Of a stretch of DNA of 64,000 nt, positions 1 to 64,000 are shown piece after piece. The translations under genes were made by a program, and so were the position numbers. Positions within the stretch are counted from its first letter, which is position 1, and the number at the start of each line of letters is the position of its first letter. Under the pieces are notes generated by a model. The model had not been told where the DNA came from. It saw nothing but the letters and a program-made list of their open reading frames with translations, and did not search any database. Location of the stretch: contig MU270050.1 in NCBI GenBank assembly GCA_021432635.1, forward strand, positions 496,001 to 560,000, written 5' to 3'. This DNA comes from Thozetella sp. PMI_491 (Eukaryota > Ascomycota > Sordariomycetes > Chaetosphaeriales > Chaetosphaeriaceae).

Positions 1-273
1 CCGTCATTGCCGACCAAACCAGCCCAGGATAATTACAAGCAGACAATTCTAGATCATAACAGACTACAGCCGAAGGATCACTCACCAAGAAAAAAATTGG
101 GTTTCAAAGAGCCACCATACATCGGAGCTGGCAAACGTTTCTATCCAAACAGACGCACATAGGACTCCCTCTCCCCTCTTAGTAGCCGGGTAGAGCGTCT
201 TAGGCTGACATACGTTTCAATTGACTAGGTGTTTTTGAATTAGCATAGAGTGAAAAAGAATGGATGAAAAGGC

Positions 274-2457
274 TTACCCCTTGTATCGTAGATAGTTCAT
301 TTTGTCGTTGATAACCTCGGCGACTGATTCCCCTCGGCCCAGCACATCAGCCGGGTCCTCACCCAGAAACTGGCGAGCCCAAAGCCAGAATGCTCTTTCG
401 TAATCCTGCTCCCGTAAATTTCGGCATAGTGACTTTTCTTCGGACCTATACGCCGAAAGGAGACGCAAAGGCGCGCCATCAGGAATGCCTTTTGGGGTTT
501 CATTGGCAATCCTTGCAAAGGACCGCCTGTCGTAGCTTCTGTTGACAAGCCAGAGGTAGAAGTTTGCAACGGAGTCCAAGATTATGCAAGAATCCCAGCA
601 ATTTGACTTGTTGTAGAGTGGGTGGGCTGGGTGCGGAACATAGGCCACGATTTGAATTGAACCTCCAGGGCGGATTTGAAGAATCATGTCGAGCTCCACC
701 AAAGGCGCGATACTGAATTGCAGGTGGCAATTTTCCCTTGCTATACCACGATGGAATTTCTGGGGACAGGATCCAAAGACAAGGAGAAGGTGGAACGGCA
801 AAAGCTCTAGGAGGTCGGCTGTGAGGCTGTCATGGAGGAGTCGTACTGCCGGCGGCCACTTCCCCGCCGGGCAACCCCTATTCTGTCGTCCTGGGCGTGC
901 CGCCCGCCAATGAAGGTCAAAGTAGAATACGAACTGCGGGGAGAACCCCTTTGCTTGTAGAGCGCAGATGGTCTGGTTGTTTTCATCCCAAAACTGTTCG
1001 ATTCGGCCATCCTTGGTCTGGCAGTGCATCAGTAAGCAAATCTCGGCATCAGGCGGGCCGGACGGTGCCGCAAGGCGACTTGGAGACTCTCTGTTTAAAC
1101 GGGGTTCTTCATCATAAAAGCGCCGGATTCGTTGGTCTGCCAACTGGCGAAGGTGTGTCTGGGCGTTGATAGTTCTGGGCGGTTGCCGAAGCCCCGACAC
1201 AAGTCCTTCAACCTCGAAAGCGGTTAGACTTTTGGAGGCGGCCTCTGAAAATAAGGCTAAAAAACGCTCTGGAGAAATTGCAGTAGAATCATCATGATTG
1301 TTGTCGCCAACACCGCCCATGTCTCCACCGCGGTTCTTACGATGGTGCCATAAGGCTTGTGCGATGGCCCTAGCCTGCGACTTCTTTGAAGAAACGGCTC
1401 GTGAGTGCAACAGATCATAAACGGCTGCGCCGCAAGTGTCTGGATTGGTTTCTTCGTGGCCTGCATTGCTCTCCTGGGCCCGCTGGGTTGCAGACCGTGC
1501 GAAAGGGCCCATGATGCTTTTGGTTTGTTTGCCAGCTTGCCTTTCCCGACCTATCTGGCCATGTAGGGTCTCGCCGTGCTGCAACAGAGACGCCTTCAGA
1601 GGGCCAGCTGGGATTGGTAGCCGGAGGGCTCTGTCGTTCGCACTGCAGACCGTCTGGTGGTGATCCCGTTCTGGCGGCGATTCAAACGTTCTCCAGCATT
1701 TCTGAGATCGAAATGGCTTACAAGATTTCTGGTGCTCATTCCTCTTGTATGGATTGGAGAAGGCTTGATGGCATCGAGAACAGGGGTGTTTATTCCTATC
1801 CGGCCACCGAACCCCACACGTCGACATGTGTATACCATCTCGGGCATATTTGGTAGGATAGGCCCTGCCGCATTTCTTGCACCGAAAGGCATTCTTGTCG
1901 CTTGGTGGATGCTGCAGCCTTTCGTGGCTTCGATATTCTGCCAAGGTCTCAAACGTTTCCCAGCATCGGTCGCAAACAACAGGGTCGAAGAAAAGGACGG
2001 CATCTGGGTGGAGTCCACCACAGCCGTTCTTGATATGTAGCTCCTTTTGTCTGAGCCTAGCGAAGGAGCCCCCGCAGGTCGGGCAGCTATACTTATGCTC
2101 TGCATTTCTTCCGATGCAGTTATTGACGTGCTTGCTTATCGTGCCTTTCTTGTTCACAATCCAAGTTCCACATTGGGCGCATTGGGCCAGTTGTCTTGCC
2201 TCTCCAGGACGCGATGGGCAGTCATGGGCTGCGGCTTGTTCTTGTGAAAACAAAGGTTTCAGGCAGTACTGGCAGGCCGCCATGGGCTCATTGGCTGAAA
2301 GACCGGGACAGTCATGCACCTCCGGCGCCGATAGCTCCTCCCCAGCAAACCATTCGCGACATTGCGCGCACTGCGTTTTCCCTCGCGCTACTGCGCGGTT
2401 CCAGGGCCGAAATTGGCGCGCGCTTTCGTCGCATTGAACCCCCGGAATCTCCATCAT
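274..2457 (-). CDS. Multi-C2H2/C2HC zinc-finger protein, 727 aa
   Basis: A single uninterrupted frame of 727 codons. The N-terminal third (about residues 60-260) holds at least six CxxC...H/C modules, for example CQYC, CAQC, CPTC, CDRC, CKKC and CSRC, each followed 12-18 residues later by paired His/Cys, as in C2H2 or C2HC fingers. The middle (about 290-430) is polar and low in hydrophobic residues. The C-terminal 300 residues look globular (many aromatic and Leu residues) but I recognise no named domain. Finger arrays of this kind usually bind nucleic acid, so a nuclear DNA-binding role is inferred only. Two adjacent Met codons (2457 and 2454) make the exact start uncertain. No intron is needed. 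The window edge is 273 bases downstream and the next gene is 3 kb upstream, so no operon-like partner is suggested. Confidence 0.75.
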   Translation of the reverse strand: MMEIPGVQCDESARQFRPWNRAVARGKTQCAQCREWFAGEELSAPEVHDCPGLSANEPMAACQYCLKPLFSQEQAAAHDCPSRPGEARQLAQCAQCGTWIVNKKGTISKHVNNCIGRNAEHKYSCPTCGGSFARLRQKELHIKNGCGGLHPDAVLFFDPVVCDRCWETFETLAEYRSHERLQHPPSDKNAFRCKKCGRAYPTKYARDGIHMSTCGVRWPDRNKHPCSRCHQAFSNPYKRNEHQKSCKPFRSQKCWRTFESPPERDHHQTVCSANDRALRLPIPAGPLKASLLQHGETLHGQIGRERQAGKQTKSIMGPFARSATQRAQESNAGHEETNPDTCGAAVYDLLHSRAVSSKKSQARAIAQALWHHRKNRGGDMGGVGDNNHDDSTAISPERFLALFSEAASKSLTAFEVEGLVSGLRQPPRTINAQTHLRQLADQRIRRFYDEEPRLNRESPSRLAAPSGPPDAEICLLMHCQTKDGRIEQFWDENNQTICALQAKGFSPQFVFYFDLHWRAARPGRQNRGCPAGKWPPAVRLLHDSLTADLLELLPFHLLLVFGSCPQKFHRGIARENCHLQFSIAPLVELDMILQIRPGGSIQIVAYVPHPAHPLYNKSNCWDSCIILDSVANFYLWLVNRSYDRRSFARIANETPKGIPDGAPLRLLSAYRSEEKSLCRNLREQDYERAFWLWARQFLGEDPADVLGRGESVAEVINDKMNYLRYKG

Positions 2458-3671
2458 TTGGCTTAGAGCCTAAGCTTTGGATCTCAAAAAATTGCGGAGT
2501 TAAAGTAGATACCTGCACCCTGTCAGAGCCTTGATGTCCTATCCTACGGATGAGCCGGATGAGTTCTGGAGGAAGGGCAGGTTATTATAAACGTAGTAGC
2601 GGCGATAAGAGTCTCGACTAAAAATGTCGATATGGGTCGAGTTAGAGACAGAGGACAGAGATTTCGGATCCTTTCCTTTCACCAGCAGGCGGTATGCTAG
2701 ATGTTACAAAGACTGGAAGACACCTACCAGACGGACTAGGCGGAAGAGATGGGATACCTGAGTAGATACTAATACTTTTTCATAGCCCCATCCTGGCAAG
2801 TCCCGTGTGCAGGATCGCGGTTGTAGCTTTTCAGTTACCCGGCAGCACGGCCAACCCGAATTTGCTCGAAATATTAATCCCACATCCATAAAGAAAGCCA
2901 AGCCACCAAACTGAAAGAACCATGTCATCACTTCTGTGCTAAAATACGGCTACCTGCTCCCGAAAAAGATTTCACAAACCAAGGGTAAGCAGCCAAAAGT
3001 TCGAGGTCGGACCGGCTCCACACAACTTTGACTTCCAAAAATTACCTTCTTTTCAAAGGCACCTCGTAGTTAAACTCCATGGCAGACTTAGGAAAATGGC
3101 GAGCTTTCTTCTACATAGCTCAGCTATGTCTTGTCCAAGGTTCAAATCTTAACCTGCCCTTTCGCCTGACGTTGACGGTTCAGGTATGCTTTGGTAGAAC
3201 TTTTGGAAGCGGAACAAAATGTATTTTTTTTGCGAGTTGGTCAAATTCTGAACATTGTACGAAGGGGGTACCTTCCTGTACGGATAGGTATCTACGGGGT
3301 CCAACTAGGGGATGACTGACTCGTGGGACGCCACAGGAGACGCTAGACATAATGAAACGACATGGTGGAAGCCGACCGGGAACCCACAGTGTCACGGGTC
3401 CCGTGGCATGCTCCCCAATCCGATGAGGGTAGGTGGTAATTTTCTCAAGAAGTTGAAGCGGGTATAGTGAATAGCAGGTTGAAGCGAAACTAGCTGAGAG
3501 TATTAAGTGGCAATCTAATATTTAGGATATCAAGGAGCAAGAGAAATCGACGAGAACTAAGTTTTGCACTGTTGGATTTTCTTATATTCCCGGCGGCACA
3601 GCCTAATAGAGCTAGGCCACTTTATGGAATAGCTAGCTTAGTATTTAAAGCCGCTAACGAGTCATATACAT

Positions 3672-3999
3672 TGTGTATTCGCCCACGGGGGGAGTCCCCC
3701 TGACCGGTCGGAAGCGGAAGGAGGGCTTCCGACGGGGACCCCCTGCCGTGGATAGATAGCCAGCTCTCCAACCACGTAGCTCTTTCCTCCAATCAACCAC
3801 CTTCCAGATCTAGATCCTACTGCTCCAATTGGCACTCGTACAACTTACTGTACGGTGGTGCTCTGAGCGGTAACTGGCTGGAAGGACAACGTGCTACAGT
3901 TATTACCGTTAAAAGCGGCGGTGTTTACCTGCCGAATCTGGCGGTTTAAACTGTGTATATAAGTATATGGGAGTAATATCTACGACTTTAGTCTATACA
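3672..3999. mobile_element. Possible decayed LTR (solo LTR-like)
   Basis: The segment begins TGTGTAT and ends near CTATACA, which is compatible with TG...CA-type LTR ends. It contains the long hairpin at 3682-3752 and a TATA-like TATATAAG run near its 3-prime end. No matching target-site duplication is visible and no internal retroelement coding region adjoins it. This is a weak call made from end motifs and context only. Confidence 0.25.
3682..3752. repeat. 71-base imperfect GC-rich hairpin
   Basis: The inner arms GTCGGAAGC (3707-3715) and GCTTCCGAC (3725-3733) pair perfectly around a 9-base loop. The flanks continue imperfectly (CCACGG...GTCCCC on the left, GGGGACCCC...CCGTGG on the right). 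The strength of the fold stands out from the AT-rich surroundings. Confidence 0.7.
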
Positions 4000-5482
4000 A
4001 TCTTACCATAAGGAGAGGCTTCCAAGTACTAGATAATTAATATTATATAATAGACACTACTTTTAAAGGCTATAATAGTATTATAACACCTTTGAAAAAT
4101 GTTAGATATTATCTAGAGGACTAGTAAGTATTAGAGAATCTACTAGAGATATATAAAGAGCTATATAACTTATATTATATATGTTTACATGCTATTATTA
4201 AGAGAGTATTGAGCTGGGGGTAGTCAGTGGATTTTTTTCTTTTCGCCCGGCGTGGCCCTGGTATTGGAGGACCTGAGTGGTGGATCTAGACCCTGGTCTG
4301 ATCGGGCCATACTAGCTCGATTTGTATAAGTAGCTAAGGAACCCTCATCTCGAGATCCATCATGAATCATCCATCCATTAATCGAGCAATCAACTTCTTA
4401 CATTCGTTTCCCTAGACAAGATCAACCACAAGACCACTCTGTACGACCATTACGGGGCTTCGCCCCATTCCTACGTGTTCATCTTGCTCTGGTCAGAGCC
4501 CAGCACTCGTTGGATCTCGCATTGGCATGCCCTCTTCCACGTACCACTAGACTTCTGCTTCAACGGCCCTACCTACGAGCTGGATCGCAAGGTCGTGGTA
4601 TTGGTTCCGCGCTGTGGCTACTAGGCTACGGAGTGTATGGTGGTGGTGTTGTGTGTGGGTTGTTCCGCAGGTGCTCTGCTTCCTGCTCCCCGTTCTCAAT
4701 AGTATAGCGGCTATAATCGTATTTTCATCTATCAGATCAACAGCAATATCTATACTAGACTCATAAAGTAAGGGGTAAAACACTATACAAAAGATCGTGA
4801 GATTGACGGCAATAAGTATTAAATCGCGTCGTTCTTTATGATCTGGGCCAGTCCAACCGCTAATATGGCTGAGGGATGCTTCCCCGAGGTAAATATATAT
4901 GGAATAGCGCCTACAAGGGCCCGAATGGTACATCGGACCTCCCTGGCCATAATTATGCAGCCCCACATGTATCTCAGCACAGCGGCCAGCACAGCACAGC
5001 GGTTTGTGGATCACACCCTTAGTGCCTTAGAAGCATAGTGATGAGGTAAAGTTCTCGTGAAGCGAGAGCTCGCGAGCTCAACAAAATCCCGTTTTGGATT
5101 TTGTGGACCGAAATACAACAATGAGTAACGTATAACTAATAAGTTAAAGTCAAATGCAAATGCAGTCCAAATGAATCCCAAAGTTCACCACATATCTGCC
5201 CGAGTAGCATAACGCCACCATCTCTGCACGTGACATCCATCGCCTGCCTAGGTAATTTCCCGCGAACCATCTCGGCCTGGGCGATAAGCCGGGCATTATT
5301 TACTCCGACCTACCCCATCTCAGTATTTAACTAGAAGCCTCCCCGTCCCCTTACAACAGAAGATAAATACGGCCATACTGGCATTAATAAAGGAAACCCC
5401 TGTCCAGCTTGCGCCAAATAAGGTGGAGACACGAGTTTGTTCCGAAAAGTCCGGAAACATTCAACACGGTAACAAGTCAAAA

Positions 5483-6116
5483 ATGAAGGCACAGTTGAAG
5501 ACGGGGTTGAGAATGCTCTTGGCGCTGGCGCTGTTTAGATCTACGCTTGCCCTGATGCAGCAAAAAGTTCTGATGGGCGATGTCGAAAAGCTCAAAGTGG
5601 CCGGTAGTAACCCTTTCTACTACTGCAATGATCCGGACCAATACACGCTGCAGATAGCTTATATCGACATCACGCCCCCGGATCCTGTCGAATGGAGACC
5701 GTAAGTTCCTGCGCCTTCAATCCCCCCCTCCCCCCTCCACAGACTGCTCGCTGCTCCTGGGCTTAGCTCAGCTGATCGTCTCCGGCAGCCTTCAAAACAT
5801 TACTATCGAGATCGACGGCCACAACCAGCAAATTATCGAGGATGAAGCCGAGGTAGATATCAGTATCATGCAAGGGAGCCCTGATGGTGACTGGAGGAGG
5901 GTAGCATCCAAGCGTCTTGATATCTGCAAGGTTCTCAAGACGCTCTTCGATGAGGACTGCCCTGTTCGTTCGGGCGTCTCGACTGAGATTCGGAACTTCA
6001 CCATTCCACCCAATATACGTCAGGGGACCTATCACCTCGTCATAGATGGTCACACGAGGTTTGAAGAGCGAATTACCTGTGTGCACGCACTTATCCCTTT
6101 CATGGTGTCGTCCTAG
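5483..6116 (+). CDS. Secreted ML-domain (NPC2 / PG-PI transfer-like) protein
   Basis: Two exons, join(5483..5700,5789..6116); donor GTAAGT, acceptor GGCAG, 88-base intron, frame restored exactly. The product is 181 aa. A hydrophobic N-terminus (LLALALF...TLA) is a signal peptide, which favours the ATG at 5483 over the upstream in-frame one at 5423. The rest follows the ML (MD-2-related lipid-recognition) pattern of fungal phosphatidylglycerol/phosphatidylinositol transfer proteins and NPC2: a Cys in FYYCND, the PPDPVEW turn, VDISIMQG, LDICK, a CPV motif and a final ITCVHA strand, giving the usual cysteine set. Known ML proteins bind sterols or phospholipids in the vacuolar lumen or outside the cell; the ligand here is unknown. 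Length and cysteines fit a functional copy. Confidence 0.82.
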
Positions 6117-6319
6117 TTTCTATAGGCTAAGAGGTGAGATTCTTCTGTTTCAGGATTGTATTCTGTTCTACCCGGAAAGTAGAAGAGGTTAGAGGTGTCG
6201 AAGAACATGGATATATCGACTTTGTGTACAACAGATCCATATGCATTGATCCTATGAACAAGACTCTATTAAGCTGCCTTTGACTCCTTCTGGGTGGTGA
6301 AGCTCTCAGGCCGATTGGT

Positions 6320-7534
6320 TCAAGGGAGCAGCTTATCCCAGCGTCTGTCGACGGGCTTGAACAAGACGCAATCATCTCCCCACGTTTCGTTGAACTGCAA
6401 AACCTCTATGCCCCTTGCAGAGGCAACGTCCAGCAGGTTCCGACAAGCAGCTCTCGCCGCCTCTAGATCTTCCTCCCTAACCTCGTCAGGGCTACTCGTG
6501 TCCGCACCTAGGTCGAGAACAAAGCTCATGCCTTTAAGTGAGGGCAAGAAGTTCAAATCCTTGAATGCTGATACCCAGCCTTCGAGACCTTGAGCCAGAG
6601 CGGTGGGTCCACGAAAATGGAATGTCTCCAGATTCCGAGGAAGGCGTTTGTGCAGAGATGCCAAGAGGTCCTTTTCACCTCCTGCTTCACCCCCATCCTG
6701 CTCATTCTTTTCAGTGCCCCGCCAGCTGTTTCCCATGCTTAATTTGAGACATTTCAGATTTTTCATCCTCGGCAGAATCATCAGAGGAAGGTCGCGCGCC
6801 AAAGCTGTCATATCGAAGCCCATCGTAGAGCGCAGATTTAGGTGCTCGAGGCCCAGTACAATATTAGGGTGTGCAAACGTAAGCCGAGCAAATGTCTCTA
6901 TCGCATCGTTCTCCAGGATCTCCAGAGTTTTCAACCTAGACGTCGGTTTGTTCGGGGCGATGCGGAGAATTTCGTCGAGTTCCTCCCCAATAGTCTCATC
7001 CTCGCCTTGCTCTTCTAAGTGATTTGATAATGTCACTAGGTCGGCGGTACTTGATGCCTCGAATGTCAACCCGCACGTAAGTTCGAGCACCAAATGTTCA
7101 ACTCGGCCTTCGACAATTGCTGGTGTGGTAACAAGCTCCGCGGTAGCACTTGAAACTACCAGCAACTCCAGCGGCCATGTGAGCGGAAAGCTCTCGTCTA
7201 TCCATCTCTCCTCAAATCCAGAATTGACGTTTAGTTTGCGCACGCATCGGAAATGCCCTTCTAAGGCTCTCCATTCTTCATCTGTAGGCGTATCTCCATC
7301 TATTTCAAGGACCACTGCGTCGCGATCGAGCGGTGCGATTGCCTTCGCGAAATCGGCAAGGCGGCGTCTAAAAGTCACATTCTCGTCCTCAATTTCATCC
7401 TCTGTCTCTGGCTCAGATGCCGCGTTCAATTCGTTCATGTCGATCAATGCGGTGGGTGGTAGGCGACTGGGGTCTACGCTGCTGTTCATGACCGCGGCAA
7501 GCCATGCTGGCGGCTTCGTTGTTGTTGTCATCAT
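6320..7534 (-). CDS. Acidic hypothetical protein, possibly leucine-rich
   Basis: Single-exon frame of 404 aa from the Met at 7534; the frame stays open to 7591, but the MMTTTT start fits better. An acidic stretch (SEPETEDEIEDEN) lies near residue 40. The remainder has repeated Leu-rich segments such as LELLVVSS, LKTLEIL, LEHLNLRS and LKCLKLSM at roughly 25-30 residue spacing, reminiscent of the irregular LRRs of fungal F-box/LRR-like proteins, although no F-box is visible. It lies between the two small ML-like genes and is convergent with the 5.5 kb gene. I do not recognise the family; a protein-interaction role is a guess. Confidence 0.6.
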   Translation of the reverse strand: MMTTTTKPPAWLAAVMNSSVDPSRLPPTALIDMNELNAASEPETEDEIEDENVTFRRRLADFAKAIAPLDRDAVVLEIDGDTPTDEEWRALEGHFRCVRKLNVNSGFEERWIDESFPLTWPLELLVVSSATAELVTTPAIVEGRVEHLVLELTCGLTFEASSTADLVTLSNHLEEQGEDETIGEELDEILRIAPNKPTSRLKTLEILENDAIETFARLTFAHPNIVLGLEHLNLRSTMGFDMTALARDLPLMILPRMKNLKCLKLSMGNSWRGTEKNEQDGGEAGGEKDLLASLHKRLPRNLETFHFRGPTALAQGLEGWVSAFKDLNFLPSLKGMSFVLDLGADTSSPDEVREEDLEAARAACRNLLDVASARGIEVLQFNETWGDDCVLFKPVDRRWDKLLP

Positions 7535-8174
7535 CCTGTGGTAACCTCTTGGTGGCTCAGTCCAGGAGGAGCACGGTTGAATGATATACAATCGGTGCGT
7601 TGCTTCTAGGGCACGGCCCGATCTTTTTATTCCCGGCAGGCGCCAGTAATGCGATATAGGTAAGGTAGCAGTGAGTCACCCCGAAACCGTTGGCTCCATC
7701 CCAAGCAGATCAGAGCTACTAGGCACTTGGTGCAGCTGCGTCTCCATTTACTGGGTGCAGGTTAATACTAGGGATCCTCGCTATTCCGTCGTCCACGCAT
7801 ATTACTCAGACCGAGCTTGTCGGCATTGCTGTGCTGGTGATATGGGCCTCCTGTATATAGGCACTACTTTAGATGCTGTCAATGTTAGTAAGCTGAAGGA
7901 ATAACTAACTGGAGTGCGTGGCTGTTTCATAGCGCAGGTGGCGCAGTTAGCTCGCTTAATGCACACCCGGCGCGGCGGCTCAGTCCTTCCTCCAGGCATC
8001 AGCATTGCCCTTGTCGGCGACTTCAAGAATTCTACGCGTTCTCATAGCCTACTTCTACGTAGTACAGTATCCTTGGGAAACTTCTTCAACAACTTTGGAG
8101 CCTCCGTCTTGTGCTTAATGCGTATCTCTCTGAGTTGCATTGATCGATACTTTGAGTGACAGATCTGGGCCCAA

Positions 8175-8815
8175 ATGATCATCAACACCCCGACTGAGCC
8201 AGAGGTGACGTCCAAGGTGCCTGGAAATAACAATGCCATTTACGGCCCGGTGCCCGAACGAGATCAAATCTTTCGGATTGAGTTTCTCGAGATAGCTCCA
8301 TTGCCAATACCGGTGTATGCCCCCTTATTCCATTCCCATCAGACTACACCTGCATACTTATCCTGTTTTACTCCAACCCCTGCCAAAGGAAATATGGAGC
8401 TTTTATTGATACATTTGCCAGCAACCGGATATTCTTCGTCTACCTTCGTGGTTGGATCCTTCCATCCAAGAGCTTAGACCTAGAGCGTAATGACGACCTT
8501 GACACCGCAACACTCAGCATATCCGCCTCTGCTGTTTTCCCGGACGGGGAATGTGAGGAGCCCAGAACCTATACCGTACCACTGCGTACCACAGCCTTCG
8601 CAGACACCGCCCATCTCTCTATCCGCGACGCCACCGGCACACACGTAGACTGCCTTACCGCTAGCGGAAACAACGACATCCTAACTGACTACTGGATCCC
8701 GGGTATGTTCTTGCGGACGGGCATGTGGACGTTCGAGGTAGTGGCGAAATTGGAGGATGGAACATGTCTATTCGCCGTTTCATTAACTCAATGGTTGGAG
8801 AAGCGGAGCTTGTAA
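8175..8815 (+). CDS. Small two-exon protein of unknown function, possibly ML-like
   Basis: join(8175..8314,8389..8815), 188 aa. The donor GTATGC and acceptor AAAG bound a 74-base intron and join the phase exactly (IPV-KYGAF). The second exon has no early ATG, so it is easily missed. The protein reads as one continuous domain: a DQIFRIEFLEIAP segment, FFVYLRGW, TATLSISASAV, TAHLSIRDATG, MFLRTGMWTFEV and LFAVSLTQWL. The order of strands, the phrase IEFLEIAP (compare IAYIDITPP in the 5.5 kb ML gene) and the WTFEV...D..LF ending resemble the ML pattern, but the cysteine set is not the ML one and no signal peptide is seen. A start further upstream is possible. The relationship to ML proteins is inference. 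Confidence 0.6.
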
Positions 8816-9119
8816 TGGCCTTGTGTTGGGAGGCTAAGCACATGCCAACTTCTACACGCACGAATCTGTCTGCGCTAGTCTTCGCCTATACATCGAAAAT
8901 AGCATCACGACCATGATTCTTGATTCGCATAAGATCAAGGTCTGTAGGCAAGAGAGATCTTTTCTTTTCCCCCTTGCTATACGCTGTGTAACAGAATGTG
9001 TCTGGAATTGGAAAGGACCAGTGAGGCCTACCTAGTGAGGCCTACCGCCAGCCTTGTCTCGCTGCCAGACAGCGGCGTCATACAGGGGACAGCCGATAAA
9101 TTGAGCAGATGTCTCCTTC

Positions 9120-10501
9120 TTGGAGGCGGCATTCTTTCCAACCCAGCTTTACCTGCCCTCGAATACTTTGGACAACTACCTCGGTACAGCTTCAGTGCCG
9201 TCCGGTACCATCATGCTGATCGCTATGATCCTCATTCCTCTCTCTCTTGCCACCATTTGGCTTAGCCGAGGCTTTTGGAAGCCCATTAGGAGTGAAAAAC
9301 AGAGGACACTCGCCCGTATCAATGAGGCTAGATCCATCATCAACTTCACTTTCGCTGGCCGCCTGGATCTTGATGCTCGACTCAGAATCCGCTCCCAGCC
9401 AAACCGTCGACTTGTTGAAGCCTTTGGCATCAACAACTCTTTCACAACAACCTCTGTAAAAACTCACATTTTGTTTCTAAAGATGGCCTCTGCCTCTATC
9501 TCGACGAGCAAATGGAAATGGCAGCCGCTTTTTGATCAGGCTCGACATCTTCTCAAGCATGAAATTAGCGAATGCGGAGCTTATTCCGACGGTCGTGTGG
9601 GCTTGGCTTCTTGTGTTCGACACCTGAGCCTCCGGATTGTGCTATCCGTTATATTTAAGATCGACCCCTTGGAACCATCGAAAGTACATATTTCAGCTAT
9701 CACAGAGGAGATCAATGACCAGTGGATTCGATCTAAAACCAGCAACCAAATCCTCAAATCGAAAGCGCTTTTTGCTTCCCTAAATAGTCTTAACTTGGGG
9801 CTTTCCAGCGATGACGTGGCAATGCCTCCGGAGATGGCTTTGGGAATTATACTTCCGGCATTCGAGACCCTCTGGCGGGTAGTATTGCTTACTTTTGTGA
9901 CGGCATTTCACCGACAATACAACCACAGTATTGAGGAGAGGCTGAAGGACATACCGGCTTGTCTAGGCGATTCATCTTCGGAAAAAGAATCTTTAAAGGT
10001 TGCTAAAGTGAGTTGCCGTGCTATTCTGTGTTTATCCCATTTGACTAGCACCCAAATTCGCCATCTCTACTTTATCTAACTCTACTCCATTCCATACAGG
10101 AAGGACTTCGCCTTTATCCATCCACCAAGAGAGTCTACCGAACCGATTCCACATCTTTTCGAGAGCTCAACGTCGCAGCCGACGTAGAGTGGTGCCACCG
10201 ATCCGACGAAATATGGGGCCCAGATTCTTTGTCCTTCCGACCGGACCGCTTCGACCATCTATCTGCCCTCCAGAAGAATTCCTATTTCCCGTTTGGGCTA
10301 CAGCCTCATGTATGCCCCGCAGTTGGCGGATTTGGGGAGCGGCTGATTACAATGCTGGTGGCGGCGCTTGGGCAAGAACTTTCGCACACGGTTGGGTCTA
10401 TTCGTTTCAACGATGCAGACCTAGACGGACGAGCCCAGCTACCACTTCCCACAGGCCGGGGGGATATGGAGAAGTGGGCCTTGTTCCTAAAGCCCCATTA
10501 G
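9120..10501 (+). CDS. Divergent cytochrome P450 (CPA heme-loop type)
   Basis: join(9120..10007,10100..10501); donor GTGAGT, acceptor TACAG, 92-base intron, phase 0. The product is 429 aa from 9120, or 398 aa from the Met at 9213, which places the membrane anchor (MLIAMILIPLSLATIW) at the N-terminus. Seen: an I-helix-like LPAFETLW, the K-helix EGLR (residues 297-300), FRPDRF and the heme loop FPFGLQPHVCPA with the proximal Cys at about 368. The usual Gly after Cys-x is Ala, as in a subset of divergent fungal P450s. The protein is short for the family (about 500 aa), mostly in the N-terminal half. ER-membrane heme-thiolate chemistry is expected but the substrate is unknown. Confidence 0.7.
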
Positions 10502-11075
10502 GAATATATTCGTGGATAACTAAGCTAGACATCCAAGGTGTAGTGAGCCGTCGCTACGTCTAGAGTATCTCCTCTCGCAATGAAATCTGGGGTAAGATTA
10601 TTGAAAAGAGAGAGTTATGGAAGATTGCTACATCATTATACGAGGTACGATAGATCCAATCGGCTTTTGCCCTCGCAGCAGACCCGACTGGCCTCCTGAC
10701 CTGCAAGCGCGACACCTCCGTCATTGGACGAATCGGATCAACATATCTATTTCGGCTACGGCTATCGCAATGGAATCAAAGGGTGATGCTACATAAATGG
10801 GAACATTTCCCGCTTGAGGGACGCAAACCTAATAACTACATTGCCGGATCGCCGATGTATAACAGTCGCGTAGGTTTTCTCTTTTGGGATGCCTACACCG
10901 CAGGATGCATTCCCTCAAACTTGGGCTGTCTACTTTTAAGGACCAATGATGCTTGGCTATCTAGTCTTAGAGGCGCTCATACCTAGTCTAGCGATCACTA
11001 GTGTTACAAAGAAGCACTGGCGCAGAGATCTTGCTGACCACCCAACCGGCGGACGCGGACGACTAGGAATGCTGT
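10502..11075. other. Intergenic, convergent P450 3-prime ends
   Basis: About 570 bases between the 3-prime ends of two convergent P450 genes. Short frames such as the one at 10783-10986 have no recognisable content. Nothing else was seen. Confidence 0.5.
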
Positions 11076-12679
11076 CTAATCCAGTCGGCACACTAACTTC
11101 GGCTTTTCCCACGACAAGAATGTCCGCTGCCGAATCCACGTGTCTTGACCAGGTAACACGGAAACATCAAACTGCCACAGTAAGCGCGCCAGAATTAGCC
11201 GCAGCTCTACCAAAGCAAGATTTTGTCCAATGCAGTTTCTGGGACCGTAGCTGAAAGGTTTGAAGACTTCTCGGCAGTCTCCAGCATATTGCCCGCCTCC
11301 CTCCTGATCAATCCATCGCTCCGGTGCAAATCGAAGAGGCTCCTCAAAGTAGCTCGGCGAACGGTAAGCGGCAAACTGAGCAATCCCTACGACTGTGCCT
11401 CCGGGCAGAAATCGGCCATCTACGAAAGCACCGCCTGGAGGCACCGTGCGTGGCATGTTGATGGCTCCAGGGGGATATATCCTCAAAGCTTCGTTGATGA
11501 CAGCATTGAGAAATGCAACGCAGGAAGTAGAAGCAGGGGTCATTTCATCCACAGCGTCGAAGGTAGATCTGAGAACTCCCACCAATGTTGCGTTCACCTC
11601 CGGGTTCTGTGCGAGAAGAAATATGGCACCGGAGAGAAGTGTTGCTATGGTCTCCGATCCTGCAATGACAAGCAGTTGGGAGTTGAGATACAGCTCTTCA
11701 GTTGTAAGCCACGCGTCTTTCTCTTGGCTCTGGTTGATATTTGGCAAGATGTAGCTCATGAAGTCGTGCTGGGCAGGGGCCATAGCCCGCCGCGCTTCCA
11801 CCATGTGCACGATGTTGTTCATGTGACTTCGGGCTTCTCTGACAAGTGCTTTGGGTATAAACCACGATACGAGCCGACCCAGTCCGGGTATCATAGCCAC
11901 CACCAAGCTGCGCGCAATAAGTTTCATTCCTGGAAACACTCGCGCCACCCATGGATGGTATTTTCCAGATTGGAGACACCCAAAAGACTTGCCAAACACA
12001 AGGGTGCTGGTGATATCAAAGGTGGTGAAGTTGAACCAGTCGACAAGATTTATATGCCCTTTGCTAGCCCTGGCTTGTTCTAGACGCGCCATGAGAGCAT
12101 TGACGTGGCTCATGAGAGTGGCATCATAGCTCCTAAGTGCCCTCTCTGAAAAAGCGGGAGCAATTGCACGGCGGTGGCGCCCGTGGTTGACATCGTCGCA
12201 AGATATCATCGGCTTGGCGGGTGCGAAGAATTCGAAATCGTCTCCAGGGAACTCGAGTTCTTCTTTGAGCATTTCTCGAGGCAAGGGGACATGGGAAGCA
12301 GAACTCTCGGCAGGCGTCAGCATGGACCGAGTCCGGGCTCCATAGATATCCTTCCATGCCTGCAAGCTAATGTACGAAAGCTGGCCAGGTGCGATCCGTA
12401 CCACGGGTCCGTACCTCTCGTGGAGCTCGGACCATTTATGCACAGTATTGCCACGCCACTCCTGAATGAGACGAGGTAGCTCTGAGCCAGAATATACCAA
12501 TGGGCCGGGATAGGAGGCCAAAGGGTGGAAAAATGCGTTGTAAATGAATCTGGCTGTGAGGAAAACCAGGACAAAACCAGCCTGTATTCACCCGATAAGA
12601 GATTGCCTGCAAGGATGGGGACTGAGGACTATACCAGGCTGGTGGCTCCTACAACGACGCCCGCGGCGGAGATCTGCAT
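11076..12679 (-). CDS. Cytochrome P450 monooxygenase, 516 aa, complete
   Basis: complement(join(11076..12581,12635..12679)). The large exon is open without an ATG at its start; reading upstream gives FIYNAFFHPLASYPGP, and a 15-codon first exon (starting MQISAAG) across a 53-base GTATAG...TACAG intron completes the membrane anchor. Landmarks: the proline-rich hinge YPGP, the I-helix AGSET (about 322-326), K-helix EALR (379-382), FAPERW and the heme loop FSYGPRNCIG with Cys at about 465. All catalytic motifs are intact and the length is normal. The pattern resembles fungal CYPs often labelled isotrichodermin C-15 hydroxylase-like, but the substrate cannot be read from the sequence. It is convergent with the 9.1 kb P450; a CGG-N6-CCG palindrome lies about 280 bases upstream of the start. 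Confidence 0.88.
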
Positions 12680-14592
12680 GATGAACTGGGCCACGGTAAA
12701 TGTACGCTTGACGATATCTCCTATGATTATTCTAGGGAGCATGAGGAAGCCAGCAAGCAAGTCCTTGCATTTGAGTTTTCTTTATATATGCAAACCGGTC
12801 TGGTGAGGTAGTATGTGATATGGTCTCTTTTTCTGCTACTTAGGAAGGTGTGCCTCTTCCGGTAATGGGCGGCCGCAAACTGCTACTGCAAAGTGGTTTC
12901 GAAATAGTACAGCGGCATCTGCAACGCCTCTCAGCACTTGGCCGCGCGGAAAATCCTTTCGGCCTAGGCCGCGCGATTAGGCGGCATCCGCTGCACGGCA
13001 TCGATAATCGCTTCAGCTCTGACCGCTTATCTGGCTGGACGTGGCGTTTTGGCCGACATTTACCGTATCCTTTGAATGCACTCTGATCCTCGGTCCTCCT
13101 CTGTGCAGAGCGTTTGGGGGCAGCCGAGCGCGATACAAGGCTATCTTCGTCCCAGTGTGCAAGGCTGCGCGAGGCAAAGGATCTGGATTAGTAAGGTCTG
13201 AGGCGACCGACATTTAAGTTAAGGATGTTTGATGGCCTCAGACGTATTATTCCATCCACGGGTAGCTTCCTAATAGGTTAAACTTGTACCGCAGCACGGC
13301 GATTGTCATTTCCTACATTAGTGCGTCGAAAGTATTTGGATTCGCGCAGCGTCTCTAGGAGGACACGGGCCTCTGCCGTCCCTATTGGGATAATATGTGC
13401 CATCGTCACTAGTTTGTTCGCTGTCGTCACTGTCTCGTAATCTCTGGCGTCCTAATCATCCCCGAGTAAGTTGAAGGCGGCGGGGATTATTAACGTCTGA
13501 GCGGATGACTTTGTTGGCGAAGGTGTAGATGTCGACGATGTTGGTGATTTTATTGTGGATGCAATTGTCGTGGAGCTTAAACATGCCTTACCATCCACAT
13601 GGATTCGATCTGCATATGTAAGGTTGTATGTGCGATTTAGTAGCGCATTCATGAGCGAATATTTCATTGAGGGTCTAATGAGGTACACGAATGTTACAAA
13701 CATGGTTACTCTCTCCGCGAGGCTTCTTGGCTAGCCGGAAAGGCAGCTCGTTAGTCAGGTGGCAGGAGAATCTCGCGGGGCCGTACAGCTGGTTCCTGGC
13801 TGGGCAAATGCACGTTTGATGCGGCCACCTGCCTAGCAGCTGGCAGCTCGCGGTGCAGCAAAACGGCAGGGCCAAAAGTGATGGCTATCCCGGGAGGAGC
13901 AGGTTGCTGTTCGGCCCGACATCGAGGACCTGGGACCACCAGAAGGAATCCGGCCGGTACGGCGGGACAACCTATTCGGCGGAAACGCCCGAGGCCAGCG
14001 CCGCGGAGCCGCACGAGGACGACCGAGCCGCTCGGCGCCCAAGATACCATCTACAGGTGGAACGTGCGTCGCAGTAACAACAATTGCAAATATGCACCGG
14101 TCTCCCGCGGTGCCCACTGGCGTCATCATCGATGTCAAGAATGCCTGCACCTTCCAAATGGCGTCCAACGGCGGCAGGTGCATGGGCCAGCACCCAGCGC
14201 TGGCGTTCAAGGCGGCCCACTCCACCAGAGCGAGCAAGACTACAGAATCTCACGGGTATAGATGCCATGTACTTATAAAGTAAAGCGAACACGCAGCTTC
14301 AACGCTTGCTAGGCTCTTCTCGAGAATTCCGAGATCCCAATCATGGCTGTGTGACGGAACAAAAAGCGTGCGGCTAGCCATAGATTTCTCAGAACGCGGT
14401 GGGCTATGCCTTCCCAAAGCATGGTCCGCTTGAATTCGTGACTGCTTGATACACGGTCTAGACCACCGCACCTGCGAAAAGCGACTAGCACTATGAAAAG
14501 ACGACGAAGGTGTCGGGCTTTGTGATGAAGAACAAAACAATCGAGTGTCACCTTGTCCTCCTCGCCTGGGGAATGTCTGGTTCCGTGGCCAC
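12680..14592. other. P450 promoter and unassigned GC-rich stretch
   Basis: 12680-13080 is the GC-rich 5-prime flank of the P450. A 78-codon frame without a start (13500-13736, +) and overlapping open frames on both strands at about 13850-14260 have GC-rich third positions but no motif I recognise. They may be remnants of a gene or chance openness of GC-rich DNA. I make no gene call. Confidence 0.4.
12960..12971. promoter_or_regulatory. CGG-N6-CCG palindrome, candidate Zn2Cys6 binding site
   Basis: CGGCCTAGGCCG is a perfect palindrome with CGG half-sites 6 bases apart, the arrangement bound by many dimeric Zn2Cys6 regulators. It sits about 280 bases upstream of the P450 start at 12679, and a Zn2Cys6 gene lies at 23.1 kb. 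A single occurrence could be chance. Confidence 0.35.
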
Positions 14593-14630
14593 CACACCCA
14601 CGTACACACACACACACGTACGCACGCACA

Positions 14631-14660
<30 letters not shown>
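14593..14660. repeat. (CA)n / (GA)n compound microsatellite
   Basis: An interrupted CA tract (14593-14634) runs directly into about 13 GA units (14635-14660) that end at the ATG of the next gene, so the tract would be its 5-prime leader. Confidence 0.9.
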
Positions 14661-15216
<556 letters not shown>

Positions 15217-15421
15217 CGGCGAGGATGACGACGAGAATGACGAGGATGAGGAAGAGCAACAGCAGCAGCAATAACAGGGAGGGGGGTCCGGGAACAATAT
15301 TATTCATTAATACACCAGTCGTTGCTCGCGTGATTTCTCTAACATGCGCCCGGTGCTTCCCGTGAAAGAACCCATGTGAATCTCCATGTCTCGTAGTGAG
15401 AACCATGATGGTGCTGTACCC

Positions 15422-16777
15422 CTAGCCCGCTGGGCAAGACGGACTACAATCCGAATGCATATGTGGACAGTATCTGGCGAACGGCCTCCGAACATAGCGA
15501 TAGTAGTTGAGACAGCCCTTTTGGCTACACCAAAAAAGGCCAAAACCCTCGTCATCCTCGGTGAGGTTATACGAGTCCGGGTCGAGGGCCTGCCACCAGC
15601 CTACGTTAACGTACCCTGGCACATGCCCGAGAGGCACAATGGTAATAATGCGCCTGTACTTTAGCTGTAAACATTCTCGGCTAGCGGGGCAGGGTATCAC
15701 GTCGACCTCGACCCACGAGGTACCATTCGTGGAAATTCCTGTAGTACTAAGACTGCCTCGGTGAGACCCAGAACCAAGCTTCTGCTCGGCATTTGTGCGG
15801 CATGTCGGGAAGTGGATATCTCGCACAGACATAAGCGGCCAACCGCGATCAAGATGTTGCTTCCCTGGATAGTAAAGGCAGCTGCACCGGTTTGCGTCGA
15901 AGCAGAGCATCTCTGGTAGACGACCAGGTGGTAGCTCCGGAGCCATATACTCTGCCACGCCAGGACGGAGCTCTTCGTTCAATTTCTGATATACTAGCTC
16001 GGGGGTGAGATCCTGTTCGCTGCTCAGCTCCGGGAGGTCAAGGTGGCCGACCCACGCGAGCTCAAGTCTGACATGGTTCTTTCTGTCGCCTTCGATATAG
16101 GCCTCAGGAAGCCAGCCTGTGAGCGCCTTAGTGTAGTGAGTACAGCTGTGGTGTTTAGGGAGATGACATGTGTCGTGGCAATAGTGATTGGTCAGATGGA
16201 CCCTTGCTTGGAGACCAGCACTTCCTGTGTCAAACTCAAATATACCATGTGCAATGGAAGCAATGTCTTTCCATTTTATGACGCTGTGCTCGCAAACGCG
16301 AACAAATCCCTCGTGCCCGATGCAGACCCTCGATGAAGACTGGGGATTATATCGCTCACGTGCTGAAAACATAGCCCTCGGATGGTCGATCCCACACCCT
16401 GAGCAATGTAGAGCCTCGGTAATAAGTCGATCGACCTTCGGTTGCCAAGTCGGACTTCGGCGTGCCGCCCGACAGTCTTTGCAGTAGCTGCTTATATCCC
16501 TAGCCAGCAGAGGGCCAAGCTTCTCCACAGGCCACTGCTTTCCAGAAATTTGCTGCCAAGGGTTAAGCCAGCCATCCCAGCCATCCAGCCTAAGAGAATG
16601 ACTACTACTAAACTCCGGAGAAGAGTAGAGGCGTAAGAAAAGCCGACAGGCCCGTCTCAGACACTGGAGGCTCAGGAGATCTAGCTGATGCATCATCAGA
16701 AGGAGCATCTCCTCGGGCAGCTGGCAGAGACGGCTGCATTGTTGGTTATGGAATATAGCGGCCACTAGAGGGTCCAT
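15422..16777 (-). CDS. F-box domain protein
   Basis: Single exon, 451 aa from the Met at 16777 (MDPLVAAIF). The frame stays open upstream to 17161, but that extension has no domain. An F-box-like helix set LCQLPEEMLLLMMHQLDLLSL occupies about residues 15-50, starting with the L-P-E-E-M/I-L signature that binds SKP1 in SCF ubiquitin ligases. A Cys-rich segment follows (about 95-130: CKDC, CSGCG), with scattered CxxC/His pairs and several Trp-rich segments typical of fungal F-box proteins of unknown target. It is tail-to-tail with the low-complexity gene at 14.7 kb. Substrate unknown. Confidence 0.7.
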   Translation of the reverse strand: MDPLVAAIFHNQQCSRLCQLPEEMLLLMMHQLDLLSLQCLRRACRLFLRLYSSPEFSSSHSLRLDGWDGWLNPWQQISGKQWPVEKLGPLLARDISSYCKDCRAARRSPTWQPKVDRLITEALHCSGCGIDHPRAMFSARERYNPQSSSRVCIGHEGFVRVCEHSVIKWKDIASIAHGIFEFDTGSAGLQARVHLTNHYCHDTCHLPKHHSCTHYTKALTGWLPEAYIEGDRKNHVRLELAWVGHLDLPELSSEQDLTPELVYQKLNEELRPGVAEYMAPELPPGRLPEMLCFDANRCSCLYYPGKQHLDRGWPLMSVRDIHFPTCRTNAEQKLGSGSHRGSLSTTGISTNGTSWVEVDVIPCPASRECLQLKYRRIITIVPLGHVPGYVNVGWWQALDPDSYNLTEDDEGFGLFWCSQKGCLNYYRYVRRPFARYCPHMHSDCSPSCPAG

Positions 16778-18442
16778 GCCGGGCCTATAACAGCGACAGG
16801 AGACTGGCAGCCTCGCTCGTGCCGTCCAAGTGGACGGTACCACGAAGGGTGGAATGGGACGGCTTTGGCTATCTGCCTTAGTGACACGTCTTCCACCCAT
16901 GGTGATACTTCCAAGCCGGGCTAGAGCACTGTAGAGCATAGTAGTCCCAATTTGGGTATCGTAGCAACCCGATGTAAAGACGTAGAGGATGGGCGCGAAG
17001 AAGAACGAGAGTGGGTAGGTAGATGAGGGCATCTCTAAGGGAGAAATATGGAAAGCGTCGATGGGAGATTTATGGCCCGTCTCAGGTTGGCAATGTTTCT
17101 TCGTATGCCAAGTGCTAAAAATGTGATCGCAGCGCCCCTTCAGCGCCCCTTCGTACGGCAAGGTTCAGCCCCTGGTTGGAACGGGCGAACCTTCAGGCGC
17201 TTCTCCACACTAAGTGGCCTAAAAATTGCTGCAATGAACTTCCATTACAACGATGCCCACCTTAGTCAGTCGTATCTCTTTGAATATAATCATTATGTCG
17301 TATTGCCTTTGGAAATAGCGAAAGCGGTCTGCACCCGTATCAAAGCTGGCCCGTGACCTGATACCCACAGCACATTCACAGTAGGTTTCTTTACTCTACT
17401 GCTCAAAATCTCTAATTAGTACTACCTTTGCAAGCAGATACGAGGAAATGAGCGCCAGCTTACCGCTTTGAATCGATACATGCGGTAATAAAAGGCCACA
17501 ATGTCCGTAACTAGTGAGTCGCAATTAGCACAGCTTTTATTCTTAAGTTCACGTTAAGTAGGTCCTCTAGTCGAGGGAATTGTTTACCAGTATAATACTA
17601 CAAGCCCAGATATACTCTACGCGCTCTATATATACGAGAATGACCTTCTTCTTGTTCTTCGCAATGTTGAAAAGACCTACAAGGTATTCCCCGTGATACA
17701 AGACCTAGGCGCGGTAGTTAGCTGTGGTAGACTCACGACTCAGATGAGAGCTAAAAGCAGACCGTTGATGGCCAAGATCTTCGATTTTAGCTATACAAAC
17801 CCAAAATGGTTAGAATTAACTACTGACTAATAAGCCTAGACATGCCAGTTTGGTGTGGCTAAAATACACATGGCGCTGTAGTAGCTGGCCCTGATGATAC
17901 CTCGACACTCGACTAATAAAGTCGAAAGCAGCCTTTTCGCTGACAGGTTATGGAGAGAGCCCTAGAAGGGGAGCTATACCTAGTAGCCGAGACTCTTTAA
18001 ACATACCAGATGGACTAAATCACTTGAATGCAGGAATAAAGACTGCTAGAAAATAAAATTATGCCAATACTAGCTAGAATGCTTGTCCGTCATCACCAGA
18101 ATGTTCAGCTAGTACTGTTGCTTTGTGCCTGGCGAAGGGCGATGCGCAAGGACAATATCTCTTGCGGCATGACTTGCTAGTTGCCACACAACGCCTATTT
18201 CTAGGCTTAAATTGGTTGGATCACTACTCGCAATTGCATGGCTAGGCTGTAGCGGCAAAGGAGAAGCAACCGCGACTGGTAAAAGCACTAGGTGCACTTT
18301 ACGCATTTTTCACATCTCTCGTACGAGTTATGAGTGAGGAGAATCTCGTTGCTCAGATGCAGTGGATTCATCATGGTCTGCTAAGATAGGTCGCGAAAAG
18401 GTGCTATGACAAGACATGGAGCTGTAGTCTCCGTGGAGTAGC
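16778..18442. other. F-box 5-prime flank and AT-rich intergenic DNA
   Basis: 16778-17161 is open in the F-box frame but probably leader. 17400-18440 is AT-rich with TATA-like runs (for example near 17625) and no coding signal. It may contain a decayed repeat; no element ends were identified. Confidence 0.45.
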
Positions 18443-20135
18443 TCAGCAAGTTGCATTCTTCCTCCGCCACCTCGGACCCATCCACTGTAAAAAAATGGTG
18501 GTAAGAACACTTCCACTGACAATTAAGCCTGTAATAATACCAGCGCTCCCGTCAAGACCAACACTAGTAATCATAGATCCAAACCTAAGGAACCATTAGC
18601 ACCCGCTTACGTGCTCCTGTTCTGTTATGCTTCGTGGGTTAACTCACCAGAATGGGCCGATAAAGCCCCAAACCTGGCGAACAAAATTGACAAAGACACC
18701 AATGGCTGCGGAATCTTGGGGATACGAATCCACAGCGTAGGTTATCAGCACTGTGGTGACGATCTGGTTGCCGCCGGCAGCAATAGCGGCGCCAACAAGT
18801 GGCGAGAGGTTCCAAGTACTGCCGGCTTGCTTTAGACATACCAGGAAGACAATAATACCGGCTATAGCAAGGGCATAGCCGACATGACTGAGCCACAGTC
18901 GGAACTCGGGCTCTGTATCTGGTTTATGTCGCCGCTGCCTCGTCATCCATTGGTCAGACAGAAAACCACCGATCTGCTCGCCCAAGACAGAGCCGGTGAT
19001 GATGCTAATATTTTGGAGGCCCACTTGCTGGGTATTGAAGTGGAAGTACTTGACAAAGAGCTGCGGGATCTCGATGGCAATGAGAACGGAAGAAAATAAG
19101 AAAACCATGGCGTAAGCTACGGCAGGAATGAGCACGGCGGGACGGGCTATAAGGGCAAGTGGGTGGATGAAGTCCCAGAAAGTGAAGGGTTTCGGATCGA
19201 TACGTCGGAATTTGAACAGACTGGTGTTTGAGGAGGCCGGAATACCATCGTGACTACGAATATATCGTGTCTCGTAGCCTAAGAATATGTAGAGAATGAT
19301 CTGAATCGCGTTGACCTGTTTATGATGTAGTAGTTAGTTTACCATGGCAGGCAATAGTTGCCACACAGAGCGACTAACACAAGCGAGAGTCCAGTAGATC
19401 CAGCGATATCCAACTCTCAGGGAAACAAATCCGAATATCAGTGGGGCGGTAGGAACGCCGAGGGTGACCATAAGAGTCCAGATGCCCATGTAGCGAGCGC
19501 GCTGGTGCCTGAAGAAGCACTCCGAGACCACACCACTGCCAACGGCTGCAGCCGGACAGATGAACAAGGCAGTAATTGCCCGGCAGAGACCCATTGTACC
19601 GTAGGAGGGGCTCTTAGCGCAGCCGATGTTCCCGACAGCACTGACAAGTAAAGACAGCAGGAAGATCGGCCTGCGGCCGAACCGGTCTGACAGCGGCTTC
19701 CAGACGAGCGGCGCCACACCAATGATGCAGATGACCAAAGATGTTAGATAGCTGGCATGTTCGATAGTGACGTCGAAATCAACAGCAATATCCTCAAAGG
19801 CTGACTGAATTGCCGCTGCGGTGAAAGTAGCCATCATGCCGTGAAATGCAACGAGCAGAAGATTGACGATTTTCCGTAGAGTTGTCAGTTAATCAAGTCT
19901 TGCTATAAAAATCTGGTGGTGTCTTGTAAAACTCTAGCTATGGGCGTACCTTATGATCTGGCCAGTTTAACGGATCAGTATCATCCATCTCGGGGAGGGG
20001 TTCTAAGCACGCGGTGCCGTGGCGCGCAACGAGGTACGCATGGTGTTCCTCGGATATGGAAGCAGCCTCAACGTGCATGGCTACGCCACTGCTCCGCTTC
20101 TGTTCGATATCCGAGTCGTTAGGAGCTGTTGTCAT
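18443..20135 (-). CDS. MFS transporter (DHA1-like) with a suspect splice acceptor
   Basis: complement(join(18443..18584,18648..19315,19379..19873,19950..20135)), 496 aa. Exon 1 carries the DPLNWP motif found before TM1 in fungal DHA1 drug:H+ antiporters. Exon 2 has motif A as SDRFGRRP between TM2 and TM3. Introns of 63 bases at 19316-19378 (GTTAGT...CAG) and 18585-18647 (GTGAGT...TTAG, branch GCTAAT) rejoin frame exactly. The first intron (donor GTACGC, branch ACTGAC) should end just before 19873, but the sequence there reads CTACGG where CTACAG is expected. No other AG gives an open frame because an in-frame TAA precedes. The gene shares a divergent promoter with the P450 at 20.8 kb. Likely plasma-membrane efflux; it may be non-functional if the acceptor change is real. 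Confidence 0.75.
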
Positions 20136-20779
20136 GTTGATACAAGCTAGACAGATATAGATAGCTGATAGTAGAGGCGTGAAAGCAGGAGCGGCCGGCG
20201 GCAGATGGAGTATGCAAGAAGAAAATGCAGGCTCAAGTCGACCCAGCGCTCATTTATACTGGGCAGGACGAGAAGGAGCACTGGATTCTTTACCCCAGAT
20301 CCTCCCCTTGTCCGAGATAGCTTCGCTCCGGGGAAGTCTGGGGAAGATGGGTCTTGGATAGGTGTATGGGAGTTGCTCCGCGGAGCAGCTAGCCAATCGG
20401 GCGGAAGCTACCCGATGCTGGGGGCGATGAGCGGGGCCTGAGGTTAGCGCGACGTCATGCAGGTCGTTGGAATGGCTCTTCACTAGCTACCCCCCTCCGC
20501 AAGTTGGGGTCGTGGCGACGGGGTAGAAACAATTGGAGAGCGAGCGTAAGCCGACCCGGCGGATCCTATTGGTCCTACGTCCCGACCAGCAGATGTCCTA
20601 TCTAGACTCTAAGGTATCTGACGCTGACCGGAGCTTGAAGCATGGCGCGTTGCACAATCCTGGACTGCTTCTCAATAGGAGACCTCGGGCTACTAAAGAC
20701 CTGGCTTTCTCCTGTTGTCTTAGCTTGATCGTCATTCTATTCGCTATCTCACTCTTGCGGTACAAACACGCAAGTCAAG
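20136..20779. promoter_or_regulatory. Divergent promoter between MFS and P450 genes
   Basis: About 640 bases separate two divergently transcribed genes. Seen: a perfect 12-base palindrome GCTCCGCGGAGC at 20375-20386, containing CCG and CGG half-sites, and a CCAAT box within AGCCAATCGG just after it. Both are typical of fungal promoters; actual factor binding is inference. Confidence 0.45.
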
Positions 20780-22587
20780 ATGGGCTCTTTCTTCGTTGAT
20801 TTGATCCAGTCACCCGCATCAGCAATGCATTCGGCTGTCACAGTCGCGGGGGTTGGCGGCTTGGTATATCTTATCATCTACGTCGTCTACCAGCGCTTCT
20901 TCCACCCTTTGGCCAAATACCCTGGACCATTCCTTGCATCAGTCACGGACCTTTGGCAAGTATCGCAGTTCCTCTCGCTCAAGCAGCCCTATACCTTGAC
21001 CGAATTGCACGAGAAATATGGCCAGTTTGTACGCTACGGCCCGGACAAGCTCTCCGTCACAGCCGAGGACGCCATCCCCATCCTCTACCAAAAGGGCGGG
21101 CGCATGATGCCCAAGACTGAATTCTACGATGCGTATGGCTCGACTCACCCCAATGTCTTCGGCATGCGCGACGAGGCTGTAAGTGGCGTAAGATTTCCTT
21201 GAGGGCCAGCACCCGGGACTGACTCTAATCGCCAGGCGCACTCCGTCCGAAGACGCCACATGTCGCACAGTTTCTCCATATCCCATGTCAAGAAAATGGA
21301 GATATACTTAGATATGAATATCAAGATCCTCAAGGCGAAACTTGACAAGCTCAGCGAACGCGGCGAGATCTTTGACCTTAAGAAGCTCCTACAATACTAC
21401 GTGATCGACGTTCTCGGCGAGCTAGCTTTTAGCCAGAGCTTCGGCGTCCAGGTCGCTGACGATGAATCGTTGGTCCCGCCTGTGGTGGAGCATAGCCTTC
21501 TCGCCGCAGCTACAGGAGCGTGGCCATCCATGACATTTACGCTCAAGAGACATCTACCCAAGATCCCCATCAGGGGACTGCAACGTTTGTTTGAGGGTCG
21601 CGCTAAGTGTGCTGCGCTTGCCGCACGCTGCGTACAGAACCGGATGGCTGCCCTTGGCGATACCAAAGGCAGCGAGAATGAAGGCGGGCAAAGGACCGAC
21701 CTTCTAACTAGTCTGATTCTAGCCAAGCATCCTGACACCGGAGAACACCTCACGCAGGCCGACTTAGAGACAGAGGCATTTGGGTTCATGTAACTAGCTC
21801 CCGTATCCCTCTACACGTCAGACTCATCAGCTAATAAGGCTGCAGTATTGCCGGAACTCATACAACTAGTGCCACTACCTCTCTTCTGTTTTATCATCTC
21901 TTACACAACCCTGGGGTGATGGCCAAGTGCGTTGCCGAGATTGATGCGCAGTTACCATCGTTGGACGGGAACAGAATAGCATACTCCGTTGCCGACGTTG
22001 AGACGTCACTACCGTATCTACGTCAATGCGTCCGCGAGAACTTCCGCATCACACCGGTTTTTACCATGCCTCTAGCGCGCCGCGTAATGGCGCCTGAGGG
22101 TATCATGATTGCCGGCGAGCATATCAAGCAAGGTGTAAGTTTGATAGCAGCTTTAGGGAGAGAGATGGATGCCCATGGCGGTTCCCCGCTGACAGACATT
22201 CTGTAGACATCGGTTGCCGTCTGTAACCATGCCTTCCATCACAATCCGCGCGTCTGGGGTGAGGATCACAACATCTTCGACCCTAGCCGGTGGGATAAAC
22301 CAGAGACTGCAGCCCGTGCGAAGTATCTGATGCACTTCGGGCTGGGTGGGAGGCAGTGCATCGGCAAAACGTTGGCTCAGAGCAATATCTACAAGCTGAC
22401 CAGCACCCTGCTTAACGAATATGAGTTTGAACTGGCCGATGTTGATGGCAAGGCCGACGTTGAGTCGGACACCCTACGGGGGAAGCTTCCGCTCATGGTT
22501 AGTGTAGGCATCAGTGACCTAGAAGACTCATTACTGGTTAGGGCGACGAAAAGGGCCAGGGCCGTAGAGATTGAGGATAAGTTTTAG
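20780..22587 (+). CDS. Cytochrome P450 monooxygenase, 540 aa
   Basis: join(20780..21178,21236..21789,21846..22134,22207..22587). All junctions are canonical (GTAAGT, GTAACT, GTAAGT donors; CCAG, GCAG, GTAG acceptors) and keep phase. An N-terminal anchor precedes FFHPLAKYPGP. The I-helix IAGTHTT (about 319-325) is rebuilt across intron 2. The K-helix motif is ENFR (382-385) and the heme loop is FGLGGRQCIG with Cys at about 465. All essential residues are present. The layout resembles fungal P450s often annotated as benzoate 4-monooxygenase-like or pisatin-demethylase-like, but regiochemistry cannot be inferred. It is divergent from the MFS gene and upstream of the Zn2Cys6 gene on the same strand, which suggests co-regulation. 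Confidence 0.88.
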
Positions 22588-23080
22588 GATGGATTCAGAT
22601 ATTAAAGACAATCGTATGGGCTACTTTAAATATCTTAGCCTTGTAGTATGCCTCGAGGGGGCCCAGTCATGTTACGCTGGCTACCGATCTAGCGCTACTT
22701 GCCCAAGGCAGGTACCTAGATAGCTGAACCGGTGACTGAGCTGCTGTGAGGTAGAAATCTAATCACCTGCCTCCTAGAACCCTGAACCAGTAAGTGGAAT
22801 ATCGACCTCAGCTGCATGATCGGCCGCTAGGCTTGTGGCACAGACGCTCCGGGGGTGCTGAAACTTGGCCTCCACTCAGTAACTCTGGGGTAGAGATGCA
22901 TGCCGCGCTAAACCCAGTGAGTGGCGAGCGGGGTGCGGGGGGGACGGAGCGGCAACCCCCAGCTTTTTTGCAGTGCATATAGCACCGTCAATTTCCATCT
23001 TGGTCTTCCCGCAAACAGTCAACCGATACTGCGCACATAAGTGCACCTTCATCGCCACTCACATCATTTCCATCTTTGAG
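22588..23080. other. Intergenic, promoter of the Zn2Cys6 gene
   Basis: About 490 bases with a G/C-rich patch (22920-22960) and a short pyrimidine-rich stretch before the start at 23081. No gene or repeat recognised. Confidence 0.4.
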
Positions 23081-25655
23081 ATGCCGGACCGTGCCACAGA
23101 ATCGTCCAACAAGCCTTATTCGAGAGGGGCTGCCCCGACACTTGGGAATACGATGCAGCTGCCGAAGAGACGCAGAGTAGCGCTCGCTTGCACCTACTGC
23201 CGCGCAAGGAAATCTCGCGTGCGTATCTTTTCAGAGGTTTCGAGAAGATAGCATGGATTGTCACTTATACAAGATCACATAGTGTGACGGTCAGCGGCCG
23301 AGCTGCTCGGCTTGCCTAGAACTTGAACTGGCCTGTGTATACGAAGCTTCGACACAGCCAGCGAAGGCACGGCGGTGTGCTCTACCTCTAATCATTGAAT
23401 ATTGCTGCAGTCAACAGTCTAACGCAAAGTTCAGCCTGTTCACAAGTACACAGGAGCCTCAGAAGCACAAAGCGATACGACCGGGCCCACCGCGCGTGTC
23501 TCTTCCGTCGTTGGTTGCAACAACGCCGACCACCGAGGCATCGTCAAGTGACCCTAAAAGATCGATGACAGCTGATGTTGAAATAACTGTTGATGCCCTT
23601 GCCACAAACGCATTTAACGACGTTCCTGAGCAGGATATTGGCCACTTTGGTGAGAATTTTGATGCTTTGACCATGAAGATAGGACTGATGGTGGGGACCT
23701 AAAAGGACCAAGCTCCAATCATGCTCTCTTTCGAACTCTTTCCTCCGCCTTTGCCAGTCAAGTTCCAATGTTTTTCTACTCCCGGCAACCTCCTGGAGAC
23801 AGCTCCGGGCCCGGGCAGTTACCCCGGCAGCTACCGACTATGGCCCCATCATCTCCATCGAATTCCGCTATGGTCACTAATCAGCTTGGCCTTCGTGACA
23901 TTCCTCAGCGCGTGGACCTTTACACCTTGCCTAACGAGCAGGAGCTACTGGCGTTAGTAACGCAGTTCTTTGCAACTGTGGGCATAGCTCTCCCTTACAT
24001 CGATAAAGTTTCTTTGCTTTCATATACCGCCCAACCGTCAAATATTGCCCTCCGGCAAATGTCCCGCCCAAAGCGAGCACTCTTGAACATTGTTTGTGCG
24101 CATGCGGCTTTCACAGTACAGTCAACCGATGCCGAGTTATATTACCAACGATCACTCGGATCGTTGGATGAAAGGACACTTCGCGGGGCTAGCCTAGAGC
24201 TAGGTATGCATCATGCGATAGCTCTTACTTGCAGCCATGATCCGTCGTTGACATCAGTTGTGTGCCGCCACTTCTAGTCCAGGCCCTCCTTCTAGTGTGT
24301 TCCTTCCAGCAGAATACCCAGCGGTCGATTGAGAGTTGGTCACATCATGCGACAGTGGTCAAGTCGGCGTTACAACTGGGTCTCCACTCCCCCTCATCTT
24401 ACGAAGACCATGGGCTACAGAAGCGTGAGTTGCGCAAACGAGTCTGGTTCGCCGTCGTCAACCAGGACAGATTTCTCAGCGTTGCCATGGGTCGGCCATA
24501 CCTCATCCCGCCTGAGCATAACCGCGTCGATATGCCCCAAGACCCAGTTCCCAACTCCCTTGGCATGATGAACCGCCGCTCAATCGACAGCTTAGTATAC
24601 TACAATCACCTTATGTGAGCAATCCGCCCGTCCGGTCTCTTGAACCCTTTGTACCACTTACGCGGCATGGAAACCTGCTTATTGGGGACAGAACACTTCA
24701 CGATCTCAAAGCCAAAACAATAAAATTGCTCTACGACGACAATATCGGCTCCCTTAGAGATTTTACTGCCCGGGATATTGCGTTCAAACGAATGCAAGTA
24801 ATGTGTGATCTCGACGAGTGGCGCCTCAACTGTATGCCATCTTTTGAGATAGTCTCATCCGCCGATACCGAATCCTGGCCGGCGCTGTCTTACGACACAA
24901 ACGAATTTCGTGTACTATTATCCCTCAATTATTATGCAACCGCATTATTTATGAATGCGCCTGTTGTAACCAGCTTCCTCACTGATCCCGAAGCGGGCAA
25001 GGGCGGCAAAGGGGTTACGACTTTATTAGAGGCTCAAGTTATAGTCTTGAAAAGCGACTTCGGCGTAGCTCGGGAAGTCCAAACACTCGTGTGTGGCATT
25101 AACGAGCGGGCTCCCGAGTTCTTGGACTCCCATGCAGCATGGTGGCTGTGCAACTATACTAGTGCGTCGCCCATATCCATTTTGTTATATGTGCTCACAC
25201 TTACTGCAGCGTTCACGGCGATTCTTCACCTCTTCGGTATCCTGCTCGCATGCCACAGCCAGGAATGCGGTGAATTAAACAACGTCATCAACATGTTAGA
25301 AGTTCGAGCTGCCCTTGAATCTGCTCTGAGAACTCTTAAAGCCATCGAACGGACTAGTTTGATGAGCCGAAAGGGTCGACATTGCCTGGAAAGGTTCTTG
25401 CAAGTCTTCGACTCATTGGGTAAGCTAAATCTCCTATATAATTGTCCTCTCTTATTATTTACACAGTAACTAACTTCTACTCTGTCACTCTCGGCAGGTT
25501 CCAACGTGAATGCTGCGGGGCCAAGTCTAACCGCAGCAGTTGGGTTGATGTCATCTGCCCAACTCGACAATTACTATTCTCAGCTCATCTCACACTCAGC
25601 AGATGACTTCATGTTATATAGTAGTCAGCTATGCTTTCCAGACGATTTGTATTAG
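23081..25655 (+). CDS. Zn2Cys6 transcription factor with fungal_trans domain
   Basis: Exons read: 23081-23218, 23283-about 23649, about 23679-24203, 24278-24614, 24692-25161, 25210-25419 and 25498-25655. The binuclear cluster [29 protein letters not shown] is split by the first intron after KSR. A GPSSNHALFRTL motif follows, then a fungal-specific middle homology region with SFQQNTQRSIESW, RKRVWFAVVNQDR and MGRPYLIPP. The 74-base intron at 24204-24277 gives LEL-VQALLL; the 77-base intron at 24615-24691 and a 48-base in-frame intron at 25162-25209 give CNYTTFTAILHLFG. Between 23640 and 23705 the frame changes and I cannot explain it with a normal-size intron: the only phase-correct GT...AG is 29 bases (23650-23678). 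So the gene has either an unrecognised intron or a frameshift. A local pathway regulator is likely. Confidence 0.72.
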
Positions 25656-26014
25656 ATCCCCTAACGCCTACCATGTATTCGCACAGCGTCCACCATTTGC
25701 GTAAATTGTAACACAACTGGGGTCAATACTCTGTGACCGCCTAATCGTCATCGGCCCCAACATGTTCTCGGTATGGCAGATCATGAAGTAAGTTGGGACA
25801 CCTTACTTCTCAAAAGTCTGCGATGATACGCCTAAGCTCTGCCAAATCGCTAATGTATTCCCAGTAAATCTCTAGTCCTGCCGTCTGCTAGTGATTGGTA
25901 GAAGTTGTAGTACTCGTCCATGGGTGTGTCGGCAAATAGAATGTCTTGATTGCAGTGTTCATCCACCACCGCTCTCGCATCGCTTCCCTGGATACTGATC
26001 CCGCTACAGGCGAA

Positions 26015-27775
26015 TCAGTAAGAGTAGCGGAAGAGCGGGCTTCGGTCTCCCATCCTCTCTAGCTCCTCCTCTCCGTACTTCTCTGCAATAGCATCCATAT
26101 CCATTGCGTCCCTCCTCTTATTTACCCTCCAGTACAGACCCTCCAGTGCCAGGCCCGTGAGCAAACCAGCACTTGCCAATGAGAATGCAGTTGCATACCC
26201 GCTCGAGTAGTACGGGGCTTCATCGTCCCGATACACAAAGCCGCCAAAGATGCCTCCGATGTTGCCGATTCCAATCAGTAGTCCCAGAGCCATCGCCCTC
26301 TTCCCCGCAGGCGCCGTGTTGTCCACCAGCCAGCTTATTGAGGTCGGCGGGATGCCGTAGAGTCCGACGCAAGCTAGACAGATCGCGAAGTAGCACGCAC
26401 CAACGTGGTCGCGCTGCGTGGGACTGTATTTGTACAAAATCGCATGTGCAATTAGAACTAGGGCATCGCCGGTGACCACAAATGGCATGCGCCAGCGCGT
26501 CTTGTCGGCTCCGTAAGCGAAGCCCACGGCGCCAAGCACGCCGCAGAAGTACGGCGGGATGGTCAGCAGCTGTGCAGTGGATGAACTGTAATTTCCCATG
26601 CCCTTGATGATCTGCGGCATGGTGAACTTGAGGGCATAGTTCGGCCCGGTGCTTGACAGGTCAATGAGGGCAAGGAGATATACCTGCCAGCCCTGCAGCA
26701 CCGCGCGGAAGGTCTGCCAGTCGAGCAAGCCCCGCTTTACATCTCCGTCCCTCTCATCCCCGTGCTTGCCTCGGCCCTGGGTGGCGCGCTGGCGTACGGT
26801 GAGAAAGCGAGCCTCGTCAGGTGTCAAGAAAGACGAGAGGGAAGGCGAGTCCGGCATGAAGACATAGGTAAAAGCGCCTGCAACGATGGAGGCGAGGCCT
26901 TCGAGGATAAAAATCCAACGCCAGGCTGCATAGCCACCCAAGCCGTCCATGTTGGCTATACCAAAGGCGAGAAGTCCAGCGAAAGCACCAGCCGCGGCAG
27001 AGGTCGAATAGAAGAGCGCGACGCGGGTCTGGGTCTCATGCGGGAGATACCATGCTGAGACGAGATAGATAGCTCCTGGGAAGAAGCCAGCCCTGGAGAT
27101 GTGTACAAGTATGTATCAGCCCGAGTAATAGGCGTCGGAGGTTTGAGTTCTGCGATGAAACGAGTCTTGACTCACTCTGTAAGACCTAGTAGAACTCGCA
27201 CGGCACAAAGGCCTGCATAGCTCTGGACAAACCCGTGGCACGTCATGACCAAGCCCCATACCATTGCCAAGCCTCCAAGGAAATGAGACGGGTGAATGAG
27301 CTTGGCGAGAACGGAATTCATAGGCACCTCTGTCGCCATGGTTAGCACTTCCCGGGCTCCTCTTTCACGCGGACTTACCGAGCAATATGTATCCAATGAA
27401 AAAGATGGATGTCACAACATTGTATTTAACGCCGTCTAGATGTAACTCTTCCGAGAGGCCCTCGATTTTTGCATTGGCTTTCGCCGATAGTCAGCACGAT
27501 ATGAACAGGGGCTAGGTAGACGAGAAAGTCTTGTTGTAAGTACCAAGATTAGTCCGGTCTAAGAAGGATAACAGATACAGCAGCCCCAACAAAGGCACCA
27601 GCCGAATGTCAACCTTTCTGGTAATTCTCTTCCGATCGGCTTCGGTGAAAGAGGCAAGGAACTCGGCGTCCTCGGCGCTCAGCCGGTTAGGGTCGTGGCG
27701 GCGGCCACTGGGGCTTGTTTTGTTCGTCAAGCCTGCCGGCCTTGCTGTCAAGTCTGCTGAATTCTTATCATCCAT
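26015..27775 (-). CDS. MFS transporter, ACS (allantoate/carboxylate permease) family
   Basis: complement(join(26015..27092,27176..27329,27379..27477,27544..27775)), 520 aa. All introns (83, 49 and 66 bases) have GT...AG ends and keep phase; the 49-base one has a GCTAAC branch. Diagnostic Dal5/ACS features: LLYLLSFLDRTN in TM1, ANAKIEGL, a TSIFFIGYILLEVPMN segment, FPGAIYL in TM4-5, WRWIFILEG and PDSP in the central loop. Known relatives import allantoate, nicotinate, phthalate, biotin or other carboxylates with protons at the plasma membrane. It is tail-to-tail with the Zn2Cys6 gene, suggesting import of the compound acted on by the neighbouring P450s, or coincidence. The start at 27775 (MDDKN) is preferred; the frame happens to be open to 28123. 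Confidence 0.85.
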
Positions 27776-28983
27776 GATGGCCCAAGGTTGAGACTGGAAA
27801 TGCTGTGTGCGAAGGTTCACAGAGTCGAGGGACTCACCAGGCAGGCGACGGTCCGTCCGGCCTGCCTTTATGCGGCTCAAGGCAGGTGGCGAGACGATCC
27901 AATAGCATTCACTTAATCTGAAGTCAGGGATTTCACCTGATGTAGTATCCGATATCTCCAGCCTGCATGGCTGTCGCCAGTGTAGAGCCTCGTTCAGGTG
28001 GCACGACTGGTGATAATAGCCATAAATGCGATTAAGGTGGTAGTTTCGGGAAGGTCTGTTGAACCGGCCTATGAGCAGCGCCAAGATCTCACCACCGTTG
28101 CAGCGCGTTGCGCGACTCGGCACAATCGATGTCCGTCTTACTTAAAATAAAACCGATCTTATTGGCAATCCGCGGGATAGAGATGTCCATGTACTGGCAT
28201 TGTTAAATCGCGGGGGGCCATGCTGCATACTGCGGGACAATTCCAGCCTGGGCGGAGGGGGCTTACGCCTCAGAAGGGAACGGAGACGCGCTACCCTACG
28301 TGTTATCCCATTCTGCACCCGTGTTTCCACCTGCGTTGCAGTTTTTGCAAGGCTCAGGACACACCATATATTCAGAAGTAGGCCCGAATAGAGCTCAACA
28401 AGGAAAGGAGGCCGAAGATGAAACTAGGCCACCGTGAGTGCAAGGGAGGAAGCTAGGCAGGCGATGTGTGCAAGCCTAGGCTGGAAGGGATGTGTAAACC
28501 CCAAGTCGTGACATCCAGTCCATATATGCCAAAGAGCGCAAGCCCTTCAACGGCCACGTGTTTCTCGTGCGCTTCGTAGAATTATTTATAGGCAAGAGCA
28601 GATCCGAAGCCCTGATAGCCATATGCTCTTACCAATCGTAGTAAACTCGGGAACGGACTAAGCCCGATCTTGCTAAGGTGAATCTTGAACTACCGGGTTT
28701 TAGCGCGATGGTTGCATACCCAGAGCAAGCCACCTCGCCTTAGTATGCGCCGCAGTGTGGACCCCAATGACCCGAAATGGGATTGGTCGATATAGATGAT
28801 TCCAAAACTACAATTACCATTCTAATACAGTAAGCAGGGCAGGTTGTTTAACTTATATAACCTGCTTTCCCTACTCAAGCTATAGTTTTGTATGGCGGAT
28901 CATAAGCCGAGGAGATTTGTAATGAATATGTGCCTAATACCTTGCTACGGCGTGGACGATGTACCTAACAGATGTCGGATTTC
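27776..28983. other. Intergenic
   Basis: The promoter side of the ACS transporter and the 3-prime side of the GH3 relic. 28800-28930 is AT-rich. No protein-like frame or structured repeat was found. Confidence 0.45.
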
Positions 28984-29427
28984 TTACGCAAGCTTGTTGA
29001 AATAGACAGCTGACTTCGCGGAAAACACTGCTTGATGGGATACAAAACATCTATCACAAGCATCCAGGAGACGAATCTCATGCCTGCCGCTAGTGATATT
29101 ACTCATATGATTGTGGCTGAGGAACCAATACACGGCTGCTTTTCCGCCCTCTGTGTTTGGGTTTCTCGCCAGTGACATGGGCATAGTAGGCAGGAACCAA
29201 CTCCCTTTGGCGCTGGTTGCGAACGCGATCGTTTTTGGAGTTTTATGAAACCTATCACTGACCAAATTTACAACCGAGGTGTAGTAAGGAGCCCTGACAA
29301 TAGCACTACCACCGCCGCTAGCAACCACTCGGTACGCATCCGGCCCCACGATGGCCAGCTCGTGTATGCCATCTACCGACTTCAGTGAGAGCGCGTTGTC
29401 TGCATTCTTCAACATGACGAGACTAGG
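28984..29427 (-). pseudogene. Fragment of a GH3 beta-glucosidase
   Basis: An open frame of about 147 codons begins LVMLKNADNALSL, continues ELAIVGPDAYRVVASGGGSA and then PYYTSVV. This matches the start of the C-terminal GH3 domain of beta-glucosidases (LLKN...LPL, xIAVIGPNA, SGGGSA, PYY). The upstream catalytic (beta/alpha)8 domain is absent: a TGA precedes and no GH3 frame was found beyond it. Residues after about 70 drift from the family and the frame ends after 147 codons, while the intact protein is about 800 aa. I read it as a truncated relic rather than a gene. Confidence 0.6.
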
Positions 29428-29792
29428 TCATAACCTTAGGTCGCAACATCAAGAGACCTACTACTCTAGATAAAATATCAGGCTCACTTAATGAGCCGTA
29501 TAATCTCTCGCTCTAAGAGCTCTAATGGCTCCTTTAATTCACTTCAGGTATAACTTATTCTCATTGCAATAAATAAACAACTCCAACTATCAGCTGGAGA
29601 AGGTCAGAGGAGATTCTATACAGCTTTGCGATCTTTCTTAGACATAATAAAAGTGATGCTTGGACTTAAAACCTTAAACTTGCCACCGAAGGCCACCGAA
29701 TACAAAGGAGATTCCCTTCACAGAGGGTCTACCTGGAGGATTACCTTGTACTCTCCGCAGATTAAGGAGAGCATGCAACCTTCTCAAGCATT

Positions 29793-32260
29793 TTAGTTGA
29801 CCCACGAGCCCGGCATCACGGTTTTGATTGGCTTGATTCCATCACGCCTCCTCTGCTTGGCCGCTTTCTTCTCCTGCTTTCTCGCAAACCTGGCGTGGTT
29901 GAAGCGACAACGATGAACATTACACCACTTGTTCTCATCGGAGCCAAGACAGTCTTCCCCTAACATGTTGCCGGTTTGGCACATCGTGTGCGTGCCACCG
30001 TAAAGTGGCCACAGGTCTAGATAGCAGCCCGAGAGGTCACAGTTGCAGAGCAAGGTGGGATACCTAGACAGACGCAGAAGGAAATTTGAATACGCGTTCA
30101 AGGCGTCCTTTTCGCGGTCGGTCTCCCTATCATGTACCGTGCCGCTCTCAAAGCGTAAAACGCAGAGCATGAGGCCTCGTATGCTCCTATTGTTTCGGTC
30201 GTAAGATTCGATGCGGGAAACCGAGACTTTGGCGAGGTGGCCGACTACTGGTCCGCAGTAGGTTCCAGCATGTATGGCCTGTGAGGCGAAGTCCATCTCG
30301 TTAAGGAATGCCGCGTCTGAGCTTGTAGGTGGATGTTCCCTCCTTAAATCGATGGTTTTAGTCTGCGGGGAGAAGCGGACGATCCGTGTTGGGATGCAGT
30401 GATACCAAAACAACGAGCAGGTAGACTTGTTAGAGGGCCACTTGAGCCCTAAATGGTGGATCTTCTGTTCTTCTCTGATGTAGACCCCAAGATCTACTTG
30501 ACAGGCTTCTAGAAGGCGTTGCCAGCCTAAGACAGCAGCCGAAATATCGTGGGAGAGGCAGCAAGAGACCAGGTTCTCGAGGGGCGTCCTCCCATTTCGA
30601 TCGACGTGGTGAACACCCGCACCGTCCTCAATCAGTCGCTTCGCCAGGTCATCACGCGGTTCCTGGAGCTGAGCAGTGGCTAGAGGTTCCCACCATGCGC
30701 AGAGCAGACACAAAAGAGCACCAAAATAGCCATGCAGGCATACTAGCCTGTCCCGTGACGCAGCACGTCGCAAATACTCGATGGCGTTCAATAATTGCGT
30801 GACGGCCGGTATGGAATGCCTTCTACTATCTCCGGGGTGGAGGATGATGTCGAAGGGGTCATACTCGAAGAGATCTAGCTTGGAGCAGACCAAGGAGAAG
30901 AGCTCGGCCGCGTGGATATCCTCGGCCTCCAAAACGCCCCAAATCCTATGATATCCGACGTGCAAGTTAGAACAAGACACTTTGTTACTCAGATGTCCAC
31001 TAATATCTTACGCAAAATTGGCCACCTTTGGCCGAATTATACAGCCTTGCCAATAGAGAAAGGATGCAATATTCCTAGCACCAAATAGTGATGCCCACTT
31101 TGTAGATGGTGCCACTATTATTAGTCTAGGCTTCGTGTTTGAAATAACGATTTCCAGCGACATTGGGTGATCGCTTACTTCGACAAGGCTCCAATCTCCA
31201 AAAGCACTGTCAAGGGTACAGACGCCTTTGCTCAGTAGTCTCTGGAGCCCACGCATATCGTCATGACAGATGACGCTATCCACCTGGCTGTCAAAGATTT
31301 TCTTGGTGAGGTTGTGGCCAAAACTTAGCCTAACAGTCAACGCACGGCTGTCCGAGCGGGTAATCATCAACCTGACAAATCTGGGCAGGAAGGAAAATTC
31401 TGCCATGTACTCAGACAGGCTAATCTTAGTATCAACTTCAACACCATTGGCATCCCGATACCTCTTGTGTTTCGTACTCTTTTCTACTCGGAGCAAACCG
31501 AAGCCGGGGATCTGCCTCAGCGCCGAAGCCACTAATGCTGTGGTAGTGGTACGTTGCGTGCTTTGTTTCGTGGTGTGGTTTCCTGTGCAAGTGTCGGTTC
31601 TTACTAATCCCACTTTCCCTGGGCTCTGGCAGAGATATCTTGCAGTTTCTGGCCAGTCACAAGCCTGGCGGGTGAAAGTTAGACTCTGTTGGCTTTCGAC
31701 CCTGAGGTTCTCAAGCCCATTGAGGACAGCGATAGCACTGGTTGTGTTGGCGTGCCTGGATAAGATGGATGAGCATAGGAACACAGCTCTCGAGTAACAA
31801 CGTATTCCCCTTACATTAAATTTGTTGTGAGCATGACATTGAGGATGCTGAGTGCCTGATTCAGCTTTCTCTCCAGGTCAAGGATGCAGTCTTTCTCGAG
31901 GGCGAATCGAAATCGTGCCCAACTCCGAGACACCAGAGTCCGGCCACGTTCTACATTCTCAATCCTGTTCAGCCTGTCACGGATTACAACAAGTCTGCCC
32001 TGACAGACGCCCAAAGCTTTGTGAATGTCAGCCGCGCCAGGAACAACACCGTTGTACAGCCTGCGTTGGCACTCGACCGCATTCTGCACGCCGACTGACA
32101 TGGCATGTATGAGCTGGAGTAGGTCTCGAAGCCGGATAACCTCATTCGGGGCATCCGTGAAGGTATTGAGGAAGTCGATAAGACTGCGTGTTGACTGGGC
32201 TAGTTGGATGGCCAACGATAGAACACCAGCAACGCTCGCCGCAGCGCTCAAGCCGTCCAT
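29793..32260 (-). CDS. Fungal STAND-type N-terminal domain plus ankyrin protein lacking an NB domain
   Basis: complement(join(29793..30945,31012..31755,31815..32260)), 780 aa; introns of 66 and 59 bases with GTAAG donors rejoin phase, and the first-listed has a TCTAAC branch. Residues 1-148 are the helical domain seen at the N-terminus of fungal STAND proteins (MDGLSAAASVAGVLSLAIQL, then STRSLIDFL, a heptad-like body and a long helix). Ankyrin-like elements appear at about 314-330 (GLQRLLSKGV) and 496-520 (LAKRLIEDGAGVHHVDRNGRTPL). There is no NACHT or NB-ARC P-loop between them, so it is not a full NLR. The C-terminus has a Cys-rich segment (about 690-750) and a basic tail (KKAAKQRRRD). A signalling or incompatibility role is inferred from architecture only. 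Confidence 0.72.
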
Positions 32261-35121
32261 GGTAGTCTCGTTGGTTCAAGGAGGTCGAAAGAGCCTCTGG
32301 ACAACAATGGCTGAGAGATTTGAAGCGTACTTACAGATGTACTGAGCGAACAAAATGTAGCAGCGAGCTGCATATAAAGACGACTTCCAAAGCTCGTCGC
32401 TGCTGCAGGGCGGCCAAAGCGATTGGATGTCCCTACCCCGCCCCCCTTGGTCCCCCCCCCCCCCCCCCAACCCTTCTCCCCTCCACTCCTTCCTTAAAGA
32501 TCTCCAATTAGTATCCAGGCAGTGCCTTACTAACCGATGAGAGTTGTACAAGGAGGAACATGCACCATGCCTTCAGGATTTCTCTACGAAGCTTCCAGTT
32601 ATACCATTTTCTCACGTACTACGCTATAGTCTCGACGGTCGTGGACGGGCTTAATATGTAGTACGTGAGCGAACCCTCCGTGATGAGCTGGCAGATAGCA
32701 ACTACGTACGGCGGTTTGTTGGGGAGCGGTCGGTGAACCCCCTCCTCCCCCCCCCCCGGGGATGAGATGTTGAGCAGATGCTTCGGTCCCGAGACAATGT
32801 GGTGTGGTTGCAGCAGCTGAGTGGGGGGGCAGCCTAAGTAGAGCCACAATACTGCCAACCGCCACCAACAGGCACCAACAGCAACAAAGGGGGCACGAAA
32901 AATCCGAGCTAATAGTAAGCAACCACGGAAGAAGCGGCTATCCTTCCTAAGAGGGTTGTCCCAATGGAAGTGGCTAGCGACGGCGACCACTTGTTGGGCA
33001 TGCCCTGGAGCAGTTGCTTTCCTCAAGCCACTGAAGCGGAACAGAACTAGCCGACATTCTCAGCTTCCTAAGCCGGGCTCTTCTCCACAAAGCCCAAGGG
33101 GAAAGCATCTCCGCTTGTCCACCTACCTTAGCTTAGTAACCATGCCGAGCGCCTTCATATACTTCACGTAGATCTTTGCCTACTTTCGACTGCAGAAAAT
33201 GGCAGGCAAACGGCGCGGCCCTTTTCTGGCCCGCATGTTGCCAAGGTGGCTCAGCTCGACGCGAGATACGGATGTGACGCCACCCATGCGTAACTATCTA
33301 GTCACACGGAAAAAGAAAGAAAAAAAGACAGAGAGAGAGAGAGAGAAGAAAGCCGAGGAACTCTGCCACGGGCGATTCGCAATATCTCGTTGGTTTTGGT
33401 AAGGATGCCCAACCCACTAGACTGGACGGTGACATTACTTGGACGATTGATGGCGAAATAAATAATGCGTACCAAAATTTAGTCCTCAGGGGTGGCCGAA
33501 ATTACAAAGAAAATACACCTTGTCTACCTTTCAGCTTTCCAATGCGCACCGAAGACTAGTTGGCCGGGTCTGTTTGGTCGCCTTGTTTTTCAACACCCCT
33601 GCAGCCACTCCACGGCATCAGACATAGAGACCAATGATATATCGCTCCGGACGTATCAGCAACCACACGGCTGCAGCCAAAAAGCAGTACAACCACGGTA
33701 AGCGAAATATCCAACTGACGCAGAGTTCACCGAACGTATCATTTAGGTTCCAGCTGAACCCCGCAATCGTGACGAAAACGGGAGTCACCGTGCATACGGT
33801 CTTCGTGGGGGGGCATCCGTGCAAACTTAAACAAAGATGCAAAAAGGTTCCGATGGCAGATACAGGGAAAAGGAGAATCAAGGCTTTCAATTTGGTAAAG
33901 CATGGAGGTTTATGGTCGGGCGAACAGGCATATTCGTAAATTGACGTTGGTAGATCTCAGCAGGAACAGCAGAGAAAATGGTCGCTAGCACAAGATGCTG
34001 CCAGAGCCAAGGAGCCAGCCAGCTAGCGCGAGTTTAAGAAAAGCTGTTGGAACACAATAGGCAAGTAGAGCAGTTAAGCCTGGTAGTAGATGTTTCTTTA
34101 GCTTAACAGCGGTCACAAATATCAACTGGGCTTCTTTAGTCGACAGATTATGGAAAATTCTGACAGGCTGTCAGGTCCAGTCAGCTGTAGATAGACGCTT
34201 GACAGTCTTATTGCCTCGATTACTCCGTTGTAGCCAGTCTTCGAAGCTCGGCGACGTCAAGAAGATTCTATAGAGCGAAGATCTTACCCTTCATATCCAT
34301 GGAGCAATCAACTGAAAGGCACCCGATTACTCTTGGAGCCGAGGATTTCGAACATTCCGTTATTGATATTGCCAAAGTTTCAGTCATGAATGGAGTCAGA
34401 TCCGGGAATATTCCGACAGCCTGATCGTAGGGAGCAATCGTATCCTAGTATTGACGCAGGACAGTCCAATAAATATTGAGTCGACCCCCAAAGTTGTCTA
34501 CAGCAGGATTCCCTGACGGGATAACCCCGTTCACGAGACTGGTTAGGAACTGAGCTACGTGTTAAAGCTGAGAGTTTTCGAAAGGTAAGTTTTAGCTCAG
34601 TCCCCGAAGAAAGCAGCCCGGAGGGATAGGAGAGTTATCTGTATCATAGCCTCTTTTTGTGAGTTTATCGAACCTAGATCATTCACTGCGAGCTATGATC
34701 TTTAGAATGATTTAACGCCAGTCCAACTGCAACCCACCGCCCCTAGCTAGTCTGTATTGCATTAATCGACCTAGACCAGCCAACATGTGTAATATGGGCT
34801 TTCTAGGGTGTACCGGCTTGCTTGAATGCCAGTAGACTCGCATTTTGGGCTTTGTTGACTGTTCCAGTGAGAGTTGATAGGCCAGGGTAAGAGCGGGCAA
34901 GAAGTACAACAATAATATCGATCATTTCGAGCATTAATCCTTGAGTTTACAGCCCTACGATCTTTCGCCCTCTTGGAGATTTCTTCCCAAAAATGGTTTC
35001 GTTCACACAACTGACTCGAGGCGGTTCTAAACTTATACTTCTAGAGTTGCCCTAGGCTATTTCAGCACCGAGCCTAGAAGCTTCGCTGTCGTTACCGAGC
35101 TCTCGCTTGGTAGAAGTCAAA
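32261..35121. other. Gene-free interval with poly-C tracts and decayed sequence
   Basis: Holds two poly-C tracts, a GA microsatellite at about 33328-33345 and a 15-base palindrome CTGACAGGCTGTCAG at 34160-34174. A hydrophobic 90-codon frame on the minus strand (33618-33890) has no family resemblance. Sequence at 34000-34600 looks like decayed unique DNA. No gene called. Confidence 0.45.
32452..32468. repeat. 17-base poly-C tract
   Basis: An uninterrupted run of 17 C inside a C-rich segment, about 190 bases upstream of the STAND/ankyrin gene start. A second run of 11 C is at 32747-32757. Such runs are prone to length variation and sequencing error. Confidence 0.85.
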
Positions 35122-35148
35122 GTGTCAGCCTAAGGGTCAGGCTGACAC
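35122..35148. repeat. Perfect 10-bp stem hairpin
   Basis: GTGTCAGCCT (35122-35131) and AGGCTGACAC (35139-35148) are perfect inverse complements around AAGGGTC. A related sequence with GTGTCAGCCT and GGGTCAG recurs at about 36126-36151, roughly 1 kb away. Confidence 0.8.
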
Positions 35149-35240
35149 AGATTCTGGGTTCCCCAAGTGCTCGTGGTTCAGATGGTGCCGATATTACATA
35201 TGATAGGCGTTATTGGTTATTTGGCTCGCAATAGCAACTT

Positions 35241-35516
35241 TTAGGACGGCCTCCTAAAACGTCCCAGCAGCATGCCTCGCAAAAGAAATACCTTCCTCAA
35301 GGGTGACGTGCTCGGGGACTTATAGGTGCAGGCGTGCCACGCGTCATCTCCGTTAGGCTCAGTCCTCACCATTATCTCATTCCCCTTGCAGGTATTACCA
35401 ACACAGTCGCCATGGCCACACCAGATACACTGCTTGAAAGCTGGGTTTGATGCGCGGTAGCAACAGTGCTTGCCTCCGCTGGCAATACCACACCAGTCAT
35501 TGCCATCGCTTGCCAC
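35241..35516 (-). CDS. Small cysteine-rich open frame, possibly effector-like
   Basis: A 91-codon frame (GTG at its first position, no ATG) rich in cysteine in its first two thirds: DWCGIASGGKHCCY, QCIWCGHGDC, NTCKG, HACTY, eight Cys in about 60 residues. Such density suggests a disulphide-rich mini-domain of the small secreted protein type. The coding sequence upstream runs into a TAA after about 10 more codons, and no signal-peptide exon was found, so a 5-prime exon is missing or lost. It lies between the two copies of the hairpin motif at 35.12 and 36.13 kb. Could be a relic or a chance frame. Confidence 0.3.
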   Translation of the reverse strand: MASDGNDWCGIASGGKHCCYRASNPAFKQCIWCGHGDCVGNTCKGNEIMVRTEPNGDDAWHACTYKSPSTSPLRKVFLLRGMLLGRFRRPS

Positions 35517-36267
35517 CTTACTCCTATCTTTCTCATCGCTACTATAACTTTACCCGCCATTTTAATCTTAATTGATTAGGTTTTGTGGGCTCGTAGTATC
35601 AGAGTTGTTCTGATTCGGACTTGCCGCTTAGTCTATCTATACTGCCTCAGGCGTGACAATGCCAATAACCCGACTTTCCAATTTAATCAGGATCTCTAAA
35701 CTCATGAATGCATCTGAACCTCTTGGAGCTTTAGTTTGGCTGTTGATCCTATGCTAATCCGCACGCCGTAAGTTAAACCGACTATTTAATGGTTTATCAC
35801 GTTCCGTAGACTTCCGAGGGCTAGCGAAGGTATCGCGCAAATGGGACTCTGGCTATACTATATCATCTATGCCTTCTCCAACTGCTACGCTTAGGCCAAG
35901 AGTTTCAGTGGCTTCTAAACCTCCTTGAGCGAGAGAAGAAAATACTACGACGGTGAATCTTTTGCATCAACCGCCGTAGAAAGCCGGAAGGCAGGTAGGT
36001 GATATGAAGCCAGCGAGTAATATTTGAGCTGATCAAGTGGGGATCTCAGCCGCTGGATAGATATGGGTAAGCCACTTGGGCTGCGATGTGGCTTAGCACT
36101 TCTCTTTGGAAGACGCAAGAAGGGCGTGTCAGCCTTGCAGGGTCAGCTGATCATAATTGCGCTGGACTGCAACTCGGCTCTGGCCGATGAGCTGTAGAAT
36201 GTTGCAGAACCATTTCCTCAACCCCACATCCGCTGCAATTCACGAGCGAACACAGCACGTGGTGAAC

Positions 36268-38217
36268 ATGGCGGACCCCATTACGATCCTCGGCGCAGTC
36301 GGGACTGTCGCAAGCATCATCGACATCCTGGGGAAGTCAATCAGTAAAATTGCAGAACTTCGGGATCAGTGGCAGGAAGCTGACTTGACGATGCTGAGCC
36401 TGGAAAGCCAGCTTGCTGCTCTCAACACAGCGCTGAACAAGATCCGGGACTGGATCGAGTCGAGTTTCGAAACTCTGCATCACCAGCTAGTCATGGACCT
36501 AAACCGCTCGATGGCTTGCTGCCGCCTACTGGTCAATAAGATTGACGGAGACATCCCCCATCTCCAGGTGACAGCGGAAAACCGGCTTGACGTCGCAAGT
36601 AGGTTTCGCTTGTTGCTGAAGTCCAAAGATTTTGAGAATATCCAGCAGATGATTGAGCGGCAGACTGGTGCTTTGATATTGCTGCTTACTGCATGCAACA
36701 CGTAAGCGTGCCTTTTTCCTACGATGCACTAGAGATGCAGAGCCTTTCTAACACCATGCAACTTAGGGTCACTCTATCAGAGCAGAAGGAGTTGCTTACG
36801 CAGCCACACAACCGTCGCATCTTCCGCAAGATAGAAGCCGATACCGAATCTTTGCTTGTGCACCGGGATATTGATTCTATGTTGACCTCATACACTGCCA
36901 CCTCAATAAGCTCGCCGAAGCGGTCAATCCAGTTTCCATTCGACGCGGACCTTTTCGTCTCGCGGATATACCAAAGATGGATAAGAGGATCGCTCAAAAA
37001 GAGTCTCCACGAACAGCAGCATGACACGCCTTACCCGCAGCCATACTCGTGGTCGTGGAAGGAGGATGCTGAGCGGAGGAAGAGATCGGAAGCCATCGAC
37101 CGGCTGCTCGAGGATGACTCCAAGAGGCTACGCCGCGAAATCAGAATTCTCTTGCTTGGGTCAGAGTCGAAAGCTGAAATCGTGAAGCAGATGAAAATGA
37201 ACCACGCCAAGGGATACTCAGAGAAGGAACTTCAAAGTTACAGGCCTACTATCTTCACTTATGTCTGCGAGTGCGCGGGCGTGGTCGCCAGTGCGATAAG
37301 GCAGTTCGGCATGGCTCCCAAGTCTGACCCGATTTGGGGGCACACTGACTACATAAGTACTTATGTTCTCGACCCGAAACCTTATGGATTGGACCCGAAA
37401 TTCATGGCCGCTCTCGAATTGATCCGGCACAGCCCAGACTACGCGAAGCTCATGAATCACAGCGAGTTCCACCTGCCAGACTCGGCAGAATAGTGGGTTG
37501 CCCCAACTATCTCTTACTTTCTTTTTCATTTCCTTTGCTATGTATTACTTAACTTTCGATATAAATTGCATTTTCATCGAATATTCCATCGTAGGCGCTG
37601 ACAAGAAATACAGTTTCTTTAGCGATTTAGGCAGAATCGCAGCGGACGACTATCTACCAAACGACATGGATATTATGCAAACCCGAACTAACACTACCGG
37701 CATTGCCGACGTACAATTTCAAATGGGGTCTATTAGTATCCACATGTTCGATATAGCTAACCAGTGGAGCAATCGAAAGAAGTGGATTCATTACTTTGAA
37801 AGCATAAAATCGGTCATCTTCGTTGTGGACCTAGACACATACGACCAGGTGCAGTTGGAAGATTGCTCACGGAACAAGATGTTAGAGTCCCTCATGCAAT
37901 TCGACTCTGTCGTCAATTCGAAATGGTTTGCCGACACATCCATCATCCTGCTTCTCAACAATGTCACTCAGTTCAAGGATAAATTGCAAAGGTCTCCTCT
38001 CGGTAACTACTTCCCGGACTATAGCGGCGGTGACGATATAAACAAAGGCGGAAAGTATATCCTTTTGCGATTTACCCAAATCAACCGGGCGTATCTCGAT
38101 ATATATCCACGCCTCATAGATTCTGACGATGTTGCCAATATTCAACTCGTATTCGCCGCGGTCAAGGAGACGATATTGAACAACGCGCTGAAGAGGACTT
38201 CTGACTTGCTCTCCTAA
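36268..38217 (+). CDS. STAND-type N-terminal domain fused to a degenerate G-protein alpha subunit
   Basis: join(36268..36701,36767..37492,37614..38217), 587 aa; donors GTAAGC and GTGGGT, acceptors TTAG and ACAG, with TTCTAAC and GCTGAC branches. Residues 1-about 110 match the fungal STAND N-terminal domain pattern (MADPITILGAVGTVASIIDILGK). From about 270 the protein follows a heterotrimeric G-alpha: ILLLG...IVKQMK with a GYSEKEL helical-domain start, SAEYFFSDLGRI, YLPNDMDI, switch I TRTNTTGI (Arg411 and Thr414 kept), switch II as DIANQW before NRKKWIHYFE (Gln437 kept, preceding Gly replaced by Asn436), SPLGNYFPDY, and the final alpha5 as VANIQLVFAAVKETI. The P-loop GxGESGKS is reduced to GSESKAE (276-282) and NKxD to NNVT, so GTP binding is probably lost. 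No N-terminal myristoylation motif. The 3-exon frame is fully open, arguing against a pseudogene. Confidence 0.82.
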
Positions 38218-39019
38218 CCGATGAACTCGTCCCACAATCACGCTCGAGGAAATCGCTCAGGTCGCGCTTTTGGGGGTTTTTCAATAGGCAGTCCACGAGA
38301 TGGCTTGGTTGACTATAGAGTTAAAGCGCAATAGAGCGCAGACCTAGCGTGGTCAGACACTACACTAGTAGAATTTTGTATTGGTAAATCATCTTATATA
38401 CCTGAGCAGGGTAGATGGGGCATTGGGAATTATACCGAATCGGCGCGATATTCCATAATTGTGACGCCAAGTTGGAGAGCTTCTCCTCTCGAGATCGCGA
38501 GATGACCTGATTTGTGTTACGAGGATGCGAGCAAATAATAACAACTGTTGAACGTTGAGCGTATATCATCTTCCTTCCTACAGGTAAGTTAACAGTTGTT
38601 TATAGTGACATCGTATAAAAGAGACTTGCATTGAGCGGGTGGTGGCCAATACCCTTAAAGAACATGTAAATCCGACAGGCTAGACTGTAGGCTACCGTTG
38701 CTCATGCTGGTAAATCTGTAGGGCAATCTGATTTTGTCTGAGATCTATGCGGTATGCGTAGGCAAATGAAAATGCTCCTAATTCCCGGTCATGTATATTT
38801 GCTTCCTAGTTGCTTCGCCACCATCATTCCTGGGTAATTAAGCCACTTCAGCGTATGCCAGTGCGTGACTCCCCCTCCGACCGTTGCCGATGCCTGACAT
38901 GTATTAGAGGTTCTTCACACGTAATCCATAGTGCTCACTTGCAGAGAGCCCCTGAAGCCGTGAGAACTGAATATGGATACTTAAATGCAGTTGCAATCGC
39001 CAAGCGCGCCTCCACGCCT
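38218..39019. other. Intergenic, convergent 3-prime ends
   Basis: About 800 bases between the convergent pseudo-G-alpha and MFS genes. No gene-like frame apart from antisense shadows of the MFS gene after 38810. Confidence 0.5.
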
Positions 39020-40871
39020 CTAGTCCTGCTCCGGAGCTGGGGTGTGGGCCTCCTCGACCAAGATTTCTGGCATCTTAAACGCACTCTCGACGTTGACTTT
39101 GTCTATACCCGTCAGATCTCGCGGAACCCAGAAGAGCTGGATGCATCCCAGAACGGCAACCCCGGCACAGCTGAGCCAGGCGGCGGCGCTGCCCCCCTTG
39201 TCGTATACCATGCCTACAAGAGGCGGACCTATCGTTCGCGCCGCGCAGGTAGCGCTCATCGCAAAGCCATTGACCTTGCCGAGCACCCGAGGCGAAGGGG
39301 CGGCATTCTTGAGGAAGATGAGGATGCACGGGCCCGAGATGATGCCGAAAAACGACTGCATCATCATCAAGGCGTAGATGCCGAGGTTGAGCAGCCAAGG
39401 TGGGTCGATGCCAACCAAGAGTGTCAGGAACGGCATAAGGGCGTATGGGATGGGATAGAGGATTACACAGATGAGGAAGGAGTGCCAGACGCCGACGCGT
39501 TCGACAAACAAGGGAAAGACCACGCCTTGGATGATGAGAGCCAAGATGCCGCTCACAGCCATGAATGTCCCGACATCGTGAACAGTGAGGCCGAAGCCAC
39601 CGAACAGGTCGAGGCTCGGGATGCCGGGGGATGACTCTGTCGAAGGCACGTCGATCAACTGAATGGGCAGCACGGCACCGAAAGCCATTTGATGGTAGGC
39701 GATGATGACTAGCGTGAGGGTGAGAATGATAACCGGGCGGGTGAAGGTCTTTTCGTTGGCAGGAGCCTCTTCCTCCCCATTGCTGGGCTTGAATTGGGCA
39801 CGGGGATCCTGGGACGCATCTGCACCACCTTGGCCGTTGGGGAGTCGGATCGAATGCATGGTACCGAAAGACGAGCGCCGCAGGTCGAATCTCTGGTCCG
39901 TCGAAGTCGGCAAGCCCTCCTCCAGGAATACCGGGCCTGCAACCTCGCTGATGCTTTCCACGGCCGATCTCGGGTGGCTCGCGGAGCGGAGGAGTGGTGC
40001 CCCCTCGTCATCCTCGGCCTCGTCGTCACAGACTGCGGATTCTCCCACGTCTGTATGACCGCCCTTGATGCATCCTGGATTTGTTTCTTCGAGCAAAATC
40101 ATGCCCTGGACCACGGCTAGCAGGATGGCGGCGACAGACACAATGTTGGGCAGCAGATACGGATACTGTCCGAAAAGACCATCTTCGGGGAAGATAGAAG
40201 GATAGAAGATACTTGGCTGTGCCAGGTAGCCACCCATGGCCGAACCGAGGATGGAACCGAGAATCCACACGAACGGCTGCACAGCGTAGGCGACCGGTTC
40301 GTGGGCAGGGTTCTTGACCATCTCAGCCACCATGGTCTGCATGACGGCAACATTTCCGTTGAGGGCACCGCCGATGAAGCGGGCCAAGAAAGCGACCCAG
40401 TAGCTCTTGGCCAAGCCGAAGATAAGGCACGACACGGCCACGCCCATGAGCCCGAAGAGCGCGATTGGCTTCCGGCCGACGCGGTCCGAGATGGCGCCCC
40501 ACAGCACGGCCGTCAAGGCTTCGGCTACGGGGAACGCAGACACGAGCAGGCCAGCGTAGAAGGATACGTCAGGATTGTCCTCGCCCAAGAGGTCCCTGGT
40601 CATCACGTAGGTGTATGCCAGGATGGAGTTGAAGGCGATGGGCTCCGCGAAGCGACATATTGCTGTGGACCGCCGTCAGTCTTCGCACTAGCATGTGCGC
40701 CACGATCCACGACGCCGGATGGCTTCAAGGAAGTTGACTGCGCGGAGAGGAGGCGAAAGGGAAGGGGAGCTTACCGAGCACTATGAGCTGCCGTGTCGGA
40801 AACGGCTCCTCCTCGACGGGCTTCTTGGCCGGTGCGCCAGCCGCCATCTGGTCTCCGTTGTGGTTCGCCAT
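39020..40871 (-). CDS. MFS transporter, DHA1 / YCR023C-ZIF1-like, 579 aa
   Basis: complement(join(39020..40662,40775..40871)); a 112-base GTAAGC...CACAG intron splits the protein after RQLIVL, and the join gives AICRFAEPIAFNSILAYTYVM, characteristic of this subfamily's TM1. Motif A is present (GAISDRVGRKP). A long acidic and Ser-rich cytosolic loop (about residues 230-330, with CDDEAEDDEG) separates the two six-helix halves. The second half contains SGPCILIFLKN and GPPLVGMVYDK. Relatives in yeast and plants (ZIF1-like) move small ligands or drugs across vacuolar or plasma membranes; the substrate here is unknown. The gene is complete and strongly GC-biased at third positions. Confidence 0.85.
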
Positions 40872-42644
40872 GCCGCGCCGTTGAGAAGCAATATCGACAA
40901 GAGTCGTGCAGGACGGAGAAGAAGCGCGTCGACCGAGCCGTGTGCAGTCCAAAAACCCCGTCCAAGGCAGCAGACGATGAGCCTCATGCTCGCGGCGGCA
41001 AGACATGGGTTTTGGCCGCTGGTGCCGCAAGCGTCGCCCCGACCGCCCCGAGACCCCGCTGCGCGCAGGTGCCACCCCTGCACGATTGGCCAACAGCGCA
41101 CCAGGCCCAGCGGGGTTCCGGGCGATCTGCCGTGAATTATGGAGCCTTAACCCCACCCCGCTAGGGGCTCACCGTCCCGTTACTCCGTGACCGGATGATT
41201 TGCACCACGCCCCTTTGTTGCTCACCGACCGATATGGCTATTCCCCGTCAATGAGGATCCCCCGACATGTCCGTCTTACTGCGTAGCAGGTAGGTGGCCA
41301 AAACATATATATTCTTCGCATGCCCGTTGGCTCTCTGGCTCAGCCCTTTGTTGTAATGTCTTCTCGCTCTGGTTGGGCCGACCGCCGGAGCTCCAGTCCG
41401 GTTCACACCGCCCCGGACCTGTGCCTCAGGATCCATTAGCTTGACCGAGGCGGGGGTTGTGTACCAACCAACGGTCGAGTCAGTTCTGCTCAGAGCGTCC
41501 CTGCACGACGCGAGAGAATCTGCTGGTATTGTCTGCCAGTTTCCATCATGGCCACCTTTCCGTCGTTCCCAGCCAGTGGATGCGGGATTCCGCGAGCATT
41601 GGTCCATTATCGCATCGCCATCTTATCGCCACTGCAGGCCACGCGAGCCAACCGCTTTCCTCGCCGATAAGAGCCTAGGCCAATCCCATCAACACCCGTG
41701 TTCAGTTAGCCGCCGAGAATGGCAGTGGGCGGCGATGTCCCGTTGCCAAGGCCGTCTATTAGCACACCAGGAAGGGCTTATGAGCCAACTAGCTATCATT
41801 CTGAGTCAAAGACATACATGCGCATATTGCCAAGAGCACCAACCAGAGTTCTTGATGCTGAAGGTTCTTTTGCCCAACGGTTTGCCATGTCTGGAGACTT
41901 ATCGCTCAATGCATCATTCTGCATCGTTGGGGACAGCCGCTTGGACGCCAATTCATCGATTGGAGGGGACGAAGTACGCTAAGATCGACACTAAACGTCA
42001 TTTCGATATCAAAATATTTCCAGATTTGGTGAGTCTCCAGCGTCCAAGTATCTGGCCTGTTGTATCCAGCCATTTTCTGAGCCTAGGCTGAGAAGAGTCC
42101 TGCCATGGGGGCAATGAAGATGCTTCTTTTGCTTAAACTTCGCCAAAGATGGGTGCCGGCATGCCAATACGACAGATTTGCAAGCGGCATTTCCTTGGCT
42201 CACCACACCCTAGCCAATAGCGTGAGCTGAGTGAGCCTCGCTGCTATAAGCTCACCTGGAGGCTATGCTTCAGGGTGACTGAGGTGATTAGCGGGTGACG
42301 CTTGCTACCCATTCCTAATGAAACGACCTTATATAGATATCTATAACTAAGCTAATAGGCTTTATTATTTTGCCACTAGTATAAATATTAGAGTAACGCG
42401 TCTAGTCACGCCTTGTAGTGTCCATCGAAGACTCGAATCAGGACGGCGGGCGGAATGGGCCCCAAAACAGATTCATTGGATTGGTTCATAATGCGACATT
42501 CAACAAGCTAGCATTTTGCCAGATGAACTATCTACCGGGGCTATGACTTGCCTTGCAAAGCAAAATGTTGCATAGGCCACATGCTTGGCTAGCAAAGCGC
42601 CATCATAAAAAAGTACTGTGTTGTTGTGGCACATTGGCCGAGAT
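40872..42644. other. Intergenic with overlapping random frames
   Basis: 40872-41200 is the GC-rich promoter of the MFS gene and is open on both strands by composition. A 216-codon frame at 41441-42091 (+) has no domain, signal or codon pattern that convinces me. 42260-42620 is AT-rich. No gene called. Confidence 0.45.
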
Positions 42645-43055
42645 TCAACTGCAAGACCACCGCGGGCCCGGCTCCGGAGCAGTGACTCGATTTATAAACA
42701 TAAAGTAGTCAGTGGTGCGTATGTTAGAATACAAGTTCTTACGCACGCACGACAAGGCAAAAATGAGCACGGCTGGAAGTGTACCACGGCAGCCAATCTC
42801 CTTCAGAATCAGTTGCGCGCTGCGGCCCGGCAAGATATAGCAACTGCCATTGGAGAATAATAATGCATGTGCTGTACATTGGCAATTCTCGGTACAATCC
42901 CAATAATGTATTTCGAAGTCATTTGTGGCGCGCGGAGTGATTTCGGCGCCGTTTACGGGCTGAAGCCCCGCTAGCTTCGGGCCTTCCTCAGTAGGTGCAG
43001 CTAAAGAAGAATAGATAAAAGCCGCAACAGCGGCAAAAGCAGCTAAGCCCTGCAT
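42645..43055 (-). CDS. Small secreted cysteine-containing protein
   Basis: An open frame of 136 aa with a clear signal peptide (MQGLAAFAAVAAFIYSSLAA, cleavage near the following Pro). The mature part has a charged pro-like stretch ending TPR, then seven Cys, in order WDC, ENC, QC, GSC, IGC, LSC and SC. Size, secretion and cysteines fit a fungal effector-like or antimicrobial-like small secreted protein. A GTGCGTAAG sequence in the C-terminal part could be a splice donor, so the last 25-30 residues may be intronic. I recognise no named family. It is flanked by gene-poor sequence on both sides. Confidence 0.5.
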   Translation of the reverse strand: MQGLAAFAAVAAFIYSSLAAPTEEGPKLAGLQPVNGAEITPRATNDFEIHYWDCTENCQCTAHALLFSNGSCYILPGRSAQLILKEIGCRGTLPAVLIFALSCVRKNLYSNIRTTDYFMFINRVTAPEPGPRWSCS

Positions 43056-43885
43056 TACGGCCTATATGGGGCGATTTTCTTGAGTAGTTGAAGGGCAACC
43101 CGCCGTACGAGGTAGTTCCTCTATCGTTTTGTTAAAGGGCTTGGCATTTTATATAAACAAAAACAAGTACAGCATCGGGACGGAATTCGATTCTATCCGA
43201 CCTGCAGGTAAGCAGACTACTCCTGAGCCCCTTGAACCAATCGAGGCTTGATAGATGAGAGCTGAAACTGTACCTCTGCCGCCTTTTGGGCGTTCTGTGG
43301 CAGGCTTACACTCTAGCCAAAACACAGAATTCCATCCTGTCCCAAAAGGAGCCGAGGCAGATTAACTCCCATAAGGGTGCACTCACCCTGTGTAATTCTG
43401 TGCTTATTTATGAACTGTCTGGCTAGAGAGCAGCTTTTACGCTCTCTCCGATATCCAGACACATACCTGTACCTTTTAAAAGACATGACGAGGGCTACTT
43501 GGCAAGTTAAAGCAGATATTCGTAACCCGCCAGGGGAAGGGTTATGCCAGTTGAGCCACCATACAAGCCCGTGATAAGCTTGTCGCAAAGCCATATACTT
43601 TAGCGGATGAGCTTCATGACCCACGGCTTGCAGCATACCTAGCAGTCTGAGGCTGTTGCTCTATGCTAACGTAGTTGACGGCGGGTCGTAGGATACCGAC
43701 TTAAAATACTAGTGCGAGCACTTTAACATCGTCTTCAAGGTCATTTGTATAGCTAAGAAGATGTGCTATATGAACTCTAAAGTTCAGTCATAGACTAAGC
43801 TAACTAATTTCAAGGGAATATGTCGTCTCAGCGATCTTTTATGCAATTCTAAGATTCTAAGAGATACCATTTGTAGCTGGAATAA
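43056..43885. other. Intergenic
   Basis: No recognisable gene. The short frames on both strands overlap without protein-like features. Confidence 0.4.
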
Positions 43886-44416
43886 AGTCCTGCTCAGGGG
43901 ACACAACCTTTGAGGATATGTTATTCCATGGAGCGATTGGTTTTGCAAAGCCAGAACCCATATAGTTGGACCTTTCGCAAGCAATCCCACTTATATGACC
44001 CCACTTAAAACGCCTTCTACAATAAGCTCGATAAGGCCATTGGAAGCTATAAAAACACGGCATGGTCGATTATAAACAACTACAGAGGCGTCTACGTCGA
44101 TAGCAACGGCGACAGTTATGCATCACCGCCACGACCCCTTTACGGGACAGAGAACAAGCCTTCGCAAAACAGCAGCCACGAGCTAAACTTATATATGATG
44201 TTCGGATACCCACAATCCATCCGCGTTGAAGTTCATTTTGCTAAGCTCTCGGACTTCTTAGTGCCGCAATGATACTTAGATTCATGTGTTGACGGAGATG
44301 CAGCATCAGGCGAAGCATATCCGCTCATCCAGTGGAGTTTGCCCCTTTAAAGCATCGTCTGTGATAGGGTGTTACAGGCACCTTTTAGCGATTCCGCCGC
44401 ACAAAGTCAGCGCTAA
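43886..44416 (+). pseudogene. Unassigned relic, one reading frame with three internal stops
   Basis: A single frame reads protein-like for about 175 codons but is broken by TAA at 44006, TGA at 44270 and TAA at 44348, and ends at TAA 44414. It includes YNKLDKAIGSYKNTAWSI, NNYRGVYVDSNGDSY, ELNLYMMFGYP and GEAYPLIQW. Composition is even, with N/Y/S-rich segments, as in secreted enzymes. Keeping one frame through all three stops, each explainable by one C-to-T or G-to-A change (CAA to TAA, TGG or CGA to TGA), suggests RIP-type inactivation. I cannot name the family. Confidence 0.45.
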
Positions 44417-44707
44417 GAGCTTCAAATCATTAGAGCTAAAAGCAGATTGGGTAACTAAGATATAGGGATCTTGTTAGCACTTTTTGGGCGAACCCCAGTC
44501 TTACTTCGCACCGCATCTCCATATCTTTTTCACTACGCCCCTGCGATCGGATCAAGCCCCGATGGGCCTATAGCTAACGAATCCATCGTAGAAGCAATGT
44601 GCCGCCGTGCCGCCGTCTTCTGAGATGCATCATCTTCTACGTGCATTCATCTACATTGATGCGCATCATTAGCTCTGCCTCACTTCCCCGCTGCGACCGT
44701 TGAAATC

Positions 44708-44923
44708 ATGGTAGGGACTCGCAGAAGCAGAGGATGTGCCGCATGTCGCGCCAGCGCAAGACGAATGTAAACTCCCTGGTAGGTATTCTCCTGTATAGTC
44801 AACTAACCAACTGGGCTTGTTTAGTGTAGAGAAGAGAAGCCAGATTGTGTGGTATGCCTTGTAAATAGGTGGAAGTGTCCTGGATACTCCCTAATATGGT
44901 GGTTTATTAGTGAGAACCGTTAA
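44708..44923 (+). pseudogene. Relic of a Zn2Cys6 transcription factor (DNA-binding domain only)
   Basis: Exon 1 reads MVGTRRSRGCAACRASARRM before a TAA. An intron-like GTAGGTATTC...CTAACCAAC...TTTAG segment follows, and the next frame (from 44825) gives CREEKPDCVVCLVNRWKCPGY: C-x6-C-x2-C-x6-C, exactly the second half of a binuclear zinc cluster. The two halves no longer join in phase, and downstream DNA (44930-45330) is AT-rich without any regulator domain. This is a dead copy. Confidence 0.65.
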
Positions 44924-47115
44924 TTATCTTGGTATTTCTAGTAATAGAAATATCTCTTCCACTCTGATATTAAAGACTTAGATGCTTAGGACCTAGAAAT
45001 TTCCCTGGGTACCTTGTTTAATTAGTACTTCTATGTCTTCTCTATTATTTAAGAGCCCTAGCCTTCTATTGTTGGGCGAGCTATAGCTATGTTTGCCTAC
45101 ATCCTATAAGATCCTATATATTAGTCTATCTTCTTGTTATCGGCTATGTATACTTTCTTTCTCTTTATCCCTGGCTAATTTAGCTATAATACTGTCCTTG
45201 ATGCTATTATTATAAGTATTTGTGACATTTATAGTAACATCTGGAGTGGTAAGTAAATTTTACAGTTAGCTATAATGAAATATATTGCTTGCCTAGCTGT
45301 CTTATAAGCTTGTATTACTAATACTAAACTCTAGATTGTCGTGAGGCCTGGTGGATCGTAGGGAGGACCGGATCGTCGACGAGAGCTTCGTGCGGGGATC
45401 CGTAGGAAGATATCAAGTAGGGAGTAAAACTGCTTAATTGCAGGGTTGATTATGGCTGTATGAAGGTAAAAGATAGCTCGTTGTAATGAGCTGATCGTTA
45501 GGATTATAATAATGGTCAAGGCGTAAGGATTGATCAAGATTTGGAAATACAAGCGTAAAAAGTATGAGAGTAAGCAAGTGGAACGTAGCGTATTGTATTT
45601 GGGCGGCATGCGTGCTGACCTTATATGTGATGGCGTGGCATTCCAGCAAGTTAGGGTAGTGCTAAATTGGAAATGGAACACAGGTCTAATGGCACTGGAA
45701 CAAGAGGAAGCCTTATTGGAGAAGCCTAAGACTAAGGAAGTCTACTCTGCTGTGATTTATCACAACGGTAGAACAAGACAGGTAGGAAGAACCGACTATA
45801 TCCACTAAACCTAAGAAAGACAAGTAACGCCGAGGGCTTAGATAGAGAACAGAAAGAGGGCGATATAGACCAGCTATCTGATAAACAACACAATACAATC
45901 CATCATAGAGCCACCTACAAAGACTGCAATAAATCATTTAGAACTAACCCATATCACGGATCTACAGTAAATAACATGATAAAATTCTGCGTCAGATCAT
46001 AAGACATCTGCATCTAGAATCCATACAAAGCCTTATCTAGCTGCTAGCTCGGGTGGCTGGAAGGCAAAGCGAGTCCCTAATGAAGGCTTACATTTGTCAT
46101 GAGATTGTGTATAGGACCTGTAGCAAGGGTAGGTGTGTAGGCGTGCTGTCTTTACGTATAAGCTGGACCACATAGTGAACGCTGGAGAAACGAGCGAAGG
46201 AGAGTCGACTTCGGAATAGAAGGTGGTATCGGCTTAGGAGTCTACATAGGCACGGATACATACGAGACCCTTACCCCGCACTTCACGTGCTATATCGGCA
46301 AGAGCAGACTGCCGAGCTGTCACAAGCTGTCTACTCCCGGTGCGATAGAGCTTATGTACTCCTCAACCGTCTCTCGGTGGGCATCTATTCCGGGGATACG
46401 GGTTTGAAAATGGGGGTCTGTGAGCGATCATTCCTTCCAGAGCGTTATTAGCTTATAAATCGAATATGCAGAGATATATTCCTACACCAATTGTCCCGGG
46501 CAATGTAGCTAGCCGATACAACCATAGCACCTGAATAAGTACACCGGGTCTGACCAAAGGTGACCAGGAGCGAGAGGCTGGGTAAAACTCTCGTCTTGTC
46601 GGACTCGGGCTTTCCCGCTAAGCACCGCCTCTCTTGGTGGGCGAGTGCTAGCTTCTACATATCCATAGGGCAAGCGGAAGTTGAGACTAAGTCTTCAATC
46701 GGTACTGTACATAAATTTCCATGGATGCCGGTCCGACCTAACGCCACATTTTCTCCGGAGCGAACTGCGCCAACGCCATTAGGGGAGTGCTCGCGAGAGA
46801 GCGCCTCTCCGATTGGCCGCAGCCAGTCCACCAGATGGAGACCACTAGCAATCCTTGTCTAAACCGGGAGCGCCCACAGGTCTGAGAACCCAATCGTAAC
46901 GATGATGAACGTTGCATCTCGGCAGCTGTATGTTCTCCACCGAGGAATCCGTACACCTGTGGCCATATGTGATTGTGGCCTCTTTTTCTTTTGCCCGAGT
47001 CATTTTAAGCAGAACTATAAGACCATCCCAGCTGGCTGATGATTCGGCTATCAGCCTAGTCCTGATCTGCATCTAAATGCCAGAGACTGTCGCTTATACC
47101 ATCGCCTTTGGAAGG
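44924..47115. other. AT-rich decayed region and esterase promoter
   Basis: 44924-45330 is strongly AT-rich and probably the mutated body of the Zn2Cys6 relic. 45330-47000 has only short frames without domains. The last 150 bases are the leader of the esterase gene. No repeats with clear ends were found. Confidence 0.45.
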
Positions 47116-48852
47116 ATGAAGACTCTCGGGATTGCCATTATTATCCAGTTGGGCGGTACCACCGGAGTTCTGGCGCAGAGTGGACCCACGGTGAACACAC
47201 TCAATGGGACGCTCCAGGGCAGCAAGTGTCTATCCTCAGATGTGAATGCTTTTCTTTCCATCCCTTTCGCTGAATCACCGGTTGGTGACCTACGGTTCGC
47301 TTCCCCGCAGCCGCTGGATAGGACCTACAATGGAACTCTCAATGCTACCAAGCTCGCCCCAGCTTGCCCTCAGTTCAACTCCGCTTTTGCAGAGTGGACT
47401 GCGCAGTCGGAAGACTGGTAAGGTCTGTTGGACAATGACTCAATGACCATTGACTGCTAATTTCTGCGAAGTCTTTTTATTAATGTGTGGACCCCGTCTA
47501 ACGCCACAGCCGAGTCCAAGCTGCCCGTGAAGGTCTGGCTCTATGGAGGGGCAAACCAGGCAGGCGGAATCTCCAATCCCCTATACGACGGGTGCTTCGC
47601 GAGCAGCAGCGTGATCCAAGTATCGATCAACTATCGCGTAGGCCCCCTGGGATTCCTAGCATTCGAAAACTTAGGGATTACCGGAAACTATGGTGTCCAA
47701 GACCAGCTGCTTGGACTCAGATGGGTCCAAGAGAATATCGCAGCATTTGGAGGTGATCCCACTAAGGTCTTGCTGTTCGGTCAGTCCGCAGGTGGCTTGG
47801 ATGCGTTTGTGATCAGCAGTTTACCTCAAGCGAAGTCGTTGATGCGGGCCGCGATTATCGAATCTGGGGCTTTTCTTTCCATCCCAACCCTCGCCGACGC
47901 TAGCAAGGGCAATCAAGCTTTCATTGAGAGTCTTAATTGCAGTACAACCGACATCGGCTGTCTCCGCTCTGTTTCCGTCGACACGCTCAACCGAACCACC
48001 ACTGCCATGGCAAACCCGTTAGGAGTCATTGTAGACGGCAAGACGGTTCCATCAACACCAACCACTCCGAAGGTTCCATCCATCATAGGCACGACGGCTA
48101 ACGAGGCGTCCCTCCTTCTCTTGGCTCAGTTCCAGGCTAACGCCTTCACTCTCAATCAGTCCTCCTACGACTCCTACCTTACTGGCCAGTACGGCGCTAA
48201 TGCCGCTCTCGTTAACCAAACATACCCTATCACCCTGTTTGCCGGCAGTCCTAACCCCGCCTTCGAGGCAATGTCCACTGTGTTTACGCACAGCACTTTC
48301 CGTTGCCCTGCACGCCGCCTACTTGTCTCAGCGACGGTGCCCGTATGGACGTACAACTTCAATCATACGCCAAGTTGTGCATGGTATCAACAGATCCCCA
48401 ACCTAGCTCTAGTGCTCCAACTTCTGGGTGCGGCTCACACGGCCGAGATCCCGTTTGTGTTTGGCCAGGTGAACAGGCTACCACTACCTGACGGTACATG
48501 CAATTTCACGGTAGCGGAGAAGGAGCTTAGCGTAAAGATGCTGGCAGCATGGGACAACATGGCAAGGGATGGGACTCCGGGAGAAGAGTGGCCGATGTTC
48601 AACAAGAGCGAGTCGAAAGGCATCAGTGTCGAAGGAGATACATGGGAAGTTGCGATAGTAGATTATAGTATGTGTGACTTTTGGGACAAGCTTCAGGGTG
48701 TGAGCGGCACAAACGGAACGAGTATTCCATCTGGTACGACGGCATCCGGCATTGCACCGACCGTGACCGCCAATGGTGCGATGAAAGGCTCAGCTATGCC
48801 GGGCTTGGCAGCATGGTCAGTCGCTTTGCCATGCTTACTCTGGCTATATTAA
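47116..48852 (+). CDS. Secreted, probably GPI-anchored carboxylesterase (type B)
   Basis: join(47116..47417,47472..48852), 560 aa; the 54-base GTAAGG...GAAG intron splits the family signature EDC-LFINVW precisely. The Met at 47116 starts a signal peptide (MKTLGIAIIIQLGGTTGVLA). Catalytic features of the alpha/beta-hydrolase carboxylesterase family: oxyanion GGAN, nucleophile elbow GQSAGG (Ser about 206), acid Glu about 312 in TTANEAS, His about 423 in GAAHTAEIPF. Many NxS/T sites are present. The C-terminus is Thr/Ser/Gly-rich and ends in a hydrophobic segment (LAAWSVALPCLLWLY), a typical GPI-attachment signal, so the enzyme is probably held on the cell surface or wall. Hydrolysis of ester substrates is expected; the specific substrate is unknown. 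Confidence 0.87.
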
Positions 48853-49361
48853 TTAGAGGCTCTCTACTTTATCTTATAGTGGTACGTCGAATATTATGAG
48901 ATTTGTCGCGTTTACCACTGTAACGGCGGAGTATGGTAATGAAATCTGAATCAACTGACACGGCTAACCGTTTTATGGAGTAGGGATTTATCATTAGAGT
49001 GTTAGGGTTGCATTATACTAGAGACAGAAGAGTAGTGTATAGGCCAAAACGGTTATTCCTTTTCCACCTTAGATACCTGGTCTGAAAGGACCGCGATAAC
49101 TTTTCTCTGTGCCTATATGCCGTGTTAAAGCTAAGCCCTAATGCGACGCCTTATAGAAGCTTTACAAGTGGAAGCTTTATACATGGGACTTCGCACGTGA
49201 TAAAGCAGGTCCCGAGTGGCCGCATTTGTCAATGATTTAACTAGAGATATTACTGGATTGTTGCTGTGCTTGAGGTTACTGGGTATGGTATATGCTGTGT
49301 GGATTTACGAGTTCTCTCTTTCTATAAAAATCAACGTGTAGGCAGCCCTAGGCTTGAGGGG
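48853..49361. other. Intergenic 3-prime of the esterase
   Basis: About 500 bases of moderately AT-rich DNA. Nothing recognised. Confidence 0.4.
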
Positions 49362-49603
49362 TGTTAAAATATTGATCTTGTTGGATCGTGGGTGTGTAGC
49401 GTTGCTCGATCTAGTATGGAGGATCTAGAGCTCTTATGAGCTCTGATTGGACTACAGCTGATCTAGTGTGGAGGATTATATGATTGGCTGAGGGCTATTT
49501 AAAGGCTCGTTCGAGTAGTTAACCTAGTGGATAGAATATATATCTAGATATATATTAATACAGAGGATCTTTTATCCAGTTGTTTTTTATATTTATTTCA
49601 ACA
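49362..49603. mobile_element. LTR-like sequence (probable solo or decayed LTR)
   Basis: Begins TGTTAAAATATTGATC and ends TTTATTTCAACA, giving TGTT/AACA inverted ends. It holds a promoter-like CTATTTAAAGG and internal short repeats (TGTGGAGGAT and related GGATCTAG motifs), the usual build of Copia-type fungal LTRs. No target duplication is evident, and no gag/pol frame follows within 1 kb, although 49604-50000 is also gene-free. The element class is inferred. Confidence 0.5.
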
Positions 49604-50041
49604 ACCAACCTCCAGAGTTCGTACAGTATCTTCAAGAATAGAAAGTACCCTTAAATAGAAGAATTGTCGTAAAGCAGACAGAAGCGGGCCTGGTCGTAGC
49701 TCCTCGCGAATTTTAGCACGAAGAACTCCTCTCAAAAATTACAAATATCGCGATGTTGGCAGATAAGCTTTACAGGGTAAATACAACGAGTATCGTCTTA
49801 TCTGTGAACGATCGTAAAGAACACAATGTGACAAAGCGGTTCGAGAAAGTACAGATCGACTGGTTAATCGTAGAAGCATAGCTATAATCGATGGGTTCAC
49901 CTCCGAATTGGCAAGAGGATGAAGATCAATATCTTATTCAATTTCATAAAAACGGGCAAGCCCGGTCGGCCTCCTAGTACTGGTTCAGAATGAACATTCA
50001 AATTCACTACAACGACTGGTATATCATGATCCAGCACTCAC

Positions 50042-50300
50042 TCTAATTCCATTCGTCGGAAATGTTGGACGAATTCCTTCCTTACCATCCATGACTGGCA
50101 TCTTAATGTTTGCCAGGACAATATCAAAACTTGCCCTATGCCCGTGAAACCCAGGAACGACCTGTTTTAAGGCTTCTTGGTCGTGCTTGCAACGCTGGCA
50201 GCCCAGCCTTATTTTTGTATCATCTTTGCGAGAATTCTCTAGTTGATTATCTCGTCCTCTACAACCAGGACGTAGACATCCAAGGGATTCGGAGATTCCA
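50042..50300 (-). pseudogene. Relic of a response-regulator receiver domain (hybrid histidine kinase)
   Basis: In the minus strand one frame reads DVYVLVVEDEIIN, then a stop where Gln is expected, then RILAKMIQK and another stop. A second frame continues HDQEALKQVV and DIVLANIKMPVMDG. Together these are the phospho-acceptor region and switch of a receiver domain (VEDxxxN...EAL...DIVLMDxxMPxMDG) with the phospho-Asp in the DIVL strand replaced by Ala (DIVLANIKMP). One stop fits CAG-to-TAG. No kinase domain is present. A short isolated relic. Confidence 0.6.
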
Positions 50301-50810
50301 TTCGTATGTGAGGAGCGACAGCAGGCGGAGAGAATGTGTTTTCTCAGCGCGTTATGCTTGCGCACAATCAAATGCTTGGGGTCACTAAGGTGAGAATGAA
50401 GGTATCGAAGGAGCCAAGGTAGTTTGCATAGGCTACAAAGCCACAGTTGAAGTCTCAGCATGCAATAGACTACGTGAATTTCAAAGACAGAGTCGCCACC
50501 GACACAAGTTACAACCTTTTTTCAAATGTTGTTAGTTACGGCCGCTGCACTGAAAGTGAGCTGTCATCGACACGAAAGCAGATGCCCTAGAATACAATAC
50601 AGAATCGGGGTAAGTGCTAGGAGTGATCATAAGAACGTATAGCTTCCACATCTTCCTCTTACTGGATGAGTTCACTAAATATTCTTTGTTATTGACGCCT
50701 GCGATGCTTGGCTAGAGATGAACTTGGCTGCTAGATTGCAGGCTCACAGCAGGAGAATAGACGAGGACTGGAACGGAGCAGGAGACAATTGCAAACTGTT
50801 TAATCTCGAC

Positions 50811-51275
50811 TCAAGCCTCCTCTTCTAAGACATATACTTCAATCTCGGCGATGCCGGTGCGACCAGGGATGGAGGCGGGAATTGGGAATTCACCGTAGTC
50901 GGGGTCCTCGTTAGGCATCACCATCGCTTCTCCTCCCTTGATCTGGTCGCCGTTCCAAAGGCGCCCAAGACGAAGCTTTCCATAATCTCCACTCTCCAAT
51001 TCTTTCGCGCTCAGGATGCCTGTGAAGCCGACACGTTCGTTCAAGCTCTTGAATCTTGCGTCGAAACCAAATCCCACGAGCAAAAACCTGTTTTCCGCAA
51101 GTTTGACAATGAGGCCTCCGCCCGGGCCCGGCTTACCAAAGACAGAAGCCCGCTGAACCGTTACCGGTCTGGTATGCTGCATGCTGTAAAAAGTTGTGTG
51201 CCACCGATTAGATCTCTCAAGATATATCTTTCCTTCGAAGTGGTATTGGCGGATGATAGGGATCCTGTATTGCAC
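50811..51275 (-). pseudogene. C-terminal fragment of a GH35-like (DUF5597) glycoside hydrolase
   Basis: A 154-codon frame with GKPGPGGGLIVKLAENRFLLVGFGF, LRLGRLWNGDQI and IPGRTGIAEIEVYVLEEE. This resembles the C-terminal beta domain of fungal GH35-like/DUF5597 beta-galactosidase-type enzymes, whose full length is about 550 aa. The catalytic barrel that should lie upstream (51276 onwards on this strand) was not found, so it is 5-prime truncated. It might still be an expressed fragment, but no proper start or signal peptide exists. Confidence 0.5.
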
Positions 51276-52537
51276 CTATGTATATGCTGACCGGCAGGTC
51301 TGTAGATCCCCGCAATTGTAATCGGAAACTGAGCTCGTTAGCGAGGATAGATGGCCTCCATTCCGGCACTTTTAAGCTACTAATATTTCGCAAATGGCAA
51401 TAGTTTACGCTAATCTAATAAATCATAAAATAGAGCTCGTTCCCAAAACTTGGCTATCCCCATGGCACCTCGGATATCACTGCCTCGGCTCTAGCCATGC
51501 CACAGGCTTGGAAAAACGCGTGGCCACCACGCTTGCGTCTACTCGAGAGACCGTATGCTTCCTAAGTCATTATATAGACTATGCAAGACAGTGATATTAC
51601 AATGTACTAGTGCTAAAATCCGCTTGGAAGAGAGAAAAAAAAGGAAAAGAAAAAAGAGAACACTTGTCTTCTGTCCAGTCAGAGTCACTCCTCTTGCAGG
51701 ACATGGCGTCGCCGCAGAATACACGAATTCCCTTGGACAGCGGGCTAGTATCGGGTGGTAATTTGAAATGGGACAAGGCTTTTTGCTCGCTATCAAAGAC
51801 CTGGTCAGTAGGATGTGTCTAACACACTGCCGCTCTGATTCTGGATATGTATGTTTACGGTCTAGAACCTGCAATGGCTGTTGGCAAGCGTGCGTACCGC
51901 TATATAACATGTATGTCCCGGTATGCATGCACTCCAGTCTCGCTTCTCCTTCGGCTATGTAAGGTGGGGAAGCCCGCGGCCCGGCTATAGAGAAAGTCTG
52001 TTGGCCGGCATTGGGGAACGGCAATGGCTGCCGGGCCGTGTTCCGAACCAAGAAAACCCCTGTCTATTCGGAGGAATCTCCCGCGCGATGACCGCTGCAT
52101 GGGTAGACGGTCGGCTACAGAACGTAGCGCTAAGGGCTGGACGCAGGCCTCCTCGCCACCTCCCATAATCACTTTCAGAATCTACCCGAAGTACACGCCT
52201 TGTAGATCAGTGATGGTGCCAACATTTCAGCGCGGGTCGCATCGCATCGCGGGTTATGTGGTTAGATACCTTGGCACTGTGGTCAAGGCTGTATTTATCT
52301 GGCGCTACCTGCCGATCGGATCAGCGTCGATCCTGTCAGATATCATGGTCTGGTCGTCTTTTTCTGCCTTATTCTGGTCAGTGCTAGAGGCCGGACAGGA
52401 GGCAAGATGAATCCGGCGCTACAGGTTATGTGACTGTAACGTCTGACAACAAAATTTCACGATAAACAACAGAAATACACACAATATAGCTCAGATCTTC
52501 CCTTGCACACTTCCTGACGCAGCTCGTCGCGTGAGGC
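51276..52537. other. Intergenic with unsupported frames
   Basis: The 170-codon minus-strand frame at 51539-52051 and its plus-strand overlaps lack domains and look accidental. No repeat ends were recognised. Confidence 0.45.
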
Positions 52538-53410
52538 TCAAATACCCAGCTGTGGCTTGATTCTGCTCGTAGCGCCACCACCTATGCCGCTAGCTCCTCC
52601 TTTCTTTCCTTTTCCGCCGCTTTGGATCCAAGGCAGCGTGATTGTCACAACATAGCGAGTTTTGCCGTTTTCGATCCGGATCTCATGGCTGTCAGGTATG
52701 TCGCCTACCGAGGTAAACGAGCAGAGCACCTCGGCAGACCCAATCACTTCATCGATAACATAGCGCCGCATCGAGTTAGCCTTCATTCCTCCCGACGTCG
52801 GGACGCCGTTAGTGCAGGGCGTCACGTAGCGGGAACCCTCGACTCGCTCGCAGGGTGTCCCAAAAGGTATCGAGTTGATAGCTGTCGAGTTACTCCACAA
52901 GTCGAGGTAGCCATCGATTGCGGCCTGAAGCACGTCGCGGGTCGGTCGCTTGCCTTCTGGTAGTGGCGACCAGTCCTGCTTCTTGAAGTATTCCAGACTT
53001 TGCGAGGCATTGAAGAAGAGCGAGCCCGTGGTAGCGGCGACCGTATCGACCATGGAAACGCTCATGTCGGCATTGTGGCGGATCTGGGTGCCAATCACGT
53101 AGGGTATAGGGCTAGTCACAACTACTTCTGTATACGACACGCAGGCTGTCGTGTCCGCCGTGCTGCGGTTGTAGTCTATCTTGAGCGTCTTGGAGAGCAG
53201 CCCCGATTTCACATCTTCAACCTTATTGTTCTCTTGATATGTGAAGTTGCTTGATGAGAAGAGCTTCTGCAAGCTTGCCAGATCGCCCGAGTTCTGGCTA
53301 GTAACATAGGCATCCGTGGTGGCAAGAAGCTTGTCGCGGGGACAGTCGGCTAGGGCCGGGCAGGACAGCCACCCTGCCACGGCAAGAGCAAGGGTGAAGA
53401 ATCGTGCCAT
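52538..53410 (-). CDS. Secreted DUF8021-like protein, 290 aa
   Basis: A single exon beginning with a signal peptide (MARFFTLALAVAGWLSCPALA). The mature part has the ordered motifs of a secreted ascomycete family of unknown function: CPRDKLL, TDAYVTSQNSGD, a YQENNKVEDVKSGLL segment, LKIDYNRSTADTTAC, PYVIGTQIRHN, LFFNASQSLEYFKKQDW, AAIDGYLDLW, IPFGTPCERVEG and a final RYVVTITLPW strand. Six Cys and several glycosylation sites fit an extracellular fold. The C-terminal 30 residues are Gly/Lys-rich and variable. No catalytic residues can be assigned. The gene looks complete and intact. Confidence 0.78.
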   Translation of the reverse strand: MARFFTLALAVAGWLSCPALADCPRDKLLATTDAYVTSQNSGDLASLQKLFSSSNFTYQENNKVEDVKSGLLSKTLKIDYNRSTADTTACVSYTEVVVTSPIPYVIGTQIRHNADMSVSMVDTVAATTGSLFFNASQSLEYFKKQDWSPLPEGKRPTRDVLQAAIDGYLDLWSNSTAINSIPFGTPCERVEGSRYVTPCTNGVPTSGGMKANSMRRYVIDEVIGSAEVLCSFTSVGDIPDSHEIRIENGKTRYVVTITLPWIQSGGKGKKGGASGIGGGATSRIKPQLGI

Positions 53411-55099
53411 GGCTGCTCCACGTCGGAACCGCTGTAGATTCTGGACTTGGTTAGGGATGGAAACGTGCGCCTTGGTCTTTGGATTGGCAATGCGATTTCA
53501 ACACCGCACCTGGCACCGCAGCTAGGCAGTGATGCTATGCAAGGCGACTTTATAGTGAACGGCGGACATTGAAGATTGCAAGCTTACCCGTACGTGCCCC
53601 GCCTGCATATATAGATTCACTAGTTCTCTATTACCGTCTATTGAGGCTGATGTTTTACGGATAATTGAAGCGGCACTCAGACGGAAATTTTCCGACCTAC
53701 TGACAAGAACAGTGGCCGGTAAAAGTTCAACTAGACCAAATTTCAATGCTCATTCAGCCTTTTCTTACCGGTTTATTTTTATAAAACTAACCTAGAAGTC
53801 CACTTAAGTCGTTCTGCTCGATAACGCTTTTGATACACTTCGAGATTTCACTGTTGGCGGCGTGGCTGCGAGGTGGCTTGAGTGAAAACGAGAGCTTGAT
53901 AAAGCTCCTGCGATTATGTTTATATTGGCTTAATAAGTTAGAAATAGAAATAAATACACCTAATCAGTTACTCTAAAAATAAACAGTAGTATTTATATAC
54001 TTGTCAAGGCTTAATGCTAACATGTAAAATTTACTTGTAATATCAAAATTATGAGCTAGTATGGGACCGACGAAGGTATGGTGAAAGCATAGGCTAGTAT
54101 TTAGCTATATTGGCTAGTAAACGAGTGGTTGAAAGAGAGATGCTTGCTTGACCAGCTGCTCTGGAAGCTGGCTGGCTGGCCAGCTATTTATCCTCGTACG
54201 GCAGCTGGATCTCGTCGGCTCTCGGGGAGGCCGTTCGTCATCCTAAATCTAAATACAGGGCCGTATCAAGGCAGTGGCAACTAAAAAGCCTGTAAATATC
54301 CATACTAGTAAATATCCAGTAAAGACCGTGTGCTTTGACCTAGGTCAGCTGGTCTTTCCATATTAGGAAGTAGGTCCGTTCAACAGTAATGGAGCAGGAT
54401 ATGGTCCTCCAGGACGTGGCTGGTATTGGCATTTGCATTTTGGTAGGTGCCTGCCCTGTCCACGCTGGCCAGGAGTGAAGTGCCTATAGTGTAGCCAAGG
54501 CCGGTTACGAAAGGCTTCATGCGACCTTGAGCGGTTCTCACTGCTCTGAATCAGCCTTGTCCTTTATCCCTGGTCAGCAGCGGCACGCAACGTACCAGCG
54601 CGGACTTCTTGGGTCCACTTTAGCCGCCCCTCAGGAAGTTGTGTGCCTTGGTAGGGATCCAAACTGCCGCCACATAACGAACAAAATGGACCCATTGACA
54701 TGGGCAAGTCCCTCGATCCCAGAGTCTGCACGACGGTGGGTTGAGACTGGCGAATGCTGTGTCGCGTTTGTGGGTTGATTTGGAGACCCAAGCCAAGGCT
54801 GCATGAAGAGAAAGAAGGCTAGGAAGGCCAGAAAATACTGCGTGATTGGCTGTATTTTGTTAAAGCTCGCGCCAGAGCTAGCGTGGATTTGGCATGTGGC
54901 CCAATTTTTCCCAACTTGCCTTCAAATCTGCAACTGCACAAACCGACCATGCTCCAGATGGAATTGTCATTGAGATCCGGTTCACAACCTCAGCAGCCGC
55001 CCGTTCCAGCAGCGACCACCAGGTGAACCACTCGCATGAAATCCAGCAATCCCGGATCTCCTCTGTGGAGTGCAAGCGAGCGCAGGAAGACACTCCTAG
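53411..55099. other. Promoter plus AT-rich gene-free DNA
   Basis: 53900-54070 is very AT-rich (RIP-like). 54160-54240 has a short run of repeated GCTGG units. 54500-55090 contains weak frames only. No gene called. Confidence 0.45.
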
Positions 55100-55372
55100 T
55101 GGTTGGGATGCGGCTTGCACGCAACTGAGCTATACTTCGAAGTCAACGTCGATGGCAGCAACATAATGTATGGCGCCATTGGCATTGTCACAAAGACCAT
55201 TTTTTACGAGTGGAACAGAGACCTTAATCCTTCGCTTCGGCCTCTCCATCCCTCTACAATTGACGTGAGCGAACCGGGTGGCCGTATAGAGCTAGAGAGT
55301 CTTCTTCAGCATGTCAAGCTTAACGGTTGGGATCTCGCTAGCATGTCGATTCCGTACCATCTTGGCACTTAA
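55100..55372 (+). pseudogene. Orphan coding-like exon, unassigned
   Basis: A 90-codon frame after a TAG with no ATG at its start. It reads smoothly (TELYFEVNVDGSNIMYG, IFYEWNRDLNPSLRPLHP, GGRIELESLLQHV) and looks like the last exon of a gene. The preceding CCTAG could be a splice acceptor. The region upstream (54890-55095) has an open frame but no clear donor that joins it. I do not recognise the protein. Confidence 0.3.
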
Positions 55373-55411
55373 CCCCCTCTCTTCCTTTCAGCTGTCTAAA
55401 GTGTGAGAGAT

Positions 55412-55430
55412 TCTCTCTCTCTCTCTCTCT
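55412..55430. repeat. (CT)n microsatellite
   Basis: Nine to ten CT units just after the 55.1 kb exon-like frame. Confidence 0.85.
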
Positions 55431-56739
55431 ATGTATTTATGCAAGCTAGAATAATTGTTCTATGTCTAGAGCTAAGGACCTACATGTTGGTATTGATTAT
55501 GTTACAAGAGAAAAAAGAGTGCAGAAAATGCGTATGTTGTAGTGCTGCGACACTGCTCGAAGAGGTTTACTGACTAGCTATGTAGCTTATATATGACAAT
55601 ACAGCTACAACTCAATTAATAATTTACTCCTTATTTAATCGCTCTTTACATTAGCTGAGTGAGAATCCGGATGTGCCCTTCCAAGAGTGGTAGATTCTTA
55701 ATTTGTAGTCGTTAACTGGTTGCCCAAGCGGAATGGCCTTGACTTTTTTTCTCCGACCAGTTGCTGTGAACCTCCACCTTTCGGCCGCCGAGTTATGCTT
55801 CTTGACGTTCCCAATTGGCAGGCCGGCACAACAACATCTCTACAGGAAGCTCCCCCCTGATATCCAAAATAGTACCTCTGCATCGTCTCGTCATACCTTC
55901 ACGTTGCACCGGAGAAGGCGTGCAAGGAAACAGTAGCGGCTCGGCGTCCAGGCTAAGGCGTTTCAGCCATGACCCCTATCGGGAATGAGGAAAGATATTC
56001 CAAGTGACGAGATGCGCGCTGTTCACCTGCCTTTGTTTATGTTGGAGTCGAGTGTATCGTGTACGATTCGCTATAGACCTGCACCTGGTGGCGGCATGTT
56101 TTCCTGGTAGAGCAATCAGGGACGGTCCGGATTGTAAAGACCGGAAACAGAGAAGAGGAGAACGGGGACTACGATCCCAGGGTTAGAGTACCACATTCAA
56201 GCTCCTGCTACAGCCATTGCGCCATCGACCAAGTCAAAGAATCCGGCCTTGGTGAGAAAATATATCAGGGAGGATCTACCTGTAATTTTACTGGCATTCT
56301 GAGACATCAAGGGCATGTGAAAGGGTATTCTAGAGTCTGCACAAATCGATTCGCCATTCCTGGGCCGCAGCTTGCTACCAGTCTCTATAACTCCAATCAC
56401 AAGCTATCTGGTACTGGATACAATAGAAGATGCCCTCGAGATATAGGTGCTTGACCCGGAGGCCCCTTTGTGGCTTGCAACCAATGAAGTGACGGTCTTG
56501 ATTTCTCGGAAATAAAAGACGAGAGCAATTGCCTCTGAGCATTCTGTCAGGACGCATTCATTTGCTAGCTTGTATCGTAAGGCTATCCACATTGGAATCA
56601 ACGTAAAACTGATCTACTTTCCATATCACTAGGATTACGCTCTAGTCCATGTTGGTAAAAATTTCCGCCAGCCTTGCTCTGGTCTCCGTTTCCGCCCGGG
56701 ACCACCCCATCTCCGCTGGCCGAACCACCCCGTCAGGCT
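55431..56739. other. Intergenic
   Basis: Short frames on both strands without domains. No repeat with ends was recognised. Confidence 0.4.
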
Positions 56740-57616
56740 TTATTGCAGCAAGATGGCGCTTTCCCTGTTGTTCCCCTGAGCCTTGATGCCAATGAGCCTC
56801 TTCGCAAAGCAAAAGTTGTTACCAGTGCCCTTTGGACCTTCGTAGTCCCATGTCACCGCGACGCAGTTGGAGTTCGCGGCGCAAGAATCCATGCACTCCT
56901 CCATCGTGTTGACCGTCAGGTTATACATGTCGTTTAGCGGGAAATCATAATTGCATAATCGCTTGAAGGTCTTGTTGCCCGCGGCAGCGTAGGTGAGGCC
57001 GTCGGCTGACGGGCACTGCACGCTGACTCCATCAGGGCCGGGGACCGTGGTGATGCTGGGACTGGAGGATGCCGAGGTGATGGATGATGTCGAGCTCGGA
57101 GCCGGGGTGCCGCTCGATATGGGTGCGGCGGTGTCACTGCTTGAAATCCTGTCAGCGGAGCCACTGCGTCGCGTCGGCTCGGGTTGCTTACATTTTAGAC
57201 GTCTTCAAGTTCCCGTTCAGAGACGCTCCCAGAGTACCGGCGAGCGTGATGATGATCGCTATAGCAATAAACACTGCGAGACCGATCCAGAACTTCCTCC
57301 GCCGAATCCCTATGATCCTTCTCTCTTCAAATGGCGTCGCGTCTTTCTCCTGTTGGTATCCCGCGTCCGCCTGGGATGGCGGGCCATAGGGCTGGTGGTT
57401 AAGGGTAGGCGAAGCCATGGACTCTGGCGGCTTCACCACATTGGGGCCGGCATACGCGTAGTATTGATGATGTTGCTGTTCCTGCTGGTGCTGGTATTCC
57501 TGATGGTGTTGTTCCTGGTGACGTCCCTGCTCCGGCTGCTGGAACACCTCCAGCCCCGACTCCGGGTACGTGTAGGGCCCGTTGCCTGGAGAGACCGTTT
57601 CTGGGTGCGAAGCCAT
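56740..57616 (-). CDS. Single-pass membrane protein with extracellular PAN/apple-type domain
   Basis: complement(join(56740..57136,57192..57616)), about 273 aa. The start MASHPETV at 57616 is preferred over an upstream in-frame Met. Residues 1-about 110 are cytosolic-type, rich in Gln/His/Pro (EQHHQEYQHQQEQQHHQYY). A basic patch (RRIIGIRRRKFW) precedes one transmembrane helix (IGLAVFIAIAIIITLAGTLG). Then comes a Ser/Thr/Pro linker and a compact cysteine module with QCPSADG, RLCNYDFPLNDM, TMEECMDSCAANSNCVAVTW and NNFCF, matching fungal PAN/apple-like domains that bind protein or carbohydrate. The exact acceptor is ambiguous (57148, 57139 or 57136 all keep frame); 57136 best fits the CTGAC branch point. 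Likely a cell-surface sensor or adhesin-like protein. Confidence 0.75.
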
Positions 57617-59841
57617 TTCTTTAATGGTTGCTCGCGGTGAGGAACCGGGGCAGGGTCGACACGCTTTTTCGTCTTGCACTTTACCATGAAGGAGAGAGGA
57701 AGAGCGAAGAGAAGGAAAGCTAACGGCGTGCTGCGGGAATGGTGTTTGATGGTCGTCAGAGCCCTCCACAAAAGCAAGGGCTCTCCTCTTACTGGCTTGG
57801 TCGCTCTCCAAGGCCAGGGTATGAACACGATCCCTGTTCCGAGCAGGGCGGTGCCGATCTTGGCTCGCTTCGTTCGTATGCAGGCCTAATTCGGCTGCCT
57901 ACTCGGGCTTCAACCCTGGAAAGCTTGTTAGCGCGTGAATTTTAAGACTAGGGCGGAACGGCCCACATAACGGCCGTTAGTCACCAATGCTGACATTCAG
58001 AGTCCTCTGCCTAGGGCTGTGGCGTATAGGCTGAAAATGAAAACACCTGGGTGATATACCGAGGAGCGGATCTGCTAGAGCTTCCCTCGTAATACATACC
58101 AGACGTATCGGCTATATTTAGAGGGAAGTATAGGTTTAGGCTTGCGCTCCGGCGTGTGCTAATGCTAAGGTTCTCACAATCCCCTCTTGTACCTAAGCAG
58201 TAGATATACAGTCAGTGTCTCATAGTTATTGAAGCATTTATATTTTTTTCCCACAGCATGCTACTGGGAGGTCTTCAAGTATTGGCCGGTTTATACGATA
58301 GCTATTCCAACAGCCACGCCTTTTTAAATTATTCAGCCAATAATTGATGCTTTTATTTCTGCGAGGTCCATATTAGCAGCACCACTATCACAGTGCTTCT
58401 CGCCTCAAGAAATTATGACCTAGACTCGAGTCTGTTCTTTATGAGGTAGACATATAGGAAGGTTAATCTTAAGCGGTTCTATCTTTACGAGTGGCGGGCT
58501 GTGGTGGCTCTCGGGGGATAAGCTTATTACTGAGGGTTATCTTTTGACTATTCTGCTGATCGACCCTTATAGCCAGGTAGTCAGAAACAGTCTGAAAGTT
58601 TAAAGAGTTGCTCTGGAGAAAGATTCGAGAGCTGTGCTTATTCGTTAGATTGGTATATCTCGAGGACGAGTAGCTTTGCCGGCGGCTAGCATAGTAGCCT
58701 ATTAACAATATCCCCGATCCTAAAGACTACGATCCTTCTCGATACGCCTTTCCTGCGGAATTACTCAGAGTTCATTCCCTTATTAGACGGAGGACGATTG
58801 GGTCTGATAGCTCGCGAGACTATTGGTAGCCCTGGCCGCAGGACCCTCAGTGAGGAGAATACCGTCCGTCAGCCTTATAGCGCGTGTGTGTAAATAGTGT
58901 CTTCAATAAATTCTCAGGATTGCCGAATCAATGTTAAAAATGATGGGGTATGGAGGCGGCAGTAGTGCCACTAAGCCCAAGCTGCAGCCACCATACAAGG
59001 GGCAAAGCCGTGCTGTGCTCCACTGTCCGGCTCTGTTATCACACCCCTGCAGTAAAGCAGGGCCTCGCGGCGCCGAGCCGGCGACCCCAAAGTCTAATTA
59101 TCAGTGCTTTTGTATATGAGGAACGATCTTAATAAAGCTAAATGGGAATTTTGACCTTTCAGCCCCAAGCCATTAAAGTCCAAGGATATTCCAGACAAAC
59201 CAGTGGAACCTTGTGTGGGATTGAGTGATTTAAATACTACCAGGTGCCAATATTCCCTTAAACTGGCGGAAACTCAGCTACTCCTCCTGCCAAGAGTTTA
59301 TTAAACCAACCCTTCCAGCCACGACACGGTAGTGTTTGCTGTGTGGGCATGGGGAGAGCTAGATACTGCCTTATTGGCTTTATACTGCTTCGTGTAAAGC
59401 CTGTGGAGTTTATGTAACCGTGCCAATGGCGACGGGTAATGTCAGCTACAACAGATCGGACTCCAACCTCGGTCTATCTATCTCCATTAGGCTAGATAGT
59501 ATCTTTCTTGAGGTTAAGCTAGTAGCAAGCTCATCTCGAAACGATGGCAATTGTAACCGGCTTATGGTGGGATTATTCCAAGCCAGCCGTGCTGGCATAG
59601 ACACTGATGCTTAGAGTCTAGTAAGGCAATATCTTGCTTTTGTCTCTGGCCTTGCTCGTGACCCTGGCCGGTGCAAATTTCTAGATCCTCACCTTCTTCC
59701 TCTATGGAAAGCTGAGTGTGACACCGCTAACGTGGTATATCTGTAACTCGAAGTCAGTTTGCGATATTCCCACAGCCCTATCGACATTGTGTGGGAGGCG
59801 GTTAAGATCTACCCCGTCTAGTATAAGAACTGTCCCTTAAG
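57617..59841. other. Intergenic, partly AT-rich
   Basis: 57617-57950 is the promoter side of the PAN gene and is open by chance. 58000-58950 is gene-free. 59300-59800 may be decayed 5-prime sequence of the relic that follows, but I cannot align it. Confidence 0.4.
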
Positions 59842-61200
59842 GCTCCTGTTACAGATATATTCCTTTATATTACCGACACTTTTGGTCTTTGCTGGCTTTG
59901 CCGTTGCGGAAATCTTGACGTTGAGTGTTGCCAGTAAGACGTATGGAACTGTTGTTGCGTGGGTCAGCCAGGATGCCTGCGGCTTTTGGCGCTATAATAC
60001 GAATGATATCCGCGGGTTTGCAGCAGAGAGTGCGAAATTCAGTAATGACATAATTTATGTCTGGGCCCATGTTAGTAACTTTGATACATGCGGCTTGGCG
60101 GGCTCTGCCACAGCCCGATTTGCCTTTGTCAAGCCAGTACTTCCGTATACTATAAACACCAGGGTGATATGTCCTATACTGGCCAGCAGTCGATGGCTTC
60201 TTAGCCGTAACACAGCTTACAGTGCGACGACTTATATACTAGACTCCTGGGAAATGCTAGGCATTAACGTACTAGAATGAGCCTGGGCTACCGTGCAGCT
60301 TGACGTTACTCACTCTCCACTTAATATAATAGATCTTGTTGAAGTAAGGGAGATAAATAGCTACACCGTTTTGGTTTGGCATCTGGGAGTAGTAGGGATT
60401 AAAGCACTACTCTCTGAAGATATATATCTGTATAATACAGAGACGCTCTGTGCTGATATTGCATACCAAATAATGTGAGTTGTCACCAGCTATCTAAGAA
60501 ACCGCGGCTGCCTAATGTCCTGGGGAATTATGTTATTTCTACCTGATGTTTAATAGCTGTTGGAAAACTGCCTGCCTTTGCGCAGGGCTCCTATAATAGC
60601 AGCACGTCTGGGAGTATCTGGCAGCTTATTGTCGACTTTAACAGAACCGATGCCAACGCCAGCGTCTTCTTTCTCAGCCAGAACAACCTCAGCTACTTTA
60701 GCCCTGTTTTCGATCCGTTGTTGTCTTCCAACAGCACTAGTTCTGTCACGTTCGGATCGACAACACTAGTTCACAATGACTCTGCCTCCAGAACCATGGG
60801 ATGCGCCGACCAGTACCGGATGTGTAACCCGACCGCCAGGGGATGAATCGCCCTGGGCGGCCTTCCCCGGCTGCGAGACTCAGTTCTTTCAGATAACACT
60901 CTTGGCTTCAACCCTGCACAACAAGTTTCTGCAGGTCGCTTGCTTGTTGCCCTCCCCGCGACCCGTACGTAAAGTACCGTTCAGGTGCTCGACACCGGTA
61001 CCCTGTGGGCAAACAACCTCGTCTTGAAAGGCAATTTGGCTGCGGACTGCCCGAAAACCAGTGGCAGAGTGGGGCCCTGGGCTGGTTCCAGACCACTCTG
61101 GCCCGCATACAAGCCTATGTCGTGGATTTCGCCTCGAATGCTGGCAGGCTCGGGCCAGTTGGCAAGTTTGTCTCGCGATATAAGCATGATAGTGAGCTTG
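59842..61200 (+). pseudogene. Large decayed gene of an ascomycete secreted/membrane protein family
   Basis: Several protein-like blocks lie in order but in different frames. They are: 59882-60280 with VASKTYGTVVAWVSQDACGFW; 60562-60843 with NRTDANASVFFLSQNNLSYFSPV and MGCADQYRMCNPTARG, then TGA; 60847-60968 with NTLGFNPAQQVSAGRLLVAL, then TAA; LWANNLVLKGNLA; and, after a frameshift, 61044-61165 with GLPENQWQ, LGWFQTTLARIQAYVVDFA. The block order (FFLSQN, DQYxxCNP, LWANNLV, LPxNQWQ, GWFxTTLAxxQ) matches a long uncharacterised ascomycete family I recall from other genomes. Multiple stops and at least two frame changes show it is dead. Confidence 0.55.
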
Positions 61201-61212
61201 ATATATGGCTGT

Positions 61213-61263
61213 GTATCCACCAGGGATCTCGCTTCCTAGGAATTCTAGGAAGCAGGTGGATAC
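61213..61263. repeat. Two-part inverted repeat (hairpin)
   Basis: The outer arms GTATCCACC (61213-61221) and GGTGGATAC (61255-61263) and inner arms GCTTCCTAG (61231-61239) and CTAGGAAGC (61245-61253) are both perfect 9-bp complements. An unpaired 9-base bulge lies on the left and one base on the right. It sits just after the 3-prime end of the relic gene. Confidence 0.75.
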
Positions 61264-64000
61264 GCCCACGACCGGGTATAAATGGCCCTCCCAATCAGCC
61301 ACGTAGCTTCATGAATCAACATCCTGCTTTCCATACAGCCACCACTGCTTAAGTAACTTTCTGTTGCTATATACGAGCGTAGCAATTGGGGAGGCATCTT
61401 ATTCTGTAAATAGCCTACCTAGCTTAGCTGACCCTACACGAAGTAAAATGCTGCGAACAAACTGCCTTATGCGACACCGAGCTAATAGCTTTTCCTTTGT
61501 CAGCTGTCGCCCAGCCAATACAATCCGGTGTCGCACAAGGTGGTTTGTCGCATTCGGCACCATAGAACTTGAGAAAACTTGACCACCACCTCGTTGGCAC
61601 TACAGTTTGGCGTGACAACTAAAATAATGAGCAAGACCACTTAATGCTTCATTAAGCCATGATATTTTGTGGGAGAAATATGCCGTTTTTCGGGAGATGA
61701 GCACCGCTAAACCTACTTGAAGGACCTGTTAAACGTTAACAAGAGGAAATCCTGACAAGCGTCGACCCCCTGATGGGATGGCCGAGCTTTATTAGTTCCA
61801 CGGTAGTCGACTATTTACGCTAACCATTGAGCCTGTGTATCCACTTCCATGGGGTATTTAACCCTCTGCCACAAAGCCCTCATGTAACCACAATCAGACT
61901 CTTTCCTGGATCCTTGAATACGCAGGCCAACAAGTTGCCTTTAGTGGAAATTTCGAGAGGTGACATTGAGCCACTTACAGTTTTGTGTAACACCACTTCA
62001 GATCGATTGTTTTTTTAACCCAAAACCTCCATCCAATAATAATAGATCCTTCTTAACAGCAATATCAGCAGCCACACTAACCTGTATCTGTCACGCGTCG
62101 ATGGAAGCGATGGGCAAGGCCACCTTGAACCAGTCAATTATGGCTATCACAGGTTGATGAGAAAAGAAAGCAGAGAGAAGCTAGGGCTGGCGGGCTGGGC
62201 AGCTATTTACAGAGAGGCGGCAGTCCAACTCTACAGCCCTCGGCTACACCTCATTATGTTGGCGAATGGGGCAGTGCCGGCGCACGGACCACGACAGTAT
62301 CCATAGAACTAAAGTTCCACGGCGTTGCTGCCTCGCACACTAGCGGTTCAGCCATAAAGTTAAGTCGTTTGGCTAATCACATGATCTTGACCCTAGCTAT
62401 GCCAGTAAGCTTGAAAATTTAGCAATTCTGGCACCGCGACCATAGATTTTGTCGGTGAAACCTTATTGCTACAGCTCTGACTTTCAGGTCTGCTCGAAGC
62501 CTGTCAAGTCATCTCCCTCTGCATTCGTCTTGTCTAGCAGGCTTGTGTTTTTGGCTCCGAAATGGCTGTGCACGGTCGATGGAAACAAAGGATAAAGAGC
62601 AGACACTGGATCTCGTGTGTTAGCAACTGGGGCCTCTCCTCTTACATCTAGTACAATATCTTACAAGTCTGCATTTCGTTCATATCCCAATTATACTCAT
62701 CACGAGACGGCATTATGTTTTCTACCACCGCGAATCCAGCTGCCAGATGTCTCGAAGACTTCCATCGCTGCCACGCCAACCATGGAGCAGGAGGTCAAGC
62801 GCAAGAGGAACGTGGAGCTTGAAGTACGGCAATAGACCATTGCGTTTCTCCTCACTATGTTGTGCAATGCCTTGCCCCCAAAGCGGCAGACACCCTCACC
62901 CAACGAGAGTTTTGCCTCTTTATGCCTTTTTGGAATGTCCGAAAGCCGGTTGGAGCCAAGATCAAATACTTATACATGATATGCTAGAAGAGAGACTTGA
63001 TCCCTTCTACTCAGGAGAGGGACAAATTTCCAGCGAAATCGTGATATGCTTGCTTTACCAAGTGGTCCTGGGGATGCCAATTTGGGGATTATTTTATATT
63101 GATAGAGTAAGGATGAGACGATTAGAGGCCTCTGGAACGAGAATAGTGTAACGACTAGTCTGCTTAACCTAGAAGGAATAAATACTAGCTTTACTTTTAG
63201 ATATGACTAGTATTTGTAGGGGTGACAAGGTATTTTTAGGCAAACCTGGCTGTTTTATAAGTAAATGGAGATGCAGAGTGAAAGCCTTTTATGACAGGCT
63301 TTCTACTGATCTTTTAGATATCCTGCATCTGCCTTTTATTTTCTCTGGTTCCTGCTAAGCCTAAGATAATATTTAAAGATACCTCCTAGTTAAAGCCTAA
63401 TATATTATAATTCCACTATATTTTTCAGTAGGAGTGTTAAGGTCTAACCTTAACTTCTGGTCTAATGTTTTATGCTGTAGCTTTTTTTATATCTATTACT
63501 AAATATCTGGATTATTTATGCCTATAGAAGCTAGGTAATATATAGCAGTTTAGATAGATAGAGGTCTAAATTTTATCCTATAACTTCTGGGAAGGTAGTA
63601 TGATCTAGATGTATTTATTTGCGAATGTGCCTCGTGTAATTAGCATCACAGGAAGAATATACCTCTCTAAAAGATGTGGGCTTATCTGAAAAGGGAGAAG
63701 ACAGAAGGAAGCCTTTTGCAGATTGAAGAATATAGACTGGTATTTATCAATTGGGTGAGCAGGTCTTTGTGGCGTGATCCACAGCTTTTGCTTTCCAAGG
63801 GAGAGTCGCTCGCCACGGCAGTTGCAGAACCGATTCGCTAAAAGATGAGAAATGCGCGAGTAAGATATCACCAAAAAGCCTTAATTACAACACTCCAATC
63901 ACTTGACTTACTCCTTACCAATCAACACAGCAAACTTTATCCGCAGTACGATCTTATAGTAACCAGCCAACCACAGCCATCCACAATAGATTTTTGAAGA
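61264..64000. other. Gene-poor end of window
   Basis: Scattered frames only. The longest, 62747-63151 (+, 134 codons), has a plausible second half (DQILIHDMLEERLDPFY, GMPIWGLFYIDRV) but no known domain. 63160-63600 is AT-rich and RIP-like. No gene called. Confidence 0.45.

Follow-up and report, generated by a model that had tools for sequence, protein, structure and literature searches.

The gene at positions 36268-38217 on the + strand of the window encodes a G-alpha homologue which, by its motifs, is not a functional G-alpha GTPase, and it looks like a member of a conserved two-domain family of filamentous ascomycetes that is maintained and not dying. The window is the 64,000-nucleotide stretch C36:496001-560000 of the 72.3 Mb assembly of Thozetella sp. 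PMI_491, the genus belonging to Chaetosphaeriales (Sordariomycetes). As read from the sequence and from structure models of relatives, the predicted protein comprises a helical-bundle N-terminal domain, a flexible linker and a class III G-alpha part that keeps its fold and its alpha-N helix and lacks a normal P-loop.

Gene structure

Splicing of three exons at GT-AG introns of 65 and 121 nt yields a single uninterrupted frame of 587 aa, as the initial annotation had proposed, and the residues it had singled out are all where it placed them: GSESKAE at 276-282, R411, T414, N436 and Q437 within DIANQ at 433-437, and NNVT at 502-505. Both introns contain a branch-like CTAAC or CTGAC, which ends 14 and 11 nt before the end of the intron. 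The features of the gene are the following.

36268..36701, + strand: exon 1, Met1 to part of codon 145, majority of the N-terminal helical bundle, first helix hydrophobic; helices placed by analogy with the structure models of P0002 and P0043 ITILGAVGTVASIIDILGK
36702..36766, + strand: intron 1, 65 nt, phase 2, GT-AG, CTAAC close to the 3' end
36767..37492, + strand: exon 2, last part of the bundle, then a flexible linker (about aa 184-243), followed by alpha-N, beta-1, the shortened P-loop and the helical domain; limits drawn by analogy with the structure model of P0002
36879..36881, + strand: Met183, start codon of the deposited 405-aa model P0001, which is without the N-terminal domain
37062..37133, + strand: alpha-N helix (aa 244-267), a helix by analogy with the P0002 model
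37158..37178, + strand: shortened P-loop GSESKAE (aa 276-282)
37493..37613, + strand: intron 2, 121 nt, phase 2, GT-AG, within the Tyr that follows DSAE
37614..38217, + strand: exon 3, switch I through alpha-5, then stop
37684..37695, + strand: switch I, R411 to T414, Arg and Thr retained
37750..37764, + strand: G3 motif DIANQ (aa 433-437), canonically DVGGQ
37774..37800, + strand: switch II surface RKKWIHYFE (aa 441-449), GNA-3-like except for Cys to Tyr
37957..37968, + strand: G4 motif NNVT (aa 502-505), canonically NKxD
38116..38127, + strand: G5 region IDSD (aa 555-558), TQAT in GNA-3, with Ala to Ser

Relatives with the same fusion

The combination of a pseudo-G-alpha with a fungal helical N-terminal domain, claimed from the window alone, recurs in relatives, and the search for orthologues found it in four ascomycete classes. 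These are the Sordariomycetes (Xylariales, Hypocreales, Sordariales and Amphisphaeriales; Xylariales being placed by name alone), the Leotiomycetes (Tricladium, Pseudogymnoascus, Phlyctema), the Dothideomycetes (Corynespora, Massariosphaeria, Clohesyomyces) and one Lecanoromycete (Bacidia). A chance open frame can be ruled out, since P0002 (Xylariales sp. PMI_506), from another order, is 63% identical to the window protein across 99% of its length, with 77% identity over aa 1-235 and 55% over aa 250-580. Among the open-access papers covered, as judged by the titles and the starts of the abstracts of the matches listed, no description of such a fusion or of a dead fungal G-alpha was found, and the term 'G-alpha' is absent from two NLR surveys. 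In these fungi, not every entry named guanine nucleotide-binding alpha subunit is likely to be a GTPase.

Several deposited models are incomplete. P0007, P0015, P0016 and P0018 are without the C-terminal end, and P0001, P0008, P0009 and P0030 without all or part of the N-terminal domain; P0001 and P0008 begin within the linker and P0009 close to the bundle's end, so that in other species the fusion may be concealed by annotation. P0011 (Pseudomassariella vexata) and P0017 (Bacidia gigantensis) are fused, seemingly without most of the G-alpha helical domain, which may reflect errors in the gene models.

Paralogues and shared introns

The Thozetella genome has six loci with a G-alpha match above the cut-off and four weaker loci, of which two align with the window protein, and look like Arf-type GTPases, and two fail to align. 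Three of the six are canonical, with intact motifs and products of 353, 355 and 355 aa; we call them GNA-1, GNA-2 and GNA-3, assuming the usual G-alpha classes. The other three are fused and broken in their motifs, with intact frames of 587 aa (the window gene), 549 aa (C3) and 590 aa (C9) as spliced here, the splice sites of C9 being our choice.

L009 (C9) and L010 (C3), about 2130-4005, - strand: fused pseudo-G-alpha genes, more altered than the window gene

The C3 gene is deposited as the hypothetical protein P0044 of 560 aa. A search with this paralogue returned only its own deposit and missed that of C9, if there is one. C3 and C9 are 36% identical over 562 columns and each is about 25% identical to the G-alpha part of the window protein. 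In two-sequence BLASTP with the low-complexity filter off, the N-terminal domain of the window protein matches that of C3 with an E value of 1e-5, and gives no match with C9.

Intron 1 lies in all three fused genes after the second base of the codon following Ala-Cys-Asn, Ala-Cys-Lys or Ala-Cys-Asp. Intron 2 lies in the three fused genes and in GNA-3 after the second base of the codon matching the Tyr of DSAEY; GNA-3 has four additional introns that are missing from the fused genes. Introns common in both position and phase support a single ancestral fusion behind the three Thozetella fused genes.

These introns also bear on what the gene actually makes. P0001 is identical to the window product from Met183 on, and the real product could be this free 405-aa pseudo-G-alpha, in which case exon 1 would be part of a different transcript or of a single isoform; the late starts of P0001, P0008 and P0009 would fit. 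We consider this improbable, since the region coded by exon 1 is better conserved than the G-alpha part when compared with P0002, intron 1 keeps its position and phase in two paralogues, and many relatives are deposited as fusions.

A G-alpha fold with a ruined nucleotide site

The Pfam G-alpha profile PF00503 matches aa 250-574 and scores 278.5 bits (cut-off 48.8), covering profile positions 2-333 of 333, and models of relatives show the G-alpha fold with its Ras-like and helical domains and alpha-N. The initial annotation had let the domain run from the P-loop strand to alpha5; the domain holds, but it begins earlier, at the alpha-N helix. This helix, which in canonical G-alphas contacts G-beta-gamma, is well kept together with the first strand (aa 244-277), at 65% identity to GNA-3 of the same genome.

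The marks of a working GTPase are largely gone. The window protein has GSESKAE in place of GxxxxGK[ST], NNVT in place of NKxD and IDSD in place of a TCAT-type motif. The shortening of the P-loop was correctly described from the start, but the loss of GKS does not extend to the P-loop Lys, which persists. The simplest account of the change from GSGESGKST to GS-ES-KAE would be that both P-loop glycines and the Mg-binding Ser were lost, alternative placements of the gaps being permitted by the alignment. The N-terminal Met-Gly, which serves lipid attachment in G-alphas, is missing as well: the protein starts with MADP and its alpha-N helix is internal. The structure model of P0002 leaves no space for a phosphate loop. 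Without a phosphate loop, the Mg-binding Ser or a base-recognition motif, the G-alpha part should not be able to cycle.

The same degradation runs through the family. Motifs were tabulated for 32 fused proteins, including the fragment P0040, and counted on 31 of them, 28 from databases and three from Thozetella. The counts leave out P0040, which stops short of the later motifs, and also P0001 and P0044, which duplicate the window gene and C3. GxxxxGK[ST] is absent from all 31. The shortened loop G-[SAD]-[EDRQ]-S-[KR] is present in 21 of them, and in 13 of 23 once rows at least 70% identical are removed. Other degraded loops are found in P0042 (GIRASSKST), P0025 (GQVNSGKEL) and P0036 (GGTRSGKDL), and the P-loop is changed further in P0010, P0015, P0017, P0020, P0023, C3 and C9. 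At G4, NKxD is retained only in P0016 and P0018 (NKID), with DKxD in P0006 and P0007 and TKMD in P0042. A free-standing basidiomycete G-alpha, P0034 of Mycena sanguinolenta, also has degenerate motifs (GSDHASKST, DVGPL and TEVD).

Could the G-alpha part nevertheless bind nucleotide in some unusual way, via its kept Lys, the Arg and Thr of switch I and the Gln of switch II? The equivalents of K46, R178, T181, D200 and Q204 are indeed all present in the window protein. They are kept in just 6, 7, 7, 23 and 6 of the 31, K46 being frequently Arg, and the loss of the Mg-binding Ser and of both P-loop glycines, the broken NKxD and TQAT and the cramped loop of the P0002 model make such binding very unlikely.

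Positions invariant in eight canonical sequences were divided into 15 nucleotide-contact, 10 G-beta-gamma-contact and 37 other positions, according to contact lists based on Gi heterotrimer structures. Across the fused proteins, 22% of the nucleotide-contact cells are kept, against 49% of the other invariant cells and 60% of the G-beta-gamma-contact cells; the counts for P0011 are lowered by misalignment around its missing helical domain. By permutation, the loss of the nucleotide site has p 5e-5 with 31 rows and was reached in 0 of 20,000 draws with the 23 non-redundant rows. For the retention of the G-beta-gamma sites, p is 0.02 (31 rows), 0.06 (23 rows) and 0.07 without P0042. Nucleotide-contact sites have thus been lost far more than other conserved sites, and G-beta-gamma-contact sites somewhat less, the latter difference being marginal. 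A strong preferential keeping of the G-beta-gamma surface is rejected; among the 19 listed G-beta-gamma-contact sites, F199, S206 and C214 are kept in just 7, 4 and 3 of 31.

Origin of the G-alpha part and selection

The G-alpha part of the window protein is 56.6% identical to Thozetella GNA-3 over 341 residues. A tree of G-alpha parts was built from 38 rows, 27 of them fused, excluding the near-copies P0024 and P0026-P0028 and the fragment P0040. In this tree 26 fused rows group with GNA-3 (98/98), forming one side of a branch supported at 87/92, and P0042 (Clohesyomyces aquaticus) groups with GNA-2 (100/94). The AU test rejects a single clade of all 27 fused G-alpha parts (p 0.004), though P0042 sits on a long branch, which calls for caution. 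In BLASTP against the three canonical Thozetella proteins, GNA-3 is nearest for 24 of the 27, P0042 goes to GNA-2, and P0018 and P0039 score slightly higher to GNA-1. The G-alpha part of the family is therefore derived from class III (GNA-3), save that of P0042, which apparently comes from class II, and on this assignment the fusion probably arose twice. P0042 has an N-terminal domain 46% identical to that of the window protein, and its nucleotide motifs are closer to canonical than those of any other fused protein.

The canonical class III proteins GNA-3, GanB and MOD-D are accordingly direct relatives of the window protein, which shares intron 2 with Thozetella GNA-3. Unlike them, it is without a working P-loop, NKxD, TQAT and an N-terminal Met-Gly, and has an extra N-terminal domain.

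The fused G-alpha parts have evolved fast. In the fused group most terminal branches exceed that of GNA-3 severalfold; the distance from the window protein to P0002 is 0.79, and Thozetella GNA-3 is still 66% identical to its basidiomycete counterpart P0012. In 24 of the 29 usable comparisons of 30 (P0008 is without the domain), conservation is higher in the N-terminal domain than in the G-alpha part, the exceptions being P0009, P0025, P0036 and both Thozetella paralogues. Between the window gene and GNA-3, synonymous sites are saturated (ps 0.79) and dN is 0.36, and between C3 and C9 dN is 0.59 and dS about 3, saturation at which neither pair gives a reliable dN/dS ratio. The claim of selection on the frame is nevertheless upheld, in that the protein is still 57% identical to its canonical paralogue at such saturation. 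Judged by these comparisons, selection has kept the fused proteins. A young pseudogene, which the initial annotation had named as the outcome that would undo its reading, is ruled out by the relatives with the same fusion, the common introns and the saturated synonymous sites.

A slower decay of the whole family, in which the N-terminal domain works and the G-alpha tail is being lost under relaxed constraint, accounts for the long G-alpha branches, the variable G3, G4 and C-termini, the better conserved N-terminal domain and the apparent loss of most of the helical domain in P0011 and P0017. It fits poorly with a shortened P-loop motif common to 21 of 31 proteins from several orders, with the remaining identity of the window G-alpha to GNA-3 and with the intact frames of all three Thozetella genes, and we hold it to be rather unlikely.

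The N-terminal helical domain

The N-terminal domain of the window protein is a HeLo-like/STAND-type candidate that stays below the Pfam cut-off. PF17111 is the recurrent match of the N-terminal region and begins at the first residues of the profile in each case shown. Exon 1 of the window gene scores 14.7 bits (E 0.021), missing the cut-off of 27.2; 15 of the 26 proteins scanned reach E <= 0.01, the top one, P0041, with 24.7 bits. The precomputed annotation of the search database assigns PF17111 to P0039 and P0041. The claim of a STAND-type N-terminus is thus borne out as to a helical domain with a weak likeness to PF17111, but not at the level of the Pfam threshold, which even the best relative fails to reach.

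For HeLo-like domains, PMC9815663 describes a short helix set between long helices three and four. The models of P0043 (72-100, 105-117, 120-142) and P0002 (72-99, 109-118, 120-143) have such a helix in the corresponding place, a likeness that concerns the order of the helices and not their orientation. Fold matches of the N-terminal domain are not specific; HET-s is not among the 50 matches listed, which excludes nothing. The first helix of the window protein is hydrophobic, with glycines spaced along it.

A search with aa 1-240 found 22 proteins, of which 17 are annotated as G-alpha, including P0001 and P0008, whose models keep just the end of the region. The remaining matches are a PH-domain protein (P0029), two ankyrin-repeat proteins (P0031 and P0041) and two proteins without a listed domain (P0040, a partial model, and P0043). 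Since it is also found on PH and ankyrin proteins, the N-terminal domain seems to be a mobile module serving other partners too.

A possible read-out of G-protein state

The reading that we prefer, and to which we give an even chance of being right, is that the nucleotide-independent pseudo-G-alpha acts as a fixed-state partner-binding module for the HeLo-like/STAND-type N-terminal domain, reading out the state of a G-protein. The G-alpha part would bind no guanine nucleotide in the ordinary manner and would serve as a fixed-state module that most probably binds G-beta-gamma or some other partner of G-proteins. It could bring the N-terminal domain to the G-protein complex, or free this domain when the complex changes. 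The output would then come from the N-terminal domain, by oligomerising or acting on membranes in the way of HeLo-like domains, and G-protein state would be read out without the protein itself being a GTP switch.

Related behaviour has been described elsewhere: the plant protein XLG2 acts as a nucleotide-free partner of G-beta-gamma (PMC8584482), the P-loop mutant G42R is a locked subunit that holds G-beta-gamma and GoLoco partners (PMC3285607), and HeLo domains expel their N-terminal helix and form a membrane pore upon oligomerisation (PMC9815663). Together with this pore behaviour, the hydrophobic first helix with its spaced glycines makes the N-terminal domain the likely output part. The retained alpha-N helix and RKKWIHYFE fit the binding of a partner, and the overall statistics lend it weak support. 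Against it stand the marginal p values (0.02 to 0.07) for better keeping of the G-beta-gamma sites and the fast evolution of the G-alpha part beside a better kept N-terminus, which fits relaxed constraint or diversification. Some relatives also keep parts of the nucleotide site (GIRASSKST and TKMD in P0042, SGK in P0025 and P0036, NKID in P0016 and P0018).

The same pattern of a conserved N-terminus and a diverging G-alpha is what a fixed effector with a changing sensor would produce. The protein might then be a guard or integrated decoy, in which a copy of a class III G-alpha on an immune-receptor-type N-terminus detects parasites or non-self signals that act on G-proteins; a disturbed G-alpha part would free the N-terminal domain and lead to cell death. 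The class of the G-alpha part is suggestive here, as MOD-D, the class 3 G-alpha of Podospora, acts in vegetative incompatibility and is counted among the mediators and suppressors of heterokaryon incompatibility (PMC1325252 and PMC6786475), and a mycoreovirus that suppresses non-self recognition also represses genes for G-protein subunits (PMC5363999). These two observations make an immune role attractive and still conjectural. The apparent capture of another G-alpha class by P0042 and the PF17111-like N-terminus of a neighbouring gene (described below) would also fit; simple relaxation of the G-alpha part would give the same rate pattern, though, and the neighbour may be there by chance. Given the part of MOD-D in vegetative incompatibility, the guard or decoy role is plausible, and we rate it as unlikely yet the foremost competitor of the partner-module reading. 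A bolder version appears slightly less probable still: a two-domain immune receptor, its dead class III G-alpha replacing the nucleotide-binding and repeat parts of an NLR, that watches for interference with G-protein signalling, or serves as bait for it, and fires a HeLo-like cell-death domain, a second G-alpha class having been recruited independently.

Comparison with known systems

Fungal NLRs (STAND proteins) with HeLo-like N-termini share with the window protein the weak, in-register likeness to PF17111 and the short helix described above. They differ in having NACHT or NB-ARC domains and C-terminal repeats, neither of which was found in the window protein, and the PF17111 scores here are under the cut-off. 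No NACHT or NB-ARC match is listed for the window protein at E up to 10 (the HMMER filters drop most matches above about 0.1), and it is therefore not an NLR, which also counts against the guard or decoy reading. Integrated kinase decoys have been proposed for Sordariales NLRs in a 2025 survey (PMC12258605); in common with them, a signalling protein has been duplicated and fused to an immune-type architecture, but the NLR core is missing here and the G-alpha occupies the place of the nucleotide-binding and repeat parts.

The plant proteins XLG1-3 likewise combine a G-alpha-like domain with a long N-terminal extension, depend weakly or not at all on nucleotide and have a role in immunity, and their N-termini carry a cysteine-rich motif and nuclear signals (PMC8584482). 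The window protein has instead a helical bundle, as modelled in relatives, with three cysteines in aa 1-235, and is in this respect not XLG-like. Since its G-alpha part groups with fungal class III, any likeness to XLG is convergent. By this analogy, the window protein would work most like an XLG with a fungal receptor-type N-terminus attached, the two having arisen separately.

Nucleotide-independent G-alphas seem to be best documented in plants. If the present reading is true, a fungal family with a broken nucleotide site and an immune-receptor-like domain would represent a similar solution of separate origin. It would also provide a physical link between class III G-alpha, the Podospora member of which acts in vegetative incompatibility, and domains of the cell-death type, and it raises the question whether G-beta-gamma, or its disturbance, directly controls a HeLo-like domain.

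Neighbouring genes

The gene mentioned above lies about 4 kb from the window gene in divergent arrangement, and may or may not belong with it.

29793..32260, - strand: neighbour gene, 780 aa with the splicing used here, N-terminus resembling PF17111 (E 5.6e-4, under the cut-off), weak ankyrin match

Low-complexity repeats at 14510-15365 leave several frames open and encode no credible protein. Elsewhere in the window, 11076-12521 (-), 26015-26950 (-) and 39020-40606 (-) give one cytochrome P450 and two MFS transporter matches.
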